NCBI GenBank assembly: GCA_947498985.1
Contig: CANMMF010000001.1
Coordinates: 211,001-275,000, forward strand
Length of the DNA: 64,000 nucleotides
Origin: an uncultured Paracoccaceae bacterium
GTDB taxonomy: Bacteria; Pseudomonadota; Alphaproteobacteria; Rhodobacterales; Rhodobacteraceae
Direction: 5' to 3'
The translations under genes and the position numbers were made by a program. The notes beneath the pieces are model-generated. The model was not told the DNA's origin. It saw only the letters and a list, made by a program, of their open reading frames with translations, and searched no databases. How positions within the stretch are numbered: position 1 is the stretch's first letter; each line of letters opens with the position of its first letter. Below are positions 1 to 64,000 of this stretch, piece by piece.

Positions 1-1733
1 ACCAGGGGCGGCAGACCGGGGATCGCCTCGAGCCGGCGGCGGCCTTCGCCCAGTTCGGGCACGCACTCCATGAGCTTACTGGTATAGGGGTGTGCGGGCG
101 CGCGCAGGATCTCGTCGGTGCGGCCCTGCTCGACGATGCGGCCGGCATACATCACCGCCACCCGGTCACAAAGCTGCGCCACCACGCCGAAATCATGGGT
201 GATGAACACGATGGCAAGGCCCCGGTCCCGCCGCAGATCGTCCAGCACGGCGAGGATCTGCGCCTGCACCGTCACGTCGAGCGCGGTTGTCGGCTCATCG
301 GCTATGATCACATCGGGATCGTTGGCCAGCGCCATGGCGATGCCGACCCGCTGCCGCATGCCGCCGGACATCTCGTGCGGGTAGCTTGCGATCCGGCTTT
401 CGGCATTGGGGATGCGGACCGATTTCAGCAGGTCGATGGCGCGGGCGCGGGCCTCGGATTTCGCGACCGGGTGATGCACCTGGATCGCCTCGATAAGCTG
501 GTCGCCAACGGTGTAGAGCGGATGCAGTGTCGCCAGTGGATCCTGAAAGATATAGGCGACCTTTTCGCCGCGCAGGCGGCGCAGCGTGCTGTAGGGCGCG
601 CCGATCAGATCCTGGCCGTCGTAATAGACGGCGCCACCGGTGATCACACCCGGCGGCGAGGCGACAAGCCCCATGACCGACAAGGCGGTGACCGATTTGC
701 CGGACCCGCTTTCGCCGATGATGCCCAGGCACTCGCCCGGCCTGACCGAAAGCGACACGCCGCCCACCGCCTTGTAGACCCGGTCCTTGACGTGAAACCG
801 CGTCTCCAGATCGCGCAGCGCCAGCAGCCCCTCGCCGTCATGGGCGGGCACCGGGCCCTTGCGCCGCACCTCGGTGGCGGGCAGCGGGCGGCTCAGCGCG
901 CCGGATCTGAGCCGCGGGTCCAGCGCATCGCGCACGCCGTCGCCCAGCAGGTTGATCGCCATGACGATGATCAGGATCATCGCCCCCGGCACAATCGAGG
1001 TATGCGGGTTGCTGATGAGCGCGGAGCGCGCTTCGCCCAGCATCGAGCCCAGATCCGCCTGCGGGGGCTGCGAGCCGAGCCCGAGAAACGAGAGCCCCGC
1101 GGTCTCGAGGATCATCCAGCCGATGGTGGTGGACATGGCAATCACGATCACCGGCACGACATTCGGCAGCACTTCGGTCAGGATGATACGCGCGTCTGTC
1201 ATGCCCGAGAGCCGCGCCGCGTCGACAAATTCCTTATGCGCGATCCCAACGGTGATCCCGCGGATATTGCGGGCAAAGAACGGGATGTTCACCGCCGCCA
1301 CTGCGATCAGCGCGTTCATCAGCCCCGGGCCCAGCGCCGCGACGATGGCCAGCGCCAGCAGGATGTAGGGAAAGGCCATCAGCATGTCGACGCCGCGCAT
1401 GATCACGTTGTCGGTGCGCCCGCCATAGAACCCTGCGATGATGCCGATGGCGGCGCCGAGGGTTGCGGCCACCACCGCCGCGGCAATGCCCACCGCCAGC
1501 GACAGCCGCGTGCCATGCAAGAGCCGCGACAGCAGATCCCGCCCCAGATGGTCGGTGCCCAGGAGCGCGCCCTCGGAGAATGGCGGCTTGAAGCGGTTAG
1601 CGGTATCGGTCACGTCGGGATCGGCCAGCGGCAGGATCGGCGTCACGAGGGCCAGCCCCGCAACCAGCCCCATCACGATCAGCCCGGCAAGCGCCAGACG
1701 GTTGCGCGCCAGCAGCTTCAGGAACGCGGTCAT
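1..1733 (-). CDS. Oligopeptide ABC transporter, fused permease (DppC-like) and ATP-binding (DppD-like) protein, 3' end outside window
   Basis: The reading frame opens at an ATG overlapping the stop of the upstream DppB gene by 4 bp (ATGA) and stays open to the left edge. The first ~290 residues are a DppC-type inner-membrane permease (N-terminal TM segment, GTDHLGRD motif, EAA-type loop). Without any stop, the frame continues through a short linker (ending near PVPAHDGEG) into an ABC ATPase with Walker A GESGSGKS, signature MSGGMRQR and Walker [12 protein letters not shown]. It then enters the C-terminal oligopeptide-ATPase region (AHPYTSKL). Single-chain permease/ATPase proteins are known in peptide/nickel transporters of this group. 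The role is energised import of peptides delivered by the downstream-encoded binding protein. The C-terminus and any DppF partner lie outside the window. Confidence 0.88.
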
Positions 1734-2677
1734 GTCTTGATCCTCGGGTCGAGCAGGCTCTGCGCCACATCCACCGCGATATTGAAGAGCACGTAGCAGG
1801 CCGCGACAAAGACCACGCCGCCCTGCACCAGCAGAATGTCGCGCTTGAGGATCGCGTCGACCAGCATGCGCCCGACGCCGGGCCACTGAAAGACCATCTC
1901 GATATAGACCGCACCAGAGAGCACAAACCCCGCCTGAATACCCAGAACCGGAATGATCGAGACCATCGCCGCGCGCAATGCGTGCCCCCAGATCACCCGT
2001 CGCTCCGGCACGCCTTTTGCGCGGGCGGTGCGGATGAAATCCTGCCGCAGCACTTCCAGCATCGCCGAGCGCGCGAGCCGCGCGATCACGCCTGTGGCGA
2101 CAACCGCCAGCGCCAGGGCGGGCAGGACGAGATGGTCGAGCAGCGCCCAGATGTCCCGTGCACCATAGATCGGCCACATGCCAGAGACCGGGAACCACCG
2201 CAGGTTCACCGAGAACAACAGGATCATCATCATGCCCAGGAAAAACGACGGGATCGAGATGCCCAGCAGCACGACGAAGGTGATCGCCTTGTCCGCCAGC
2301 CCGTATTGCTGCGCCGCCGAGACCACACCCGCCGCCACCCCGAGCACCGAACAGATCACAAACGCTGTGCCCGCCAGCACCAGCGTGGCGTTGAAGCGCT
2401 CCAGCACCTCGTCCAGCACCGGGCGGTTGAGCGCGAAACTGGTGCCGAAATCCCCGGTCAGCATGTTGCCGAGCCAGATGAAGTATTGCTGCACCAGAGG
2501 CTTGTCGAGCCCCAGATCGCGGTTGAGCTTTTCCACATTCTCCGGCGTCGCGTAGGACCCCAGGATCGCGGTCGCCGGATCGCCGGGGATGAGCGCCATG
2601 ATCAGAAACACGATCACCGTGATGCCAAGCAGCACCGGAATCGCAGAGAGCAGTCGTTTCAGGATATACCCGGCCAT
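1730..2677 (-). CDS. Oligopeptide/dipeptide ABC transporter permease (DppB-like)
   Basis: This 315-residue inner-membrane permease has the hallmarks of the DppB/OppB family: N-terminal TM segment (YILKRLLSAIPVLLGITV), the MALIPGDPA motif shortly after it, a periplasmic domain, and about five more TM segments. The ABC-facing loop reads FIRTARAKGVPERRVIWGHALR. It sits between the solute-binding protein gene and the fused permease/ATPase and overlaps the latter by 4 bp, so the two are translationally coupled. The intergenic stretch before it holds three GC-rich hairpins, which would let the binding protein be made in excess. The substrate cannot be read from sequence; peptides or amino-acid derivatives fit the neighbourhood. 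Confidence 0.9.
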   Translation of the reverse strand: MAGYILKRLLSAIPVLLGITVIVFLIMALIPGDPATAILGSYATPENVEKLNRDLGLDKPLVQQYFIWLGNMLTGDFGTSFALNRPVLDEVLERFNATLVLAGTAFVICSVLGVAAGVVSAAQQYGLADKAITFVVLLGISIPSFFLGMMMILLFSVNLRWFPVSGMWPIYGARDIWALLDHLVLPALALAVVATGVIARLARSAMLEVLRQDFIRTARAKGVPERRVIWGHALRAAMVSIIPVLGIQAGFVLSGAVYIEMVFQWPGVGRMLVDAILKRDILLVQGGVVFVAACYVLFNIAVDVAQSLLDPRIKT

Positions 2678-2748
2678 CCCAGCGTCCTTCCACTGCGCGC
2701 GATGAGGCCGGGTGCCGCGGCCGGTCCGTCATCTTGCCCGTACACTTC

Positions 2749-2773
2749 GGGGGTCCGGGGGCGGAGCCCCCGG
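2749..2773. repeat. GC-rich dispersed repeat, copy 1
   Basis: A 25-bp sequence beginning GGGGGTCCGGGGGC matches a second copy at 47349-47373 at 23 of 25 positions. Both copies lie in short intergenic gaps inside minus-strand transport/catabolic operons, and both can fold as a hairpin with CCGGGGGC and GCCCCCGG arms. This suggests a REP-like dispersed element in this genome, though two copies in one window are weak proof. Confidence 0.4.
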
Positions 2774-2826
2774 AAAGCGCGCCCCGCAGGGGCGCGCGGG
2801 TCGGACCGGGCGAAAGCCCGGTCCGA
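2754..2826 (-). terminator. Three consecutive GC-rich hairpins between binding-protein gene and dppB-like gene
   Basis: Three perfect or near-perfect stem-loops lie head to tail at 2754-2774, 2777-2797 and 2801-2826. The last has a GAAA tetraloop between GGACCGGGC and GCCCGGTCC. None has a U-tract. In the direction of transcription they follow the stop of the binding-protein gene at once and precede the permease genes. This is the usual position for mRNA-stabilising or attenuating structures that set a high binding-protein to permease ratio. The hairpins are seen; the function is inferred. Confidence 0.55.
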
Positions 2827-2828
2827 AA

Positions 2829-4403
2829 TCAGTTCTTCACCACATCCTCGAGCAGCAGGAAGAAGGACGGCTGCAGGGTGAACCCCTCGACCCGGTCCGA
2901 GGTCACCGCGTTCTGCTTCCAGTTGGCGACAAACACCCAGGGCGCATCCTCCTGCACGATGGTCTGCATCTCCTGGTAAAGACGCGCGCGCTCGGACTGA
3001 TCGGTGGCGACGCGGGCGGCTTCCAGCAATTCGTCGACCTTCGGATTGGAATAATAGCCGGAGTTGAAACCGCCCTTGTCGGGCCAGGCCTCGGTGCGCA
3101 GCGCAAGGAATGGCAGCGTGTCGGGATCGTTGGTCATCCACGCCATCTGCGCCATGTCCGCCTTGCCTTCGAGACCGGGATTCACATTGCCCAGAAACGT
3201 GTTCCACTCATAGGTTTCGATGCTCACATCAAAGCCCACCGCCTCCAGATCGGCCTGCATGGCGGTGCCCATGGCCACCGGATCCAGCATCCCCGAGCCG
3301 CCTTCGGTCACGTAAAACGTAAGCTCGGCCCCATCCGCCCCGGCCTCCGCGATCAGCGCGCGGGCCTTCTCGGGATCGTATGGATAGGGCTCCAGATCCG
3401 GGTTGTAGGCCCAGGCAAAGGCCGGTGGGGTCGGTCCCGCGGCGACCTCGGCGGTGCCTTCCAGCACGTCGTTGACAATCGCTTCCTTGTTGATCGCGTA
3501 ATTGGCTGCCTGGCGCACACGGACATCTGCAAACGGGCCTTCCTTGGCGTTCAGGATCAGGAACCAGACATGCGGGCCCGCCTGTTCGTGTACCGTATAG
3601 GGATCGGCCTGGAACTGGCCCAGTGCCACCGGCGGCACCTCGACCATCAGGTCGATGCCACCGGCCAGCATCTCGGCGGTGCGCGTATTGGCATCGGTGA
3701 TCGGGCGGAACACCACGGCCTGAAGCTGCGGCGCGCCGTCCCAGTAATCGGGGTTGGCCTCGACCACAACCGCCTCGTTGGAGCGCCATTCGGCGAATTT
3801 GAACGCCCCGGTGCCCGACGGGTTGCGCCCGAACTCCGCGCCGTGCTGCATCACCGCGGCAGGAGAGACGATAAGCCCGGTGGGATAGGCAAGGTTCGAC
3901 AGGAACGGCGCGTAAGGCGCGTTCAGCGTGAAACTGACCGTCAGCGGATCCACAACCTCGACGCTTTCGACCGCCGAAAAGAAGAAGGCCAGCGGGAACG
4001 GGCCGGTGTCGTGATAGGGGTGGGCTTCGTCCAGCATGCGGTCGAAGTTGAACTTCACCGCCTCGGCGTCAAAGGCGCTGCCGTCATGAAACGTGACCCC
4101 GTCGCGCAGGGTGAACGTGTAGACCGTGCCGTCGTCGCTGATTGTCCAGTCCGTGGCCAGCGCGGGCTCGGTTTCGAGCGTGCCGTCCTTGTAGCGCACA
4201 AGCCCGTCATAGACATTCATCAGGATCCGGAAATCGTTCACCGCCGTGACCGCCGCGGGATCCAGCGCCTTGGGCTCGGCGATCTGCCCGACGATCAGAA
4301 CGCCCGGCGGCGATTGCGCGATCGCGGATGTGGCGGACAGCGACAGCGCGGCGGCGGTCCCCGCGGCCAGCAGCGCCCTGCGGGTAAATCCGAATACGGT
4401 CAT
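2829..4403 (-). CDS. Peptide ABC transporter substrate-binding protein (family 5, DppA/OppA-like)
   Basis: This is a 524-residue periplasmic binding protein. The N-terminus (MTVFGFTRRALLAAG...) has a twin-arginine-like basic region and a hydrophobic stretch ending AIA-Q, so it is exported. The family-5 body has PKALDPAAVT near the start, TFTLRDGVTFHDGS, ANPDYWDGAP and a C-terminal QEDAPWVFVANW segment. The start at 4403 is preferred over an upstream ATG because AGGAGA lies 7 nt before it and the signal peptide then begins directly. It is the first gene of the minus-strand transporter operon. The divergent DUF1028 gene starts 90 bp away, and the gap contains two predicted GntR operators. Confidence 0.92.
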   Translation of the reverse strand: MTVFGFTRRALLAAGTAAALSLSATSAIAQSPPGVLIVGQIAEPKALDPAAVTAVNDFRILMNVYDGLVRYKDGTLETEPALATDWTISDDGTVYTFTLRDGVTFHDGSAFDAEAVKFNFDRMLDEAHPYHDTGPFPLAFFFSAVESVEVVDPLTVSFTLNAPYAPFLSNLAYPTGLIVSPAAVMQHGAEFGRNPSGTGAFKFAEWRSNEAVVVEANPDYWDGAPQLQAVVFRPITDANTRTAEMLAGGIDLMVEVPPVALGQFQADPYTVHEQAGPHVWFLILNAKEGPFADVRVRQAANYAINKEAIVNDVLEGTAEVAAGPTPPAFAWAYNPDLEPYPYDPEKARALIAEAGADGAELTFYVTEGGSGMLDPVAMGTAMQADLEAVGFDVSIETYEWNTFLGNVNPGLEGKADMAQMAWMTNDPDTLPFLALRTEAWPDKGGFNSGYYSNPKVDELLEAARVATDQSERARLYQEMQTIVQEDAPWVFVANWKQNAVTSDRVEGFTLQPSFFLLLEDVVKN

Positions 4404-4420
4404 GGATGTCTCTCCTGCAA

Positions 4421-4466
4421 AATTTATCATGATTAATTGCAGTCAGACAAATTATCATGATAATTT
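4421..4466. promoter_or_regulatory. Two predicted GntR operators between binding-protein gene and DUF1028 gene
   Basis: Positions 4449-4466 form a perfect 18-bp palindrome (AAATTATCATGATAATTT). Positions 4421-4438 form a second 18-bp palindrome with one mismatched pair around the same TCATGA centre. Centres are 28 bp apart. A third copy with the same core occurs at 6915-6940, next to the GntR gene itself. Recurrence of one palindrome in both divergent regions of this island points to one regulator; assignment to the local GntR protein is inference. Confidence 0.7.
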
Positions 4467-4492
4467 CAAGAAAAATGTTACAGACTGAGCGC

Positions 4493-5164
4493 ATGACGTT
4501 TTCGATTCTGACCTTTGATCAAAAAACGGGCAGCTATGCCGGGGCCGCGGCCACCGGCAGTCTCTGCGTCGGCGGGTGGGTGCTGCGGGGCGATATCGAG
4601 GCGGGGCTCGTGGCCAGCCAGGGCACCGCCCCCTCGACCTTCTGGCGCGACGATTGCCTGCGCCGGTTCTATGCCGGGCAGAGCGCCGAAAGTGCTTTGA
4701 AAGAGGTGGTTTACGGCGATGAAGGGCGGGCCCACCGGCAGCTGATCGGCCTCGACAAAAACGGCCGGACGGCAGGGTTCACCGGGGCGCACAGCGTGCC
4801 TTTTGCCGCGCATCACACGGAGCCCGGTCTGGCCGTCGCGGGCAACATGCTGGCCGGGGCAGAGGTGCTGGACGCGTTGCGCGCCGGGTTTCGCGACGCG
4901 ACCGGCCCGGCGGCGGACAGATTGCTGGCGGCGCTGCGGGCGGCGGCAGAGGTGGGGGGCGATTCGCGGGGCCTTGTGTCAGCGGCGCTGCTGGTTCTGG
5001 CGCCCGATACGCCGCCGCTGGACCTCAGGATCGACCGGTCATCCGCGCCGGTCGGAGATCTGCGCGCGCTCCTCTCGGAGACCCGGGCCGAGCCTTATGC
5101 GGGCTGGCTGCAGGAGGTGCCTGTGCTGGCCGACCGGCACCGCAGCGAGCCCGCTTTGCCCTGA
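4493..5164 (+). CDS. DUF1028 family protein
   Basis: This 223-residue protein begins MTFSILTFDQKTGSYAG and has the DUF1028 pattern: an early GxAAATGS segment, then WVLRGDIEAGLVASQG, and AVAGNMLAG in the middle. The family is usually described as having an Ntn-hydrolase-like fold with unknown substrate, and often accompanies peptide transporters and M20 hydrolases. An upstream in-frame ATG at 4457 lies inside the predicted operator and gives a non-family N-terminus, so 4493 is chosen although its ribosome site is weak. It is divergent from the transporter operon and shares its operators, which suggests a role in processing the imported compound. No enzymatic function is claimed. Confidence 0.85.
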   Translation: MTFSILTFDQKTGSYAGAAATGSLCVGGWVLRGDIEAGLVASQGTAPSTFWRDDCLRRFYAGQSAESALKEVVYGDEGRAHRQLIGLDKNGRTAGFTGAHSVPFAAHHTEPGLAVAGNMLAGAEVLDALRAGFRDATGPAADRLLAALRAAAEVGGDSRGLVSAALLVLAPDTPPLDLRIDRSSAPVGDLRALLSETRAEPYAGWLQEVPVLADRHRSEPALP

Positions 5165-5177
5165 CGGAAGGGGCAAA
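5155..5177. terminator. Hairpin between convergent DUF1028 and glutaminase genes
   Basis: TTTGCCC at 5155-5161 and GGGCAAA at 5171-5177 form an inverted repeat overlapping the DUF1028 stop, in a 22-bp gap between two convergent genes. It is short and its U/A tract is weak, so a bidirectional terminator is only plausible. Confidence 0.35.
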
Positions 5178-5186
5178 ATCCCGCGA

Positions 5187-6122
5187 TCAGAACACCGACC
5201 ACCCGGTGGCGTCGCTGAGCAAAGCCGCCGCCCGCGTGCCCGCCTTGGAATTGCCGTAGTGATCGAGCCCCGGCGACCAGATCGCGATGGAGGCCTGCCC
5301 CGGCGCAATCACCAGAATGCCGCCGCCGACGCCGCTCTTGCCCGGCAGCCCGACACGGAACGCAAACTCGCCCGAGCCATCGTAATGCCCGCAGGTCATC
5401 ATCAGCGCGTTCACCCGCCGGGCCCGTTCCGGCCGGATCATCCCATGCGTGCCCGGCAATCCCGCAAGCGCGCGCCCGGCGCAGGCCAGTTGCCGGGTCG
5501 TCATCTCGATGGCGCATTGGTGGAAATAGGTGCCGAGGGTCATCTCCGGCTCGTTTGTGAGGTTGCCGTGGCTGTCGAGGTAATGCGCAAGCGCCTTGTT
5601 GCGCGCGCCCGTCCGCTGTTCGGAACGCGCGACATCGGCATCGATGTGAATGTCGCGATCCTCTGCCAGGTCCCGGATCAGGCCGAGGATCTCCGCCAGC
5701 GCCAGCTTGGGTGCCCGGCCCGCCAGCAAAGCGTCCGTGGTCACCAGCGCGCCTGCGTTCACAAACGGGTTGCGCGGCCGTCCGCTTTCGCGCTCGAGCA
5801 GCAGGATCGAGTCGAATGACGTGCCCGACGGCTCCCTGCCGACGCGACGCCAGAGCGTTTCGCCCACACGGCCCAGCGCCGCGATGAGCGAGAAGACCTT
5901 GGAGACCGACTGGATGGAAAACGCTGTGTCGAAAGCCCCCGCAGAGCACGTCTCGCCATGCCGGTCACAGACGGAGATCGCGAATTGCGCGGGATCGATG
6001 CCCGCAAGTTCGGGGATATACTGCGCGGGCGTGCCCCAGTCGGCATCCTTCAGGATCCGTGCCGCGATCCCGTCCAGGATCGGCTGCAACGCGCGCTCAG
6101 TCAGAGATGAAGCGGCGGGCAA
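5187..6122 (-). CDS. glsA: Glutaminase (serine-dependent, beta-lactamase fold)
   Basis: This enzyme hydrolyses L-glutamine to glutamate and ammonia (EC 3.5.1.2) in the cytoplasm. The frame shows the family's SxxK motif as SVSK (Ser72/Lys75 from the chosen start), then FNPFVNAGA-type (NPFVNAGAL), NEPEMTLGTYF, SGEFAFRVGLPGKSGVGGGI and LDxYGNSxAG (LDHYGNSKAG) blocks. No ATG begins this frame near the homologous N-terminus. A TTG at 6122 has a perfect AGGAGG six nt upstream and gives 311 residues, matching the roughly 310-residue family length. That start lies inside the end of the GntR gene (26-bp overlap), implying translational coupling. Together with peptide uptake and the M20 hydrolase it suggests nitrogen scavenging. 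Confidence 0.9.
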   Translation of the reverse strand: MPAASSLTERALQPILDGIAARILKDADWGTPAQYIPELAGIDPAQFAISVCDRHGETCSAGAFDTAFSIQSVSKVFSLIAALGRVGETLWRRVGREPSGTSFDSILLLERESGRPRNPFVNAGALVTTDALLAGRAPKLALAEILGLIRDLAEDRDIHIDADVARSEQRTGARNKALAHYLDSHGNLTNEPEMTLGTYFHQCAIEMTTRQLACAGRALAGLPGTHGMIRPERARRVNALMMTCGHYDGSGEFAFRVGLPGKSGVGGGILVIAPGQASIAIWSPGLDHYGNSKAGTRAAALLSDATGWSVF

Positions 6123-6858
6123 GCTTGGCCTCCTGCGTCGCCATGAGCTCTTCGGCCACCGCCATATGCGAGGCCATGATCCTGCGCGCGCTTTGCGCCT
6201 GTCCGGCCCGCAGCGCGCCCACCAGTTCCAGCTGGTGCTGCCGCCCGCGGCGCCACAGCTCCACATTGGGCGGATCGTAGAGCTGCCGGTAGACCGTCAT
6301 GTCGGTGAGGATATGCGCCATGAACGAAATCACGAAGGCGAGCAGGCGGTTTTCGGCAAACTCCGCCAGACGGGCATGAAAGGCGAGCGAGGCGATATGC
6401 TGCTGCTTTTCCTCCTCCGAGGTTGCCGCGGGGTGGTCATGATGGCGCGCCAGCGCCTCCAGCTCATCGAGCTGATCGGCGCTCAGCTTGCCGGCGAGGC
6501 TGGCGGACAGCTCCGGCTCGAGCGCCTTGCGCATCTGGTAGATATCGGCCAGCGACAGCTCCTGGAAATAGAAATAGTTGCCCAGCAGGGAGCGCGCGCG
6601 TTCGGCAGAGACCTTGTCGACGAAGCTGCCACCGCCCGGGCCTGTGCGGGTGACGATGAGACCCTGCGCCTCGAGGATCCGCAGCGCCTCGCGCACGGTG
6701 CCCTTGGAGACCGCGAAGAGCGCGATCATCTCGGCCTCGTTGGGCAGCTTGTCGCCGGGTTTCAGATCGCGTTCGACCACCCATTGCTTGATTTCGTCGG
6801 CCACCCGCACCGGTCGCGACCGCTTGCCCTTGCCGCGCTGTTCGATTCCACCGTCCAT
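6097..6858 (-). CDS. GntR-family transcriptional regulator, FadR/FCD subfamily
   Basis: A 253-residue regulator. Residues ~15-85 are the winged helix (VADEIKQWVVERDLKPGDKL, then AVSKGTVREALRILEAQGLI). The C-terminal all-helical FCD ligand domain carries His residues spaced for a metal site (FHARLAEFAEN ... HQLELVGALRAG ... ASHMAVAEEL). It is divergent from the M20 hydrolase gene; the 26-bp palindrome in the gap suggests autoregulation. It is cotranscribed with glutaminase. The same palindrome recurs before the peptide transporter and DUF1028 genes, so this protein probably controls the whole island. The effector is unknown. Confidence 0.88.
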   Translation of the reverse strand: MDGGIEQRGKGKRSRPVRVADEIKQWVVERDLKPGDKLPNEAEMIALFAVSKGTVREALRILEAQGLIVTRTGPGGGSFVDKVSAERARSLLGNYFYFQELSLADIYQMRKALEPELSASLAGKLSADQLDELEALARHHDHPAATSEEEKQQHIASLAFHARLAEFAENRLLAFVISFMAHILTDMTVYRQLYDPPNVELWRRGRQHQLELVGALRAGQAQSARRIMASHMAVAEELMATQEAKLARRFISD

Positions 6859-6914
6859 GCCTGCCTCTTTATGGATTGCAATTACCGATAGACAGTTTCA
6901 CCGGCTTTGTGTAG

Positions 6915-6940
6915 CTCCTATTTATCATGATAATTAGGAG
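6915..6940. promoter_or_regulatory. Predicted GntR operator overlapping the M20 hydrolase ribosome-binding site
   Basis: A 26-bp palindrome with a single mismatched pair: arms CTCCTA and TAGGAG flank the TTATCATGATAA core also found at 4421-4466. The right arm is the Shine-Dalgarno sequence of the gene starting at 6946, so a bound regulator would block initiation directly and the transcript could also fold back on its own ribosome site. It lies 57 bp upstream of the divergent gntR start. Confidence 0.68.
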
Positions 6941-6945
6941 GTGTC

Positions 6946-8148
6946 ATGACCTGGGGCCAGATTGCCCAATCCAGACTGGATCAGATCGCCCATTGTTCGC
7001 TGGCTTCTCCGGGCGTCAGCCGGTTTCCGTTCACTGACGAACATCGCGCGGCGCTGGGTCAGATCGGCGCGTGGATGCAGGCCGCCGGGCTCAGCGCCCA
7101 GATGGACGCCGCAGGCACGCTGGTTGGCCGCAAGCCGGGCCATGGTCCGGCGCTTTTGCTGGGATCACATCAGGATTCGGTGCGCGATGCGGGCCGGTAT
7201 GACGGGATCATGGGCATCGCGCTGGCCTGTCTGGCGCTGGAAAAGCTGCGCCGCGACGGCGTGGATCTGCCCTACCCGGTCGAGGTTCTTGCCTTTGCCG
7301 ATGAAGAGGGTGTGCGCTTTCCCACAGCGCTCCTTGGCCCACGCGCGCTGGCCGGAACGGTGCCGCAGGGCGCGCTTGACGGTCTGGACGAGGACGGTCT
7401 GTCGGTCGCCGACGCCCTGCGCCGCTTCGGCGGTGCTCCGGAACAACTGCAGACGCTGCGCCGCGCGCCGGAAGAGGTTCGCGGCTATCTCGAGCTGCAT
7501 ATCGAGCAAGGCCCGGTTCTGGAGTTGGCCGATCTCGGGCTGGGTGTGGTGACCGGCATTTGCGGGATCGAGCGCAACAGCGTCACCTTCACCGGAGAGA
7601 CCGGGCACGCGGGCACGGTGCCGATGTCGGAGCGCGCGGACGCGCTGGTGGCCGCCGCCGATTTCATCTCGCAGATCCACGACAGCGCGCGCGGCGACTT
7701 GCGCGCAACCATCGGCACGTTGCGCCTGCATCCCGATGTGGTGAACGGCATTCCCGATCATGTGACGGTGAGCCTCGAAGCGCGCGATATCGACGACGCC
7801 ACACGGGCTGGATTTGTGGCGGAGGCTGACGCGCTGGGACAATCCATCGCCACGCGCCGTGGGTGCGGTTTCGCCATGCGCCAAACCTATGTGCAGCCTG
7901 CGGTGCCCTGCGATCCCGGACTGATGCGGACCTTGTCCGTTGCCGTGGAACGGCAACAGGGGAAGGTCAAGGCGCTGCCGTCGGGCGCCACCCATGACGC
8001 GTCGGCCATGGCCGATCTCTGCCCTGTCGGCATGTTGTTCCTGCGCTGCAGGGGTGGTGTCAGCCACCGGCCCGACGAATATGCCAGCGCCGAAGACATG
8101 GGCCTTGCCGTCGACGCGCTGGCCGATGTCCTGCGCGCGTTGAGCTGA
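6946..8148 (+). CDS. M20-family Zn amidohydrolase (allantoate / N-carbamoyl-amino acid hydrolase type)
   Basis: This 400-residue cytoplasmic metallohydrolase of the HyuC/AllC branch cleaves C-N bonds of ureido or carbamoyl substrates in known relatives. Metal-site motifs are intact: LLGSHQDSV (His75), RYDGIMG (Asp86), FADEEGVRF (Glu120/121), LELHIEQGP (His185) and the C-terminal SHRPDEY. The dimerisation/lid domain lies between residues ~195 and 310 (GHAGTVPMSERADAL). TAGGAG precedes the ATG and is part of the operator palindrome. Carbamoyl-amino acid, allantoate or a related ureide are all possible substrates; the transporter and glutaminase next door fit release of amino nitrogen. Confidence 0.9.
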   Translation: MTWGQIAQSRLDQIAHCSLASPGVSRFPFTDEHRAALGQIGAWMQAAGLSAQMDAAGTLVGRKPGHGPALLLGSHQDSVRDAGRYDGIMGIALACLALEKLRRDGVDLPYPVEVLAFADEEGVRFPTALLGPRALAGTVPQGALDGLDEDGLSVADALRRFGGAPEQLQTLRRAPEEVRGYLELHIEQGPVLELADLGLGVVTGICGIERNSVTFTGETGHAGTVPMSERADALVAAADFISQIHDSARGDLRATIGTLRLHPDVVNGIPDHVTVSLEARDIDDATRAGFVAEADALGQSIATRRGCGFAMRQTYVQPAVPCDPGLMRTLSVAVERQQGKVKALPSGATHDASAMADLCPVGMLFLRCRGGVSHRPDEYASAEDMGLAVDALADVLRALS

Positions 8149-8210
8149 CCGCGTCCCGGCGCAGGATCCCCTCCTTTTTCCGGGCCGGCATACGGGGGCC
8201 GGGTGGGGGT

Positions 8211-8255
8211 CATGTCACGATACAGCTTGACATGTATTTGCCTCATCGCATGACC
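8211..8255 (+). promoter_or_regulatory. Inverted repeat and candidate promoter upstream of TPP enzyme gene
   Basis: CATGTCA (8211-8217) and TGACATG (8228-8234) form an inverted repeat with a 10-bp spacer. The right arm overlaps a consensus -35 box TTGACA at 8227-8232; the -10 candidate 17 nt downstream is weak (ATGACC). The arrangement suggests a regulated promoter for the 8292-11112 pair. No other copy was noticed in the window. Confidence 0.4.
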
Positions 8256-8291
8256 TGACAACACCGCGCGGCTGCGAAGGAGGACCAGGCC

Positions 8292-9989
8292 ATGCCCGAT
8301 CAAACCAACACGATGACGGGTGCGGAGGCGATGGTCCGGATGTTGCAGGCCCATGACGTCCGCCACATCTTCGGTCTTTGCGGTGACACGACCTTGCCGC
8401 TTTACGACGCGCTCTTCCGCCTCGATCACGGGATCGAACATATCCTTACCCGCGACGAACGCTGTGCGGCCTACATGGCCGATGGCTACGCCCGGGTGAC
8501 CGGCAAGCCGGGTGTCTGCGAGGGGCCCTCCGGCGGCGGGGCCACCTACATTCTGCCGGGGCTCATCGAGGCCAATGAAAGCTCTGTCCCGATCCTTGCG
8601 ATCACCTCGGATGTCGGCACGCGCTCCAAGGGGCACTACCCGCTGACGGAGCTCGATCAGGACGGGCTGATGGCGCCGGTGACCAAGTTCAACGCGGTGA
8701 TCCAGCATGCCGACGCGGTGCCGGACATGGTGCGCAGCGCGTTCCGGAAGATGACAACCGGACGGCCCGGGGCGGCGCATCTGGGCCTGCCCATCGACGT
8801 GCAGCGCGGCGAGGCCAACCCCGACGACATCTGGGCCGACCCCGCGCATCACCGCTTTCCGGCGCATCCTTTCGGCCCCGATCCGCAGGCCGTCACAGCC
8901 GCGCTCGACGCGATCCTGTCGGCAGAGTTCCCGGTGGTGATCTGCGGCGGCGGGATCGTGCTTTCAGGTGGCGAAGAGGCGTTCATGCGGGTTGTGGAGG
9001 CGCTGGACATCGCGGTGGCGACCACGATCTCCGGGCAGGGCTCGATCCCCGAGACACATGCCAACTGCGTCGGGGTTGTGGGATCCAATGGCGGCGTCCT
9101 GCCCACCCGCGCGCTGGTGCAGAAAGCCGACCTGGTGGTCTTCATCGGCTGCCGCGCAGGTTCGGTCACCACCGAGCTCTGGCGCTTCCCCGCCAAGGGC
9201 ACGCGCATCGTGCATATCGACAGCGATCCGGAAGTGATCGGCGCTTCCTACCGGACCGAGGTTGCCGTGGTTTCGGACGCGCGGCTGGCGCTCGAGGCGA
9301 TGCTGCGAGAGATCGCCGCGCGCGGGTCTGTGACGGGCTTCGGGGGTGCGGCGGCGCTGGCGCCTTTGAAGGCGCGCAAATGGGAGGCGTTTCGCCACCT
9401 CTGCGCCAGCCGGGACCGCCCGATCCGCCCCGAGCGCACGATCGCCGCGCTGAGATCGGTTCTGGACGACGACGCGATCCTCGTCGGCGATCCCGGAACG
9501 CCCTGCCCGTATCTCTCGGCCTATTACGAGCTGCGCACCACCGGGCGGCGGCTCTTTTCCAACCGGGCGCATGGCGCGCTGGGATATGCGCTGTCGGCGG
9601 CGGTGGGGGTGGCCATCGGCGCGCCGGGCAGAAAGGTGGTGTCGCTGATGGGCGACGGCAGTTTCGGGTTCACCTGCGGAGAGCTGGAGACCGTCACGCG
9701 CAGGCGCCTGCCGATCACCTTCATCGTGTTTTCGAATGCGGTCTTCGGCTGGATCAAGGCCGGGCAGAAAACCGGCTTTGACGCGCGCTATTTCTCGGTG
9801 GACTTCAACCGCACCGACCATGCGGCGGTGGCGGCGGCCTTTGGCGTGAAATCCTGGCGGGTCGAGGACCCCGATGCGCTGGAACAGGTCCTCAGGCAGG
9901 CCGTCGCCCATGACGGGCCGACCCTGGTCGACGTGATCAGCCAGCCGCTGCACGAGGCCAACGCGCCGGTCAGCGAATGGATCGCCTGA
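8292..9989 (+). CDS. Thiamine pyrophosphate-dependent enzyme (acetolactate synthase / benzoylformate decarboxylase superfamily)
   Basis: The 565-residue protein has the three-domain TPP-enzyme layout: an N-terminal Pyr domain with the catalytic glutamate in LTRDERCAAYMADGYARV (Glu56), a central domain around residues 195-330, and a C-terminal PP domain. The TPP/Mg motif runs from GDGSFG (~454) to the Asn of IVFSN (~482). The product is normally a decarboxylated or carboligated 2-oxo acid. AAGGAGGA lies upstream of the ATG. The enolase-superfamily gene follows after one nucleotide, so the two form an operon. Its substrate cannot be assigned; it is not obviously the biosynthetic IlvB because no small subunit is adjacent. 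Confidence 0.88.
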   Translation: MPDQTNTMTGAEAMVRMLQAHDVRHIFGLCGDTTLPLYDALFRLDHGIEHILTRDERCAAYMADGYARVTGKPGVCEGPSGGGATYILPGLIEANESSVPILAITSDVGTRSKGHYPLTELDQDGLMAPVTKFNAVIQHADAVPDMVRSAFRKMTTGRPGAAHLGLPIDVQRGEANPDDIWADPAHHRFPAHPFGPDPQAVTAALDAILSAEFPVVICGGGIVLSGGEEAFMRVVEALDIAVATTISGQGSIPETHANCVGVVGSNGGVLPTRALVQKADLVVFIGCRAGSVTTELWRFPAKGTRIVHIDSDPEVIGASYRTEVAVVSDARLALEAMLREIAARGSVTGFGGAAALAPLKARKWEAFRHLCASRDRPIRPERTIAALRSVLDDDAILVGDPGTPCPYLSAYYELRTTGRRLFSNRAHGALGYALSAAVGVAIGAPGRKVVSLMGDGSFGFTCGELETVTRRRLPITFIVFSNAVFGWIKAGQKTGFDARYFSVDFNRTDHAAVAAAFGVKSWRVEDPDALEQVLRQAVAHDGPTLVDVISQPLHEANAPVSEWIA

Positions 9990-9990
9990 G

Positions 9991-11112
9991 ATGTCGGATC
10001 GCCGGATCTCCCGCATGCGCCTTCACGTGGTCGACATCCCGGCAAAGGCGGTGCATTCGCATGGCTCGGGCGATGTGTCGGGCATTGCCTCGGTGCTTTG
10101 CGAGCTTGTCACCGAAGATGGCCTGAGCGGTTGGGGAGAGGCCTCCCCCTGGCCGGTCTTCACCGGCACGCGCGAAGCGGCCACCGCCGCGCTGCACACC
10201 CATCTGCGCCCGCTGGTGATCGGGCAGGATCCCGTCTGTGTCGAGCCGATCATGACGCAGGCCGACAGACAGCTTGTCGGTCATCCCGAAGCCAAGGCGG
10301 CGCTGGAATGCGCGCTTCTGGACCTCACCGGGCAGATCGCGGGCCTTTCCATCGCGGAGCTGATGGGCGGGCGTCAGCGTGACCACATCCCGCTGAGCTT
10401 TTCCATCGCCAATCCGGATTTCGACGCGGATCTGCGCGATGTGGCGCAGCTTTGGGACGATGGCGTGCGGATCTTCAAACTCAAGACCGGCTTTGCCGAT
10501 CATGCCTTCGATCTCATGCGTCTGGAAAGGCTGCGCCAACTTTATGGCGACGAGGTTCGGTTGCGGATCGACTACAATCAGGGGCTCAAAGCATATGACG
10601 CGATCCGGCATGTGCGCGATCTGGAGGTGTTTCGCCCCGACTTCGTCGAGCAACCGGTGCGCGCCTTTGAACGCGAGGTCATGGCCGAGATCACCCGCGC
10701 GGTGGATGTGCCGATCATGGCCGATGAAAGCGTCTTTGACGCGCGCGACGCCCTGCGCGGGGCCCATGGGCGCATCGCCGATATCTTTTCGCTCAAGATC
10801 GCGAAATCCGGCGGCATCCGCAGATGCCTCGATGTCGCCGCCATCGCCCGCGCGGCGGGCATCGGTATTTATGGCGGCTGCATGTTCGAAACCTCGATCG
10901 GCCACATGGCCGGGGCGCAGTTGATGGCGGCGGTGCCGGAGCTGACGCTGGGCTGCGAGTTCTACATGTCCACCTACTACGCCGAAGCGGATCTGGCGAT
11001 GACGCCGTTCCCGGTTCGCGCGGGGCAAGTACAGGTGCCCGCGACACCGGGGCTCGGAACCGCGCCAGACCCCGGGAGGCTGGCGACATACCGGGTCGGG
11101 ATTCTGGAGTGA
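9991..11112 (+). CDS. Enolase-superfamily enzyme, muconate-lactonizing/mandelate-racemase type
   Basis: A 373-residue (beta/alpha)7-barrel enzyme. Active-site residues of the MLE subgroup are visible: KxK as FKLKTG (Lys163/Lys165), metal ligands Asp194 (RIDYNQG), Glu220 (FVEQPV) and Asp245 (MADES), and the opposite-face lysine in SLKIAKSGG (Lys269). Such enzymes abstract a proton alpha to a carboxylate (cycloisomerase, racemase or dehydratase). It is translationally linked to the TPP enzyme and converges on the RraA-like gene, so it probably acts in the same catabolic route. The exact reaction is unknown. Confidence 0.9.
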   Translation: MSDRRISRMRLHVVDIPAKAVHSHGSGDVSGIASVLCELVTEDGLSGWGEASPWPVFTGTREAATAALHTHLRPLVIGQDPVCVEPIMTQADRQLVGHPEAKAALECALLDLTGQIAGLSIAELMGGRQRDHIPLSFSIANPDFDADLRDVAQLWDDGVRIFKLKTGFADHAFDLMRLERLRQLYGDEVRLRIDYNQGLKAYDAIRHVRDLEVFRPDFVEQPVRAFEREVMAEITRAVDVPIMADESVFDARDALRGAHGRIADIFSLKIAKSGGIRRCLDVAAIARAAGIGIYGGCMFETSIGHMAGAQLMAAVPELTLGCEFYMSTYYAEADLAMTPFPVRAGQVQVPATPGLGTAPDPGRLATYRVGILE

Positions 11113-11156
11113 CACGCGCACCTTGACGCGCAAGGGCGAACCCGTGCCTGCGCGCC

Positions 11157-11867
11157 TCAGGTCCGGCGCGCTTCGAACTCCGCCCAAGCCGCCTCCAGCT
11201 TGTCGATGTCGAACCCCGGCGCGCGGGCGGGGCCGAGGATCAGCGCTTCGTTGGCGAACACGGTCTCGATCCCCGCTTCCAGATCCGGGATCACCTCTTC
11301 GGGGATGACCAGCGCCCCGTGGCGGTCGGCATGCACAAGCGCGTCTTCCTCCACCTGCAGGCCCATGACCGAAACCGGCGTGCCAAGCGTGCGGACATGC
11401 ACAAACCCGTGGCTCGGCCCGACGGAGCCCGCAAGGATCTCAAAGCCATCATCGATCACGTCGAGATCGCGCATCACCCCGTTTGTCACGGCGCCCGCCA
11501 GCCCCAACCCCTTGTGCACGGCCACATGCACCTCGCCCCACCAGCCCGCGATGCAGTCGGGGTAGTCGAGATCCTCGACCACCGCGACGGTGGGTCCGGG
11601 GCCGCGCGCCATGGCGCGGAAATATGCCAGACGACGGGCCTTGATGGTCTCGGGCGGCTCGGTCGGCGGGGCCAGACCCGCGATCTGCGCGGTGCGGGCC
11701 CGACCGACCATTGCCGGCGTGCCCGGGCGCGAATGCAGCATCGTGCCGCGGGTGAACCGGTCAAAGCCGCGCTGGCCCTGCACAACCTCGATGGCGTTGC
11801 ACACTGTCGGCGTGTCGACCGCCCTCAGACGGGCGAGCAGCGAGGCGGGAATATCCTGTCGGGTCAT
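11157..11867 (-). CDS. RraA-like protein (4-hydroxy-4-methyl-2-oxoglutarate aldolase / oxaloacetate decarboxylase family)
   Basis: This 236-residue protein has the RraA-like fold markers: DTPTVCNAIEV near the N-terminus, GLGLAGAVTNGVMRDLD in the middle (the Arg133-Asp134 pair that binds substrate and metal in HMG aldolases), and VHADRHGALVIPEEV near the C-terminus. Enzymatic members split or decarboxylate 4-carboxy-4-hydroxy-2-oxo acids, and the catalytic motif is retained here. Its ATG overlaps the stop of the preceding alpha/beta hydrolase gene (ATGA). It is the last gene of the minus-strand ABC/LacI/bicupin operon and probably generates pyruvate-like end products. Confidence 0.85.
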   Translation of the reverse strand: MTRQDIPASLLARLRAVDTPTVCNAIEVVQGQRGFDRFTRGTMLHSRPGTPAMVGRARTAQIAGLAPPTEPPETIKARRLAYFRAMARGPGPTVAVVEDLDYPDCIAGWWGEVHVAVHKGLGLAGAVTNGVMRDLDVIDDGFEILAGSVGPSHGFVHVRTLGTPVSVMGLQVEEDALVHADRHGALVIPEEVIPDLEAGIETVFANEALILGPARAPGFDIDKLEAAWAEFEARRT

Positions 11868-12592
11868 GGGGCGGGGCTTTCGATCTTGTTGCAGCGGAGC
11901 ACGGTCTCAAGACCGCGGCGGATGGCCTGGGCCATGGTCCGGGGATCCTCGAGCAGCGCAAAATGCCCCAGCCCCTCAGGCTCCAGCAGGGTCGCGTTGC
12001 GGGCTGCGGCGACGATGGGTCCGAGACGCGCCGCCGGTGTCATGAGGTCCTGCGATCCGGTGACGTAGACAACCGGCAGCGTCGTCCGGCGCAGATCGTG
12101 AGCAGCGCCGGGGCGCGAGGCCGCAAGCTCGGTCTGCGCATCGATGAGCGGCGCGGTTTCTTCTGCCATCTGCACGGTGAGCGCGCGCAGCGCCGCGCCC
12201 CGATCCACCGACATCGCGGACCAGTTCTCTTCGACCCAGCCGCGTGCATCGCCTGCGCGCACCCGGTCGCGCACCGCCTCGCGATTGGCGCGATTGCCCG
12301 GCGCATCGGGGAAGGGGTTGGACGCCAGCAGGACCAGCGCCCGCGCCTTGGCGAGCGCGTCGAGGTTATGCGCCAGAACCAGCGCGCCGAGGCTGAAGCC
12401 GCAGACAATCTCACCGCCGGTCACAGCCGCGCGCAACGGCGCGTCGAAGGCGCGCACATCATCCCGGTCGACCGGCAGGAACACCCGGTTGTCCTTGGCC
12501 ACGCCCAACGCGTCCAGCATCGGCGCAAAGACCCCTGGGCTGCACAAGGTGCCGGGCAACAGGACCCAGCGGGTGGATGTCATGTCGGTCAT
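11864..12592 (-). CDS. Alpha/beta-hydrolase
   Basis: A ~242-residue alpha/beta-hydrolase with the nucleophile elbow GFSLG (serine near residue 67), a late acidic residue in GSQDLMTPAARLG and the histidine in GLGHFALLEDP, so the Ser-Asp-His triad appears complete. ATG at 12592 is used; a GTG directly before it (12595) is an alternative. It lies between the bicupin and RraA-like genes and overlaps the latter by 4 bp. Esters or lactones are possible substrates, not proven. Confidence 0.82.
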   Translation of the reverse strand: MTDMTSTRWVLLPGTLCSPGVFAPMLDALGVAKDNRVFLPVDRDDVRAFDAPLRAAVTGGEIVCGFSLGALVLAHNLDALAKARALVLLASNPFPDAPGNRANREAVRDRVRAGDARGWVEENWSAMSVDRGAALRALTVQMAEETAPLIDAQTELAASRPGAAHDLRRTTLPVVYVTGSQDLMTPAARLGPIVAAARNATLLEPEGLGHFALLEDPRTMAQAIRRGLETVLRCNKIESPAP

Positions 12593-12604
12593 CACGCGCG
12601 CCCG

Positions 12605-13735
12605 TTACTCTGCCACCATGCCGTAGCTGGGGATCAGATGCGCGTCCGCCACGTAGCCCTGCGCGTCCAAAGCCTGTCCGCTGGAAAAGGCCGCCTCCAG
12701 CACGTCGGCGCGAAACATCGGGCGTTTCTGATGATCGCCGGTGACGATGATCAACGCCTCGATGGTAGCGTCGCCGGTGTTCTCGAACCGCCGCACCACA
12801 TCTGCCGGGACGGAGTAGGTGTCCCAGGCGCCCAGATCCACCGAGACATTTCCCCCATCGTTGAAGCGCAGACGCAGACCGTCGCTGCGCGGGATGATCA
12901 CCATCTTTTCGGCCAGCGTGAAGGCGGACACGGTCTGACCCGGCTGCAACCGCAGCCAGTCCATCGAAAAGCCGTGCGGGTTGCGGATCTTCGCGGTGTG
13001 ATCGCGGTTCTGCGTGATCCCGAAGCCGATTACCGGGGCAAGCTCCGCCCCGCAACCTTCGAGCCCCATATCGACAAAGCCAGGGCGGTAGTCGCGATCC
13101 TGCCCGGCCACGACCCGCTGCCGCATTTCCTCGGGCGTGTAGGCGCGCAGCCGGGCCACGTCGCGGTCGGGCATCGGCGCCATGCAGGCGTCGCTGTCCG
13201 GCACGGGATCGCCCCTGGAGGTGTCGATCAGCTGGTTGTCCTTCGACAGGTACAGCCCGTATTCCGCCGCCTCGCGCAGGATGTCGGGGTGGAAGATCAC
13301 GCCGCCGGTATTGTCCCCGCCGAGCGTGGTGAAAATCCAGCCTTCGCCGTCGCCGGTATTGGTGAAGCCGCGAAAGATCCAAGTCGGCACGGAGACGATA
13401 TCGCCCGGGCGTCCGACAATCTCGTTTTCGCCACGGGGCCCCCAGCGGAAGGTGTATTCACCGTCATAGACCATGAAGACTTCGGCGGTGAAATGAATAT
13501 GCAGGTTGTTGGTGATGCCGGTCGGCATGGCCGCCGCGCCGATGTTGAACCCATGCGCCTCGGGCAGGTTGATCACCTGGTCCGAAGACGAGGTCACCCC
13601 CGGCCCGATGATCGAATAGTTCTGTTTGAGATGCGAGCCGGGCTTCTTGCAGTCGATGAACGCCACCGTGCAGGAGACATAGTCGCTGCGCCTCACATGC
13701 CGGCTGTCGGCCTCCGCTTGTGTCACTGTGGTCAT
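12605..13735 (-). CDS. Bicupin protein, paralogue of the bicupin at 42499
   Basis: The 376-residue cytoplasmic protein contains two cupin halves. The first, around residues 60-150, includes HIHFTAEVFMVYDGEY and RPGDIVSVPTWIFRGF; the second, around 270-340, includes LAEKMVIIPRSDGLRL and DTYSVPADVVRRFENTG. First-half His residues suit a metal site, whereas the second half lacks the usual HxH. AGGAGG stands six nt before the chosen ATG; a closer ATG would sit directly on the Shine-Dalgarno. It is clearly related along most of its length to the bicupin in the second catabolic island, which is also near a LacI gene. A dioxygenase, isomerase or sensor role is possible. Confidence 0.8.
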   Translation of the reverse strand: MTTVTQAEADSRHVRRSDYVSCTVAFIDCKKPGSHLKQNYSIIGPGVTSSSDQVINLPEAHGFNIGAAAMPTGITNNLHIHFTAEVFMVYDGEYTFRWGPRGENEIVGRPGDIVSVPTWIFRGFTNTGDGEGWIFTTLGGDNTGGVIFHPDILREAAEYGLYLSKDNQLIDTSRGDPVPDSDACMAPMPDRDVARLRAYTPEEMRQRVVAGQDRDYRPGFVDMGLEGCGAELAPVIGFGITQNRDHTAKIRNPHGFSMDWLRLQPGQTVSAFTLAEKMVIIPRSDGLRLRFNDGGNVSVDLGAWDTYSVPADVVRRFENTGDATIEALIIVTGDHQKRPMFRADVLEAAFSSGQALDAQGYVADAHLIPSYGMVAE

Positions 13736-13755
13736 GTGCATCCTCCTCAACTGTC

Positions 13756-14799
13756 TCAGGCCCGGCCCCGCGATGGCGGCAGGTCGAGCGGGTCGGGAAG
13801 CCGGGCAGAGCCGCGAATGATCAACTCTCCCGGGATCTCGATCTTTTCAGGGGCGCGTGTCCTGTCCCGAATCTCGGCCAGAAGCATCTGCGTGGTCGCA
13901 TCGATCATCCTTTGCAGCGGTTGCCGCATGGTCGTCAGGTCGAAGGTCTTCCACGCCGCCATCGGCGCATCGTCATACCCGATGACCGAGACATCCTCGG
14001 GCACCCGCAACCCCAGCTCGTTGCGCAGCACTTCGAGCACCCCGAAGGCCATGTGATCGTTGGCCACAAACAGCGCGTCGGGCGGCGTGCTCCGGGAAAA
14101 AAGCTTGCGCGTTTCCTCCATCGCGACATTGCGGCGGAAATGGCAATCGACACAGGCCAGCGGCTCGAGCCCGGCAGCCTCCATCGCCGCCAGAAAGCCC
14201 GCCTTGCGCTCGACCCCGTTCAGCGCTTCGCGCCAGCCTGCGAGATGCGCGATGCGCTTGTGACCGCCGCTGATCAAAAACTCCGTCGCGGTGCGCCCGC
14301 CTTCGAAATTCGCGGCGGTGACCATCGACGCAAGCGGTGTGGACTGGCCGCGGTTGAAGAGGACGCAGGGAATGCCGGAGTTCTTCACGCGCTGCACCAG
14401 CTCGTTCGAAAGGCTGATCGAGGCCAGCACGATGCCGTCCACCTGATCGGCCAACAGGTCGTCCACGATGGCGCTTATTTCGTCGGAATGGTTTCCGGCG
14501 AAATAGACCGTGACCGAATAACCTTGTGCGTTCAGTGACTTGGCGAAGTTCTGCAGCGCGTCGGCAAAAAAGCTGTTCTTGAGATAGGCCAGCACGATGC
14601 CGATCCGGAAGGAATTGCCCGAATTGAGCGACCGGGCCACGAGATTGGGGATATAGCCCAGTTCCCGAGCCACCGCGCGCACGCGTTCCGCCTTTTGCGG
14701 ATCAACCGCCGCGGAGCGCGAGAAGACGCGGCTGACCGTCGGCTGGCTGACACCGGCCGCCCTGGCCACATCGCTTGCCGTTACCCGCGCCGGTGCCAT
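13756..14799 (-). CDS. LacI-family transcriptional regulator
   Basis: A 347-residue LacI/GalR regulator. The N-terminal HTH reads VTASDVARAAGVSQPTVSRV, followed by the hinge helix (LNSGNSFRIG) and a periplasmic-binding-protein-like effector domain (VDGIVLASISLS, FVANDHMAFGVLEV, VIGYDDAPMAAW). The frame is open upstream, but start 14799 gives the family N-terminus and lies 4 nt after the ATPase gene stop. Predicted targets are the two TGAAT-type operators at 19423-19457 in front of the same operon. It is related to the LacI at 44502. The inducer is presumably the transported solute or a breakdown product. Confidence 0.9.
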   Translation of the reverse strand: MAPARVTASDVARAAGVSQPTVSRVFSRSAAVDPQKAERVRAVARELGYIPNLVARSLNSGNSFRIGIVLAYLKNSFFADALQNFAKSLNAQGYSVTVYFAGNHSDEISAIVDDLLADQVDGIVLASISLSNELVQRVKNSGIPCVLFNRGQSTPLASMVTAANFEGGRTATEFLISGGHKRIAHLAGWREALNGVERKAGFLAAMEAAGLEPLACVDCHFRRNVAMEETRKLFSRSTPPDALFVANDHMAFGVLEVLRNELGLRVPEDVSVIGYDDAPMAAWKTFDLTTMRQPLQRMIDATTQMLLAEIRDRTRAPEKIEIPGELIIRGSARLPDPLDLPPSRGRA

Positions 14800-14803
14800 G
14801 CGT

Positions 14804-15862
14804 TCACATCCTGATCCGCTGTTCGGTGTCGGGATCGAACAGGTAAAGGTGGTCGGGATCGAGGCTGATGCCGACAACGTCGTCCTGCTCCTTGCGCAGG
14901 TGCCGGTCGCCGCGCGCGATCACGCGCTGCTTGCCCCATTGCACGGTCAGCAGCGTGCTTTCGCCGGTGTTCTCGAAAGCGTAGATGGTGACGTCGATAT
15001 CGCCCTGCCCGGCCTCGTGTACGCTCATGTCATCGGCCCGCACACCCAGGATCGCGCGCGCGCGATCGGCGGTCGGAAGCTTGGTCAGGCGGGTGCCGCC
15101 GGTGGTGACAAACATGCCATCCCTGACCGAGCCGTTGATCAGGTTCATCGCCGGAGAGCCGATGAAGCCCGCCACAAAGAGATTGGCGGGGTCGTTGTAG
15201 ATTTCGTCCGGCGTGCCGAGCTGCTGGATAATCCCGTGTTTCATCACCGCAACGCGGTCCGCCAGCGTCATCGCCTCGATCTGGTCATGGGTGACGTAGA
15301 CCGTGGTGATCTGCAGCGCGCGGCTGAGATGCTTGAGCTCGGCGCGCATGGTGACCCGCAGCTTGGCGTCGAGATTGCTGAGCGGCTCGTCCATCAGGAA
15401 AACCTTGGGCGTGCGCACGATGGCGCGCGCCAGCGCAACGCGCTGACGCTGCCCGCCCGAAAGCGCCTTGGGCTTGCGGTCGAGGAACTGCGTCAGCTCC
15501 ACCTGCTCGGCGGCCTTTTCGACCCTCGGCCTGGTCTCGTCCTTCGGCGTGCCGCGCACCTTCAGCGGATAGGCGATGTTGTCGAAGATCGTCATATGCG
15601 GGTAGAGGCCGTAATTCTGGAACACCATGGCCACGTCGCGATCCTTGGGCAGATCGTCATTGACCTTGCGGTCGCCGATCCAGATCTCTCCGCCGGTGGG
15701 ATCCTCGAGCCCCGCGATCATCCGCATGGTTGTGGTCTTGCCGCAGCCCGACGGGCCGAGCAGCACCAGAAACTCCTGATCCTTGATGTTCAGCGACTGG
15801 TTGTCGACCCCGACAAAATCGCCCCAGCGCTTGGTCAGGTTTTTGAGTTTGACCTCGGCCAT
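14804..15862 (-). CDS. Sugar-type ABC transporter ATP-binding protein (UgpC/MalK family)
   Basis: This 352-residue ATPase has Walker A GPSGCGKTT (residues ~36-44), Q-loop VFQNYGLYPHMT, signature LSGGQRQR, Walker B VFLMDEPLSNLD and switch His in VYVTHDQIEAMT. It also carries the C-terminal MalK/UgpC regulatory OB domain (from ~240, FVAGFIGSPAMNLI). It energises the two permeases encoded upstream. Its start follows directly on the stop of the small membrane-protein gene. The family imports sugars, glycerol phosphate, polyols and similar solutes; the substrate here is unknown. Confidence 0.92.
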   Translation of the reverse strand: MAEVKLKNLTKRWGDFVGVDNQSLNIKDQEFLVLLGPSGCGKTTTMRMIAGLEDPTGGEIWIGDRKVNDDLPKDRDVAMVFQNYGLYPHMTIFDNIAYPLKVRGTPKDETRPRVEKAAEQVELTQFLDRKPKALSGGQRQRVALARAIVRTPKVFLMDEPLSNLDAKLRVTMRAELKHLSRALQITTVYVTHDQIEAMTLADRVAVMKHGIIQQLGTPDEIYNDPANLFVAGFIGSPAMNLINGSVRDGMFVTTGGTRLTKLPTADRARAILGVRADDMSVHEAGQGDIDVTIYAFENTGESTLLTVQWGKQRVIARGDRHLRKEQDDVVGISLDPDHLYLFDPDTEQRIRM

Positions 15863-16195
15863 CTACTGGGCTCCTCCCTGCGTAAGCCCGTAGGCAAAGG
15901 CGTATGTGAACGTGCCGAAAAACAGTCCGGTGGCACCAACATAGAAAAAGCTTGGGCGGTCGATTTGCGTGAGTGGTCGGCCGTAGATCTCGCTTTCAAT
16001 TTCAGCGTCGGACCTGTGGGTCTTCCCGTCGGGTACCTGTCGAAAGTGCTCGGTTCCTGAGGCCCAGTACCGCACCGGGAAAATCAATAGGATTACAGCA
16101 GGAATGCTCGCGAGCGGGTTGGCGACGATAAGATGAATGACAAAGGTCACAGCTGCTACGGACCAGGCCACTGTGCAATGCGTTAGCGCTTTCAC
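15863..16195 (-). CDS. Small two-helix membrane protein of unknown function in ABC operon
   Basis: A 110-residue protein with one long hydrophobic N-terminal region (AVTFVIHLIVANPLASIPAV, continuing ILLIFP), a polar middle with YGRPLTQIDRPS, and a C-terminal hydrophobic helix (FFYVGATGLFFGTFTYAFAY). Start is taken as the GTG that overlaps the permease stop (GTGA); the stop abuts the ATPase start codon. This tight packing between a permease and its ATPase argues it is real and cotranslated with the transporter. I do not recognise a family. It could be an accessory subunit that tunes or stabilises the transporter. Confidence 0.7.
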   Translation of the reverse strand: MKALTHCTVAWSVAAVTFVIHLIVANPLASIPAVILLIFPVRYWASGTEHFRQVPDGKTHRSDAEIESEIYGRPLTQIDRPSFFYVGATGLFFGTFTYAFAYGLTQGGAQ

Positions 16196-17076
16196 CGCAC
16201 CGCCCCCATCGTCATACCCTGCACAAAGTATTTCCGGATCATCAGCGCCAGCACGAACATCGGCGCCATGATGATGATCCCGGCGGCCGAGAGCAGGTTC
16301 CACAGATCCCCCTCCTCGCCTTTGAAAAGCGCCAGGCCAATGGGCAGCGTGACCGCGTTCTTGTTGGTCAGGATCAGCGCAAACAGGAACTCGTTCCAGG
16401 CGATGATGAAACAGAAGATCGCGCTGGTCAGCAATCCCGGGGCCGCCATCGGCAGCACGATGTTGCGAATGACCTGAAGCCGCGAGGATCCGTCGACCAT
16501 CGCCGCCTCTTCGGTGTCCATCGGGATGCCGTCGATAAAGCCTTTGATCATCCAGATCGCAAACGGCATGACGATGGCGAGGTTCACGAGGATCAGCCCC
16601 AGTCGCGTGTCCAAGAGCCCGATATCGCGGAACATCACGAAGAACGGCAGGATGATCACCACCGCCGGCACAAATTGCGTGGCCAGGATGATCACCAGCA
16701 TCAGCGTCTCGCCGCGCAGGGTGAACCGGCTGAAGGAATAGGCCGCAAGCGTCGCAATCGGGATCGCGAAGACAACCGTGACCAGCGCCACAATGGTGGA
16801 ATTGAAGAGCTTTTCGCCCAGCCGGTAGGGATCGTCGAAGACGGTCCCGAAATTCTCGAAGGTCGGGGTGAAGAAAAGCTTCAGCTGGTAGACATCCACA
16901 TGGGTTTTGAACGCCGCAAGGAAGATCCAGATGATCGGCACCAGCATCACGAAGATCGCGATCAGGATCAGCGCGACCTGAACGAACTCGGCGATGCGCT
17001 TTTTCTGCCGTCCGGACAGGCCCCTTTTCGGGTTCCGGCCAAACGTCTCGGGCTCGGGCATGGGGGCAATCGACAT
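16192..17076 (-). CDS. Sugar-type ABC transporter permease (MalG/UgpE family)
   Basis: A 294-residue inner-membrane permease with about six TM helices and the conserved ABC-docking loop EEAAMVDGSSRLQVIRNIVLP followed by TM segments. The N-terminus has a cytoplasmic ~35-residue lead. Start 17076 has AAGGTG upstream and lies just after the stop of the partner permease at 17081. It pairs with that MalF-type permease to form the channel. Confidence 0.9.
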   Translation of the reverse strand: MSIAPMPEPETFGRNPKRGLSGRQKKRIAEFVQVALILIAIFVMLVPIIWIFLAAFKTHVDVYQLKLFFTPTFENFGTVFDDPYRLGEKLFNSTIVALVTVVFAIPIATLAAYSFSRFTLRGETLMLVIILATQFVPAVVIILPFFVMFRDIGLLDTRLGLILVNLAIVMPFAIWMIKGFIDGIPMDTEEAAMVDGSSRLQVIRNIVLPMAAPGLLTSAIFCFIIAWNEFLFALILTNKNAVTLPIGLALFKGEEGDLWNLLSAAGIIIMAPMFVLALMIRKYFVQGMTMGAVR

Positions 17077-17080
17077 CGCG

Positions 17081-17953
17081 TTACACCTTCCGGAAGACAA
17101 ATTTGGCATAGGCGTAGGTGAGGAAGATCATCGGGATCACCATCAGCCAGGCGACAGAGGCGGAATAGCCGATCTGCCCGTATTTCATGCCGTTGAAGTA
17201 GATGTAGTGGCTCAGCGTCTGGGTGGCGGTACCGGGCCCGCCATTGGTCAGCATGAAGACCTGATCGAAGGTCTTGAGGCTGAAGATCGACTTGAGGATG
17301 ATCACCACCGCCAGCACCGGGCCAAGCTGCGGCAATGTCACGTCGCGAAAGACCCGCCAGCCGCTGGCGCCGTCGACCTGCGCCGCCTCGATGGTGTCGC
17401 GCGGCACCGATGCCAGACCGCCGATCAACACCAGCGTCAGGAACGGGATCCAGCCCCAGACATCGGCCATCACCACCACAGCAAAGGCAAGGTTGGGATC
17501 GGCCAGCCAGCTCACATCGGCCAGAGGCGGAATGAGCGCGCCGAAAAACGCGTCGAACAGGCCGAACTCGGGGTTGAACATGAAGCGGAAGCTGACCCCG
17601 ATCAGCGCGGGGCTCATGGCAAAAGGCAGGATCAGCAAGGTCTGCGCGCCGCTTCTGAGCCGCCCGCCGGGGGCCAGCAGAAGCGCGAGCCCCAGCGCCA
17701 GGATCGTCGTCAGCGCCACGGTCAGGATGGTATAGATCGCGGTCACCCAGACCGAATTCCAGAAAGCGGGCTCTTCGAAGAAGGCCCAGGCGTAGTTTTC
17801 CCAGCCAAGGTATTGATCGAGCGATCCGGGCCGGTTCAGCCGCCCGACGGTAAACGACAGCCGCGCCGCTTCGATCAGAGGCCAGATCGCGGTGGCGAAG
17901 ACCACCACAATGGCTGGCAGAACCAGAAGGTATTTCAGAGTGTTGTCGCGCAT
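17081..17953 (-). CDS. Sugar-type ABC transporter permease (MalF/UgpA family)
   Basis: A 290-residue inner-membrane permease, starting MRDNTLKYLLVLPAIVVV, with six predicted TM segments and the docking loop IEAAQVDGASGWRVFRDVTLP near residues 180-200. It contains the MalF-like LTNGGPGTATQTLS motif. The long upstream open frame is discarded because homology-like sequence begins only at 17953, where AGGTG precedes the ATG. A terminator-like hairpin separates it from the binding-protein gene. Confidence 0.9.
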   Translation of the reverse strand: MRDNTLKYLLVLPAIVVVFATAIWPLIEAARLSFTVGRLNRPGSLDQYLGWENYAWAFFEEPAFWNSVWVTAIYTILTVALTTILALGLALLLAPGGRLRSGAQTLLILPFAMSPALIGVSFRFMFNPEFGLFDAFFGALIPPLADVSWLADPNLAFAVVVMADVWGWIPFLTLVLIGGLASVPRDTIEAAQVDGASGWRVFRDVTLPQLGPVLAVVIILKSIFSLKTFDQVFMLTNGGPGTATQTLSHYIYFNGMKYGQIGYSASVAWLMVIPMIFLTYAYAKFVFRKV

Positions 17954-17989
17954 GAGCACCTGCCCCGAGGCCCGCGCCTCTGGTCTGCA

Positions 17990-18033
17990 AAAAGAAAAAA
18001 GAGAGGCAACGGGGCGCAGGTCGCGCGCCCCGT
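17990..18033 (-). terminator. Terminator-like hairpin between binding-protein and permease genes
   Basis: ACGGGGCGC (18009-18017) and GCGCCCCGT (18025-18033) form a 9-bp stem with a 7-nt loop. In the minus-strand transcript it is followed by a pyrimidine tract containing a run of six T. This is a near-canonical intrinsic terminator placed after the binding-protein gene. Partial read-through would give excess binding protein over permeases. Confidence 0.7.
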
Positions 18034-18048
18034 CATGACCCTCCCGGA

Positions 18049-19377
18049 TCAGTCGATACGACCCGCGCGGCGCAGCACCTTGTCTGCGCGATCCGCCGCG
18101 GCTGTCATCAGCGCTTCGACATCCCCGCCTGCCGCCGCTTCGGCAATGGCCGCGGACAGGATATCGCCCACTTCGGGCCATTCGGGGATCTGCGGCATGA
18201 TGTCGGATTCCTTCAGGCTCTCCCAGGCAGCCGACTGAATGCCGTCATTGGCCGCATTCACATCCGCATCCTGCAGCGAGGAGATATGGGTGACCACGTT
18301 GTTCACGATGGACTTGCCCGCCACTTCACGCTCGGTCGCGTTGGCCTTGTCCATCTCCGGGTTGGAGAGCCACTTGAGGAATTCCCAGGCCGCGTCCTGA
18401 TTCTCGGAATATTCCGAAATCGAGAACGGCATCGAAATTGCGTAGGTCTTGGTGGTGCCCTGATAGGAGGGCATGCCGGTAAAGCCGACCTGTTCCTTGG
18501 TCAGGGTCGAGCTGTCGGGGTTGTAAAAGCCCGAATAGGCCCACCACCAGACCGGGATCATGGCAGAGTTGCCCTGCATGAAGCTTTGCCGCGCGTCCTG
18601 TTCGACAAAGGCCAGGCTGTTGGGATTCGTCACCCCGTGCACCGTGTGCAGCTCGATATAATCCCTGGTGGCCTGAATGCCGGCTTCGGAGGCCCAGGCG
18701 GCGGTGCCGTCGTCGTTGAAGATATCGGCCCCGGCGGCCCAGAGGAAGTTCAGCCAGATGAACAGGTTCTGCCGGTTGCCGTCATTGTTGTAGTAAAGCG
18801 CAAGCGGCGCGATGTCGGGGTTGGTTTCCTTCAGCTCCTTGCCGATCCGGATCACGTCTTCCCAGCTTGTGGGCGGCTCCGGGATCAGATCCTTGCGATA
18901 GAACATCAGCTGCGGATGCGCGCGCAGCGGAAAGCCCAGCGTCTCGCCTTCATATTGCGCGGAGCGGGCAAACGCGGCCGGGTAACGGTCCATCGAGATC
19001 CCGTCGCGCGCCATCAGCTCGTCGATCGACTTCAGCCAATGCGCGTTGGGCGGGCCCCAGCTGTCGAGGTAGTTGACCACGTCAAAGGTCCCGTTTGCGG
19101 CAATACCCTCGGCGTTGATCTTTTCCTGCAGCGAGCCGAAAGGGATGAAGGTCCATTCCGTCTCGATGCCCGTGAGCTCGGTGAACTCGTCGTCGCGCAG
19201 CATCAGGCCGTCGAATTGCGGTGTGACCACGCTGAGAATGTTGAGCTTGGTGCCGGCAAAGGGCTTGTCGGGCAGAAGATTGTATTTCTCAAGATGCCCC
19301 TCCGCCAATGCCACAACCGGCGACAGGGCCAGTGTCGCGGCGGCGGCTGCCGCGGCCAAGAAAGTGCGTTTTTGCAT
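18049..19377 (-). CDS. Sugar-type ABC transporter extracellular solute-binding protein (family 1)
   Basis: A 442-residue periplasmic protein. Residues 1-25 are a signal peptide (MQKRTFLAAAAAAATLALSP, cleavage after ALA). Family-1 features include TEWTFIPFGSLQEKINAEG, DVVNYLDSWGPP, LMFYRKDLIPEPPTSWEDV and WEFLKWLSNPEM. It delivers the ligand to the two permeases downstream. It is the first gene of the long minus-strand operon; the divergent promoter holds two LacI-type operators. GGAGGA precedes the ATG. Confidence 0.92.
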   Translation of the reverse strand: MQKRTFLAAAAAAATLALSPVVALAEGHLEKYNLLPDKPFAGTKLNILSVVTPQFDGLMLRDDEFTELTGIETEWTFIPFGSLQEKINAEGIAANGTFDVVNYLDSWGPPNAHWLKSIDELMARDGISMDRYPAAFARSAQYEGETLGFPLRAHPQLMFYRKDLIPEPPTSWEDVIRIGKELKETNPDIAPLALYYNNDGNRQNLFIWLNFLWAAGADIFNDDGTAAWASEAGIQATRDYIELHTVHGVTNPNSLAFVEQDARQSFMQGNSAMIPVWWWAYSGFYNPDSSTLTKEQVGFTGMPSYQGTTKTYAISMPFSISEYSENQDAAWEFLKWLSNPEMDKANATEREVAGKSIVNNVVTHISSLQDADVNAANDGIQSAAWESLKESDIMPQIPEWPEVGDILSAAIAEAAAGGDVEALMTAAADRADKVLRRAGRID

Positions 19378-19422
19378 TTTGTCCTCCCATGGAATGCTGT
19401 TTTGTCAATCTCTATACTAGCG

Positions 19423-19457
19423 TGAATGCGTATTCAACAGTTATGAATAGGTATTCA
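19423..19457. promoter_or_regulatory. Two predicted LacI operators in divergent promoter (TGAAT type)
   Basis: TGAATGCGTATTCA (19423-19436) and TGAATAGGTATTCA (19444-19457) share arms TGAAT/ATTCA with a 4-bp centre. Centres are 21 bp apart, two helical turns, so two dimers would bind the same face. They lie between the binding-protein gene (minus) and the HpcH/HpaI gene (plus) and can control both. Assignment to the LacI protein encoded at 13756 in the same operon is inference from position and symmetry. Confidence 0.7.
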
Positions 19458-19513
19458 ACGCACGAGCTGCGGTCAGGCGACCGCGACCTCGTCACATCAG
19501 GAAAGACCGTGTC

Positions 19514-20278
19514 ATGAGGAAAAACCCGTTGCGCCAGCGTCTTGTCGAGGGCTTGCCGCTCCTGAACGCATGGCTGTCGATTCCGTCCGGGTATGTCGCC
19601 GAAGGCGCCGGGCATCAGGGGTTTCACAGCGTCACGGTGGACCTTCAGCACGGCATGCTGGGCTTCGAGGCAGCGGTTGGCATGCTGCAGGCGATCTCGG
19701 CCACACCGGCCGCGCCGCTTGTGCGCGCCCCTTCGCAGGAACCCGAGGCGATCATGCATCTGCTGGATGCCGGGGCCTACGGGGTCATCTGCCCGATGAT
19801 CTCAACGGCCGAGGAGGCCGCGCGGCTGGTCGCGGCCTGCCGCTATCCGCCGGACGGGCGGCGCTCTTTCGGTCCGGCCCGCGGCAAGCTTTACGGTGGC
19901 GCGGATTACTTCGACGGGGCCAATGGCGAAATCCTTGTCATTCCGATGATCGAAACCGCGCGCGCCGTCGACAATCTGACCGAGATCCTGTCGGTGCCGG
20001 GCGTCGACATGATCTATGTCGGGCCCAACGATCTGGCTCTCGACCTCGGCGAAAAACCCGGCGCAGAAACCCATCCCGGCGCCACGCAGGACGCCATCAC
20101 CGACATCCTGGCCCGCGCCAAGGCCGCCCGAATACCCACGGGAATTTTCTGCGCCGACGGCAATCAGGCCCGCGCGCGTCTGGACGAAGGCTTCGACCTC
20201 GTCACCCCGGGCAATGATTTCAATCTGATGATGGCCGCGATGACGCATGCGCTGTCAGCATGCCGGGGCGATCCCTGA
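19514..20278 (+). CDS. HpcH/HpaI-type aldolase (class II, pyruvate-dependent)
   Basis: A 254-residue TIM-barrel aldolase. Motifs seen: VTVDLQHG near residue 42 (catalytic His), VRAPSQEPEAIMHLLDAGAY, GVICPMISTAEEA, the metal-binding Glu in VIPMIETARAV, and IYVGPNDLALDLG with the metal-binding Asp. Members retro-aldol cleave 2-keto-4-hydroxy acids to pyruvate plus an aldehyde. It is divergent from the ABC operon and shares its operators, so it probably performs a late cleavage of the imported compound's carbon skeleton. Confidence 0.88.
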   Translation: MRKNPLRQRLVEGLPLLNAWLSIPSGYVAEGAGHQGFHSVTVDLQHGMLGFEAAVGMLQAISATPAAPLVRAPSQEPEAIMHLLDAGAYGVICPMISTAEEAARLVAACRYPPDGRRSFGPARGKLYGGADYFDGANGEILVIPMIETARAVDNLTEILSVPGVDMIYVGPNDLALDLGEKPGAETHPGATQDAITDILARAKAARIPTGIFCADGNQARARLDEGFDLVTPGNDFNLMMAAMTHALSACRGDP

Positions 20279-20582
20279 GGATCGGCGTCGGCCAGACCAG
20301 ACGCGGACAGGTCCTGCAGAGGCCAGTCAAGTGACGTTTTTGTACTGACGGGAACTGTGGTGCCCAGGAGAGGACACCAAAACCATTTTTCTACAGATTC
20401 TTAGGCGATGAGCGTCGTAAAAAAATAGTAGCTGGGACGGCTGATGTAAAGAGAAACGCCGCTGCGGCTGGTCCCCGCAACGGCGTCAAAATTTGCCTTC
20501 GAAGCACTCAAGCTCCCGTCAAACCCTATCTCCATTCAGCATCTTCGTCACGGGAATTCGTCACCTTTTCGGCGGCGGTCCG
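20279..20582. other. Intergenic region containing the left end of the integrated element
   Basis: No credible gene is seen. Positions 20279-20357 are the chromosomal flank after the aldolase gene. The attL repeat is at 20358-20375. Inside the element, a strong hairpin spans 20456-20486 (ACGCCGCTGCGG pairing with CCGCAACGGCGT, one non-Watson-Crick position). On the minus strand it is followed by a T-rich stretch, so it could insulate the element from outward or inward transcription. Confidence 0.6.
20358..20375. repeat. attL: displaced 3' end of tRNA-Leu
   Basis: TGGTGCCCAGGAGAGGAC is identical to 37486-37503, the last 18 nt (including CCA, reverse strand) of the intact tRNA-Leu. Sequence identity ends exactly here, as expected for the crossover-proximal core of a tRNA-targeting integrase. 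Confidence 0.9.
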
Positions 20583-21464
20583 ATGAGCCACAAAGCGACA
20601 AACTGGGCGATCCAGCAAAGAGGCCTTGATCCCGCGGCCAAGTTGGTTCTTTGGCACCTTTCCGACCGGCACAACTCAGACACAGGGCGATGCGATCCTT
20701 CGCAAGATCGACTTGCATACGACGCAGAATTGAGCCGCTCGAGCATCAATAGAAAGCTCCGTTGCCTCGAGGAAGCGGGGCTCATCAAACGCGTCCAAAG
20801 GCTCGATCCAAAGACTAAGAAGGTGCGCAGCACATCTTACCTTTTGGCGATGGATAACGACTTTTCCGCGCCCCATTCTGACACACGGAATGACCCAGCA
20901 AATCAAGCGAAACCCGTGTCCCAAAGTGACACACGGCCCGTGTGTCAAAAACAGGCCGAGCCGTGTGTCAAATCCTGCGAAAGCCGTGTGTCAAATTGGG
21001 ACACTAACCTTGTAAGGGAACCCTTAAGAGAACCTGTGTGTGGCGCAGAACCGCCAATAAGCCCCCAGATCGCTTTCGAGGAGTTTTGGCGGATCTACCC
21101 AAGGCCACGCGATGCTGAAGCCTCCGAGAAGGCGTTTCTCGATGCCATCGCTGCGGGCATCTCAGCCGAAGAGATAGTTGAGAGCGCCAAGGAATATGCT
21201 GATGAAAATGTCGGCAATGGACGCCAGTACATCGCTTACTCGGACAATTGGCTGAAGGATCAAAGGTGGTCGGAACCAAGACGCGAGGCCAAGCGAGCAG
21301 ATCCAAGCGCTGAAGATTGCTTTGAAGGGGCGGTGCGGCTTCATGCGAAGCGGATCCTTGAGGGCAGGAAGCCATTTGGATGCGAGGACAAGCACATCCA
21401 CAAGATGCTCGAGCTCGGACTGGTCAGCGCTGAACAGATACGAAGCGTTGGGGTATCGCTATGA
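20583..21464 (+). CDS. Replication-initiator-like helix-turn-helix protein
   Basis: A 293-residue protein starting MSHKATNWAIQQRGLDPAAK. Residues ~5-95 form a winged-helix region of the HTH_36 type (LVLWHLSDRHNSDTGRCDPS, then RLAYDAELSRSSINRKLRCL). A polar middle (~100-150) is encoded by repeat-rich DNA, and the C-terminal part resembles phage replication proteins (FEEFWRIYPRPRDAEASEKA, YIAYSDNWLKDQRW). The layout, HTH then linker with ori-like iterons inside the gene, recalls lambda O-type initiators. The ORF extends upstream, but 20583 starts the conserved part. It overlaps the next HTH gene by 4 bp. Role inferred: origin binding for element replication. Confidence 0.72.
   Translation: MSHKATNWAIQQRGLDPAAKLVLWHLSDRHNSDTGRCDPSQDRLAYDAELSRSSINRKLRCLEEAGLIKRVQRLDPKTKKVRSTSYLLAMDNDFSAPHSDTRNDPANQAKPVSQSDTRPVCQKQAEPCVKSCESRVSNWDTNLVREPLREPVCGAEPPISPQIAFEEFWRIYPRPRDAEASEKAFLDAIAAGISAEEIVESAKEYADENVGNGRQYIAYSDNWLKDQRWSEPRREAKRADPSAEDCFEGAVRLHAKRILEGRKPFGCEDKHIHKMLELGLVSAEQIRSVGVSL
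20879..20995. repeat. Iteron array inside the initiator-like gene (candidate replication origin)
   Basis: Direct copies of CCGTGTGTCAAA start at 20938, 20961 and 20984, with a variant (CCGTGTCCCAAA) at 20914. Spacings are 24, 23 and 23 bp. The inverted core TGACACACGG occurs at 20879-20888 and 20927-20936; the latter forms a 10-1-10 palindrome with the copy at 20938. A 23-bp period puts the copies in different reading frames, so the conservation is at DNA level rather than protein level. A TAAGGG/CCCTTA inverted repeat follows at 21013-21026. Confidence 0.72.
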
Positions 21465-21700
21465 CGCAGCAGGCGCCGATCAAGCGCTATCCGCCACTCG
21501 ATGCGTGGCGCTTCGACGCCATGACTAAAGGCCAAGAAAAGCTTTGGGGTCTTGGAAAGATCGCCGACTTCCTCGGGGTTTCCGAGAGCACTGCACGGCG
21601 GTGGGCGAACTGCGATGATGTCCCTATCTACAAGCCTGTCGGTCAGAACACATACTTCGCTCTTCGCAGCGAGCTCGATGCGTGGCTGAGGTCGAAGTGA
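21461..21700 (+). CDS. Small helix-turn-helix DNA-binding protein
   Basis: A 79-residue protein with a MerR/excisionase-like winged HTH (LWGLGKIADFLGVSESTARR, then WANCDDVPIYKPVGQNTYFA and a short C-terminal helix). It overlaps the initiator-like gene by 4 bp and precedes the head genes. Proteins of this size act as phage regulators, excisionases or terminase small-subunit-like factors. Since a P27 small terminase is present elsewhere, a regulator is the likelier role. Confidence 0.7.
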   Translation: MTQQAPIKRYPPLDAWRFDAMTKGQEKLWGLGKIADFLGVSESTARRWANCDDVPIYKPVGQNTYFALRSELDAWLRSK

Positions 21701-21873
21701 ACGTGCCGGGGGGTGGTCTCGAACTTTGTGGGCCTTCGGGGGACCGGCGCGGGGTAGCTCGCGCAACATTTGGCCGAATTGGGGTTTTTGGTGAAGCCAA
21801 TTCTCTGGATTTGACAGGATTTGGTAGGGTTTGGCAGCTAGTCGAGCACCGAATCGCCCGCCAATCTGGCGGC

Positions 21874-23076
21874 ATGTGGCCTTTCAAACAAAAAATCTCA
21901 GCCCAAACCAAGAGCCTCGCCGAGCCCGGTGACGATCTCTACGCAATGTTTGGCCTGGTGCCTTCGGCAACCACCGGCACGGTCATCACCCCGGAAACCG
22001 CTTTGCGCGTGCCCGCCGTGAGCTCGGCCATTCGGATCATCTCTGACGCCGTTGCCTCGCTGGATCTGGCAGTGAAGGAGGTCGGCGAAGACGGCACACT
22101 CACCGCAGCGCCCGAGCACCCCGTCGCCGCGCTGTTGCGCGGGTCTGCCAACGATTGGACCGACTGGTTTTCGCTGATCCGGGATCTGACCATCGACGCG
22201 CTCGGCTCAGATCGCGGGGGCATGGCATATGTCAATCGCGTGGGCGATGCGCGGATCGCGGAGATCATCCGGTACCGCCGCGGCGTGATCGATGTCCAGT
22301 TCGACCAGCTCACGGGCGAGCCGCGCTACACGATTGACAGCCGACCTGTTGCCGCCAGTGAAATCATCCATCTGCGGTGCCCATTCGGTCGATCCCCCAT
22401 CACCCTGGCTTGTGAAGCGATCGGCGTTGCGCAGGCGTTGGACAAGCACGCTGCAAAGCTCTTCGGACGTGGCGCGCGTCCATCCGGAGCACTGCTGTTC
22501 CCGAAGGGTATGGGCGAAGCGTCTGTCAAGGCTGCGCGGGCCGCATGGCGGGCCACGCACGAGGGCGACGACGCCAACGGTCAAACCGCGATCCTCTACG
22601 ATGGCGCGGAATTCAAACCCTTCACGTTCAACTCCACCGACGCGCAATTCCTCGAGAACCGCAAATTCCAGATCCTCGAGATTGCCCGCGTCTTTCGCGT
22701 CCCGCCGTCGATGCTCTTTGAGCACGACCGCGCCACGTGGTCGAACACCGAGCAGATGGGCCGCGAGTTTCTATCCTACACGCTCGAGCCTTGGCTGCGC
22801 GCGGCTGAGGGCGCGCTGAACCGAGCCCTGTTCACGGACGATGAACGCGGCCGCTACGTTCTGAAGTTTGATCGCGATGACCTGACTAGAGCGGATCTTT
22901 CGACACGGGCCACCGTGATCAACAGCCTGGTGGCGGGCCGCGTGATCAACCCGAACGAGGGCCGTGAATGGCTGGGCCTGCCGCCGCGGGACGGCGGGTC
23001 CGTGTTCGAAAACCCCAACATCACACCGGACGCCCCGACAACGCCGGCGCCAGAGGACACCCAAGATGCAGCTTGA
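21874..23076 (+). CDS. HK97-family phage portal protein
   Basis: A 400-residue portal of the HK97/lambda family. Characteristic blocks: ALRVPAVSSAIRIISDAVAS near residue 45, PITLACEAIGVAQALDKHAAKLFGRG, FQILEIARVFRVPPSMLFEH and TLEPWLRAAEGALNRAL, with the usual C-terminal LVAGRVINPNEGREWLGLPP. The portal dodecamer forms the DNA channel of the capsid. The frame is open from 21682, but ATG 21874 gives the family-like N-terminus; the 173 bp before it are non-coding with a GAATTGG/CCAATTC inverted repeat (21776-21803). No terminase precedes it, which is unusual for this family. Confidence 0.92.
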   Translation: MWPFKQKISAQTKSLAEPGDDLYAMFGLVPSATTGTVITPETALRVPAVSSAIRIISDAVASLDLAVKEVGEDGTLTAAPEHPVAALLRGSANDWTDWFSLIRDLTIDALGSDRGGMAYVNRVGDARIAEIIRYRRGVIDVQFDQLTGEPRYTIDSRPVAASEIIHLRCPFGRSPITLACEAIGVAQALDKHAAKLFGRGARPSGALLFPKGMGEASVKAARAAWRATHEGDDANGQTAILYDGAEFKPFTFNSTDAQFLENRKFQILEIARVFRVPPSMLFEHDRATWSNTEQMGREFLSYTLEPWLRAAEGALNRALFTDDERGRYVLKFDRDDLTRADLSTRATVINSLVAGRVINPNEGREWLGLPPRDGGSVFENPNITPDAPTTPAPEDTQDAA

Positions 23077-23455
23077 CGACATCGTTGCATTCTCGGCCGA
23101 CCAGGACCGGGGCGCATGGTTCGAACTGGTCGATCCGATCACTGGTCAACCGATCCAGATCCGTCTGAAGGTCGCGGGGCCCGACAGCACGGTTCAGAAC
23201 CGCGCTCGGTTGCGCCTCGCCGACGATCTGGCGGACGTGGCCGATGCTGAAGGACGGGTCTCCGCGGAGGCGCGCGAGCGGTGCCGCATCGACAGCCTGG
23301 CCCGCTGCATTCTCGATTGGGAGTGTGCGGAAGGCGGTGAGCCGATTCCGATGTCGCATGGCAACGTGGTTCGGCTGCTCAAGGCAGGTCATTGGGTCCA
23401 GGCACAAGTTGATGCATTCGCCGCTGATCGGTCGCGCCACCGGAGCGTGCAGTGA
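23066..23455 (+). CDS. Conserved-looking phage head-region protein, unknown function
   Basis: A 129-residue soluble protein (MQLDDIVAFSADQDRGAWFE...) between portal and protease genes. It begins 11 nt before the portal stop and ends overlapping the protease start. Sequence features are mixed alpha/beta with a C-terminal helix containing WVQAQVDAFAADRSRH. I do not recognise a domain. Its placement suggests a head-assembly or head-completion role. Confidence 0.7.
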   Translation: MQLDDIVAFSADQDRGAWFELVDPITGQPIQIRLKVAGPDSTVQNRARLRLADDLADVADAEGRVSAEARERCRIDSLARCILDWECAEGGEPIPMSHGNVVRLLKAGHWVQAQVDAFAADRSRHRSVQ

Positions 23456-23961
23456 TGGATCGCGTCTACTTCGAAACCAAGCTCGCGATGTCTGACGAAG
23501 GCCGGATCGAGGGTTGGGCTTGGAAATATGCGCAGCCGGATCGCATCGGGGATGTGATCACCAAGGGCGCGTTTGCTGGCGCAGCACTGCCGCTGCCAAT
23601 GCTGTTTGGTCACGACATGAACGATCCGGTCGGCACATGGGATGCCGCAACCGATGCCGAGGACGGATTGAGCCTCAAGGGTCGCCTGCTGATCGAAGAG
23701 GTTGGGCGCGCGCGCGAAGTCTCCGCCCTGGTACGGTCGGGTGCCGTTCGTGGGATCTCGATCGGTTTCCGAACGAAGGCCGCGACCAAGCGCAAGGGCG
23801 GTGGTCGCACAATCACAGAACTCGAACTTCTCGAGGCCAGCCTCGTCACGGTGCCGATGCACCCAGGCGCGCGGGTGACCTCGGCGAAAACTGCGGTGCA
23901 GGCCCTTAGCCTTGCCGCATCCCTGCAACGCGCCACGGCGCAGCTCAAGAGGAAGACATGA
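23455..23961 (+). CDS. HK97-family prohead protease
   Basis: A 168-residue serine protease (herpesvirus-like fold) that cleaves capsid and scaffold during maturation. The catalytic residues are visible: His53 in LPMLFGHDM, Ser102 in VRGISIGF and the acidic residue in ELLEASLVTVPMHPGA. ATG 23455 is used; a GTG at 23452 is an alternative. It overlaps the major capsid gene by 4 bp. The capsid's delta domain next door is its expected substrate. Confidence 0.92.
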   Translation: MDRVYFETKLAMSDEGRIEGWAWKYAQPDRIGDVITKGAFAGAALPLPMLFGHDMNDPVGTWDAATDAEDGLSLKGRLLIEEVGRAREVSALVRSGAVRGISIGFRTKAATKRKGGGRTITELELLEASLVTVPMHPGARVTSAKTAVQALSLAASLQRATAQLKRKT

Positions 23962-25127
23962 AACATTTGAGCAAGAATGCGCTGCTCGGCAGCACGTCCC
24001 TCACCTTCAAGGATGGTGGCGAAGACGATCCGGCGGACATCGTCACGAAGGCTCTGGAAGATCTTACGAAGACCGTCGATCAGCGGTTCGCGGATCTCGA
24101 GGAAAAAGCCGACACGACCAAGCTCTCCGAGCGGCTCGACAAGATCGAAGCCAAGGCAAACCGGGCCAAGGGTGACCTGGCCGAGGATGATGACGCTGCC
24201 GCAGAGGTCGAGAAAAAGGCCTTCGGCAACTACCTGCGACTCGGCGGAGCCATCTCCGAAGACGATCGCAAGGCGATGACCGTTGCCAGCGATGAGCAAG
24301 GCGGCTATCTGGCGCCCGCCGAAATGTCGACGGAATTCATTCGGGATCTGGTCGAGACCTCGCCGATCCGCACGGTCGCCAGCGTTCGCAGCATCGGCGC
24401 GCCGTCCGTGAAGTATCCCAAACGCACCGGTGTGACCAACGCCCAATGGGAGGGCGAGGCCGAGGAGTCCGAGGAGTCGAACGTCCCCTTTGGCCAGGTC
24501 GAAGTGACCGCGCGCAAACTGATGACGCATGTCGATGTTTCGAACGAGCTGCTTTCGGATAGCGGCGGCGCCGCTGAAGCCGAAGTCCGCCTCGCGCTTG
24601 CAGAGGATTTCGGCCAGAAGGAAGGTGTTGCGTTCGTGAACGGCACCGGCGCGGGACAGCCCGAAGGCCTCTTGGTCAATCCGGACATCGAAGAATTCGC
24701 GAATGGGGCGACCGGCGCGATTTCGGAGAGTGCGCTCGTCTCGATGATGTATGACCTGCCCGCCATGTACCGCAACGCCGGTACGTGGATGATGAACGGC
24801 ACCACGCTGGGCGTGCTTCGGACGCTGAGGGATGCAGATGGGCGGTTCCTCTGGCAGCCCAGCCTGCAAGCCGGTCAACCGGAAACTCTGCTTGGGCGGC
24901 CTGTCGTTGAAGCAGTCGACATGCCGGACATTGCAGAGAACGCCTTTCCGATCATCTACGGCGACTTCAACGGCTACCGGATCGTTGACCGGCTCGCGAT
25001 GTCGATCCTCGTGAACCCGTACCTGCTCGCCACCAAGGGTCTGACGCGTATCCACGCGACGCGCCGCGTGGGCGGACGGGTGATCCAGGCGGCCCGGTTC
25101 CGCAAACTCAAGATGGCCGTGAGCTAA
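23958..25127 (+). CDS. HK97-family major capsid protein with N-terminal scaffold domain
   Basis: A 389-residue capsid precursor. Residues ~25-85 are a charged coiled coil (ALEDLTKTVDQRFADLEEKA ...), the delta scaffold removed by the protease. The HK97 body follows: GGYLAPAEMSTEFIRDLVET, VKYPKRTGVTNAQWEGEAEE, VPFGQVEVTARKLMTHVDVS, LALAEDFGQKEGVAFVNGTG, and the C-terminal INPYLLA-like segment. All parts look intact. Confidence 0.94.
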   Translation: MKHLSKNALLGSTSLTFKDGGEDDPADIVTKALEDLTKTVDQRFADLEEKADTTKLSERLDKIEAKANRAKGDLAEDDDAAAEVEKKAFGNYLRLGGAISEDDRKAMTVASDEQGGYLAPAEMSTEFIRDLVETSPIRTVASVRSIGAPSVKYPKRTGVTNAQWEGEAEESEESNVPFGQVEVTARKLMTHVDVSNELLSDSGGAAEAEVRLALAEDFGQKEGVAFVNGTGAGQPEGLLVNPDIEEFANGATGAISESALVSMMYDLPAMYRNAGTWMMNGTTLGVLRTLRDADGRFLWQPSLQAGQPETLLGRPVVEAVDMPDIAENAFPIIYGDFNGYRIVDRLAMSILVNPYLLATKGLTRIHATRRVGGRVIQAARFRKLKMAVS

Positions 25128-25137
25128 GGAGAGCACA

Positions 25138-25524
25138 ATGCGTACACTTCATTCGAATATTGGCGCCGTGGCGATGATCGCTCCGGTGGTCCACACCGGG
25201 AACAACACCGCGGGCGCGGTCGATCTTCTTGGCTTCGAGAGCGCCTGCCTCGTGGTGAATACCGGCGCCATCGACGGCGCTGGCGCGTTCAGCATCAAGC
25301 TTCAGGAAAGCGACGAGACGGCCGGCGGGACGTTCGCCGACGTGGCGACGGAACACCTGCAGGGCGATGTACCGTCGCCCCTTGAGGCCGACAGCGTCTA
25401 CCGGCTCGGCTACATCGGCAACAAGCGCTACCTGCGGTCCGTTCTGACGCGCGCGTCGGGTACCTCGATCGCCCTTGGCGCTGTGTTGGTGAAAGGTCAT
25501 CCGGCCGAGGCGCCGGTCGCCTGA
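25138..25524 (+). CDS. Phage virion-associated protein, unknown (possible capsid decoration)
   Basis: A 128-residue, beta-rich, Gly/Ala-rich protein (MRTLHSNIGAVAMIAPVVHT...) directly after the major capsid gene, with a good GGAGAG ribosome site. No catalytic motif is seen. Its position and composition fit a capsid decoration or stabilising protein, by analogy only. A 173-bp gap follows it, containing a GC-rich stem around 25649-25675. Confidence 0.65.
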   Translation: MRTLHSNIGAVAMIAPVVHTGNNTAGAVDLLGFESACLVVNTGAIDGAGAFSIKLQESDETAGGTFADVATEHLQGDVPSPLEADSVYRLGYIGNKRYLRSVLTRASGTSIALGAVLVKGHPAEAPVA

Positions 25525-25697
25525 CATGAATTTGGGGCGCACCTCCATATTGAGGATCACGCGATTGATCCGACAACGGCAAGTCGACCTCCGCGCGTCC
25601 CAAATCAGGAAAGGCAAGCGGTCAAGGTAGGCGAAATCGCATCGGGAGGCGGTGCCTCGGCAGCGCCCCCCGACACATTCTGAAAAGGAGAAGGACC

Positions 25698-26006
25698 GTG
25701 GCACGAAACGCAGTTGTCGATCTGGTATTCGATCCCGCAACGGGCAAGTTCACCGCGGAACTGAGCGCCGGTGAGAACATCACGGGTGAGGTGCAATTTC
25801 AGAACCGGTGCTCAATGCCGGTCAAGGTCCAAGCACGACCTGATTCCACACCGCCGAGCCCGGCGGAATGGGGCGGCGCCATCCTGCTTTTTCCACGCTA
25901 TGGCGCGCGCGGCACGTTGCCCGACCTGTTCAAAGGCGTTGACAGCCCGGTTCGGCTGTTCGCGCAAAGCGATGGCCCCGCGCAAATGAGCATCCAGTAC
26001 CTCTGA
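25698..26006 (+). CDS. Phage protein of unknown function
   Basis: A 102-residue protein (MARNAVVDLVFDPATGKFTA...) predicted to be mostly beta strands, with LFPRYGARGTLPDLFKG in its second half. AAGGAGAAGG precedes the ATG. It lies between the capsid-associated gene and the HNH nuclease. No family recognised; a small virion protein is possible. Confidence 0.6.
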   Translation: MARNAVVDLVFDPATGKFTAELSAGENITGEVQFQNRCSMPVKVQARPDSTPPSPAEWGGAILLFPRYGARGTLPDLFKGVDSPVRLFAQSDGPAQMSIQYL

Positions 26007-26102
26007 TGCAGGCGCAACGTCATAGGTGGGCCTCCGCTCTGGATTGTCTCTTTCGGCGCCATCGTGGCCCTGCCCGTGAGAAAACCAGGGAGAGGAGCGA
26101 TC

Positions 26103-26456
26103 ATGGCCCGGAAACCTCCGAGAGTTTGTGGCTGCGGCAAGCTGGTTCCGTCGGGAACCCGCTGCGCTTGCCAGAAGAAGCGCGATGCAGAGCGCAAGGC
26201 ACGGTTCGACCAAAAGCGGCCGAACTCGAGCGCGCGTGGATACTCCGGCACTTGGGATCGCGCCAGAGAGGCGTTCCTGCGCACCTATCCATTCTGCCGA
26301 CGCTGTGGCGAACCGGCAAAGGTGGTCGACCACATCAAACCGCATCGCGGCAATTCCGATCTGTTCTGGGACAAGTCGAATTGGCAGCCGCTCTGCACAT
26401 CTTGTCATTCCGGCGCCAAGCAACGTGAGGAGCGGCGCAGCACAGAAGGAACCTGA
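26103..26456 (+). CDS. Phage HNH endonuclease
   Basis: A 117-residue nuclease. An N-terminal zinc-ribbon-like part has CGCGKLVPSGTRCAC; the HNH core has FCRRCGEPAKVVDHIKPHRG, then DLFWDKSNWQPLCTSCHSGA, with His, Asn and His in order and two CxxC knuckles. In HK97-type phages and in capsid-encoding satellites such proteins work with the terminase in packaging. GAGGAG precedes the chosen ATG. Here it lies 2 kb upstream of the terminase pair rather than next to it. Confidence 0.88.
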   Translation: MARKPPRVCGCGKLVPSGTRCACQKKRDAERKARFDQKRPNSSARGYSGTWDRAREAFLRTYPFCRRCGEPAKVVDHIKPHRGNSDLFWDKSNWQPLCTSCHSGAKQREERRSTEGT

Positions 26457-26459
26457 ACT

Positions 26460-26939
26460 ATGACCATTTTCGCAACCGCTGGCGCGAAACTCTTCATCGG
26501 CGGTGTTCTCGCCATGAAGTCCGATGACTTTGTCCTGACCGACTTCGACGGCCAGACCTGGGTCGAGGTCAAGGAACTCGAGAACCTGGGCACACTGGGC
26601 GATACCGCAAACGAGGTGACATTCGACGCGATCGGGGAGAACCGCACCAAGCGGCTCAAGGGCACACGGGTCGCCCCACCTATGGAGGTGATCGCAGGTA
26701 TCGACTACGCCGACGCTGGTCAGCTCGCCATCGCGGCCGCCGAGAAAACCAATGCGGATTACGCCTTCAAGGTGGTCTTTGATGATGCGCCGGCTGGCGG
26801 CACCCCGTCCGAGCGGTACTTCATCGCGAAGATTGGCAGCGCCAATGAAGCGTATGACGCCGCGAACGCGGTGATGAAGCTGAATGCCACCCTGTGGGTC
26901 AACTCCAACACCGTTCGCGTCAACGCGGCGGCGCCGTGA
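26460..26939 (+). CDS. Phage major tail tube protein (predicted)
   Basis: A 159-residue protein resembling siphovirus tail tube subunits: N-terminal AGAKLFIGGVLAM, WVEVKELENLGTLGDTANEV and a late DYAFKVVFDDAPAGGTP loop, with predicted beta-sandwich character. It would polymerise around the tape measure. It is encoded upstream of the head-tail connector genes instead of downstream, an unusual order. Confidence 0.78.
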   Translation: MTIFATAGAKLFIGGVLAMKSDDFVLTDFDGQTWVEVKELENLGTLGDTANEVTFDAIGENRTKRLKGTRVAPPMEVIAGIDYADAGQLAIAAAEKTNADYAFKVVFDDAPAGGTPSERYFIAKIGSANEAYDAANAVMKLNATLWVNSNTVRVNAAAP

Positions 26940-26948
26940 GGCTGACCC

Positions 26949-27266
26949 ATGGCAATTGCCACTCTCATCGAACTCAAGGACCAGCTCAGCTTTACCGGTG
27001 ATATTGGGTCGTATGACGACACGATGTTGCAGGCGAAGCTGGACGCCGCGCACAACCACGTGGAGCGGGTTTTGGGCTTCGGGATCGAGACCAGTTTCGG
27101 CGGAGACGGCCAGGAACCGGTCCCGCCGGTGCTCAAGGAGGCTGTGCTCATGCTCGCCGCCTGGTGGTACGAACAACGCGAGACCGCCTTGGTGGATGGC
27201 AGCGCGATTGAAGTTCCGTTCGGTGTCAGGGAAATCCTGAACGAATACCGGGAGTTCACGTTTTGA
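26949..27266 (+). CDS. Phage head-tail connector protein (gp6-like)
   Basis: A 105-residue helical protein (ATLIELKDQLSFTGDIGSYD..., AKLDAAHNHVERVLGF, then PVPPVLKEAVLMLAAWWYEQ and PFGVREILNEYREF). This pattern is typical of HK97 gp6-type head completion adaptors that sit under the portal. It overlaps the following gene by 4 bp (TTGA). Confidence 0.85.
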   Translation: MAIATLIELKDQLSFTGDIGSYDDTMLQAKLDAAHNHVERVLGFGIETSFGGDGQEPVPPVLKEAVLMLAAWWYEQRETALVDGSAIEVPFGVREILNEYREFTF

Positions 27267-27667
27267 CCGATGGTGGCCTCTCCAAATTTCAGGCGCGTAT
27301 GAAGGCGATCCCGAAATCCGTGCGAAAAGCGGTGGAGCCCGCCTTGGCGCAGGGCGGGTATGAAATCGCCGAAGCGATGGAGGCGCTGGCCCCGGAGGAC
27401 AGCGGCGATCTCGTCACCTCGATCGCCGTCACTCTGCCCCGGCAGACCACGCCGCCCTATTCGCAGCCCGGCGGATCGTTTGTCGTTCCCGAGAACCAGG
27501 TGGCAATTACGGCTGGCAGCACCGATGTTCGCTACCCGCATCTGCAGGAGTACGGCACAAAGCATCATACGGCGCAGCCGTTCTTCTGGCCCGGTTTTCG
27601 ACTGGCGCGAAAGCGGGCAGAGAACCGCGTCAAGCGCGCGATCCGAAAAGCGATCAGGGAGGCCTGA
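27263..27667 (+). CDS. HK97 gp10-family phage protein
   Basis: A 134-residue protein (LSKFQARMKAIPKSVRKAVE, ALAPEDSGDLVTSIAV, then YPHLQEYGTKHHTAQPFFWP and a basic C-terminus). HK97 gp10-like proteins take part in head-tail joining or tail completion. The start is TTG at 27263, with GGGAG upstream and a 4-bp overlap with the connector stop; no in-frame ATG lies near. Confidence 0.85.
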   Translation: MTDGGLSKFQARMKAIPKSVRKAVEPALAQGGYEIAEAMEALAPEDSGDLVTSIAVTLPRQTTPPYSQPGGSFVVPENQVAITAGSTDVRYPHLQEYGTKHHTAQPFFWPGFRLARKRAENRVKRAIRKAIREA

Positions 27668-28086
27668 TGATGAGCCTGGACCTGACCGTACAGACTGCGA
27701 TCCGAGCTCGGCTGATCTCCGACGACGTCGTTCTGGCACTTGTGCCGGCAACGTCGATCCTCGATCGCAACAGTCTGCCCGCGCCAGATCCGAGCATCAT
27801 CATCGGCGAAGTGCAGGAAGTTGATCCGGGGACTTCGCTGTCGCGCAACCGCACCCGCATCTACCACACGATTCACGTCTGGAAGGTCGAGCCATCGCGC
27901 GAAGGGGTGAAGCGGATCATCGCCGCCGTTCGGGCCGCTCTTCGGTCCGGCCGCCTAGATCTCACTCCCGACTTCCACTGCGCCGATTTGCGGGTGTCTT
28001 CCTCCCGCACAATGTCAGATCCCGACGGCAAAACGTCTCACGGCGTGATGGTGGTTGATGTCTTGGTTCAGGACTTGAGCGCATGA
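27667..28086 (+). CDS. Phage tail terminator/completion protein (DUF3168-like)
   Basis: A 139-residue protein (SLDLTVQTAIRARLISDDVV, ATSILDRNSLPAPDPSIIIG, HTIHVWKVEPSREGVKRIIA) with the DUF3168 arrangement, the family that caps the tail at the head-proximal end. ATG 27667 overlaps the previous stop; a second ATG follows at once. It overlaps the head-tail adaptor gene by 4 bp. Confidence 0.82.
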   Translation: MMSLDLTVQTAIRARLISDDVVLALVPATSILDRNSLPAPDPSIIIGEVQEVDPGTSLSRNRTRIYHTIHVWKVEPSREGVKRIIAAVRAALRSGRLDLTPDFHCADLRVSSSRTMSDPDGKTSHGVMVVDVLVQDLSA

Positions 28087-28412
28087 GATCGGGCAAGCTC
28101 GTTCACGTCATCACCGTTCAGCGTGTGACCCGAAGCATCAACGCTTCGGGCACACCCATCGACACGTGGTCATATGCCGGGTCGTTGCGGGCCGAAGTCG
28201 TCGAGCGCGCAGCACAAGACTTTCTCGAGAAGGCCGGTGAAACCTCGAAAGTTCGTGTCGTCTTTCGAACGCGGTACCTCGAAGACCTCGACGCGAAGGA
28301 CCGCATCAGCTTCGATGGTCAGACATTCGAGATTGAGGAGTTAGTACGCATCGGCCGGCGCAAAGGCCTCGAGCTGCACTGCACGCAGATCGCCGAGGAG
28401 ACGCGGACATGA
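28083..28412 (+). CDS. Phage head-tail adaptor / stopper protein
   Basis: A 109-residue small beta-barrel type protein (LVHVITVQRVTRSINASGTP, ... AQDFLEKAGETSKVRVVFRT, DLDAKDRISFDGQTFEIEEL). This matches the SPP1 gp16 / HK97 gp7-type adaptor family. It overlaps neighbours on both sides by ATGA, consistent with cotranslation. Confidence 0.83.
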   Translation: MRSGKLVHVITVQRVTRSINASGTPIDTWSYAGSLRAEVVERAAQDFLEKAGETSKVRVVFRTRYLEDLDAKDRISFDGQTFEIEELVRIGRRKGLELHCTQIAEETRT

Positions 28413-28843
28413 AGGGCACAAAGCCTCATCTGCGTATCGAGCGCGAGCCGATCGAAGAACGCCCTGCGCCGGAGTGGATGTCCGAAGATGCAAAGCAGGA
28501 ATGGGATCGGATTGTCCCGATCCTTGCCAAGCGAAAGATCCTGTCAGAAGCGGACATGGGCAGCGTCGAGACCTACTGCTGCTGTGTCGGGACCGTCCGC
28601 GAAATGGATCGTGAGATCCAGCGTACCGGCGCCACCCAGAAGGTCTACAAGGTCGACAAGGAAGGCAACTCGCTGCTTGTCTCCATCCGCAAGAACCCGG
28701 CCGTGGGCATTCGGAATGAAGCGGCGACCCAAGCACGCCTTTACGCTGCCGAGATCGGCGCAACGCCGGTTTCCAGATCGCGTCCGACAGTCGATGACGA
28801 TGACGAGGACGATGATCTGTTTTCGCATCAGGGGCTTGGCTGA
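28409..28843 (+). CDS. Phage terminase small subunit, P27 family
   Basis: A 144-residue DNA-recognition subunit. P27-family features: PAPEWMSEDAKQEWDRIVPI, LAKRKILSEADMGSVETYCC, KNPAVGIRNEAATQARLYAA, and an acidic C-terminus (VDDDDEDDDLF). It selects packaging sites for the large subunit. The gene follows the head-tail joining genes rather than opening the structural operon. Confidence 0.9.
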   Translation: MKGTKPHLRIEREPIEERPAPEWMSEDAKQEWDRIVPILAKRKILSEADMGSVETYCCCVGTVREMDREIQRTGATQKVYKVDKEGNSLLVSIRKNPAVGIRNEAATQARLYAAEIGATPVSRSRPTVDDDDEDDDLFSHQGLG

Positions 28844-30450
28844 TGCTTGTCCCGTCATGGATCGACAAGCCTGACGAAATTGCCGATCCTCTGGGCAAGG
28901 GTGAGTTGGCAGTCAATTGGCTGCGTAAGCTGAAGCACCCAAAGAACCGGGCGGTTGGTCACCCGTTCGAGCTCGACCCGTTTCAGGAAAACATCATCCG
29001 GCGCATCTACGGTCCGCGCCAAGAAGATGGAACTCGCATTGTGCGACGCGTGGTGCTGCTACTGCCGCGCGGGAACCGCAAGACGAGCCTCGCCGCTGCA
29101 ATCACTCTGCTCCACCTGATTGGACCGGAAAGCATTGCGGGCGGATTGATCGTCTCTGCAGCATCGGCACATGAGCAAGCTATGGAGCTGTTCAACGAAG
29201 CAGACCTGATGATCCAGTTCGATGGCCGCCTTCGCAAGAAACTCGAAGTGCGTGAATACGTTTCCCGCATCGCCAACAATGCCCTCAAGTCGCGCTACAT
29301 CGCGGTGGCAAGCGACGGCAAGGTTCAGCACGGAAAAACCCCCAATGTCGTGATCGCGGACGAGCTGCATGCCTGGGAGGGGCGCGCAGGTCTGCGGCAA
29401 TGGGAGGCGCTGGATTCCGCGCTTGTGAAAGTACCCGGCACCCTGATGATCATCGCCAGCACTTCCGGACGCGGGCAGGAAAACCTCGCGTGGCAAAACG
29501 TCGAATATGCGATCAAGGTGCAGAAGGGCGAGATCGATGATCCAGCCACCCTGCCCGTGATCTTCATGGCAGAGCCCGAAGACGATTGGCAGGACGAAGC
29601 GCTATGGCGCGCGGTGAACCCCGGTTTGAAACATGGTTACCCGGACCTGGCCGCATTCCGGGACAAAGCCCGCAAGGCCCAACACTCGCCTCTCGACCGG
29701 GACAGCTTCCTGCAATTCAATCTCAACCGCTGGCTCGATCAGACCACGTCGCCCTTTGTCGAGCTCCACGTCTATGACGAAGGCGCCCACGAGGTCGATC
29801 TTGAGGAGCAGGAAGCCGAACAAGCACCTTGCTATCTTGGCGTTGACCTCTCGAAGAATGAAGATCTTACTGTCGTCGTCGCGTGCTGGCCGAATGGCGA
29901 GGATGGCTATCAGGTGGTGCCTTTCTTCTTTTGCCCAGAGGACAACCTCCGCGCCCGTGGTGAGAAACATGGTGTTGATTACGTGTCCTGGGCAGAGGAC
30001 GGATTCATAATCCCGACCCCTGGCAACACGGTCGACCTGCGCGCCGTGGAGGCGCAGATCCGCGAGCTCTGTGCGCGCTTCAATGTGCGGGAAATCGCCT
30101 TTGATCCGACATACGGGCGATCGATGATGGCAGACCTTGTCGAGGATGGACTGCCCGCCGTCGAGTTCCGCCAAGGCTGGGTGACGATGGCGCCCGCTGT
30201 GAAGGAACTCGAGCGCGCAATTCTGGGTCGGCGCTTCAATCACGCGGGCCACCCGGTACTGCGATGGAACTTCGGAAATATCCAGCTGCGCGTGGACCCG
30301 GCCGGGAACCGGTCTTTCCATAAAGGTAAGAGCGGCGACAAAATCGACGGCGCCGTGGCGACCGCGATGGCGGTGGCGCGCTGTGCTGCGGACGAAGACC
30401 ACTTCACCAGTGCAGCGGCCTGGTTCACCGAAGACCTCTGGACTGCGTAG
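28843..30450 (+). CDS. Phage terminase large subunit
   Basis: A 535-residue packaging ATPase/nuclease. The ATPase half has an atypical P-loop LLPRGNRKTSLAAA (~residues 70-84) and Walker B/catalytic Glu in VVIADELHAWE (~168-178). The nuclease half starts with the metal-binding Asp in LGVDLSKNEDLTVVV (~329) and has AFDPTYGRSMM and a late acidic motif in KSGDKIDGAVATAMA. All elements needed for translocation and cleavage look present. The start codon overlaps the small-subunit stop by 1 nt. Confidence 0.93.
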   Translation: MLVPSWIDKPDEIADPLGKGELAVNWLRKLKHPKNRAVGHPFELDPFQENIIRRIYGPRQEDGTRIVRRVVLLLPRGNRKTSLAAAITLLHLIGPESIAGGLIVSAASAHEQAMELFNEADLMIQFDGRLRKKLEVREYVSRIANNALKSRYIAVASDGKVQHGKTPNVVIADELHAWEGRAGLRQWEALDSALVKVPGTLMIIASTSGRGQENLAWQNVEYAIKVQKGEIDDPATLPVIFMAEPEDDWQDEALWRAVNPGLKHGYPDLAAFRDKARKAQHSPLDRDSFLQFNLNRWLDQTTSPFVELHVYDEGAHEVDLEEQEAEQAPCYLGVDLSKNEDLTVVVACWPNGEDGYQVVPFFFCPEDNLRARGEKHGVDYVSWAEDGFIIPTPGNTVDLRAVEAQIRELCARFNVREIAFDPTYGRSMMADLVEDGLPAVEFRQGWVTMAPAVKELERAILGRRFNHAGHPVLRWNFGNIQLRVDPAGNRSFHKGKSGDKIDGAVATAMAVARCAADEDHFTSAAAWFTEDLWTA

Positions 30451-30459
30451 GAGAGACCC

Positions 30460-32760
30460 ATGGATGAAGAACGGCTGATCGTATCTCTTGAGGCGCGCAT
30501 TCGCGAGTTCGAGAAGAACATGGCCAAGGCCGAACGACGTGGAACGCACTCGTTTACTCGACTGCAACGCGGATCGAAAATGGCCACTTCGGCAATGGAG
30601 CGTGACATGATCCGGTCAACATCACGGATCAACCAGGCGCTGGCCACCACATCCTCCAAAATCGGATTGCTGAGCAAGGCCTTTGCGGCCGGAGCTATAG
30701 CGGCCGGCATGGCAGCCATCACACAAGGAAGTCGGCAAGCGGTTCGGTCCATCGCCGATCTTGAGCGTGCGGCGTCGCGCGCCGGTTTGAGTGTGACCGC
30801 CTTTCAGCAGATCAAGTTCGTAGCCGAGCAGAACCGGATCGACATCGGCGCGATGATCGATGGCTTTAAGGAACTGAACCTGCGCGCCGATGAATTTATC
30901 TCGACTGGTGCCGGTCCAGCGGCGGAGGCCTTCCGGCGTCTTGGCTATGACGCGCGCGATCTCGAGCGGCGCCTTGAAGACCCAACCGAACTGTTTCTCG
31001 ACCTGGTCGACCGGCTCGAGGATCTCGATCGCGCTGCGCAAATCCGCGTCGCCGACGAAGTGTTCGGGGGCACCGGCGGTGAGCGCTTTGTCGAGTTGCT
31101 GGCTCAGGGTGATGAAGGCATCCGGCAATTGATGACCCGCGCCGACGAGCTGGGCCTCGTGATGGACGAACGCACCATCGCGAAGGCCGCGGAGCTCGAT
31201 CAGAAGTTTGCGGAAATCACGGCGCGCGTTTCGACCCTCGCCAAGACGATCGTCGTGGACCTCGCGGGATCTATTGAAGACGCACTGACAATTGGCGTCG
31301 ATGACATCTTTGGCTCGGCCGAGCGTGCGATTTCGATGATGGGCGAGGCCAACTACAACGCTCTCAAAGACACTGCCAGTCTGACCGATGAGACCCGCGC
31401 GAGCGTCGAAGGGTTGATCGGAACTTATGACGAGCTCTTCGCCAGCATCAATGCGGCCACGGGCCCGGACGGTATCCGGCTGATGGATGTCGCCGACGTC
31501 GATGTAGCCCACGAGCTCGCCGCAGTTCTGGTGGACATCGACCGGGAAATGGTCGCGTTTCAGAACGGAGAGATCGCCGCGGCGGACTTCGAGGCGCAGG
31601 TGGGCAGCCTGGTTGGTGAAGCGCAGATCCTTGTGGGCGAGCTCGGGGCAATCGACGCGCAGCGCTTCGGAAACGTGATCCAAGCCATCAGCGGCATTGC
31701 CATCGCTCTGGCCAACGCTGCCGCCCAGGCGGCAAACCTGAGGGCGAACCTGCCGGTGGGCAACTCGGAGACAGAGCTCACCTATGGACCGCAGAACGGT
31801 CGCCCGCGGTACAATTCACCCGGCAGCGACACCGCACCTCGCACCTCTCCGCGCCCAAAATTACCAAGCGTGAACCACTCCTTCGGTGTACCAGGGCGCA
31901 CGGTCTCGCGCGGCGGTGGGGGAGGCGGTGGCGCACGGCGTGGCTCAGGCGGCGGAGGCGGCGGAGCGCGCCAGAGGCCGGATGGGTTCGCACGCGAACT
32001 GGAACGGACGCGAGAGGATATTGCCCTGCTCGAAGCGGAGGCCGTGGCATTGCTCGCAGTGGCGCAAAGCGGACGCGAGTATGGCGATGCCGTTGAGTTT
32101 GCCAAGGTCCGCGCCAAGCTGCTCTATGAAGCGCAGCAGGCTGGCAAAGAGATCACGCCAGAGTTGACCGCAGAAATCGACAGCCTCGCATATGCCTATG
32201 ACCAGGCGGGGCTTGCGGCCGAAAAGGCCGCTGAAAAGCTGGAGCGCATGGAGGATGATGCGCAGCGCGGTGCGGACGCGATGAGCGACCTGTTTTTGAG
32301 CATCCTCGATGGCTCCAAGTCGGCGAAAGAGGCGCTGGCGGATTTGCTGGTGCAGATCGCCCGCGTCCAAATCCAACGCGCCTTTTCCGATATGGCCAGC
32401 AGCGGCGGCTTCTTTGGCCTCTTGGGGGGTCTTTTGGGCGGCGCGCGGGCCGGTGGTGGACCGACACGCAGCGGCGTGCCGTACCTGGTCAACGAACGGA
32501 CAGCCCGAAGCGAGATCTTCGTGCCCAGCCAATCCGGCGGTGTTCTGAACGTGCCGCAGGCGCAAGCGGCACTTCGGCAACAGGCCGGAGGGGCAAGCGG
32601 GACCGTCACGCTCAACTTTGCGCCGGTGATCGACGCCAAGGGAGCCGATGCAGCCGCCGTCGCGCAGCTCGCGGCAGAGCAGAAGATGCTCGCCAACTCC
32701 TTCGAAGGCCGGGTCTACGACGCCATGCGCAAAGCGCGTCGGCGCAACATTCAACTTTGA
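30460..32760 (+). CDS. Phage tail tape measure protein
   Basis: A 766-residue protein that sets tail length and helps DNA passage. The N-terminus is a coiled coil (SLEARIREFEKNMAKAERRG); hydrophobic Ala/Gly stretches follow (SKAFAAGAIAAGMAAITQGS), then long helical regions. Around residues 480-510 lies a Gly/Arg low-complexity linker with runs of seven and six Gly. The C-terminus (LSILDGSKSAKEALADLLVQ, RAFSDMASSGGFFGLLGGLL, GGARAGGGPTRSGVPYLVNE) is typical of lambda-type tape measures. By the usual ~0.15 nm per residue rule it would suit a tail of about 115 nm. Confidence 0.9.
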   Translation: MDEERLIVSLEARIREFEKNMAKAERRGTHSFTRLQRGSKMATSAMERDMIRSTSRINQALATTSSKIGLLSKAFAAGAIAAGMAAITQGSRQAVRSIADLERAASRAGLSVTAFQQIKFVAEQNRIDIGAMIDGFKELNLRADEFISTGAGPAAEAFRRLGYDARDLERRLEDPTELFLDLVDRLEDLDRAAQIRVADEVFGGTGGERFVELLAQGDEGIRQLMTRADELGLVMDERTIAKAAELDQKFAEITARVSTLAKTIVVDLAGSIEDALTIGVDDIFGSAERAISMMGEANYNALKDTASLTDETRASVEGLIGTYDELFASINAATGPDGIRLMDVADVDVAHELAAVLVDIDREMVAFQNGEIAAADFEAQVGSLVGEAQILVGELGAIDAQRFGNVIQAISGIAIALANAAAQAANLRANLPVGNSETELTYGPQNGRPRYNSPGSDTAPRTSPRPKLPSVNHSFGVPGRTVSRGGGGGGGARRGSGGGGGGARQRPDGFARELERTREDIALLEAEAVALLAVAQSGREYGDAVEFAKVRAKLLYEAQQAGKEITPELTAEIDSLAYAYDQAGLAAEKAAEKLERMEDDAQRGADAMSDLFLSILDGSKSAKEALADLLVQIARVQIQRAFSDMASSGGFFGLLGGLLGGARAGGGPTRSGVPYLVNERTARSEIFVPSQSGGVLNVPQAQAALRQQAGGASGTVTLNFAPVIDAKGADAAAVAQLAAEQKMLANSFEGRVYDAMRKARRRNIQL

Positions 32761-32769
32761 GGGAACTCA

Positions 32770-33396
32770 ATGACGCTGATTTTTCCACGGGACATGGTTT
32801 CCGCCGAAAGCTGGTATTCCGCTGACTTCCGTCTGCAACGCAGCCAAGAGATTTCGCGGACGTCCGGCGGTCAGATACAGGCGCGGGACCTGGCGCCGTC
32901 CTACTGGCGCGCAACATTTCTGTCTGTGCCGCTCGAGTATCGCGACGCCATTGCGCTGAGGATGGATTTCGAAACGCTGGGCGGCGCCTTGCGGCCTTTC
33001 AATGCGGCGACGCTGGGTGTGTCCGCACCGGCGCAATGGAGCGGGGAGGATTTGTCTACGGTGACCGTCGCGGAGATCTCTGCGGACCGCACAGGGCTCC
33101 GCCTCGACGGCTTGCCCGCCGGGTTTGAGCTGACCGCAGGCGACTACCTTACGGTTTCCAAATCCGGAGCCACCGAACTGCATGGCCTCGCACGCGGAGG
33201 CATTGCGGATGGTGCAGGTCTTTCGCCCCTCATCCATGTTGTTCCGAAGCTCCGGCCGGTTGTCAGCGTCGGTGACAGTGTTGCGCTACAGCCACCCTTC
33301 GCAGAGATGCTGCTCGAGCCCGGAACCCTCGCGAGCACGCGGCATTCTGCAGCGCACTGGCAGGTTTCATTCGAAGCCGTGCAGGTGCTGAGATGA
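32770..33396 (+). CDS. Phage tail-associated protein of unknown function
   Basis: A 208-residue, beta-rich protein (TLIFPRDMVSAESWYSADFR, then LGGALRPFNAATLG and HVVPKLRPVVSVGDSVALQP). It lies directly after the tape measure gene, where distal tail or tail-tip proteins are usually encoded, and overlaps the next gene by 4 bp. I do not recognise a family; it may be a distal-tail substitute. Confidence 0.68.
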   Translation: MTLIFPRDMVSAESWYSADFRLQRSQEISRTSGGQIQARDLAPSYWRATFLSVPLEYRDAIALRMDFETLGGALRPFNAATLGVSAPAQWSGEDLSTVTVAEISADRTGLRLDGLPAGFELTAGDYLTVSKSGATELHGLARGGIADGAGLSPLIHVVPKLRPVVSVGDSVALQPPFAEMLLEPGTLASTRHSAAHWQVSFEAVQVLR

Positions 33397-33743
33397 GGTT
33401 GCAGCGGCTTCTCTGCGCCGCTCTGCAGGCCGAGCTGGCTGGTGACGTCGTGAGGTTGCCGGAAGGGTCCAAGATCCTTTGGCGGGCTTTCTTGGACCTC
33501 TCTGCTGCTCGTACTTGCGCCGCAGGTGGTCCGGACCCGATTCAATACAGCGAAATCGCTGCCTGGGCGCATCTTATGCGCGTGCCACTCGAGCCCGAAC
33601 ATGTCCGGCTTTTGCGCAAGTTGGACCGGATATGGTTGGAGAAGGTCTATGACAAGAGAAACGCGCCGGAGGGTGTTGAAGCCCTTCCGGCGCGCTCGGA
33701 ACATGCAATTACGCCTGCGATGTTCGATATCGCCCTCATGTGA
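33393..33743 (+). CDS. Phage protein resembling a tail assembly chaperone
   Basis: A 116-residue protein with WRAFLDLSAARTCAAGGPDP, IQYSEIAAWAHLMRVPLEPE and LLRKLDRIWLEKV. Similar W-x-F-L-D-L-S ... I-x-AWA patterns occur in phage tail assembly proteins, but the match is by memory and weak. It ends the rightward structural operon. If a chaperone, its position after the tape measure is unusual. Confidence 0.55.
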   Translation: MRLQRLLCAALQAELAGDVVRLPEGSKILWRAFLDLSAARTCAAGGPDPIQYSEIAAWAHLMRVPLEPEHVRLLRKLDRIWLEKVYDKRNAPEGVEALPARSEHAITPAMFDIALM

Positions 33744-33758
33744 GGCAGACGGGCCCTA

Positions 33759-33782
33759 TCCGCTCCACACTCAGCGAGCGGA
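33759..33782. terminator. Hairpin at the end of the structural operon
   Basis: TCCGCTC (33759-33765) and GAGCGGA (33776-33782) form a stem with a 10-nt loop, between the last structural gene and a small convergent ORF. No U-tract is present, so termination is tentative. Confidence 0.4.
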
Positions 33783-33800
33783 CGCATTGCATGGGTAGTT

Positions 33801-33965
33801 TCAGTTCCAAGTAAAGCCTTTGTAACTGCCCTTCAATGCATTCGCGCACGTCGAGACAAGCGCAACAAACTGCTCATCTTTCAAGGTTGGCTTCGTTCCA
33901 TGTTCGTTAAACCAGAGCGTTTGCGCCATCTCTAAAGCGACGCGAGCTGTCGAATCGTGTTGCAT
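33801..33965 (-). CDS. Small hypothetical protein
   Basis: A 54-residue ORF (MQHDSTARVALEMAQTLWFN..., ending ANALKGSYKGFTWN) on the strand opposite to the structural genes. GGAAGG lies 8 nt before the chosen ATG; an ATG 18 nt upstream would extend it by six residues. The good ribosome site and amphipathic helical sequence make it plausible. No family is recognised; location suggests a phage regulatory or superinfection gene. Confidence 0.5.
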   Translation of the reverse strand: MQHDSTARVALEMAQTLWFNEHGTKPTLKDEQFVALVSTCANALKGSYKGFTWN

Positions 33966-34433
33966 TTTCGTTCCTTCCGGCATTTCGCTACCTCATGTGT
34001 GTGTATTGAGAGAAGACACTATAGCTTGTAGGCCAGTCCTCCAAAACGGCTTTTTAAAGAATTCCGTCGCAAGCGCGTTTGGGTTGTTGAAAACCGGCGC
34101 AGCAGGGCGTCCCCGGCAGCGACAATGCAAAGCAGATCGCCCTTTACGGGCTTGCTCTGCGCAAAAACTGGATGCACTGTATCTGTGGGCCTCAAAACCC
34201 GGACTGTGATAGCCGCAACACCTTGCGAGGTTACCTACGTTGGCGCGTAGGGCGGCGAAACGCGTTGACGCTTGGCGGCGCGACGCTCCGACAATTTATG
34301 TCGGGGTGGCGACGCCATACAAGACTCCTCTTAAGGGGAAAACCGTCGCGCCTCTCTCACAGGAGGTTTTGAGCACCCCGGCGCCAGTCCGCTACTGGCA
34401 CGGCTGGAACATGCCATAACTGTGAGAAAATCC
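33966..34433. other. Non-coding stretch of the element before the small-gene operon
   Basis: About 470 bp without a convincing ORF; short frames here lack ribosome sites. Visible structure: a GCCAGT/ACTGGC inverted repeat at 34383-34399, 35 bp before the next gene, and GC-rich segments around 34230-34310. No consensus promoter stands out apart from a lone TTGACG near 34264. It could hold an RNA or a packaging/control region, but nothing positive identifies one. Confidence 0.4.
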
Positions 34434-34664
34434 ATGACATTAGTATCGCAAACCAAACTGCCTAGCCTAGGACATCTGCCTCAAGCCAACGCGACGCCCC
34501 ACACAGATGACGTGGCTTCGCTTCTGACGGAGATCCTCGATCTCTTGCACGCGACCGATCTCATCCTGACCAGTGCTGAGGACACTGCACCGGTGCACTC
34601 ATTGATTAAGGCGACACAGCGCGCCGCCTATGGGCTTGAAGATTTCATTAAGGGAGTGGCGTGA
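34434..34664 (+). CDS. Small hypothetical protein, first of three overlapping genes
   Basis: A 76-residue protein (MTLVSQTKLPSLGHLPQANA..., then VASLLTEILDLLHATDLILT and ATQRAAYGLEDFIKGVA), mostly helical, no signal or TM segment. Start 34434 is preferred over a GTG at 34422 because GAG lies 8 nt ahead. The next gene begins at its stop. Function unknown; phage accessory gene by location. Confidence 0.6.
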   Translation: MTLVSQTKLPSLGHLPQANATPHTDDVASLLTEILDLLHATDLILTSAEDTAPVHSLIKATQRAAYGLEDFIKGVA

Positions 34665-34999
34665 TGGGCTGCGAGACCAAAGTAATTGAAGGCAGCCAAG
34701 CAGAACCAGCGACGCGAAAGTTCGAGGTTCCTTGGAGCGAAGAAACCCCCTATAGGAGGGCCGCCTACCTTTCCGAGCTCGTTATGGCGGCGTCCCGGGT
34801 CGTGGATTCACTTGATAACGCGGCAGTCTATGGAAGTGGCCTCAGTTCACTCATGACCGTCCTAGAAGAGAGGGCGTCAGCTTTGTGCGTGGAGTTGGAT
34901 GCGCCGGCTTTCGATGAGGATTGGCCTGCAACATCAGCAGCGCTGTCCATTGATCCAACGCTTGGGTTTTCTGCCGAAGAAGTGGGTGAGGAAACATGA
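34664..34999 (+). CDS. Small hypothetical protein, second of three overlapping genes
   Basis: A 111-residue helical protein (MGCETKVIEGSQAEPATRKF..., RRAAYLSELVMAASRVVDSL). ATG 34664 has AGGGAG 7 nt upstream; a GTG at 34661 is possible. It overlaps the third gene by 4 bp. No domain is recognised. Tight coupling with both neighbours suggests a joint function. Confidence 0.6.
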   Translation: MGCETKVIEGSQAEPATRKFEVPWSEETPYRRAAYLSELVMAASRVVDSLDNAAVYGSGLSSLMTVLEERASALCVELDAPAFDEDWPATSAALSIDPTLGFSAEEVGEET

Positions 35000-35451
35000 G
35001 CAATGATCCGCACAAATTTGGCTGCGATGCTGCAGTCAATCGTCGCACGGCCTTCTCAGCTCTGCCAGTGACCGGTCTCGCCATCGCGCTCGCGTTACCA
35101 GGAAATATCGAGGGTAATGTCAGCGATCCGGTCGTCTCGCTCTATGCCGAATGGCTGACTGCTCGAAAACAATGGCGGGCGCTCGCGGAGTTGCCTGGCA
35201 ATGAAAACTGGCGTCTCCCTCAATCACTTGCGGCCGAAGCGCGGGAGAAAGAAGCAGCGGCCAAGATGCTGTCAACGAGACCAACGTCTTTGGCTGGTGT
35301 CGGGGCTCTTGCTGCACTGCTTTGGGACGAAGTGAATCCAGGCTTTAACGATCCGGACGAATTTGCGAGTGCGGTCTGTTCCCTTGAGTGCCAGCTCGTG
35401 CTCGCAATATGGCGACATTGTACTGGCCAAGATGGGTATTCGCTCACCTAG
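34996..35451 (+). CDS. Hypothetical protein with twin-arginine-like leader, third of three overlapping genes
   Basis: A 151-residue protein. Residues ~15-38 (NRRTAFSALPVTGLAIALAL) resemble an export leader with a paired Arg, followed by VSLYAEWLTARKQWRALAEL and a helical C-terminus (WDEVNPGFNDPDEFASAVCS). Similar 'YAEWLTAR..W..LAELPGN' proteins are, to my memory, common accessory genes in Rhodobacterales prophages; their role is unknown. Whether the leader is functional cannot be told. Confidence 0.62.
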   Translation: MSNDPHKFGCDAAVNRRTAFSALPVTGLAIALALPGNIEGNVSDPVVSLYAEWLTARKQWRALAELPGNENWRLPQSLAAEAREKEAAAKMLSTRPTSLAGVGALAALLWDEVNPGFNDPDEFASAVCSLECQLVLAIWRHCTGQDGYSLT

Positions 35452-35474
35452 GCACAGCAAAATAAAACTACCGG

Positions 35475-35529
35475 TTGACAGCTTATAAGGTCCTCCATAA
35501 TGATACCAATAGGTACATTTATGGAGGAC
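35475..35529 (+). promoter_or_regulatory. Promoter with overlapping 40-bp palindrome covering the ribosome site
   Basis: A -35 box TTGACA (35475-35480) and -10 box TAATGA (35498-35503) are separated by 17 bp. Perfect 11-bp arms GTCCTCCATAA (35490-35500) and TTATGGAGGAC (35519-35529) enclose a nested TACC/GGTA inverted repeat, making a 40-bp interrupted palindrome. The left arm overlaps the -10 region and the right arm contains the GGAGG ribosome site of the gene at 35534. It can act as an operator, as an SD-sequestering RNA hairpin, or both. Confidence 0.72.
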
Positions 35530-35533
35530 AGTT

Positions 35534-36097
35534 ATGCGCCGGAACGAATTGCTGAAAGTGACGAAACTTGAGCCTGCGCGGTTCACGAAGATGAAGAACC
35601 TAGGCAACTTGCCTTTTGTGCCCGATCTTCAAATGGACGAAAAGGAAGTCGGTGAAACGGCGTGGTCGTGGGCCAACTATAGTGTGTCCGATTGCATCGC
35701 ATTGCGCGCCATGATGGATGCCATGGACCATCCGTCACCAAAGCATGGCGCAAGCGAGGACGCCGATAAGCTTTCGGGGCTCAACCAGCGTACTGCGAGG
35801 GCCCTTGTAGAAAACGGCCTCTCTGAGCTTTTTGCACATCACACTATTGGAGATCTGTTCCGCTTCGACTTGGATGATTTGTGGATTGCATGGTTTGCTG
35901 ACCTTTTTTTTGAAGAAGCCGGGCGCGAAGTTGGTGCGGGAACATTTCTTGCCGGAAGCTTGCCGAAGATCCTGGAAAACAATCCGAACAGCACAAACCT
36001 TAGGCGTATCGTGCTTGTGAACGTCAGCCGTGCCGCTCGCTCGGTCGCTGAGTGCGCAAAAGCTAACGGTATTCGCCTCGAGCCGCTCGGCACATAG
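35534..36097 (+). CDS. Putative DNA-binding regulator of the element
   Basis: A 187-residue protein. The N-terminal part (ELLKVTKLEPARFTKMKNLG, NLPFVPD) resembles a MerR-like HTH; NYSVSDCIALRAMMDAMDHP and the C-terminal helical region follow. No repressor family is certain. Its promoter carries a strong palindrome, typical of an autoregulated phage control gene, and it precedes the excisionase-like gene on the same strand. It is the best candidate for the lysogeny or induction switch. Confidence 0.6.
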   Translation: MRRNELLKVTKLEPARFTKMKNLGNLPFVPDLQMDEKEVGETAWSWANYSVSDCIALRAMMDAMDHPSPKHGASEDADKLSGLNQRTARALVENGLSELFAHHTIGDLFRFDLDDLWIAWFADLFFEEAGREVGAGTFLAGSLPKILENNPNSTNLRRIVLVNVSRAARSVAECAKANGIRLEPLGT

Positions 36098-36116
36098 AAG
36101 CGGAGCGGGCCGTAGC

Positions 36117-36392
36117 ATGACTAGCGTGATCGTCGTTGCCAAAGAAGAGCTAAGAAACCTGATCCGTGAAGCCGTGCGCGCTGAACTGGCTACGGGTGGA
36201 AAGTCCGAAGCGTGGCTTTCCGTTTCAATCGTAGCCGATCGGCTCGGCAAGAGCGAAAAAACCATCCGGGCATGGATCAAAGACGGTCGATTCACTCGCT
36301 ATTCCGGAGGGGACGGCCGACCCTATCTCGTTTCGTCCTTGGAGGTCGAGGAGTTGAGGCGCTCGGCCAATTCGTCACCAGATGCCTCATAA
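36117..36392 (+). CDS. Excisionase-like helix-turn-helix protein (HTH_17 / AlpA type)
   Basis: A 91-residue protein with an N-terminal helix (LRNLIREAVRAELA) and a winged HTH (WLSVSIVADRLGKSEKTIRA, WIKDGRFTRYSGGDGRPYLV). Such proteins act as recombination directionality factors or activators of integrase genes. It lies 20 nt after the regulator gene, and its 3' end overlaps the convergent integrase gene by 70 bp. That overlap could allow antisense interference between the two transcripts. Confidence 0.78.
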   Translation: MTSVIVVAKEELRNLIREAVRAELATGGKSEAWLSVSIVADRLGKSEKTIRAWIKDGRFTRYSGGDGRPYLVSSLEVEELRRSANSSPDAS

Positions 36393-37351
36393 TATGTGAG
36401 CAGTTCGTTGAGGTTTCGATGACCAGTGACGCGAGCAAGATCGAGAATGTCCAAACGCTTGGCCAAGCGTGTGATCGCTTCATGCCTCGTGTCATGGAAA
36501 TGCAGGTTCTCGATTTTGGCCTTTCTTACAGCGGCGCGAAACACGCTGTCACGGCTTTCCGCGTCAATCGCAAAAGGGTGCTGATCGGGTTCGGTCCTGT
36601 TCTTCCTGACGCTTTCGAGAATTTCCAGCGCGCGCGTGGTCAAGGGCACGTCGCGGGCATGATCGTTCTTCGTCTCGGGGAGGTGGATCACGTTGCCGGT
36701 GACATGCCTGTTCTGGATAGCGCGAATCTCGCCGGACCGCATGGCGGTTTCAACGGCGAAAAGAAACATCGCCCCAGTTATCTGCTTCTCACTGACCCAA
36801 GGGTGATCGGTCAAGTCCAGTGCGTCAGTCAGCTTGTCAATCTCATCCCGAAAGACCCGACGCTTTCGGCGTTTCGCCTTCGCGGGGCGTCTCACGTCTT
36901 CCATAGGGTTGACGCGCAAGAGGCCCCATTCCTTCGTCGCCGTGGAAAAGACATGCTTGAGCAGGTTCATTTCCCGCGAGACGCTGGCGGGCTTCACCCG
37001 GCCCAGGCGCATGTCGCGCCACGCGACCAGATCGGCGGTGGTCACCTCGCTAATGACGTATTCACCCAACGGTTTGCCGCTGACCAGATCGGCGGCGAAC
37101 CTCTTGAGCCGGATTACTTCCCAGCGTTCGCCCTTCTTGCCCTTGGACCGTTCGACGCCATAGCGGTCGAAGACTTGCTGCATCGTGTCTCTGCTGGAGG
37201 TGCCGCTAGCAATACCAACCTCAAATTCCCGCGCCCAAACCTGCGCCTCACGCTTGGCCCTAAAGGTCTTGGCCTTGCGGACGGTTTTGCCGTCTACGCG
37301 CCGCGCGACTTGGGCCTGCCATCCATGGGCTGTTTTAAGAATCGTCGCCAT
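36323..37351 (-). CDS. int: Tyrosine-type site-specific integrase
   Basis: A 342-residue phage integrase. The N-terminus has an arm-binding-like domain (KTAHGWQAQVARRVDGKTVR) and a SAM-like core-binding domain (~60-155). The catalytic domain shows Arg in ETAMRSGEIRAI, the HxxR box FHDTRHEAITRLAK, the His of VTGHRNLNELLTYYE and the nucleophile Tyr in the same segment. It sits 134 bp from the tRNA-Leu attachment repeat and is transcribed away from it, as is usual for tRNA-targeting integrases. It should catalyse integration and, with the HTH protein, excision. Confidence 0.95.
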   Translation of the reverse strand: MATILKTAHGWQAQVARRVDGKTVRKAKTFRAKREAQVWAREFEVGIASGTSSRDTMQQVFDRYGVERSKGKKGERWEVIRLKRFAADLVSGKPLGEYVISEVTTADLVAWRDMRLGRVKPASVSREMNLLKHVFSTATKEWGLLRVNPMEDVRRPAKAKRRKRRVFRDEIDKLTDALDLTDHPWVSEKQITGAMFLFAVETAMRSGEIRAIQNRHVTGNVIHLPETKNDHARDVPLTTRALEILESVRKNRTEPDQHPFAIDAESRDSVFRAAVRKAKIENLHFHDTRHEAITRLAKRLDILDLARVTGHRNLNELLTYYEASGDELAERLNSSTSKDETR

Positions 37352-37396
37352 GCCGGAGATAGTAATCGCGTCGTATCCGGAATGGCAAAGAATGGG

Positions 37397-37413
37397 TCAC
37401 GGGCGTCCCGTGA
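37397..37413. promoter_or_regulatory. Palindrome between integrase gene and attR
   Basis: TCACGGG-CGT-CCCGTGA is a perfect 7-3-7 inverted repeat, 46 bp inside the integrase start and 72 bp from the att repeat. It may be an integrase arm/excisionase site or an operator for the integrase promoter. Only the symmetry is seen. Confidence 0.45.
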
Positions 37414-37485
37414 TCGTCGCAAACAAGACCAAAAGGAGGTCAAAGGGAAAACGATGGAAGAACGTCGGACGTTTTTGGGAAGTGT

Positions 37486-37503
37486 TGGTGCCCAGGAGAG
37501 GAC
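37486..37503. repeat. attR: 3' end of the intact tRNA-Leu
   Basis: Identical to attL at 20358-20375. It is the tRNA-Leu 3' terminus including the encoded CCA, so insertion of the element kept the tRNA gene functional. Confidence 0.9.
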
Positions 37504-37572
37504 TCGAACCTCCACTTCCGTACAGAAACTAGCACCTGAAGCTAGCGCGTCTACCAATTCCGCCACCTGGGC
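37486..37572 (-). tRNA. tRNA-Leu (anticodon CAG)
   Basis: On the minus strand the sequence begins GCCCAGGTGGCGGAATTGG and ends GGTTCGAGTCC...CTGGGCACCA. The acceptor stem GCCCAGG pairs with CCTGGGC. The anticodon arm CTAGC-TTCAGGT-GCTAG places CAG at positions 34-36, and a long type-II variable arm follows. CCA is encoded. It is the integration target of the adjacent element. Confidence 0.96.
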
Positions 37573-37589
37573 AGGTCACGTGAGGCTGG

Positions 37590-37618
37590 CGTTTACGCGC
37601 TGCCATTTGCGCTGTCAA
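37590..37618 (-). promoter_or_regulatory. tRNA-Leu promoter
   Basis: On the minus strand a consensus -35 TTGACA and -10 TAAACG are separated by exactly 17 bp; the -10 lies 18 bp before the tRNA 5' end. Good match to a sigma-70 tRNA promoter. Confidence 0.75.
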
Positions 37619-37721
37619 CGACGTTTTTGCCTTATTCGCGCGCGCGGCAATCGGGCATCTTGCGAGCGGTGTCCGGCGGGGCTACTACTCGGTGCCACAG
37701 CCGTGTCTCGGGAGAGCGATC

Positions 37722-38702
37722 ATGTCCAGACTAGTCACCATTTACGGCGGATCGGGCTTTGTGGGCCGCTACATCGCGCGGCGCATGGCCAAGCAGGGCT
37801 GGCGCGTGCGTGTGGCCGTGCGCCGGCCCAACGAGGCGATCTTCGTGCGCCCCTACGGCGTTGTTGGCCAGGTCGAGCCGGTGTTCTGCAACATCCGCGA
37901 CGATGACAGCGTGCGCAGCGTGATGCAGGGCGCGGATGCGGTGGTGAATTGCGTCGGGACCTTCGACAAGAGCGGCAAGAACAATTTCGACGCGGTCCAG
38001 CATGAAGGCGCCGAACGCATCGCCCGCATCGCTGCCGAAGAGGGGGTCGAGCGCCTGGTGCATCTGTCTGCCATCGGCGCCGACAGTGAAGGCCTCAGCC
38101 TTTATGCGCAAAGCAAGGGCAAGGGCGAAGAAGGCATCCTGCAGCATTTCCCGAATGCCGTGATTCTCAGGCCTTCGGTGATTTTTGGCCCCGAAGACGC
38201 GTTTTTCAACCGATTTGCCAGCATGACGCGGCTTGGCCCGGTGCTGCCGGTTGTGGGCGGCGACACGAAATTCCAGACGGTCTATGTGGACGACGTCGCG
38301 CATGCCGCCGAAAAGGCGCTGCTCGGGGCGGCGAAGCCGGGGGTCTACGAGCTTGGCGGGCCCGACGTGAACACGTTCCGCGAATTGATGCAGCAGATGC
38401 TGGGTGTGATCCGGCGCCGCCGTCTGGTGCTCAACATCCCGTTCTTTCTGGCGGCGATCATCGGCAAGCTGTCCGATGTGGTCAGCGCGATGTCGTTCGG
38501 GCTGATCCCGGCGCAGATCACCGCCGATCAGGTCAAGAGCCTGCGGTCGGACAATGTGGTGAGCCCCGATGCCAAGGGGTTCGAGACGCTCGGCATCACC
38601 CCGACCTCGCTCGAGGCGGTGCTGCCGGATTACCTCTGGCGCTTCCGCCCGTCCGGCCAGTACGACGCGATCAAGGAATCGGCGCGCAACCTGCGGGCCT
38701 GA
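37722..38702 (+). CDS. Complex I NDUFA9-subunit-like NAD(P)-binding protein (atypical SDR)
   Basis: A 326-residue Rossmann protein. The N-terminal nucleotide motif [20 protein letters not shown] begins within the first ten residues. Further matches: [40 protein letters not shown] and [20 protein letters not shown]. This NDUFA9/YfcH-like family is common in alphaproteobacteria and linked to respiratory complex I or quinone-related functions. GGGAGA precedes the ATG. It is chromosomal and lies just outside the element, upstream of tRNA-Leu. Confidence 0.9.
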
Positions 38703-38712
38703 GCCGCGGCGC

Positions 38713-39018
38713 TCAGGCCTCGGGATCGTCCATCATCTTGCGCAATGCGTTGAACCGCTTCTGGTTCATGCACCCGTCCGGTGCCGCCTCTTTGCCGTCT
38801 TCGGCGCGGGCCAGAAAGCGCGCGCAGCCTTCGACACAGTCGCAGGACCGGCAGCGCGTGACCATGCCCGCCCAGTCGGACTGGCTCAGCGCGTCGGTTT
38901 CGCGCGCGGCCACCAGATCGACGCCGGTGGCTTTGGCCATCTTCTGAACCCGCCAGAAATGCTTGCCCGGCGGCCCAAGAGGCTGGAACCGCCGCTTCAG
39001 CGCCTCGTCACGATCCAT
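38713..39018 (-). CDS. DUF6455 family protein (Cys-rich), second of tandem pair
   Basis: A 101-residue soluble protein with a cluster of cysteines in VTRCRSCDCVEGCARFL and a fourth or fifth Cys in APDGCMNQKRFNAL. The spacing resembles a metal- or redox-binding site. It lies 4 nt after the homologous gene at 39023, and both follow an FNR-like box. The family function is unknown; microaerobic/anaerobic expression is inferred. Confidence 0.8.
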   Translation of the reverse strand: MDRDEALKRRFQPLGPPGKHFWRVQKMAKATGVDLVAARETDALSQSDWAGMVTRCRSCDCVEGCARFLARAEDGKEAAPDGCMNQKRFNALRKMMDDPEA

Positions 39019-39022
39019 GCGC

Positions 39023-39280
39023 TCAGCCTTGCTTCAGCCCGGCAAAGAGCGCGCCGTTGCGGCAATAACTCGGTGCAGCGTCTGCATTGTCGCCCTGACG
39101 GCTCAGCCAATCGTCACAATCGCAGGGCTTGCTGCACCCGGTGCAGCGCAGCACCGCGTCCTCCAGTTCGGAGGTCGACAGGTGGCCCCGCAACATCTGC
39201 TCTTCCAGATCGATCCCCTGCGCATTGGCCATGCGGTCAACCAGATCGGCGTGACGTCTCAAGGTGGTTCGGTTCAACAT
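39023..39280 (-). CDS. DUF6455 family protein (Cys-rich), first of tandem pair
   Basis: An 85-residue paralogue of the next gene: LRRHADLVDRMANAQGIDLE, then VLRCTGCSKPCDCDDWL and APSYCRNGALFAGL. The cysteine pattern CxxCx(3)CxC plus a later Cys is shared in part. It is first in a two-gene unit; an FNR-like site is centred 70 bp upstream of the start codon. No enzymatic motif is visible. Confidence 0.8.
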   Translation of the reverse strand: MLNRTTLRRHADLVDRMANAQGIDLEEQMLRGHLSTSELEDAVLRCTGCSKPCDCDDWLSRQGDNADAAPSYCRNGALFAGLKQG

Positions 39281-39343
39281 CGAATCGCTCCCTCGCTGTT
39301 CGCTGCGATGGCGACAGGATTTCAGACCCGCGATCCGCGCACC

Positions 39344-39357
39344 TTGATGTAAATCAT
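39344..39357 (-). promoter_or_regulatory. FNR/FnrL-type binding site
   Basis: TTGATGTAAATCAT matches the FNR consensus TTGAT-N4-ATCAA at 9 of 10 defined positions. It is upstream of the DUF6455 pair and, on the other side, past the stop of the convergent-facing M48 gene, so the DUF6455 genes are the likely target. Confidence 0.6.
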
Positions 39358-39373
39358 GTGCATCTAATCCGCG

Positions 39374-40108
39374 TCAGAGCCCGGCTGCGGTGCGGCGCAC
39401 AATCTCGGTCCGGGCGGCGTTGGGTGGGTGCGTGCCCAGGAAACGATTCCCGGGATCGGGAATACGGGCGAAAAACGCCGCGCCTCGCACCGGATTGTAG
39501 CCCGCGCGTGCGGTGATCACCGTGCCAAGGCGGTCGGCCTCAAGCTCAAAATCCTTGGAATAGGTGCGCGCGCCCACGGCGGCGCCCAGTTGCTCGGCAG
39601 AGCGGACGCCTTCGGCATTGGCCCCGGTCATCGCGGCGATCCCCGACAGGATCGTGGCCCCCACGGCCGCGTTTTCCTGCATGCGTTCGAGATGCGCGAG
39701 GATATGATGCGAGGCCTCGTGCCCCATGATGAAGGCCAGTTCGTCCTCGTTCTGCACCGACAGGATCAGCGCGAGATTGAAGGCGAGGATCGGCCGGCCA
39801 GAGCGGTCCACGGTCTGAAACGCGTTGGGCAGCTGATTGGGGCGATCATCCACAACGATCTGGAAATCGCAATTGCGCCGGGACGACACGCGGCGGCATT
39901 CCTGCTCTGCCACCGGCTCGACCGTTTCCACGACGCTGACGAACTGACGCGCCGCGCGCGATGCGATGGCGCGGGTTTCGGCATCCGTGCGGTCCGCCCC
40001 CGCCGGTGGTTGCGCCGCGCCGCCGGGTTGCTGCGGCCCCTGCACGACAACCACGGGTTCGCAGGCGGCCACGGCCACAAAGACGATCAATGCAAGTATC
40101 TGGCGCAT
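39374..40108 (-). CDS. M48-family metalloprotease, lipoprotein
   Basis: A 244-residue periplasmic Zn protease of the M48 (YcaL/LoiP-like) type. The N-terminus MRQILALIVFVAVAAC is a lipoprotein signal with lipobox VAAC. The zinc motif is HEASH in IMGHEASHHILAHLERMQ, with the third ligand in SKDFELEADRLGTVITA. The C-terminal FLGTHPPNAARTEIVRR is typical. The start at 40108 is set by the signal peptide. Likely role: envelope protein quality control. Confidence 0.9.
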   Translation of the reverse strand: MRQILALIVFVAVAACEPVVVVQGPQQPGGAAQPPAGADRTDAETRAIASRAARQFVSVVETVEPVAEQECRRVSSRRNCDFQIVVDDRPNQLPNAFQTVDRSGRPILAFNLALILSVQNEDELAFIMGHEASHHILAHLERMQENAAVGATILSGIAAMTGANAEGVRSAEQLGAAVGARTYSKDFELEADRLGTVITARAGYNPVRGAAFFARIPDPGNRFLGTHPPNAARTEIVRRTAAGL

Positions 40109-40229
40109 GCTGTGGTTCCCGAACCCCTTGTTGCCTCGCAGGATATGCGCCGATGCGCCGCACCGCCAGCCCCCGGTGATCACGGCTGCGTTGCCTTGGC
40201 AAAGCGGCGCGCATGCCTACATCTAGCCC

Positions 40230-40616
40230 ATGAAAGACACGCTGACAGTGGTTTACAACGACACCTGCCCGATCTGCGCCCGCGAGGTCGCAGGCTATCG
40301 TCGCGTCACCGAGCGTGACGGGCTGCCCGTCGACTATGCCGGTCTGTCGGAGGCGGACATGACGCGGTTCGGCCTGACACCCGATCTGGCGGCACGGCGC
40401 TTTCATGTGGTGGCGGATGGTGAGATGCTGTCCGGCGTCCCGGCCTTCGCCGCCTTGTGGGACCGCATGCCGCGGCTGCGCTGGCTGGCGCGGATTGTCC
40501 GGCTGCCGGGGGTCTCGAAGCTGGCCACGGCGCTTTATGACCGCGTTCTGGCACCGGCGCTTTACGCCCTGCACAGGCGCCGCGTGCGACAGGGCCGGGC
40601 CTGCAAGATCGCCTGA
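40230..40616 (+). CDS. DCC-family (DUF393) thiol-disulfide protein
   Basis: A 128-residue thioredoxin-like protein. YNDTCPICAREVAGYRR at residues ~9-25 contains the DxxCxxC signature of the DCC family. LPVDYAGLSEADM and VADGEMLSGVPAFAALWDRM follow in the usual order. It is predicted cytoplasmic or peripheral, with C-terminal amphipathic helices. Function in the family is poorly defined; a thiol-disulfide role is inferred. Confidence 0.85.
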   Translation: MKDTLTVVYNDTCPICAREVAGYRRVTERDGLPVDYAGLSEADMTRFGLTPDLAARRFHVVADGEMLSGVPAFAALWDRMPRLRWLARIVRLPGVSKLATALYDRVLAPALYALHRRRVRQGRACKIA

Positions 40617-40659
40617 CGAGAGGGTTTCCCCTTCGGGACCACACAGATAGGGTTGCGCC

Positions 40660-40902
40660 ATGTTCAGCATAGAGCACGAATTCGACGCCACGGTTGTCAC
40701 GCTGGTGGACGAAGGCCCCGCCCCGCTACAGGAGGACGTGATCATCTCGTCTTTCGAGGAATGTGTGACGGTCGAGCAGTTCGACGCGCGCACCGACAGC
40801 ACGCAGAAAGTGACCCTGTCGATGGTGCAGCTGCGCGACCTGATGGCCGCGCTGGACCTGCCGGAGGGCGTCTATGCCCTGCGCGAGGAGAGCGCCGAGT
40901 AA
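40660..40902 (+). CDS. Small hypothetical protein
   Basis: An 80-residue acidic protein (MFSIEHEFDATVVTLVDEGP..., CVTVEQFDARTDSTQKVTLS, MAALDLPEGVYALREESAE). It lies downstream of the DCC gene on the same strand. The beta-alpha pattern and compact length look like a genuine conserved small protein, but I do not recognise a family. Confidence 0.68.
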   Translation: MFSIEHEFDATVVTLVDEGPAPLQEDVIISSFEECVTVEQFDARTDSTQKVTLSMVQLRDLMAALDLPEGVYALREESAE

Positions 40903-40923
40903 GCCCGACCTGCCGCCCGACAG

Positions 40924-42045
40924 CTACCCCGCCAGCGCCGCGCCTTCGCTGAGTGCCCCGAGCTTGGCATAGGCAATTTCCGGATCGACCGCGCCGAAGC
41001 CCGCAAAGGTGCCAAACCCGCAATCGGAGCCCGCAATCACCCGCTCTTCGCCGACGATCCCGGTGAAACGCTGGATGCGCTGCGCCACCAACTCCGGATG
41101 CTCGACAAAATTGGTGGTGGTGTCGACAACCCCCGGCACCAGCACCTTGCCGTCGGGAATGTCGGCCTTGCGATCGCGGAACACCGTCCATTCGTGACCG
41201 TGACGCGGGTTCGAGGTCTCGAATAGCACGTAGCGCGCCTTGGCCGACATCAGCGTGTCGAACATCTTCGACATCGGGATGTCGCAGACATGCGGCCCTT
41301 CGTAATTGCCCCAGCAGATATGGATGCGGACCTTGTCTTCGGGCACATCCGACAGCGCGTGGTTGAGCGCCTCCACATGACTCGCCGCGACCTTCACAAA
41401 CGCGTCGTCCGTGAGGTCATTGAACAGCATGTGGCGCGACAGGGCGAGGTCCGGGCAATCCAGCTGCAGATCGAGCCCCGAAGCGACGATGGTCTCGTAT
41501 TCCGCCTTCATCGCGTCGGCGAGGGCCGCCAGATACGCCTCGCGTGTCTTGTAGAAATCGTTCTGCAGAAAGAGCGAGATCACCCCGGGCGAGGCGGCGT
41601 TCATGAACCCGCGCTCCGCCCCGTGCTCCGCCATCGCGGCCCTGAGGTTGAAGATGTCCTTGTCCAGCTCTCCCTGGCCTTTCGACCGCACCTCTCCGAC
41701 GCACATCGGGCGGGCATATTGCGGTGTGCCGCCGTCATCCGCGAGGCGTTTGAGAAAGCTCGGGAACTGCTTGAGATCGGCGGGCGCGTTGCGCGGGCTG
41801 TCGCCGTCGAACCCGGTGTAGCGATCCTTGACATAGGTCGCGTAGCTGATCTTGGAGGTCTCGCCGTCCGAGACGATGTCCACGCCAGCGGCAACCTGCC
41901 GGGCCACGGTGTCCGACACCGCTTCGGTCATCGCCGCGTCGAAGGCTGCCGGGTCATAGGGGGTGCCCTTCTCGCGGGCAAAGATGAAATCCACCACTTT
42001 CTGGCTGCGCGGCAAAGAGCCGACATGCGTGGTCAGAACGGTCAT
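40924..42045 (-). CDS. MetE C-terminal-like (cobalamin-independent methionine synthase II family) protein
   Basis: A 373-residue single-domain TIM-barrel protein: TTHVGSLPRSQKVVDFIFAR at the start, VDIVSDGETSKISYATYV, RIHICWGNYEGPHVCDIPMS (first zinc ligands His and Cys), then VIAGSDCGFGTFAGFG (third zinc ligand). This corresponds to the MetE catalytic half without the N-terminal half. Such stand-alone proteins transfer alkyl or methyl groups to thiols or act on other substrates. It is the last gene of the second catabolic operon and overlaps the upstream gene by 4 bp. A role in demethylating an intermediate is possible but unproven. Confidence 0.85.
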   Translation of the reverse strand: MTVLTTHVGSLPRSQKVVDFIFAREKGTPYDPAAFDAAMTEAVSDTVARQVAAGVDIVSDGETSKISYATYVKDRYTGFDGDSPRNAPADLKQFPSFLKRLADDGGTPQYARPMCVGEVRSKGQGELDKDIFNLRAAMAEHGAERGFMNAASPGVISLFLQNDFYKTREAYLAALADAMKAEYETIVASGLDLQLDCPDLALSRHMLFNDLTDDAFVKVAASHVEALNHALSDVPEDKVRIHICWGNYEGPHVCDIPMSKMFDTLMSAKARYVLFETSNPRHGHEWTVFRDRKADIPDGKVLVPGVVDTTTNFVEHPELVAQRIQRFTGIVGEERVIAGSDCGFGTFAGFGAVDPEIAYAKLGALSEGAALAG

Positions 42046-42491
42046 TGTGATTGTCCTTCTCTATCGATGGGCGCCGCGTCCAGCACCGGCCAGCTTTGCC
42101 ATCGGGAATGCTTGTTGATGCGAATGTGCCTTGGCAGGCCGGTCTCGTCCAGCCAGACCCACCCCGTCTGGGTCATGTCGTAGATGTCGAAATCCACCCG
42201 CTCCGGCGGGCGGTCGATCACAACGTTCCACGCGGCATCCCGGTAGGTGTCGACCCGCGCATATGTGCCATTGCCGCCAAGTCCCGGGCCGGGCTGCAGG
42301 TGAAATTTGATCTTCGCCTGCTCGCCGCCTTTCAGCGCGAAGGCCGGGTTACGCAGATCGCGCCAGAGCAACGCGCCCGCGCCCAGCGCAATCAAGAGCC
42401 CGATCCAGAAATCCTCTCCGGGGCCCGCGACCAGTTCGGATATCACCCATGCGACACCGATCCCGGTGGCAAAGCCGTAAAGGATGCGCAC
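42042..42491 (-). CDS. Small membrane protein of unknown function
   Basis: A 149-residue protein. From the chosen GTG start, two hydrophobic segments are seen (LYGFATGIGVAWVISELVAG and FWIGLLIALGAGALLW), followed by a ~95-residue soluble domain with TYARVDTYRDAAWNVVIDRP and QTGWVWLDETGLPRHIRIN. The bicupin stop lies 7 nt before the start and GGAAAGGA serves as ribosome site. It overlaps the MetE-like gene by ATGA. No family recognised. Confidence 0.65.
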   Translation of the reverse strand: MRILYGFATGIGVAWVISELVAGPGEDFWIGLLIALGAGALLWRDLRNPAFALKGGEQAKIKFHLQPGPGLGGNGTYARVDTYRDAAWNVVIDRPPERVDFDIYDMTQTGWVWLDETGLPRHIRINKHSRWQSWPVLDAAPIDREGQSQ

Positions 42492-42498
42492 CCCGTGC

Positions 42499-43452
42499 CT
42501 ATCCTTTCCAGGTCGCGCCTGCAGGATCGTCGGTGGCCACGACATGGTAAAGCGCCGCGTCTCCGGACATCGACGGCACCGCCATGTGGTCGAGCCCGGC
42601 AGGCACGCTCATCGTGTCACCCGGCGCCAGCACGTCTTCGCCGCCGTCCCAGACGATCTTCCAATGCCCGGTGACCGGCATCAGGACCGACGCGCGGTCA
42701 TGCCGGTGCATGTCGGCGCGCGCCGAGCCCCGGGTCAGCAACGCCACCTCGAAGCCGGGCCTGTCGCGCAGCACCCCGGTCTCTCCGATCACCTGCACCG
42801 GGTCGCGGTCGGCCATCGCATGCAGATCCCAGTAGCGCGCGACGTGATTGGGCAGGACGTCGCGGGTGCCGGGCTCGGGATAGGCCCTGAGCTCGTCTTC
42901 GGTCAAAAGCGGCATCGGGCCCACGCCGTCCGGCAGACTCTGGCCTTTCTTGGTGTCGTAAAGCTTGCCCTCTTCGGACAGCACCAGCCCGTGGGCCCGT
43001 GCGTCCTCGATCACCTGTGGCGCCCAGATCACGCCGCCACCGGCGTCGTCGCCGCCCAGGATGGCCATGATCATCCCGTAATCGGTGCCGATATTCTCGA
43101 ACCCGCGGAAGATGCCGGTCGGGATGTTGAAGATGTCGCCCGGCTCCAGCACCACCTCACCGGCATCGCCCCAACGGCCCCAGAAGAACCGCCAGCGGCC
43201 CGAGAGCACAAAGAACACCTCCGCCGTGCGGTGGCTGTGCAGCGAGTTGCGGCAGCGCGGCGGCTGCCCGGCGGCACCGATATTGAAGCCATGCGGGACC
43301 CCGATATGCACATGCTGGTCGGGGGATTCAGACACACCGCCGCCGATGATCGTGAAGTTCTCCTTCTGGTCCGAGCCCGGGGTGTGGGCGTCGATGAAGG
43401 CGGTCTTGCAGGGCTGCAGCTCGCCGTAGCGAACGATCTGGGGGGCGGTCAT
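42499..43452 (-). CDS. Bicupin protein, paralogue of the bicupin at 12605
   Basis: A 317-residue protein with two cupin halves: HSHRTAEVFFVLSGRWRFFW ... EPGDIFNIPTGIFRGFEN (residues ~72-120) and MHRHDRASVLMPVTGHWKIV ... APGDTMSVPAGLDHMAVPS (~245-295). Both halves have His residues suited to metal binding, unlike the paralogue's second half. Shared stretches with the 12605 protein include PHGFNIGAA and the IFRGF segment. It is in the same operon as two SnoaL-type proteins and a LacI regulator. Likely an intermediate-modifying enzyme of the pathway. Confidence 0.82.
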   Translation of the reverse strand: MTAPQIVRYGELQPCKTAFIDAHTPGSDQKENFTIIGGGVSESPDQHVHIGVPHGFNIGAAGQPPRCRNSLHSHRTAEVFFVLSGRWRFFWGRWGDAGEVVLEPGDIFNIPTGIFRGFENIGTDYGMIMAILGGDDAGGGVIWAPQVIEDARAHGLVLSEEGKLYDTKKGQSLPDGVGPMPLLTEDELRAYPEPGTRDVLPNHVARYWDLHAMADRDPVQVIGETGVLRDRPGFEVALLTRGSARADMHRHDRASVLMPVTGHWKIVWDGGEDVLAPGDTMSVPAGLDHMAVPSMSGDAALYHVVATDDPAGATWKG

Positions 43453-43536
43453 TTCTCTTGCTTTCGTTTGCAGTTTCGAGGGTGGTGTCGTGGCGCCCGC
43501 CGCGTGGCGAGGCCGCCCATCCGGGCGGATGAGCGC

Positions 43537-44505
43537 TCAGCCGGACTGTAACAGGATCTGTTTCCAGATGGCGATCTCGTCGTAAAGCGCAAATTCCCGG
43601 CGCAGGCCCCAGGGCCCGAACTCCGCATGGCACATGCCAAAGACATGCACCCTGGCGCCGGTGGGCCGGCCGAAGCTGCCCCAGCCGTCATGGGTGCCGT
43701 CCAGCGACCAGCGGATCGCGGCGCGCGGGCTCAGCATATCGGCATCCATGCCGATCTGATGATGGATCCGGAACTCCGCCGTGGGGAATGACGACCGCAG
43801 CCCGAGCCAGAACCCGGTCGTCTCCTCGCGCCCGAGCGTCGTCAGCGCCCCGGCATATTCACCGATCACCGCCCGGTCATAGCTTTCGTGGATGTGGTTG
43901 AAATCCTGGTTCATGATCCGGCCCAGCGTATCGGCATATCGCTGACCCCAGGCGTTGTCATTGCCGCGCCCCTTGTAGCCGCCCTCGACATCGCCATCGG
44001 GTGTGAACGGCATCGACGCCTGTTCCGGCCCACCTTCGTCGACGATCAGCCCCGCCGCGTAGTCGCGCGGATCCATGCCCAGCTGCCGGACAATGCCGCC
44101 GTAGTCGCGCACCAGCCATTCGTCATAGATCGTGTCTTCCCGCGCCGCACAATCGGCGATCACGCGCACAACCCATTTCTTGCCGGTGGCCGGACCGAAC
44201 TGGCCATCGCGCAGATGCGTGGCCTGCGTGATCAACCGGTGCGAGCTCAGCAGCCCGTGTTCGGGATCGTCGGAAAAGATCACATCCTCGCCGAACAATT
44301 GCCGGTCGGGGAACTCGTGACAGGTCGCCATTGTGGCGGCGATCACGTCCCTGTTGCCGCGCTGAATGCCCATCGGAGACCGCACGGGAATGTCGTCGGA
44401 GTAATAGTGATGCAGGGTCGCGATGCCGCGATCCTCCCAGATTTCCTTGGTGATTCCGATGATGTAATCGGGGAAATCCGTCCAGCGGTTCGAGAAGCCT
44501 TTCAT
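43537..44505 (-). CDS. Double SnoaL-like (NTF2-fold) protein A
   Basis: A 322-residue protein with two NTF2/SnoaL-type domains, each about 150 residues: the first from GITKEIWEDRGIATLHHYYS to VRVIADCAAREDTIYDEWLV, the second from HIHESYDRAVIGEYAGALTT to the C-terminus (FALYDEIAIWKQILLQSG). Such folds occur in cyclases, isomerases and dehydratases. The ATG overlaps the LacI stop by 4 bp, so a longer frame reading back through LacI is rejected. It is one of three double-SnoaL proteins in this island. Confidence 0.8.
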   Translation of the reverse strand: MKGFSNRWTDFPDYIIGITKEIWEDRGIATLHHYYSDDIPVRSPMGIQRGNRDVIAATMATCHEFPDRQLFGEDVIFSDDPEHGLLSSHRLITQATHLRDGQFGPATGKKWVVRVIADCAAREDTIYDEWLVRDYGGIVRQLGMDPRDYAAGLIVDEGGPEQASMPFTPDGDVEGGYKGRGNDNAWGQRYADTLGRIMNQDFNHIHESYDRAVIGEYAGALTTLGREETTGFWLGLRSSFPTAEFRIHHQIGMDADMLSPRAAIRWSLDGTHDGWGSFGRPTGARVHVFGMCHAEFGPWGLRREFALYDEIAIWKQILLQSG

Positions 44506-45521
44506 GGGGTCCATCCTTGGGGAATTCGGGCCGAGCCGCGCAGGATCAAAGGCGCCTCGATCGACACCTCCAGCACCGGCGCGTCCGGATCCTCGATTTG
44601 GTCGAGCATCATCTCGACGGTTTTGTCGGCCATCAGGTTCGCCCGTTGGCGCAGCGTCGTGAGATTGTAGGCCGGCCAGGATGCGGGCGGCACGTCGTCG
44701 TAACCGACCACCGACACGTCGTGTGGCACCGAGAGGCCCAGCTCGAAGCGCAGCACATCCATCACGCCAAACGCCATGTGGTCGTTGGCGACAAACACGC
44801 AATCGGGCGGGTCGGGCCGATTGAACATGCGCCGCGCCGCCTCGCGCGCGCCGTCCAGCTGAAACTCGCCGACCTCGCGCGCATGCAGCGCCACACCTGC
44901 CTTGCAAAGCCCGTCGCGAAACCCTGCCTCGCGCTCGGCCTGGGTCGACGCCCCTTCCCAGCCCGCGACATAACCCGGACGGCGATGCCCGGCAGCCACG
45001 AAGAACTCCGCCGCCTTGCGCCCGCCCACGCGGTTGTTGGACATCACCGCGCACGAATTGTGCCCCGACTGGGTCCGGTTGAAAAATACCACCGGGACAC
45101 CGGCGGCCCGGCAGCGATCGGCCAGATCCGAGCTCAGCGCGACAGAGGCCACGATGATCCCGTCGACCTGGTAATCGAGGATCTCGTCCACCACCCTGTC
45201 GATATTGCCCGAGGTCTTGGAGGCCATGAAGATCAGCACGTGATAGCCATTGGCCTGCAGACGGTTGGAGAGCTTCTCGAGCGCTTCGGGGTAGAAGTAG
45301 TTTTCGAGATAGGCCACCACCAGCCCGATCATCCGGCTCTTGCCGCTGACCATCGCGCGGGCCAGCACGTTGGGGCGGTAGCCCAGCTCGGTGGCCGCGC
45401 GGCGGACCTTTTCGGCAGTCTTCGGCGACGCCGAGGCGCCGGGTGTGAAGACCCGGCTGACCGCGGACTGGCTGACGCCCGCGCGCGCCGCCACTTCCGC
45501 CGATGTGACCTTGCCACTCAT
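44502..45521 (-). CDS. LacI-family transcriptional regulator
   Basis: A 339-residue LacI/GalR regulator: HTH VTSAEVAARAGVSQSAVSRV, hinge region, and effector domain with YQVDGIIVASVALSSDLADR, FVANDHMAFGVMDVLRFELG and SVVGYDDVPPASW. It is clearly related to the LacI at 13756; recognition-helix residues differ (SQSAVSRV versus SQPTVSRV), in line with different operators. Its likely targets are the TGCA-type sites at 51313-51450. It overlaps the SDR gene and the SnoaL gene by 4 bp each. Confidence 0.9.
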   Translation of the reverse strand: MSGKVTSAEVAARAGVSQSAVSRVFTPGASASPKTAEKVRRAATELGYRPNVLARAMVSGKSRMIGLVVAYLENYFYPEALEKLSNRLQANGYHVLIFMASKTSGNIDRVVDEILDYQVDGIIVASVALSSDLADRCRAAGVPVVFFNRTQSGHNSCAVMSNNRVGGRKAAEFFVAAGHRRPGYVAGWEGASTQAEREAGFRDGLCKAGVALHAREVGEFQLDGAREAARRMFNRPDPPDCVFVANDHMAFGVMDVLRFELGLSVPHDVSVVGYDDVPPASWPAYNLTTLRQRANLMADKTVEMMLDQIEDPDAPVLEVSIEAPLILRGSARIPQGWTP

Positions 45522-46282
45522 TCGGCCGTCCAGCCCCCGTCCACCAGAAGCGATGTGCCGGTGATCAGCGCGCTTGCATCCGACGCAAGGAACACCGCCG
45601 CCCCCATGACGTCCTCGACCTCCCCGGCGCGCCCGAGCTTGATCTTGTCCTCGATCCAGGCCCGCTTTTCAGGGTCCGCAAAGGTCGGGCGGCTCAGTTC
45701 CGTCAGGATGAAGGTCGGGCAGATCGTATTGATCCGGATGCCGTGCTTGCCCCATTCGATGGCCATCGCCTTGGTGAAGCCCTCGACCGCGTGTTTGGTG
45801 GCGCAATAGACCGCGCGCTCGATGCCGCCCACATGCGCCATCTGGCTGGAAATCGTCAGGATCGAGCCCGGCTTTCCCGCATCAATCAAGCCCTGGGCCA
45901 CGATCTGCGCCAGAAAATAGGCGGACTTCACATTCAGGTCGGTGACCGCATCGTAATCCGGCTCGGTGGTGGCAAGCGCCACGCTGTGGCGCGCAAGCCC
46001 GGCGGAATTGATCAGGATGTCGAAGGGGCCATGCGCGCCGACAGCCGCGCGCGTCGCGGCAAGATCGGTGACGTCCAGCGGCACCGCCTCGGCTGTCATG
46101 CCTGCGGCCTGCATCTCGTCCACGGTTTGCGCCAGCGCCTCCGCCCGGCGCGCGGCCAGCACAACGGATGCGCCCGCCTCACCCAGCGCCACCGCACAGG
46201 CGCGCCCGATCCCCGAAGACGCCCCGGCCACCAATGCGCGCTTGCCCCCGAGGCGAAACGACGGAGTTCTGGGCAGGCTCAT
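45518..46282 (-). CDS. Short-chain dehydrogenase/reductase
   Basis: A 254-residue classical SDR. The cofactor motif is GASSGIGRACAVALGEAG, with an Arg-rich turn (AARRAEAL) that could favour NADP. INSAG, ISSQMA and the catalytic YCATK follow; the C-terminal GTSLLVDGGW is canonical. It interconverts an alcohol and ketone of the pathway. It overlaps neighbours by 4 bp on both sides. Confidence 0.92.
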   Translation of the reverse strand: MSLPRTPSFRLGGKRALVAGASSGIGRACAVALGEAGASVVLAARRAEALAQTVDEMQAAGMTAEAVPLDVTDLAATRAAVGAHGPFDILINSAGLARHSVALATTEPDYDAVTDLNVKSAYFLAQIVAQGLIDAGKPGSILTISSQMAHVGGIERAVYCATKHAVEGFTKAMAIEWGKHGIRINTICPTFILTELSRPTFADPEKRAWIEDKIKLGRAGEVEDVMGAAVFLASDASALITGTSLLVDGGWTAE

Positions 46283-47322
46283 GTCGGCACTCCCGGCGGG
46301 ATCCGGATCGGTGCCAGCACCCGCGCCTTGTTGAAATCACCCATCCGCCCCAGCACATCGACACCGATCTGGGCATAAAGATCGAGCAGATCGACCAGCA
46401 CCCAGTTCTCGCGGATCAAACCGTCCTCGACGCGCCAGAAATCCAGGCTGCGCAGCAGCACCTCGCGGCCCAGCGGCGGAATGCCCATCCAGCCATCCCC
46501 CGACAGCGTCAGGCGCATGTTGGGCCAGCCGGTCTCGCAGACATAAGGCCCCTCGGCGACCCAATGCGACATGAGATCGCCCATCGCATCGAGCTTCCGA
46601 TCCGGCATGGCGCGCAGAAACGGGATCTGGTGCCAGTGGCGAAACCCGTCCGTCCCGCGGGCAGTGCCGATCCCGGCAGGCCCGTACCAGTTCATCCGCG
46701 GATGCCAGTGATCGCCCAGGCGCATCACTTCCGGGCCGCCTTCCGCCGGATGACGGCAGAGATCCTCGAGCATTCCGACAACCCGCGCCAGTGCCGCGCT
46801 GCCATCGCCCTCAGGCCGCAAGCCGTCCTGGGTCATCGGCGCAGGCGTGTTGAGATAGGCGCCAAGCTGCGGCGCCATCGGCCAGACCCCCGCCAGCATC
46901 ATCAGTTCCGGAATGTCCCAGATCGCCTGCATTCCGATGACGCGGCCCGCCTCGATCCGGAAGAACTCGTGATACCGCATATGCGCCAGATGCCCGGTCG
47001 GCGGGATGTCCAGAAACGGCGCGGCAAACGTGCCCATATAGCTGCCCATGCAACCAACCCAGTCCTGCCCCTGAGGTGTCGTGCCCGCCATCACGATCAT
47101 GTCGCGTCGTTCCAGATCGGGCATCGCCTGCATCAGTGGCTCAAGACAGGTCTCGACCCACCCCTCCCCACCCTCACAGCTGCCGAACGGATGGCACATG
47201 AGGATCTCGGCATCCGGCGCAAAGGCCGCCGCCAGCGCCGCGCGCACAGGCTCGGCCTCGGCTGCGGCCAGCGCAGCCTGCACGCCACACAGCACCGACT
47301 TGAGCTCCTGAGGATCGGTCAT
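46279..47322 (-). CDS. Double SnoaL-like (NTF2-fold) protein B
   Basis: A 347-residue protein with two NTF2-like domains. First: ALAAAFAPDAEILMCHPFGS to MRYHEFFRIEAGRVIGMQAI; second: PRMNWYGPAGIGTARGTDGF to the C-terminus with FWRVEDGLIRENWVLVDLLD. It shares the 'W-x-GPAGIG' and 'ENW..DLL' patterns with the gene at 54895, so the two are paralogues. Start 47322 follows a weak ribosome site. It overlaps the SDR gene by 4 bp. Confidence 0.8.
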   Translation of the reverse strand: MTDPQELKSVLCGVQAALAAAEAEPVRAALAAAFAPDAEILMCHPFGSCEGGEGWVETCLEPLMQAMPDLERRDMIVMAGTTPQGQDWVGCMGSYMGTFAAPFLDIPPTGHLAHMRYHEFFRIEAGRVIGMQAIWDIPELMMLAGVWPMAPQLGAYLNTPAPMTQDGLRPEGDGSAALARVVGMLEDLCRHPAEGGPEVMRLGDHWHPRMNWYGPAGIGTARGTDGFRHWHQIPFLRAMPDRKLDAMGDLMSHWVAEGPYVCETGWPNMRLTLSGDGWMGIPPLGREVLLRSLDFWRVEDGLIRENWVLVDLLDLYAQIGVDVLGRMGDFNKARVLAPIRIPPGVPT

Positions 47323-47348
47323 GGTTTCTTTGGGCCTCAAATATTCCC

Positions 47349-47373
47349 GGGGGTCCGGGGGCAGCGCCCCCGG
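47349..47373. repeat. GC-rich dispersed repeat, copy 2
   Basis: Matches 2749-2773 at 23 of 25 positions and folds as a hairpin (CCGGGGGC / GCCCCCGG) in the 61-bp gap between the HisD-like gene and SnoaL protein B. May act as an mRNA-stabilising or attenuating stem. Confidence 0.4.
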
Positions 47374-47383
47374 CGCTCTCAAC

Positions 47384-48712
47384 TCACTCGGCGGCTTCGA
47401 CAGGCTCCGCCGCCGCGCCATAAGGCACGTTGCGCCCGCCATAGCGCCGCACGCGGATGTTGCACTGCTCCGCATGCCCGACAAACCCTTCGAGCATGCA
47501 AAGCCGCGAACCGTATTCGCCGACCATCGCCGCCGCCTCATCGCTGGTCACGCGCTGATAGCTGTGGGTTTTCAGGAACTTGCCGACCCAGAGCCCGCCG
47601 GTATAGCGCCCGGCCTTCCTGGTGGGCAACGTGTGGTTGGTGCCGATCACCTTGTCGCCATTGGCCACATTGGTGCGCGGGCCCAGAAACAGCGCGCCGT
47701 AGCTGTGCATCCCGGCCAGATACCAGTCGTCGCGGTCGGTCATCACCTGCACATGCTCGTAGGCCATGTCATTGGCCACGGCGAGCATCTCGTCATGGCT
47801 GTCGCAGAGCACCACATCGCCGTAATCGCGCCAGCTCACCGATGCGGTCTCGGCGGTGGGCAGGATGGTCAGAAGCCGGTCGATCTCGGCCATCGTGTCC
47901 TCGGCAAGCTTGCGCGACGTGGTGATCAGACATGCGGGCGAGTTGTAGCCGTGTTCCGCCTGACCGATGAGATCGGTGGCGCACATTTCTGCATCGACGG
48001 TCTCGTCGGCAATCACCATGGTCTCGGTCGGCCCGGCAAAAAGATCGATGCCGACCCGGCCGTAAAGCTGGCGCTTGGCCTCGGCCACAAAGGCGTTGCC
48101 GGGCCCGACCAGCATATGCACCGGATCGATGCTTTTGGTGCCGATGGCCATCGCACCCACCGCCTGAATGCCGCCAAGGCACAGGATCTCATGCGCGCCG
48201 CCCAGATGCATGGCCGCCACGATCGCGGGATGCGGCTCGCCGCCCACCGGCGGGGCGGACGCCACGATGCGCGGCACACCCGCCACATTGGCTGTCAGCA
48301 CCGACATATGCGCTGAGGCCACCATCGGGAACTTGCCGCCCGGCACGTAACAGCCCACCGACTGCACCGGGATGTTGCGATGGCCGAGGATCACGCCGGG
48401 CAGCGTTTCGACCTCGATATCGGTCATGGAGGCGCGCTGCGCTTCGGCAAAGCGCCGGATCTGGTCCTGCGCAAAGCGGATGTCTTCCATGTCGCGGGTG
48501 GAGACTTTCTGCATCGCCGCTTCGATCTCGCTGTCGCTCAGGCGAAAGCTCTCGGGCGCGTAGCCGTCGAATTTCCGGCTCAGGTCGCGCACCGCGGCAT
48601 CGCCGCGCGCGCCGATATCGGCCAGCGTGGCCTCGACGGTGGCGCGCACCTTTGCGTCGTCTTCGGCCTTTTCGGCCTCGGGTTTGGAGCGTTTGAGATG
48701 CGTGATCGTCAT
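47384..48712 (-). CDS. Histidinol dehydrogenase-like NAD-dependent dehydrogenase
   Basis: A 442-residue HisD-family protein. Zn/active-site motifs are kept: [17 protein letters not shown] (Gln and His ligands), [12 protein letters not shown] (Glu-His catalytic pair), [17 protein letters not shown] (Asp ligand) and [18 protein letters not shown] (last His). It is embedded in a catabolic operon with no his genes, so a catabolic alcohol-to-acid oxidation is likelier than histidine synthesis. HisD homologues such as the sulfopropanediol dehydrogenase HpsN of roseobacters do this, but the partner sulfolyase genes are absent here. GGAAGGAAG precedes the ATG. Confidence 0.87.
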
Positions 48713-48739
48713 CGTCTTCTTCCTTCCTTCACGCCGCGC

Positions 48740-50254
48740 TCAGGCGGCGTCTTCGGCAATCATCTGCCCGGCGCGGTGGCCAATCATCATGGCGGGCGCA
48801 TTGGTGTTGGCCGAGGTGATCCTCGGCATCACCGAGGCATCCGCCACCCAGAGCCCGTCCACCCCCCGGACCGCGCATCGCGGTGTCAGCGGCCCGCCCA
48901 GCGCGCATGTCCCGACCGGGTGATAGGCCGTCCCGCAGGTTGCGCGGATATGCGCGCGGGCGGCCTCTTCAGAGCGCACGGCCTCACCCGGGAACATCTC
49001 GACGGCCTTGCGTGCACCAAACGGCGCGTCCGCCAAAAGCGCGCGCAACCGCATCCAGCCGCGCGTCAAAAGATCCAGATCCGCCTCGTCGGCAAAGAGA
49101 CCCAGATCGATCTCCAGCCCCGCCTTGCCAAGCGCGATGCGCCCGCGAGAGACCGGGCGGCAGACCACCGCATCGGCAAAATATCCCTGACCGCGCAGGT
49201 ATTTCCGGCCATCCCAGCCCAGCAGAAACGGGATGAAGTGGCTCTGGATATCGGGCGCAGTCGCATCCACGCCGGCGGCATTGAAGAACGCGGCCCCCTC
49301 CACGGTGGGAGAGGCTAGGATCCCGCGCCCGCTCAGCAGCCATTGCAGAGGCGCGGCGAGCCAGCGCGCAGTCAGGCTCGGATGCAGGCCGTAGCCCGAG
49401 CCGTCGCCCATGAAATGCAGCCCCGCGCCGGGATGATCGTGCAGGTTGGCACCGATGCCGGGCAGATCGATCCGCGTGTCGCGACCGGCCGCACGCAGAT
49501 CCTCCGCCGGACCGATGCCGGAGTTCAGCAGGATCTCCGGCGATCCGATGGCACCCGCCGACAGCACCACACCCTTGCGCGCGGCCACCGCCGTGCCGTC
49601 TGTGAACCGGACCTGCCGCGCGCGATCCCCGTCAATGGCGATGTCAGAGACCTGATGGTTCTGCAGCACCGAAACGCGCCCGGCCAGCGCGGGGCGCAGA
49701 AACGCGTCCGCCGCCGACCAGCGACGGCCATTGTGCAGATTGAAATACCCGACGCCCGCGCTTTGATGCTCCGGCGTTGGTGGCGCGGTGGGATCATTGG
49801 CCCCGAAGAGCCCGCCCAGCGCCTCTGTCAGCGGATGCGGCGTGGCCAGGCGCCCGGGCCGCAAAGCGGCCTCGACCGCCTCGAAAGCCGGTGCGACGTC
49901 CGACCAGGCCCAGCCCTCGACGTTCCAGACGTCGAAATCCGAGGCGCAGCCCCGGAACCACAACATGGAATTGATCGAGCCGGACCCGCCGAGCATGCGC
50001 CCGCGCGGGATGCCGATGCGGCGCCCGTCTGCACCGGGTTGCGGCGCGGACCGGTACCGCCAATCGCGTGTCTTCGATCCCATCGTCCAGACCAGGCCAA
50101 ACGGCATGCGCACCAGCGGCCAGCGGTCGGATGGACCGGCTTCGACCACGAGAACGGAACCCGCCTGCCGCTCGGCCAGAGCGGCGGCAACCGCGCACCC
50201 GGCGGAGCCTGCGCCAATCACGACGAAATCATATGTCGCCGCCACATGGGCCAT
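48740..50254 (-). CDS. GMC-family FAD-dependent alcohol oxidoreductase
   Basis: A 504-residue glucose-methanol-choline oxidoreductase. FAD-binding motif FVVIGAGSAGCAVAAALAER near the N-terminus, GGSGSINSMLWFRG (GMC signature 1), LSAGAIGSPEILLNSGIGP (signature 2), and the catalytic His in AYHPVGTCALGG near the C-terminus. Substrates are alcohols, sugars or choline-like compounds. It lies 4 nt after the ABC ATPase gene, ahead of the HisD-like gene; the two could act in sequence on a primary alcohol. Confidence 0.92.
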   Translation of the reverse strand: MAHVAATYDFVVIGAGSAGCAVAAALAERQAGSVLVVEAGPSDRWPLVRMPFGLVWTMGSKTRDWRYRSAPQPGADGRRIGIPRGRMLGGSGSINSMLWFRGCASDFDVWNVEGWAWSDVAPAFEAVEAALRPGRLATPHPLTEALGGLFGANDPTAPPTPEHQSAGVGYFNLHNGRRWSAADAFLRPALAGRVSVLQNHQVSDIAIDGDRARQVRFTDGTAVAARKGVVLSAGAIGSPEILLNSGIGPAEDLRAAGRDTRIDLPGIGANLHDHPGAGLHFMGDGSGYGLHPSLTARWLAAPLQWLLSGRGILASPTVEGAAFFNAAGVDATAPDIQSHFIPFLLGWDGRKYLRGQGYFADAVVCRPVSRGRIALGKAGLEIDLGLFADEADLDLLTRGWMRLRALLADAPFGARKAVEMFPGEAVRSEEAARAHIRATCGTAYHPVGTCALGGPLTPRCAVRGVDGLWVADASVMPRITSANTNAPAMMIGHRAGQMIAEDAA

Positions 50255-50258
50255 GACG

Positions 50259-51296
50259 TCAGAGCCTTTTGCCGGAAACCGCGTCGAAGAGGTGGCAGGA
50301 AGCGGCGGGCACCTGGGCGGTGAACGGCTCTCCGATCTCGGCGCGGAACTCCTTGGGCGCCTTGACCGAAGTCAGCGCGCCACCGGCGCGGACGGTGACC
50401 ATGGTGGCATCGCCCAGAAGCTCGATGGAATAGACCGGTGCCGAGATCTCGTTGCCGCCGACGCTGGCATCCTCGGCGCGGTAGCCGAGCGTCACCTTGC
50501 CATCCGGACCGTTCAGCCCCTCGATGCGGACATTCTTGCCGGTGAACACGCCGTCTTTCAGCTCACCCTCGAGCAGGTTCATGGCGGGGTTGCCGATAAA
50601 GCTCGCCACAAAGGTATTGGCCGGCATGTCGTAGATATCGGTGGGTGTGCCGACCTGCTGCACGATGCCCTTGGACATCACCACAACGCGGTCGGCAAGG
50701 GTCATCGCCTCGATCTGGTCATGGGTCACGTAGATCGTGGTGACCTGCAGCTCGTGGCTGAGGTTCTTGATCTGAGCGCGGGTCGAAACGCGCAGCTTGG
50801 CGTCGAGGTTCGACAGAGGCTCGTCCATCAGGAACACGTTGGGCTGGCGCACGATGGCACGGGCCAGGGCCACACGCTGGCGCTGACCACCCGAAAGCTC
50901 TGCAGGGCGGCGGTGCAGGAAATCATCGAGCTCCACCATGGCGGAGGCGCGGCGCACCCGCTCGTCATGTTCGCTCTCGGGGATCTTGCGGATCTTCAGC
51001 GGGAAGCGGATGTTGTCGTAGACGTTGAGGTTGGGGTAGAGCGCGTAGCTCTGGAACACCATCGCAACGTCGCGGTCCTTGGGATCGAGGTCGTTCACCC
51101 GCTTGCCATCGACCAGAATGTCGCCCTCTGTGGCCTCTTCCAGGCCCGCGATCATCCGCATCGTCGTGGTCTTGCCGCAGCCCGACGGCCCCAGCAGCAC
51201 GAGAAACTCCCGGTCGGCAATCGTCAGGTCGAAATTGTCCACACCGACAAAGCTGCCCCAGCGCTTGGAGATGTTGCGCAATTGGATCTCGGCCAT
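50259..51296 (-). CDS. Sugar-type ABC transporter ATP-binding protein (UgpC/MalK family)
   Basis: A 345-residue ATPase: Walker A GPSGCGKTT, Q-loop VFQSYALYPNLN, signature LSGGQRQR, Walker B VFLMDEPLSNLD, and a C-terminal regulatory domain (FVASFIGNPAMNLLEGELKD). Start 51296 has AGAGGGG upstream. It heads the minus-strand operon, while its binding protein and permeases are on the divergent plus-strand operon. It is a paralogue of the ATPase at 14804. Confidence 0.93.
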   Translation of the reverse strand: MAEIQLRNISKRWGSFVGVDNFDLTIADREFLVLLGPSGCGKTTTMRMIAGLEEATEGDILVDGKRVNDLDPKDRDVAMVFQSYALYPNLNVYDNIRFPLKIRKIPESEHDERVRRASAMVELDDFLHRRPAELSGGQRQRVALARAIVRQPNVFLMDEPLSNLDAKLRVSTRAQIKNLSHELQVTTIYVTHDQIEAMTLADRVVVMSKGIVQQVGTPTDIYDMPANTFVASFIGNPAMNLLEGELKDGVFTGKNVRIEGLNGPDGKVTLGYRAEDASVGGNEISAPVYSIELLGDATMVTVRAGGALTSVKAPKEFRAEIGEPFTAQVPAASCHLFDAVSGKRL

Positions 51297-51312
51297 GGTG
51301 ACCCCTCTGGCT

Positions 51313-51450
51313 TGCATGCGTTTGCATAACAGTAGGGGTGATTCTAACGAGCGGGCAAGCCTTATTTAATTCGGCCTGTAAAAAGGGGTTGCGGAAAGAA
51401 AGAGTTGAAATGACGTCGGGTCCTCGCGCATTCTTGCACACGAATGCAAG
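51313..51450. promoter_or_regulatory. Two predicted LacI operators in divergent promoter (TGCA type)
   Basis: TGCATGCGTTTGCA (51313-51326) and CTTGCA-CACGAA-TGCAAG (51433-51450) share TGCA-N2-CG-N2-TGCA symmetry, the central CG being typical of LacI/GalR operators. One site is 17 bp upstream of the ATPase gene; the other is ~110 bp upstream of the binding-protein gene. The LacI protein at 44502 in the same operon is the presumed ligand. The rest of the ~260-bp divergent region shows no further motif. Confidence 0.62.
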
Positions 51451-51568
51451 CCTTGGCGATTCGCCTCAGGCAGCGTGAATCCGTTCCGGAGACCCGGTCT
51501 CCGGCCCGGACAAACCAAGGATCGCGGCCCTCCCCGGGGACCGTATCGAACAGGGAGATATGGGGAAC

Positions 51569-52807
51569 ATGAAGACACTGAGACTAGCGACACTCGGCAC
51601 GGCCTTTGCCGCGCTCACCGCGACGACTGCGATGGCCTCCTGCCCGATCGAAAGCGGCTCCATCCGCATCTTGTCCAACGAATTTGGCGCCTTGCGCGCC
51701 GTCAACGCCGCCGCAGCCGAATGCGCCGCCGACGGCGTCGAGGTCACACTGAACCAGACCACCGAGCACCGCGACCTGCAGGTCGCCGCCCTGACGCCGA
51801 CACCTGCGGAATACACCTCCGCCGTCGTGGCAAACTCCTCCATCGTGCCGCTGATGAACAACGGCCTGATCCGTCCGCTGGACGATCTGATCGCCGAATA
51901 CGCGCCTGACCTGCCCAAGCTCAACCAGGTGAGCGTCGGCGGCAACGTGATGGCCATCGCCTTCATGGCAAACGCCCAGCACCTCTATGTGCGCACCGAC
52001 ATTCTCGAAGAGGTCGGCAAGGAGATCCCGACGACCTATGAGGAAGTGCTCGACGCGCTGGCCGCGATCAAGGACGCGGGTATCATGGATCATCCTTTCG
52101 CGATGAACTCCAAGACCGGCTGGAACCTCGGCGAAGAGTTCATCAACATGTATCTCGGCCATGGCGGATCGTTCTTCAAGGACGGCACCGCAGAGGTTTC
52201 GATCAACAACGAAACCGGCATCAAGACGCTCGAGATGATGGCCGCGCTCAACGAATACGCCAATCCCGACTTCCTGACCTTCGACAGCAACGCGACCGGC
52301 GCGCTGTGGGAATCCGGAGAGCTGGCGATTGCCTATATGTGGGGCTCGCGCGGGGGCGGTATCCTCGATGAGGAAGGCTCCACACCCGAGATCGTCGCCG
52401 CAACCAAGCTTGTGGCCGCGCCCACCGTGGATGGCGGCGACCGCCCGGCTTCGACCCTGTGGTGGGACGGGTTCACCATTTCCAAGAACATCTCGGATGA
52501 GGACGCGGCCGCGACCTTCCGCGCGATGGTGCATGGCATCGGTCCGGCAACCGTCGAGGCCAACCAGAAAGAGGCCGTCTGGCTGAGCCCGGCCTACACG
52601 CCCGGCGCTGCCGCCGAAGGCGTTGCCGCAACCGCGCAGGCGGGCGCAGCACCCTACCCGATGCTGCCCTATATGGGTCTGCTGCACACCGCCCTCGGCA
52701 ACGAGCTGAGCGCCTTCCTGCAAGGTCAGGAAAGTGCCGAGCAGGCCCTCGCGGATGTCGAGGCAGCCTATAGCGAAGCTGCCAAGGAACAGGGTTTCCT
52801 GCAGTAA
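51569..52807 (+). CDS. ABC transporter extracellular solute-binding protein
   Basis: A ~412-residue periplasmic binding protein (family 1). Signal peptide MKTLRLATLGTAFAALTATT with cleavage near AMA-S. Body motifs: SGSIRILSNEFGALRAVNAA, QHLYVRTDILEEVGKEIPTT, AIAYMWGSRGGGILDEEGST and STLWWDGFTISKNISDEDAA. An alternative start at 51560 adds three residues; neither has ideal ribosome-site spacing. It is first in a plus operon with two permeases and is divergent from its ATPase gene. Confidence 0.9.
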   Translation: MKTLRLATLGTAFAALTATTAMASCPIESGSIRILSNEFGALRAVNAAAAECAADGVEVTLNQTTEHRDLQVAALTPTPAEYTSAVVANSSIVPLMNNGLIRPLDDLIAEYAPDLPKLNQVSVGGNVMAIAFMANAQHLYVRTDILEEVGKEIPTTYEEVLDALAAIKDAGIMDHPFAMNSKTGWNLGEEFINMYLGHGGSFFKDGTAEVSINNETGIKTLEMMAALNEYANPDFLTFDSNATGALWESGELAIAYMWGSRGGGILDEEGSTPEIVAATKLVAAPTVDGGDRPASTLWWDGFTISKNISDEDAAATFRAMVHGIGPATVEANQKEAVWLSPAYTPGAAAEGVAATAQAGAAPYPMLPYMGLLHTALGNELSAFLQGQESAEQALADVEAAYSEAAKEQGFLQ

Positions 52808-52906
52808 ACCCATTGCGGGCGGGGCGGATCATCGCCCCGCCCGCTTCCGTTTCAGCCCTGACACGACGCGCCTGACCAGCGGCCCGCGATCAAAGGACCA
52901 GCCCCC

Positions 52907-53935
52907 ATGCCTCATCGCACGTTCTTCTGGTTCATCCTGCCTTCCCTGGTGGCGATGATGCTCTTCATCTTCTTCCCGATTGTCTCGGTTGTGATCCAGT
53001 CGCTCTATGTGGAGCACGAACAGGTTGTGATCACTTCGGAAAACTGCGGCCCGTTCGGCTGTCAGACCGAAACAACCGTCGATCTCGAGGCGACGCAAGA
53101 GCTGCGCGATGCGCAACCGCTGGGCCGGTTCAACGGGTTGGGCACCTATCTCAACCGCGGCCATCTGGCGGTGCAGGAACTGGGCAAGGCCTGGTCCGAA
53201 TCCGAAAGCTTCGGAGATTTCTGGAGCAAGGTGATGAACCTGCCCTTCTACTGGGCGCTGGCCTTCACGCTGACCTACACCTTTGTCTGCACGCCGATGG
53301 TGCTGATCCTCGGGCTCGCCATCGCGCTGGGGGTCAACGGGCTGCCAAAGCTCCTTCGCGGCCCCACCATCTTCTTTTCGCTGCTGCCGATGATCGTCAC
53401 GCCGCTCATTGGCTCGCTGATCCTGTTCTGGATGATCGACGCCGAAGGCATCATCGGGAAATCGCTGCAATATCTCTTTGACGATCCGGAACTGTCGCTC
53501 AAGGCCTCGCCGACGCTGACCTGGATCACGCTGATCATCTACGGGATCTGGTCATCGGCGCCCTTTGCCTTCGTGATCTTCTATGCCGGGTTGCAGACCG
53601 TGCCCGGAGAGACGCTGGAGGCCGCGATGATCGACGGCGCCAGCCGGTGGGAGCGGATCCGCTATGTCGTGATCCCGCATCTGGCACCGCTGGCCGTCTT
53701 TGTGACGCTGATCCAGCTGATGGACAATTTCCGGGTGTTCGAGCCGATCATCGGCTTCTCGGCGGAGGCATCGGCCCAGTCGCTCAGCTACCTCATCTAC
53801 AACGACCTGCGCGGCGATATCCAACGGTTCGGATCCGCTGCGGCCACCTCGATGCTGACCATCATCGGTGTCGCCATCCTTCTGTCGCCGGTGCTAATCC
53901 GCACCTGGCGCGACTTCAACCGCAAGAGGGTCTGA
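52907..53935 (+). CDS. Sugar-type ABC transporter permease (MalF-type)
   Basis: A 342-residue inner-membrane permease. TM1 (FFWFILPSLVAMMLFIFFPI) is followed by an unusually long ~80-residue periplasmic loop containing two Cys (ENCGPFGCQTET), then five more TM segments. The docking loop is LEAAMIDGASRWERIRYVVI. Partner of the permease 4 nt downstream. The Cys pair could form a disulfide in the periplasm. Confidence 0.9.
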   Translation: MPHRTFFWFILPSLVAMMLFIFFPIVSVVIQSLYVEHEQVVITSENCGPFGCQTETTVDLEATQELRDAQPLGRFNGLGTYLNRGHLAVQELGKAWSESESFGDFWSKVMNLPFYWALAFTLTYTFVCTPMVLILGLAIALGVNGLPKLLRGPTIFFSLLPMIVTPLIGSLILFWMIDAEGIIGKSLQYLFDDPELSLKASPTLTWITLIIYGIWSSAPFAFVIFYAGLQTVPGETLEAAMIDGASRWERIRYVVIPHLAPLAVFVTLIQLMDNFRVFEPIIGFSAEASAQSLSYLIYNDLRGDIQRFGSAAATSMLTIIGVAILLSPVLIRTWRDFNRKRV

Positions 53936-53939
53936 GATC

Positions 53940-54824
53940 ATGAGCAGCGTCACCGCACAGAAGCGTTCCAACACGCTTGTCATCGTCTCGACCGCACTCG
54001 TCGCGCTCTGGCTCATCGTGGCCGCCTTTCCCTTCCTCTGGACGCTCTGGGGGTCGTTCAAGGTGCAGGCGGACTTCTTCTCAAAGGCCGACTGGACTCA
54101 CGCGCTGTCTGGCACCTTCACCGAAGAGGCCACGGGCGGGTCCTTCACCGGACGGGCCTATTACGGCGCCTGGTTCCAGGAAGATTTCTGGCGCGCGGCG
54201 CTCAACACCATGATCGTCGTGGTCAGCGTGGTGGTGATCTCACTCACGCTGGGCACGCTGGGCGGCTATGCGCTGGCGCGCTCGGGCTACCGCTACGCGT
54301 TCTGGCTGCTGATGGTGGCGCTGGTCTTTCGCGCCATGCCGCATATCACGCTGGTCTCGGGCTACCTGTTGCCGTTTTTCGAATGGAACCTCTGGGGGCA
54401 TTTGCCGACGGCGATCATCGTGCTGGTGGCGATCAACCAGCCTTTCACGCTCTGGATGCTGCATTCCTTCTTCCTCAACATCCCCAAGGATCTCGACGAA
54501 AGCGCCATGGTGGATGGCTGCACCCGGTTCGAAGCGTTCCGCCATGTGATCATCCCGGTGATGTGGCCGGGCGTGATCACCACCGGGCTTTTCTCGTTCC
54601 TGCTCGCCTATAACGACTTTGCCGTGACCGCGATGCTGCTGGCGCAGGAGAACCAGACGATGGTGCCCAAGATCGCCAGCTTCCTCGGCTCGACCTTCGA
54701 GGAGGGCAACGTGATGTTCGCCGTCGCCTCGGTTGTCTCGGCCACGGCGCCGCTCTTTGTGCTGGTCCTGTTCTTCCAGCGCCAGATCGTCTCCGGCCTG
54801 ACGGCAGGTGCGGTCAAAGGCTGA
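53940..54824 (+). CDS. Sugar-type ABC transporter permease (MalG-type)
   Basis: A 294-residue inner-membrane permease with about six TM segments (ALVALWLIVAAFPFLWTLWG first) and the docking loop LDESAMVDGCTRFEAFRHVI. It also has a periplasmic loop of ~60 residues before TM2. It completes the transporter together with the 52907 permease and the 50259 ATPase. Confidence 0.9.
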   Translation: MSSVTAQKRSNTLVIVSTALVALWLIVAAFPFLWTLWGSFKVQADFFSKADWTHALSGTFTEEATGGSFTGRAYYGAWFQEDFWRAALNTMIVVVSVVVISLTLGTLGGYALARSGYRYAFWLLMVALVFRAMPHITLVSGYLLPFFEWNLWGHLPTAIIVLVAINQPFTLWMLHSFFLNIPKDLDESAMVDGCTRFEAFRHVIIPVMWPGVITTGLFSFLLAYNDFAVTAMLLAQENQTMVPKIASFLGSTFEEGNVMFAVASVVSATAPLFVLVLFFQRQIVSGLTAGAVKG

Positions 54825-54848
54825 GAGACGCACATGAAACGACCAATG

Positions 54849-54875
54849 GCGGCGGGATGGTCCCGCCGCTTTTTT
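54849..54875 (+). terminator. Intrinsic terminator after the permease genes
   Basis: GCGGCGGGA and TCCCGCCGC form a perfect 9-bp stem with a 3-nt loop, followed by six T. It lies 24 bp after the permease stop and only 19 bp before the next gene, so it either ends the transporter transcript or works as an attenuator for the SnoaL/amidohydrolase pair. Confidence 0.8.
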
Positions 54876-54894
54876 CACGTTACGGACCCCGATC

Positions 54895-55920
54895 ATGAAC
54901 GATCAATCGACCCTCATTGACCCCGACCTTCAGGACGCCAAAACCGTCGCCACACGTTATCTCACCGCGCTCGACGCGGCGGACCCCGCAGGGATCGAGA
55001 CGGTGATGGGCGCGCTTGTCACCCCCGGTTTCACCTGGCACGGCTATCACCCGTTCGAGCGGATCTCGGACGCGGCCGCGGTGGCGCGCGAGTTCTGGGC
55101 GCCGCTCAAAACCTCGCTCACACGCATCCAGCGCCGGCAGGACGTGTTTTTTGCCGGCCGGAACGAGATCGACGGGTTCGAGAGCATCTGGGTGGTCTCG
55201 ATGGGACATCTCATGGGCCTGTTCGATCATCCATGGCTGGGGATCCGGCCCACCCGCAAGCTCACGATGCTGCGCTATTGCACCTTCCTGCGCATCGAGG
55301 GCGACAGGGTTGCCGAAGAGGCGATGTATTTCGACATCCCGCATCTGATGATCCAGGCCGGGCAGAACCCGTTTCCGCCGCAGACCGGCGCGTCGCTTGT
55401 GCAGCCCGGGCCTCTGACCCATGACGGGTTGCTGATAGATGCGCAGCCCAAGGCCGAGGGCGAGGCCACGCTGGCGCTGATCAATGCGATGATCGCGGAT
55501 CTGGGCACCTGGAACCTGGGCCTGCCGCTCACCGAAGAGCTGGCGCGCACCTGGTCGGACGACATGCTCTGGTGGGGGCCCGCCGGAATTGGCGCCACCT
55601 ACACGATCGAGCGCTATGCCGAGCAGCATTCCGGCCCGTTCCGCGCGTCCTTTACCGACCGCGCCAAGACCAGACATGTCGCCCGTCTGGCCGAGGGCAA
55701 TTACGGCGGCTTTTTCGGCTGGCCCAACTTCACGGCCCGGCCCACCGGCGGGTTCATGGGGATGCCCGAAACCGGAAAATCCGGCGAATTCCGGGTGATC
55801 GACATCTATCGGCGCGATGGCGACAAGCTGGCCGAGAACTGGATCTTCATCGACATCCTGCTGTTCTGGAAGCAACAGGGGGTCGACATCCTCGCGCGCG
55901 CCACCGGCATCGACGCATGA
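54895..55920 (+). CDS. Double SnoaL-like (NTF2-fold) protein C
   Basis: A 341-residue protein with two NTF2-like domains. First: VATRYLTALDAADPAGIETV to MLRYCTFLRIEGDRVAEEAM; second: DDMLWWGPAGIGATYTIERY to DGDKLAENWIFIDILLFWKQ. It resembles protein B (46279) in both halves. The gene stands 19 bp after a strong terminator and overlaps the amidohydrolase gene by ATGA, so it probably needs read-through or its own start. Likely acts on the same intermediate class as A and B. Confidence 0.8.
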   Translation: MNDQSTLIDPDLQDAKTVATRYLTALDAADPAGIETVMGALVTPGFTWHGYHPFERISDAAAVAREFWAPLKTSLTRIQRRQDVFFAGRNEIDGFESIWVVSMGHLMGLFDHPWLGIRPTRKLTMLRYCTFLRIEGDRVAEEAMYFDIPHLMIQAGQNPFPPQTGASLVQPGPLTHDGLLIDAQPKAEGEATLALINAMIADLGTWNLGLPLTEELARTWSDDMLWWGPAGIGATYTIERYAEQHSGPFRASFTDRAKTRHVARLAEGNYGGFFGWPNFTARPTGGFMGMPETGKSGEFRVIDIYRRDGDKLAENWIFIDILLFWKQQGVDILARATGIDA

Positions 55921-56780
55921 GGATCGACGCCCATCACCACCTCTGGGATCTGGATGCGGTGCAGTACCCCTGGCTGATGGCCGAGGGCGTGCCGCGCTTT
56001 TTCGGCGATCCGAAACCCATTCAGCGCAACTACCTGCTCGATGAGTTCCGCCGCGATGCGGCGGGGTTTCAAGGCTCCGTGCATATCCAGGTCGGGGCCG
56101 AAGACGGGCTGGCGGAAGCGCGCTGGGTGCAGGCACAGGCGGATGCCAATCCCGATTGGCCGATGCTGCAGGTGGCGTTTTGCGATCTGACCGGGGACGG
56201 CGCGCATGAGGCGCTCGATACGCTGCAAGCGCTCCCGACCGTCAGGGGCGTGCGGCAGATCGTCGGGCGCGCGCCGGGCGAAGACGCGCTGACCGGCACC
56301 AATGATCTGCTCGACAACCCGCGGTTTTTGGAGGGCCTTGTCGACGTCGGACGGCGCGAGCTGTCCTTCGACCTTCAGCTTTTGCCCGAACTGATGGAGA
56401 AAACCGCACATGTGCTGAGCGCCGCTCCCGATACCAGGGTCGCCCTGTGCCATGCCGGATCGCCGCATGATCGCTCTGCCGCGGGATTGCGCGACTGGGC
56501 TCGGCAGTTGCGTGCGCTGTCGGATCTGCCTCAGGTCACCTGCAAGCTTTCGGGCCTGGGCATGTTCGAGCATGACTGGCACCAGGAAAGCATCCGCCCC
56601 ATTTTCGAGACCTGCCTTGAGCAGTTTGGCGCGGCGCGCTGCATGTTCGGGTCGAACTTTCCGGTCGACTCTTTGTATTCAGATTATGCACAAATTGCCG
56701 ACGCCTACGACGCCCTGATCCCCGAAGCGGTCAAGCCACAGATCTTCGGAGGTACTGCCGCCGCGTTCTACCGCTTCTGA
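55917..56780 (+). CDS. Amidohydrolase-family lactonase-like protein (COG3618 type)
   Basis: A 287-residue TIM-barrel hydrolase beginning MRIDAHHHLWDLDAVQYPWL. The N-terminal HxH motif and W-D-L-D..YPW pattern are hallmarks of the fuconolactonase / 2-pyrone-4,6-dicarboxylate lactonase group. VRGVRQIVGRAPGEDALTGT, VALCHAGSP and the terminal FGSNFPVDSLY with the catalytic Asp follow. It would open a lactone made by the dehydrogenases of this island. Its start overlaps the SnoaL C stop by 4 bp. Confidence 0.88.
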   Translation: MRIDAHHHLWDLDAVQYPWLMAEGVPRFFGDPKPIQRNYLLDEFRRDAAGFQGSVHIQVGAEDGLAEARWVQAQADANPDWPMLQVAFCDLTGDGAHEALDTLQALPTVRGVRQIVGRAPGEDALTGTNDLLDNPRFLEGLVDVGRRELSFDLQLLPELMEKTAHVLSAAPDTRVALCHAGSPHDRSAAGLRDWARQLRALSDLPQVTCKLSGLGMFEHDWHQESIRPIFETCLEQFGAARCMFGSNFPVDSLYSDYAQIADAYDALIPEAVKPQIFGGTAAAFYRF

Positions 56781-57877
56781 GGGACGAACCGCGCAGGCGA
56801 CAAGGCCTCCTGCACCTCACCCGGGATCGCCTGGCCCGAGCCTGTCACCAGGTTCGCGATGATCCGCGACAGCGCAGGCGCGGTCTGCACGCCGTAGCCG
56901 CCTTGCCCGGCCAGCCAGAAACACCCTTCGGCCTCGGTGTCTTCGCCGACCACCGGCGTCTTGTCATCCGCAAAACTGCGCAATCCGGCCCAGCTCCGCT
57001 CGACCCGGGTGACCGGGGTTGTGACGGCGCGCGCGTAGCGGTGCAGACCTTCTGCGAGCACCATGTCGTCGGGCCAGGCATCCTGCGGCGCGACCGGATC
57101 TTCGTCCGCGGGGCTCACCATGAGCCGCCCGGCATCCGGTTTGGCGTACCAGGTTTCCGCAACCGAGCCGAAGCCGGGCCACGCGCGCGTGTTCATCCCC
57201 GGCGGCGCGGGCAGGATGGCGGCGGAGCGGCGTTTCGGCGTGATCCGGATCGCCTGCGCCCCCGCCATCCGCGCCACTTCCCCGGCCCAGGCGCCCGCCG
57301 CATTCACGATGACAGGCGCCGAAAAGACCTGCGCGCCCGCACGTACCTCCCAGCGACCGGCCTTGCGTTGCAGAGCCGTGACACGCGCCCCGACGACGAT
57401 CGCACCGCCGAACCTCAGGCATAACCGCCTGTAACCGGTCAAAAGCCGGTCAACCTCGATATCCTGCGCGTCCTCTTCGTAAAGTGCGGCGTCGATCGGC
57501 TCCGGGCGCAGGATCGGCACCAGCGCCGCAGCCTCCCGCGCGGTGAGCCTCTGCAACCCGTCCGATCCGGCGGCGTAGTCGTCCAGCGCGTCCCGTTCGG
57601 CTTTTGTCGCAAGCAGCAGCAGGCCGCGCGGCTTCAGCAGCGGTGGCTCCGCGATGTCGCCCGGGTCGTCGAACAGCCGTTGCGACATCGCATTCAGGGT
57701 CCGCAGCGTCGCGTTGCCGTAGTTGCGCACGAAGATCGCGGCAGAGCGGCCGGTGCTGTGATAGCCAAGCTGCGGCTCCGCCTCGAGCAGGATCACCTTG
57801 CGGTCCCGCGCGATTTCGGCCGCCGCACCAACCCCGGCGATGCCGCCGCCGATGACAATGACATCCGCGCTTGTCAT
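56768..57877 (-). CDS. FAD-dependent oxidoreductase, DAO/DadA-like
   Basis: A 369-residue flavoprotein. N-terminal dinucleotide motif VIVIGGGIAGVGAAAEIARD, HSTGRSAAIFVRNYG soon after, VNAAGAWAGEVARMAG in the middle and a C-terminal FWLAGQGGYGVQTAPALSRI. Relatives oxidise amino acids or other amines/hydroxy acids. It converges with and overlaps the amidohydrolase gene by 13 bp, and overlaps the acetylpolyamine-amidohydrolase-like gene by 4 bp. Together they suggest polyamine or amino-acid breakdown. Confidence 0.85.
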   Translation of the reverse strand: MTSADVIVIGGGIAGVGAAAEIARDRKVILLEAEPQLGYHSTGRSAAIFVRNYGNATLRTLNAMSQRLFDDPGDIAEPPLLKPRGLLLLATKAERDALDDYAAGSDGLQRLTAREAAALVPILRPEPIDAALYEEDAQDIEVDRLLTGYRRLCLRFGGAIVVGARVTALQRKAGRWEVRAGAQVFSAPVIVNAAGAWAGEVARMAGAQAIRITPKRRSAAILPAPPGMNTRAWPGFGSVAETWYAKPDAGRLMVSPADEDPVAPQDAWPDDMVLAEGLHRYARAVTTPVTRVERSWAGLRSFADDKTPVVGEDTEAEGCFWLAGQGGYGVQTAPALSRIIANLVTGSGQAIPGEVQEALSPARFVPQKR

Positions 57878-58896
57878 CCGCCCAGATACCCCGAAAGCGT
57901 TGCGGTCAGGCAGGCGCCCAGAGTGTCGGACAGGTACCCGCCCTCCTGCACGAGCAGCACCGGTTTGCCCGTTTTGGCAATGCGCGCGCCGATCCTCGCG
58001 AACCCATCCCGCGTGACGGTCAATGCCTGGAACGGGTCGTCCTTCGACGCGTCGAGCCCCAGCGCCACAACAATCACATCTGCGCCGTACATCGAAACCC
58101 GGGCCAGTCCAGCGTCGAGCGCCTCGAGAAAAGGCACGTCGCCGCTGCCCATCGCCAGCGGCAGGTTCAGATTTGCGCCCAGCCCCGCGCCCGCTCCGCG
58201 TTCCGCCGCATGGCCCCAGAAGAACGGGTAGAAATGTGCCGGGTCCGCATGGATCGACAGGGTGAGCACATCGCCTCGCTCATAGAAGATCCCTTGCGTG
58301 CCGTTGCCATGATGCACGTCGATATCGAGGATGGCCGGACGCAACCCGGACTTGCGCAAACGCTCCGCGGCAATTGCGGAGTTGTTCAGAAAGCAGAACC
58401 CCCCGGCCTGATCGGCGTAGGCATGGTGCCCCGGCGGGCGGCACAGCACATAGGCGGACGGCCCGCCAGACAACAGGTGATCGGCCCCGGCGATGGCACT
58501 CTGCGCCGACCAATAGGCCGAAAGCCACGTCCCTTCGGCAATCGGGCAGGCGGTATCCGCCTGATGATAGCCCGCCTGCCCAACCGGCGAGGATGGATAG
58601 CTGTCGGAGCGGCTGCGCGGATGGATGTTGGGGATGACTTCGGCACTGGCGCCGGCGATGTCCGACCAGCGGCTGTGGATGTTTTGCAGGAATGTCAGAT
58701 ATTCCGCCGTGTGGATGGCGGCGATGGGCCCCAGGCCGATCTCCTTTGGTGCTTCGAAGCGGCAGCCCGCCTCTTGCGCCGCGGCTTTCAGTATCTCCGC
58801 GCGTTCGGGCACTTCGGGGTTCGGTCGGCATGTGCCGCTGACAATGAAATTCTCGGGGGCATGCGCCGTCTGCCGGTCGTCGAAAAAGGCTTTCAT
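57874..58896 (-). CDS. Acetylpolyamine amidohydrolase-like protein (histone deacetylase family)
   Basis: A 340-residue arginase/deacetylase-fold enzyme, the same length as the characterised acetylpolyamine amidohydrolase of Mycoplana. Active-site residues: RPPGHHAY (His157/His158), AILDIDVHHGNGT (zinc ligands Asp193 and His195), GLDASKDDP (third ligand Asp) and VQEGGYLSD (catalytic Tyr). It removes acetyl groups from acetylated polyamines or lysines. Start 58896 gives the family's N-terminus MKAFFDDRQTAHAPENFIVS. It is cotranscribed with the DadA-like oxidoreductase, which could oxidise the freed amine. Confidence 0.9.
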   Translation of the reverse strand: MKAFFDDRQTAHAPENFIVSGTCRPNPEVPERAEILKAAAQEAGCRFEAPKEIGLGPIAAIHTAEYLTFLQNIHSRWSDIAGASAEVIPNIHPRSRSDSYPSSPVGQAGYHQADTACPIAEGTWLSAYWSAQSAIAGADHLLSGGPSAYVLCRPPGHHAYADQAGGFCFLNNSAIAAERLRKSGLRPAILDIDVHHGNGTQGIFYERGDVLTLSIHADPAHFYPFFWGHAAERGAGAGLGANLNLPLAMGSGDVPFLEALDAGLARVSMYGADVIVVALGLDASKDDPFQALTVTRDGFARIGARIAKTGKPVLLVQEGGYLSDTLGACLTATLSGYLGG

Positions 58897-58987
58897 CCTG
58901 CTCCCCTGTGCGGCTCTCCCGTGTCTTGGATCGCAATCCGGCCAGGGATTGTCGAGGGTGCGCATCCAGCGCGGCCCCAAAAACGCC

Positions 58988-59013
58988 AAAAGCCGCCCCG
59001 GAGGACGGCTTTT
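58988..59013 (-). terminator. Terminator downstream of tRNA-fMet
   Basis: AAAAGCCG (58988-58995) and CGGCTTTT (59006-59013) form an 8-bp stem with a partly paired interior; on the minus strand it ends in TTTT. It lies 1 nt after the tRNA 3' end. Confidence 0.7.
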
Positions 59014-59014
59014 T

Positions 59015-59091
<77 letters not shown>

Positions 59092-59103
59092 ACACTTGGC
59101 GGA

Positions 59104-59132
59104 TAACTATTACGGCAAACTGCCGGGTGCAA
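59104..59132 (-). promoter_or_regulatory. Candidate tRNA-fMet promoter
   Basis: On the minus strand TTGCAC and TAGTTA are spaced by 17 bp, the -10 lying 12 bp before the tRNA. This would give the tRNA a transcript independent of the rRNA operon. Confidence 0.5.
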
Positions 59133-59187
59133 TGTCTCGCGGGCGGTTTGTGCAACTTTTTTCGCCGTTTTCTGCGTCGACTTGGCG

Positions 59188-60465
59188 TCACCCGGGCGGA
59201 ACGCAGGCTGTAACCGAGATGGTGGGGGCCGTGCCAAAGGTGGGCCCTGAGGGCATCTGTTCTATGACCCAGGTTTGCAGCGCGGAAACGTCGCCGCTGC
59301 CGCGCGAAAATCCACACAGCGTCATGCGGGTTGGCCCCGGGGGCGTCCTTTCGAGCATGTTGAACGAAAAATCCGCGTCATAGACATATTGCAATCCGCC
59401 TTTGCCGGGCGGCGTGCGGGCGCTTTGCAGGCTGGTGCCGGATGCGCCCTGAATGACCTGAACCGGCGCCCGTTCACCATTGTCATCGGCGACCTTGTAA
59501 ATCTGGAACAGGTGATCATGTCCGCTGAGTACCAGCGACGCTTTCGGCCAGGCGCGATAATGCGAATCGCGCGGGTCGCGGAACCGTCCGTACTCACTCC
59601 AGAACGGGACATGGGTGGTGATCCATGTCTCGGGTGTGTTGGTCACTTTGGAGAAATCGACCAGACGCGTGGTTGTGGCGCGCGAGGCGTTCAGAAGGTA
59701 GATGTTGAGCGCGGGGAATGCACCGGCGTCGAAGCGGATCATTTCGTCCACATGGTAGGTTTGCCGCTCGCACACCGCCAGATCCGTCACCAGACCCACC
59801 GTGGAGAAAAAGGTCGACCAGCCGACCCATCCGCGTTCATCCTGCGGCGCGCAATCCTCGTGGTTGCCGCGCACGATTACCCAGGGTGCCGCTGCAAGCA
59901 ATGGCGCGGCGGGTGCAAAAAAGTCATCCTCCCAGACCGACCAGTCGCGCAAGCGGCGCACCTTGGGGTCGGGATTGGGGTCGCAGCCTTCGACATCGCG
60001 TCCGCAATTGTCGCGATAGGTGTAGTCGCCGACATGGATCACCAGATCGGGCTCGAGCGCCGCGGCGGCGGATGCTATTTGCGGAAAGAACCAACCGGAT
60101 GTGCAATCCTGAGAGCCCGCGGGCGCATCTCGACAGCCCGTGTCGCCCAACAAAAGGATGCGGGACGGCGCTGTGGCGGCGGGAATGGTCAGTTGGGTTG
60201 GCCCCACCATCACGGTCTTTTTGTCGGAAAGTGAGACGGAGGCCTCGCACACAGTGAGGTCGGCCATCTCCGCCATCGCGCTGTCGTCGCGCTCCTGCAT
60301 CGGCAGGCCTGCTGGCGCGATATCGGCGCAGGAGGCGCTTGACGTGATGGCCCGCACGATGGCTCTGGGGCCTTCGGCAAGCTGCACCCAAGCGTAATCG
60401 GTCTGCGACGCCGCGGTGCCGGCCAGACAGGCGAGCAAAGCGGCGAGGATGTTGGGACGCTGCAT
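59188..60465 (-). CDS. Secreted metallophosphoesterase (calcineurin-like)
   Basis: A 425-residue protein with a signal peptide (MQRPNILAALLACLAGTAAS). Calcineurin-type metal motifs in order: LLLGDTG (107-110), HVGDYTY (146-148), VRGNHED (200-203), the His of ITTHVPFW (285) and SGHDHLF (315-318). It has six or more Cys pairs, fitting a periplasmic location. GGAGA precedes the chosen ATG; a longer frame upstream runs into the rRNA operon terminator and is rejected. Phosphate release from organophosphates is the probable role. It is inserted between 5S and tRNA-fMet. Confidence 0.87.
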   Translation of the reverse strand: MQRPNILAALLACLAGTAASQTDYAWVQLAEGPRAIVRAITSSASCADIAPAGLPMQERDDSAMAEMADLTVCEASVSLSDKKTVMVGPTQLTIPAATAPSRILLLGDTGCRDAPAGSQDCTSGWFFPQIASAAAALEPDLVIHVGDYTYRDNCGRDVEGCDPNPDPKVRRLRDWSVWEDDFFAPAAPLLAAAPWVIVRGNHEDCAPQDERGWVGWSTFFSTVGLVTDLAVCERQTYHVDEMIRFDAGAFPALNIYLLNASRATTTRLVDFSKVTNTPETWITTHVPFWSEYGRFRDPRDSHYRAWPKASLVLSGHDHLFQIYKVADDNGERAPVQVIQGASGTSLQSARTPPGKGGLQYVYDADFSFNMLERTPPGPTRMTLCGFSRGSGDVSALQTWVIEQMPSGPTFGTAPTISVTACVPPG

Positions 60466-60545
60466 GGATATGTCTCCGAAATCGCTTTGGGGAACTCGAC
60501 CGTGAGGCGAGCTGGTCAAAATCGAGACAAGCTTAAGGGATAAAT

Positions 60546-60583
60546 ACAAAAAGCCCAGCGCGTTGGCGCCGGGCTTTTTGTGT
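60546..60583 (-). terminator. rRNA operon terminator
   Basis: ACAAAAAGCCC and GGGCTTTTTGT flank a GC-rich interior, giving a long stem with a T-run on the minus strand 35 bp after 5S. Classical intrinsic terminator ending the rRNA operon before the phosphoesterase gene. Confidence 0.85.
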
Positions 60584-60617
60584 AACATCGTCAGAGAGAT
60601 ACGCTTGGGTTTTACTA

Positions 60618-60734
60618 GGTTTGGCGATGACCTACTCTCCCACGTCTTAAGACGCAGTACCATTGGCGCTACGGCACTTAACGGCCGGGTTCGGAATGGA
60701 GCCGGGTGTTTTGCTCGTGCTATGATCACCAAAC
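60618..60734 (-). rRNA. rrf: 5S rRNA
   Basis: On the minus strand the gene begins GTTTGGTGATCATAGCACG and ends GTCATCGCCAAACC; terminal stem GTTTGG/CCAAAC. Internal landmarks ACACCCGGCTCCATTCCGAA and GGTACTGCGTCTTAAGACGT are those of alphaproteobacterial 5S. About 117 nt. Ends are estimated to within a few bases. Confidence 0.95.
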
Positions 60735-61140
60735 CGAGAAAAACCCAAGTTCAAGTCGTCCAAGTCAGTACACTCACGGTGTATGCTTATTGTCCCAGAA
60801 GAAACCTGGCTTCTACTGGATCAAATCAAGCCTATCGGGCCATTAGTACCGGTCAACTGAACACATTGCTGTGCTTACATCTCCGGCCTATCGACGTGGT
60901 GGTCTTCCACGGCCCTCAGGGATACCTTGTTTTGAGGGGGGCTTCCCGCTTAGATGCCTTCAGCGGTTATCCTGTCCGAACATAGCTACCCTGCACTGCT
61001 GCTGGCGCAACAACAGGTCCACCAGTGGTCCGTTCACCCCGGTCCTCTCGTACTAGGGGCAACTCCTCTCAAGTATCCTACACCCACGGCAGATAGGGAC
61101 CGAACTGTCTCACGACGTTCTAAACCCAGCTCACGTACCT

Positions 61141-61177
<37 letters not shown>

Positions 61178-61247
61178 CCAGCCCCAGGATGAGATGAGCC
61201 GACATCGAGGTGCCAAACACTGCCGTCGATATGGACTCTTGGGCAGT

Positions 61248-61296
<49 letters not shown>

Positions 61297-61438
61297 CCCA
61301 CTTGGGACCACCGGATCACTATGGCCGTCTTTCGACTCTGCTCGACTTGTCAGTCTCGCAGTCAGGCTGGCTTCTGCCATTGCACTCAACGAGCGATTTC
61401 CGACCGCTCTGAGCCAACCTTCGCGCGCCTCCGTTACG

Positions 61439-61474
<36 letters not shown>

Positions 61475-61729
61475 ACGCAGGGTCCCGGATCCGGATAACG
61501 GACCGCGGTTAGACATCAAGCAGAACAAGGGCGGTATCTCAAGGGTGGCTCCCCACAGACTGGCGTCCATGGTTCAAAGCCTACCGCCTATCCTGCACAT
61601 GTTGTGCCTGATGCCAGTGCGAAGCTGTAGTGAAGGTGCACGGGGTCTTTCCGTCTAACCGCGGGGAGCCTGCATCTTGACAGGCAATTCAATTTCGCTG
61701 AGTCGATGTTGGAGACAGCGGGGAAGTCG

Positions 61730-61812
<83 letters not shown>

Positions 61813-62547
61813 TGGGCTTCAATTCAGAGCTTGCACCCCTCCTTTTAACCTTCAGGCACCGGGCAGGCGTCAGACCCTATACGTCGTCTTGCGACTTCGC
61901 AGAGCCCTGTGTTTTTAGTAAACAGTCGCCACCCCCTGGTTTGTGCCCCCGGCTCCAAGTTGCCTTGGAACCGGGCCTCCTTCTCGCGAACTTACGGAGG
62001 TATTTTGCCGAGTTCCTTCAACATCGTTCTCTCAAGCGCCTTGGTATTCTCTACCAGTCCACCTGTGTCGGTTTAGGGTACGATCTGATGGAGGTGCTAT
62101 TTCCAGGGACCAATTAGCGGCCCACCCAATCCGATAAGGGTGAACAACCTTCATGATCCGTCACAATCCTCCTGGCCCAGGAATATTAACCTGGTTCCCA
62201 TCGACTACGCCTTTCGGCCTCGCCTTAGGGGTCGGCTTACCCTGCTCAGATTAGCTTTAAGCAGGAACCCTTGGACTTTCGGCGAGAGTGTCTCTCACAC
62301 TCTTTGTCGCTACTCATGTCATCATTCTCGCTAGTGATCTCTCCACCGGATCGCTCACGCGCCGGCTTCACAGAAAGCTCCTTGTCTCCGTAACGGTCGA
62401 AACCGCTAAAGAGACAGTGAACTATGTCACACTACGCTCTGCTACCATGCCTTACGGCATCCTCAGCTTCGGCTCATGGCTTGAGCCCCGTTACATCTTC
62501 GCCGCAGGACAACTTATTTAGACCAGTGAGCTGTTACGCTATCTTTA

Positions 62548-62578
<31 letters not shown>

Positions 62579-63106
62579 TTGTTTTGGTCGTCCCACCTGC
62601 TTTCCCACTTAGCCATGAATTAGGGGCCTTAGCTGGAGGTCAGGGTTGTTTCCCTCTCCACTACGGACGTTAGCATCCGCAGTGTGTCTGCCATCTAGTA
62701 CTCCCGGGTATTCGGAGTTTGGTTAGGATCAGTAAGCCTGTGGGGCCCCATTACCCATCCAGTGCTCTACCCCCCGGGGTATTCGGATGACGCTCTACCT
62801 AAATAGATTTCGCAGAGAACCAGCTATCTCCGAGTTTGATTGGCCTTTCACCCCTAGGCACAACTCATCCCGACCTTTTTCAACAGGTGTGGGTTCGGAC
62901 CTCCAGTAAGTGTTACCTTACCTTCATCCTGGTCATGCCTAGATCACTCGGTTTCGGGTCTGATCCATCTAACTCGACGCCCTATTAAGACTCGCTTTCG
63001 CTGCGCCTACACCTAACGGCTTAAGCTTGCTAGATAGACCAAGTCGATGACCCATTATACAAAAGGTACGCCGTCACAAGACTGGACACTAATGACAACC
63101 TCCGAA

Positions 63107-63125
63107 GGTGGGTTGCAAACCCACC
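63107..63125 (-). terminator. Hairpin directly after the ORF in the intervening sequence
   Basis: GGTGGGTT-GCA-AACCCACC is a perfect 8-bp stem with a 3-nt loop abutting the stop codon of the deacylase-like ORF. No T-run follows, so it more likely protects or processes the RNA than terminates it. Confidence 0.5.
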
Positions 63126-63647
63126 CTACCGGGTCGGGACGCTGACCCTGAACTGCACCGTTTCGATGCCAGGGTTGTCGTCGTAGATTCCTGCGTTGGA
63201 CCTGTGGTCGTAACTGAGGCCGAAGCGCCATCCCTGGCGGTTCTCATAGCCCAGTTCCAGCCCTGATCGAAACTCGATCGGGCCGCCAAGGTCGAACCCT
63301 CCATTGTCGAAATATATTCCCGGCATGGAGTGCAGTTCTGCAAAGAACGGGCTGTCGCCGAATTCGATGGTGTAGGTCGAGCCGAAGCCCACCCATGTTT
63401 CACCCTCTTCGCCGACCGAAAGTCCAAATGCATTGCCGAACGGGCCGCGTTTGTGGCCCAGATCGTATCGCATATAGATTTCGCTCGCCGCGCTGGCGCG
63501 CCGTTCCAGAACCTGGCCTGCCGAAAAAGCAAGCCTCGGGGTCGTTTCCGACTTTCCGAGACATCCGGTTTCGGTGCCACAGTAATTTCTGCTCATGTCG
63601 GTCAGACCGAGAATGAGGAGCAATACTGCAAAGGTTCCATCTGCCAT
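63126..63647 (-). CDS. PagL-type lipid A 3-O-deacylase-like protein encoded inside 23S rRNA
   Basis: A 173-residue protein. The N-terminus has a short hydrophobic leader-like stretch (FAVLLLILGL). From residue ~36 the sequence alternates as in an eight-strand beta-barrel (ASEIYMRYDLGHKRGPFGNA, EFRSGLELGYENRQGWRFGL). The C-terminal YDHRSNAGIYDDNPGIETVQ contains His148, Ser150 and Glu162. The 2- and 12-residue spacings equal those of the catalytic His126/Ser128/Glu140 of Pseudomonas PagL. Known PagL enzymes sit in the outer membrane and remove a 3-hydroxyacyl chain from lipid A. A TAGGA site lies 9 nt upstream. It is in the rRNA sense, so transcription from the rrn promoter is expected. Weak points: a short leader and a non-aromatic C-terminus. 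Confidence 0.75.
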   Translation of the reverse strand: MADGTFAVLLLILGLTDMSRNYCGTETGCLGKSETTPRLAFSAGQVLERRASAASEIYMRYDLGHKRGPFGNAFGLSVGEEGETWVGFGSTYTIEFGDSPFFAELHSMPGIYFDNGGFDLGGPIEFRSGLELGYENRQGWRFGLSYDHRSNAGIYDDNPGIETVQFRVSVPTR

Positions 63648-64000
63648 CTTGAATGTCCTACCGCTTCGCTGCTTGAGGGCATGGCCCCGTGCAGTGTGTT
63701 TCGATAGACCATCTGATGGCGCAGATTGTCATTAGAGTCCAGTCAAGCTCCGACTGATTGTAGGCGTCCGGTTTCAGGTACTGTTTCACTCCCCTCGTCG
63801 GGGTGCTTTTCACCTTTCCCTCACGGTACTGGTTCGCTATCGGTCAGCAAGGAGTACTTAGCCTTCGAAGGTGGTCCTCCGATCTTCAAACAGGATTTCA
63901 CGTGTCCCGTCCTACTTAATACGTCCAATCATGCTTCCCATACGGGGCTGTCACCCACTATGGCTGACCTTTCCAGGTCATTCTGGTCACAATCATGGCT

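Follow-up and report, generated by a model that had tools for sequence, protein, structure and literature searches.

Why would a 23S rRNA gene harbor an open reading frame (ORF) for a protein of the PagL type, a lipid A-modifying enzyme of the outer membrane? The initial annotation of this locus proposed two readings, either a selfish insertion that picked up a gene as a passenger or a host that uses rrn transcription to express an enzyme. Here we analyze the locus in a window of 64,000 nucleotides (nt) from contig CANMMF010000001.1 (assembly GCA_947498985.1) of an uncultured Paracoccaceae bacterium, together with related genomes.

The insert at helix 25 of 23S rRNA

All features described below are located on the minus strand of the window. 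The 23S rRNA gene (Rfam RF02541) spans 60822-64000, and the 5S rRNA gene identified by Rfam lies at 60619..60733. According to Rfam and alignment, the 23S gene is composed of a part 5' of the insert (63745..64000), which extends beyond the window, and a part 3' of the insert (60822..63079). Between them lies a 665-nt intervening sequence (63080..63744), defined by alignment and by the uninterrupted sites of relatives. The flanks match E. coli 23S nt 272-542 and 551-828 in the alignment, and the insert therefore replaces nt 543-550, which by this numbering we take to be the tip of helix 25. In five relatives that lack the insert, the site is occupied by a short loop. The insert thus has the features of an rRNA intervening sequence (IVS), being extra sequence at a 23S hairpin tip that is missing in related genomes, with inverted-repeat ends that lengthen the helix. 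These results confirm the earlier observation of a 23S gene split at helix 25 by a 665-nt insert that contains a PagL-type ORF. A group I or II intron was rejected, as no intron core structure was recognized: no Rfam intron family reached its gathering score in 55000-64000, a search that a weak core could escape.

The insert in the window is free of gaps. Directly beyond the window end lies a block of 2,500 Ns (a gap or masked), the 5' part of this 23S gene not being visible, and beyond the block follows the start of a 16S gene. The sequence search found one full insert copy and one copy of the surrounding 23S in this 48-contig genome. Blocks of 2,500 or more Ns occur within or next to rRNA genes in several genomes (L028 at 4002-6501, L137, L182, L195 and L201). 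They represent scaffold gaps or masked stretches, and rRNA copies are thereby hidden from counts.

The predicted PagL-type product

The ORF (63126..63647; ATG start, TAG stop) encodes 173 amino acids. It matches the Pfam PagL profile (PF09411) with an E-value of 5.8e-16 and 59.3 bits, compared with a cut-off of 23, and PagL is the only Pfam family matched at E up to 1. The S23p profile (23S rRNA IVS protein) gave no match in the same search, which rules out this candidate identity, and NCBIfam gave no match to the ORF. By sequence alone, the PagL structure 2ERV is related to the ORF only at E 0.01. The predicted structure of the product (pLDDT 93.6) is an eight-stranded barrel like 2ERV, which ranks first in both fold comparisons of the model. 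The spacing H-R-S-x11-E involves H148 (codon 63204..63206), S150 (63198..63200) and E162 (63162..63164), which we assume by analogy with PagL to be the catalytic His, Ser and Glu. This spacing agrees with that of H126, S128 and E140, which we take to be the catalytic residues of PagL. The three residues are the same in all 24 distinct insert ORFs, the spacing being one residue longer in G099. Profile, spacing and fold are therefore all in line with the initial annotation, which described an intact ORF with the PagL-type H-x-S...E pattern and suggested searching it by profile and structure against PagL.

The model possesses a helix at residues 5-22, which lacks a basic start, and by eye no ordinary signal peptide is recognized. 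This N-terminal helix and two invariant cysteines are located outside the Pfam PagL match. We consider the product a predicted outer-membrane PagL-type lipid A 3-O-deacylase, its export and activity being predictions from sequence and model. A PagL-fold outer-membrane protein that serves a function other than lipid A deacylation appears improbable, given the first rank of PagL in both fold comparisons and a H-x-S-x11-E pattern that varies only by the additional residue in G099. A protein 82% identical to the product, from Maliponia aquimaris, is annotated as Lipid A 3-O-deacylase (PagL), so such an ORF had already been predicted by submitters.

Distribution of the insert among relatives

The PagL insert is found at the same 23S site in 34 assemblies; in five of the 34 (G025, G349, G272, G621 and G518) Ns or the end of a contig truncate the ORF, G272 retaining an arm and the PagL C-terminus before a block of Ns. 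A scan with one genome per species identified 17 relatives, of which 13 are complete or almost complete in length with 66-84% identity, and contributed three more inserts (Aquicoccus L019, UBA2669 L020 and Salipiger L023). In a family-wide sample, PagL matches are present in 92 of 394 genomes. The genomic context was examined in 58 of the 92, comprising the best-scoring matches and the window's own genome, and in 19 of these 58 the ORF occupies this same position within 23S. Four more insert genomes belong to the genus of G357, where five of nine genomes match, and seven more emerged from 20 new genomes examined after an order-wide search (80 of 390 genomes matching). All genomes among the matches listed in the order-wide search belong to the window's family. 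The coding sequence of L021 equals that of G395, and the two were counted once. Several operons may be occupied in one genome: G316 has three identical inserts in three 23S genes of a single 3.93-Mb contig, and G261 has two identical inserts.

This recurrence settles whether the insert is an assembly artefact, as might be suggested by the 2,500-N block adjoining the window's 23S and by the odd mix of rRNA pieces in L020. The same junction in many independent assemblies, the identical copies in several operons, including the three of G316, and the presence of the insert in few-contig assemblies such as the one-contig genome G141 refute an artefact with near certainty. The comparison of rrn copies and relatives had been suggested in the initial annotation.

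The junction test, a search with the two joined 23S flanks in which only matching genomes were judged, reveals how the site is occupied. In the first set, 24 of 34 genomes matched. Nineteen insert genomes show split sites only (20 sites with both halves in 17 genomes, and one half in two genomes), and five genomes with the gene elsewhere have seven empty sites. Helix 25 is empty in five of five genomes that have close homologues elsewhere and an assembled site. In the second set, 15 of 28 genomes matched: four genomes of the Roseivivax genus have five split sites, ten genomes have 16 empty sites, and G399 shows a partial match only. Five of these ten empty-site genomes have a standalone copy, and G013 contains a partial piece besides its empty site. 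Neither a mixed genome nor another insert at the site was found among the matching genomes of the two sets. Of 19 insert genomes searched with Pfam PagL, 18 have no further gene above the cut-off; the one-contig genome G141 has a second PagL gene.

Two records carry unexpected titles. L012 (JAFKDC010000054.1) is titled Enemella evansiae; its rRNA resembles that of the window and the genome matching it, G002, is assigned to the family of the window, and the label is probably wrong. L020 (DEMN01000010.1) is titled Flavobacteriales and contains 16S pieces 69-77% like those of L012, and the 127 nt of 23S directly after its PagL insert are ~99-100% identical to Roseobacter-type 23S. It may be a chimeric contig, or the insert may have been transferred with its flank.

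The end stem and the architecture of the insert

The 25 compared inserts are 594-741 nt long. The end repeats in the window had been described as 19-bp inverted repeats; we found instead 25 nt with 88% complementarity, and a conserved stem of 21 positions interrupted by a mismatch at position 9. The conserved 5' arm is located at 63724..63744 and the 3' arm at 63080..63100. Across 24 distinct inserts, 455 of 504 cells of this stem are paired, compared with 147-195 of 504 in the control with arms slid by 1-4. Pairing is present in 19 or more of the 24 inserts at nineteen positions and in 17 of 24 at position 12. Position 9, where 63736 faces 63088 in the window, is a U.U mismatch amid invariant pairs in 23 of 24 inserts, and this mismatch may set the place of RNase III cutting. 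Two-sided changes are found at positions 12, 15 and 18, and once at 20. As they are confined to so few positions, the stem is mostly conserved sequence and does not display strong covariation. The predicted fold of the window insert RNA closes with the end stem and exceeds 20 shuffles in stability (z -8.4).

When the 394 family genomes were searched for the end-stem sequence with up to one mismatch allowed, 20 contained it, namely the 19 known insert genomes and G272, each time with PagL adjoining. The pattern read backwards, used as a control in the same search, had no match in any row. Thus, in these 394 genomes, the ends are not found without PagL.

Nine compact inserts have 56-68 nt before the ORF, of which 21 form the stem arm, and 19-27 nt after it. 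In L081, L019, L061, L092, L097, L199 and L201 the TGA stop overlaps the 3' arm, so that the insert is barely more than arm, SD, ORF and arm. The window insert contains in addition two repeats, both located between the arms and the ORF. One is a dispersed palindrome (63107..63129) that starts at the stop codon; scoring of 40 candidates revealed similar copies of it at 13 other genomic positions. The second repeat (63655..63680), upstream of the ATG, has one similar copy elsewhere in the genome and overlaps the SD-like site, providing its AGGA. Similar pieces are present in L016, and the two repeats may account for inserts longer than the compact form.

The architecture bears on the possibility that PagL is a working gene driven by its own promoter, within the insert or just upstream, with 23S serving as a neutral landing site. 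Homologues outside rRNA must indeed have their own expression. However, the compact inserts leave little room before the ORF once the arm is subtracted, and the ORF is oriented in the rRNA sense in every insert mapped, and we regard a dedicated promoter as unlikely.

Selection and translation signals

Every one of the 276 pairs formed by the 24 distinct insert ORFs has a pN/pS ratio below 1 (median 0.39, highest 0.60), with deep pairs being near saturation and some lineages having possibly spent time outside 23S. In the closest pair, G357-G400, which belongs to one genus and has both copies inside 23S, dN/dS is 0.105. Differences per codon position among insert ORFs amount to 0.31, 0.24 and 0.58. 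No broken ORF was found among 25 complete insert ORFs. As judged from these comparisons, the insert ORFs bear the mark of selection for a working protein.

Signals for translation point in the same direction. In the window, an SD-like AGGA (63656..63659) is situated 8 nt upstream of the ATG and beyond the 5' arm. An SD-like site at normal spacing is found upstream of 15 of the 24 insert ORFs, compared with 6.4 in shuffles, and upstream of 18 of the 23 standalone ORFs, compared with 5.1 in shuffles; by the applied rule, the site is missing in 9 of 24 insert ORFs. The located sites, some of which are weak or oddly spaced and none of which is in G134, begin no earlier than nt 45 of the insert, beyond the 21-nt arm. 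RNase III cuts in the stem would therefore leave them on the released RNA.

These features weigh against a selfish rRNA insertion with an unexpressed captured ORF, the situation argued for the S23p of Coxiella, where loss of the SD on processing and reductive evolution are reported (PMC4990558). The insert is dispensable to the ribosome, since the site is empty in 15 genomes. Nevertheless, low pN/pS in every pair, invariant catalytic residues, intact ORFs in all complete inserts, an excess of SD-like sites beyond the arm and the lack of another PagL over the cut-off in nearly all insert genomes render a selfish insertion rather improbable. Of the two readings in the initial annotation, the working host gene is favored by pN/pS, by the usually single PagL and by the absence of other cargo, and the selfish passenger is disfavored.

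Standalone homologues and movement of the gene

Close homologues are located outside 23S in related genomes. The protein tree comprises 64 proteins, 21 from inserts and 43 from standalone copies, after exclusion of eight duplicates and two short rows. Insert and standalone copies are interleaved, requiring 15 location changes, at least eight of them forced by starred branches; the bootstrap of this tree had not converged, 23 of its 61 inner branches are unresolved, and a score as low was reached in 31-32 of 500 shuffles of the labels. The AU test rejects the insert copies as one clade (p 3.5e-5), and with it a single origin followed by vertical descent, which means that the gene has changed address repeatedly. 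Protein distance and 23S distance are weakly correlated (r 0.29, 40 of 2000 permutations as high) over 22 of 25 insert loci, with L020, L050 and the duplicate L127 left out and L128 represented by 525 of 1300 nt. Within genus g278, six genomes contain the insert and G490 has the gene elsewhere.

Some standalone copies follow closely behind an rrn operon, at a distance from 5S of 195 nt in G588, 730 nt in G371 and ~2 kb in Pelagimonas phthalicica. A 21-mer search beside the 43 standalone tree rows revealed no clear arm remnants; the arm match of L079 is 15 of 21, the best of its 50 shuffles being 13. Directly after the stop, two of 56 standalone loci, G437 and G588 of the same genus, share 7 and 6 of 10 bases with the arm, which may be chance in 56 tries. 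Among close-clade standalone copies only one group, of three loci, has shared neighbours, and some distant standalone copies have neighbours in common. L015, L018 and L067 share two downstream neighbours, about 534-2100 nt past the PagL start, which we take from their appearance to be RNase III (rnc) and signal peptidase (lepB). Regarding a vehicle, 46 viral stretches matched a pattern and none was confirmed as phage, and the matches in six plasmid records are all under 60% identity, none covering 80%.

Proposed mechanism and implications

Taken together, the insert is probably a 23S IVS with a PagL gene under purifying selection; the gene is likely co-transcribed with rRNA, and its RNA is likely excised by RNase III to serve as a short mRNA for translation. 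Transcription of rrn would likely carry the PagL ORF along, and RNase III would likely cut the end stem, by analogy with other rRNA intervening sequences that this enzyme is reported to excise (PMC4990558, PMC6191907). The 23S rRNA would be left as two working pieces held together in the ribosome. The released insert RNA, with its SD-like site where present, would then be translated, and the PagL-type product is predicted to be exported to the outer membrane and to trim lipid A. The case of Coxiella counts against translation of the PagL insert, as the excised IVS RNA is reported there to be quickly degraded and its ORF to be probably not translated (PMC4990558). More tentatively, we suggest that pre-rRNA processing could make the PagL mRNA, that lipid A remodelling could follow ribosome synthesis, and that the gene could switch repeatedly between an mRNA-in-rRNA address and ordinary ones; this wider proposal is possible rather than probable.

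Intervening sequences in rRNA are often viewed as silent or selfish, and the present one contains what appears to be an ordinary enzyme gene, which is subject to purifying selection and occurs in many genera of a single family. Should its RNA be translated, the processing of pre-rRNA would at the same time generate an mRNA and couple an envelope enzyme to the synthesis of ribosomes. With its empty sites, filled sites and genes located elsewhere, the family provides a natural series for testing why the gene lives in rRNA. Annotation that masks rRNA may miss such genes.

Comparison with known systems

The IVS as a class is known; a PagL-type enzyme gene as its cargo appears to be new. In agreement with the earlier supposition that a lipid A-modifying enzyme in an rRNA insert is undescribed, no title on PagL or a lipid A deacylase in such an insert was found in the literature searched, a scope that leaves aside preprints and most subscription papers. 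The product resembles PagL (PF09411, PDB 2ERV) in profile, barrel fold and H-x-S-x11-E, and differs in having its gene inside 23S rRNA and in two features beyond the region matched by the profile, the N-terminal helix and the pair of invariant cysteines.

Helix 9 intervening sequences are short and non-coding and occupy another helix, near the 23S 5' end. They occur in alphaproteobacteria, the class of the host, and RNase III processing is reported for them (PMC6191907). Coding cargo of rRNA inserts is reported to include transposases (PMC2672173), S23p (PMC4990558) and homing endonucleases (PMC11270868). The PagL insert resembles the inserts with homing endonucleases or transposases (PMC11270868, PMC2672173) in coding for a protein. 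Unlike them, it has no mobility protein, the ORF matching only PagL in Pfam and no intron family being found in the 9 kb scanned.

The closest relatives in form are the helix 25/45 intervening sequences of Salmonella, Campylobacter and Coxiella, which share the insertion at a hairpin tip and the inverted-repeat ends (PMC4990558, PMC2672173). As in the PagL insert, the Coxiella IVS has its ORF in the rRNA sense, and RNase III excision is reported there (PMC4990558). Some of these sequences carry an ORF for the S23p four-helix bundle, whereas the cargo of the PagL insert is a predicted barrel under purifying selection. For Coxiella it is reported that the SD is lost on processing and that the cell probably does not produce S23p (PMC4990558). 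In the PagL insert, by contrast, the SD-like sites lie beyond the arm, and the gene is usually the sole PagL found in its genome.
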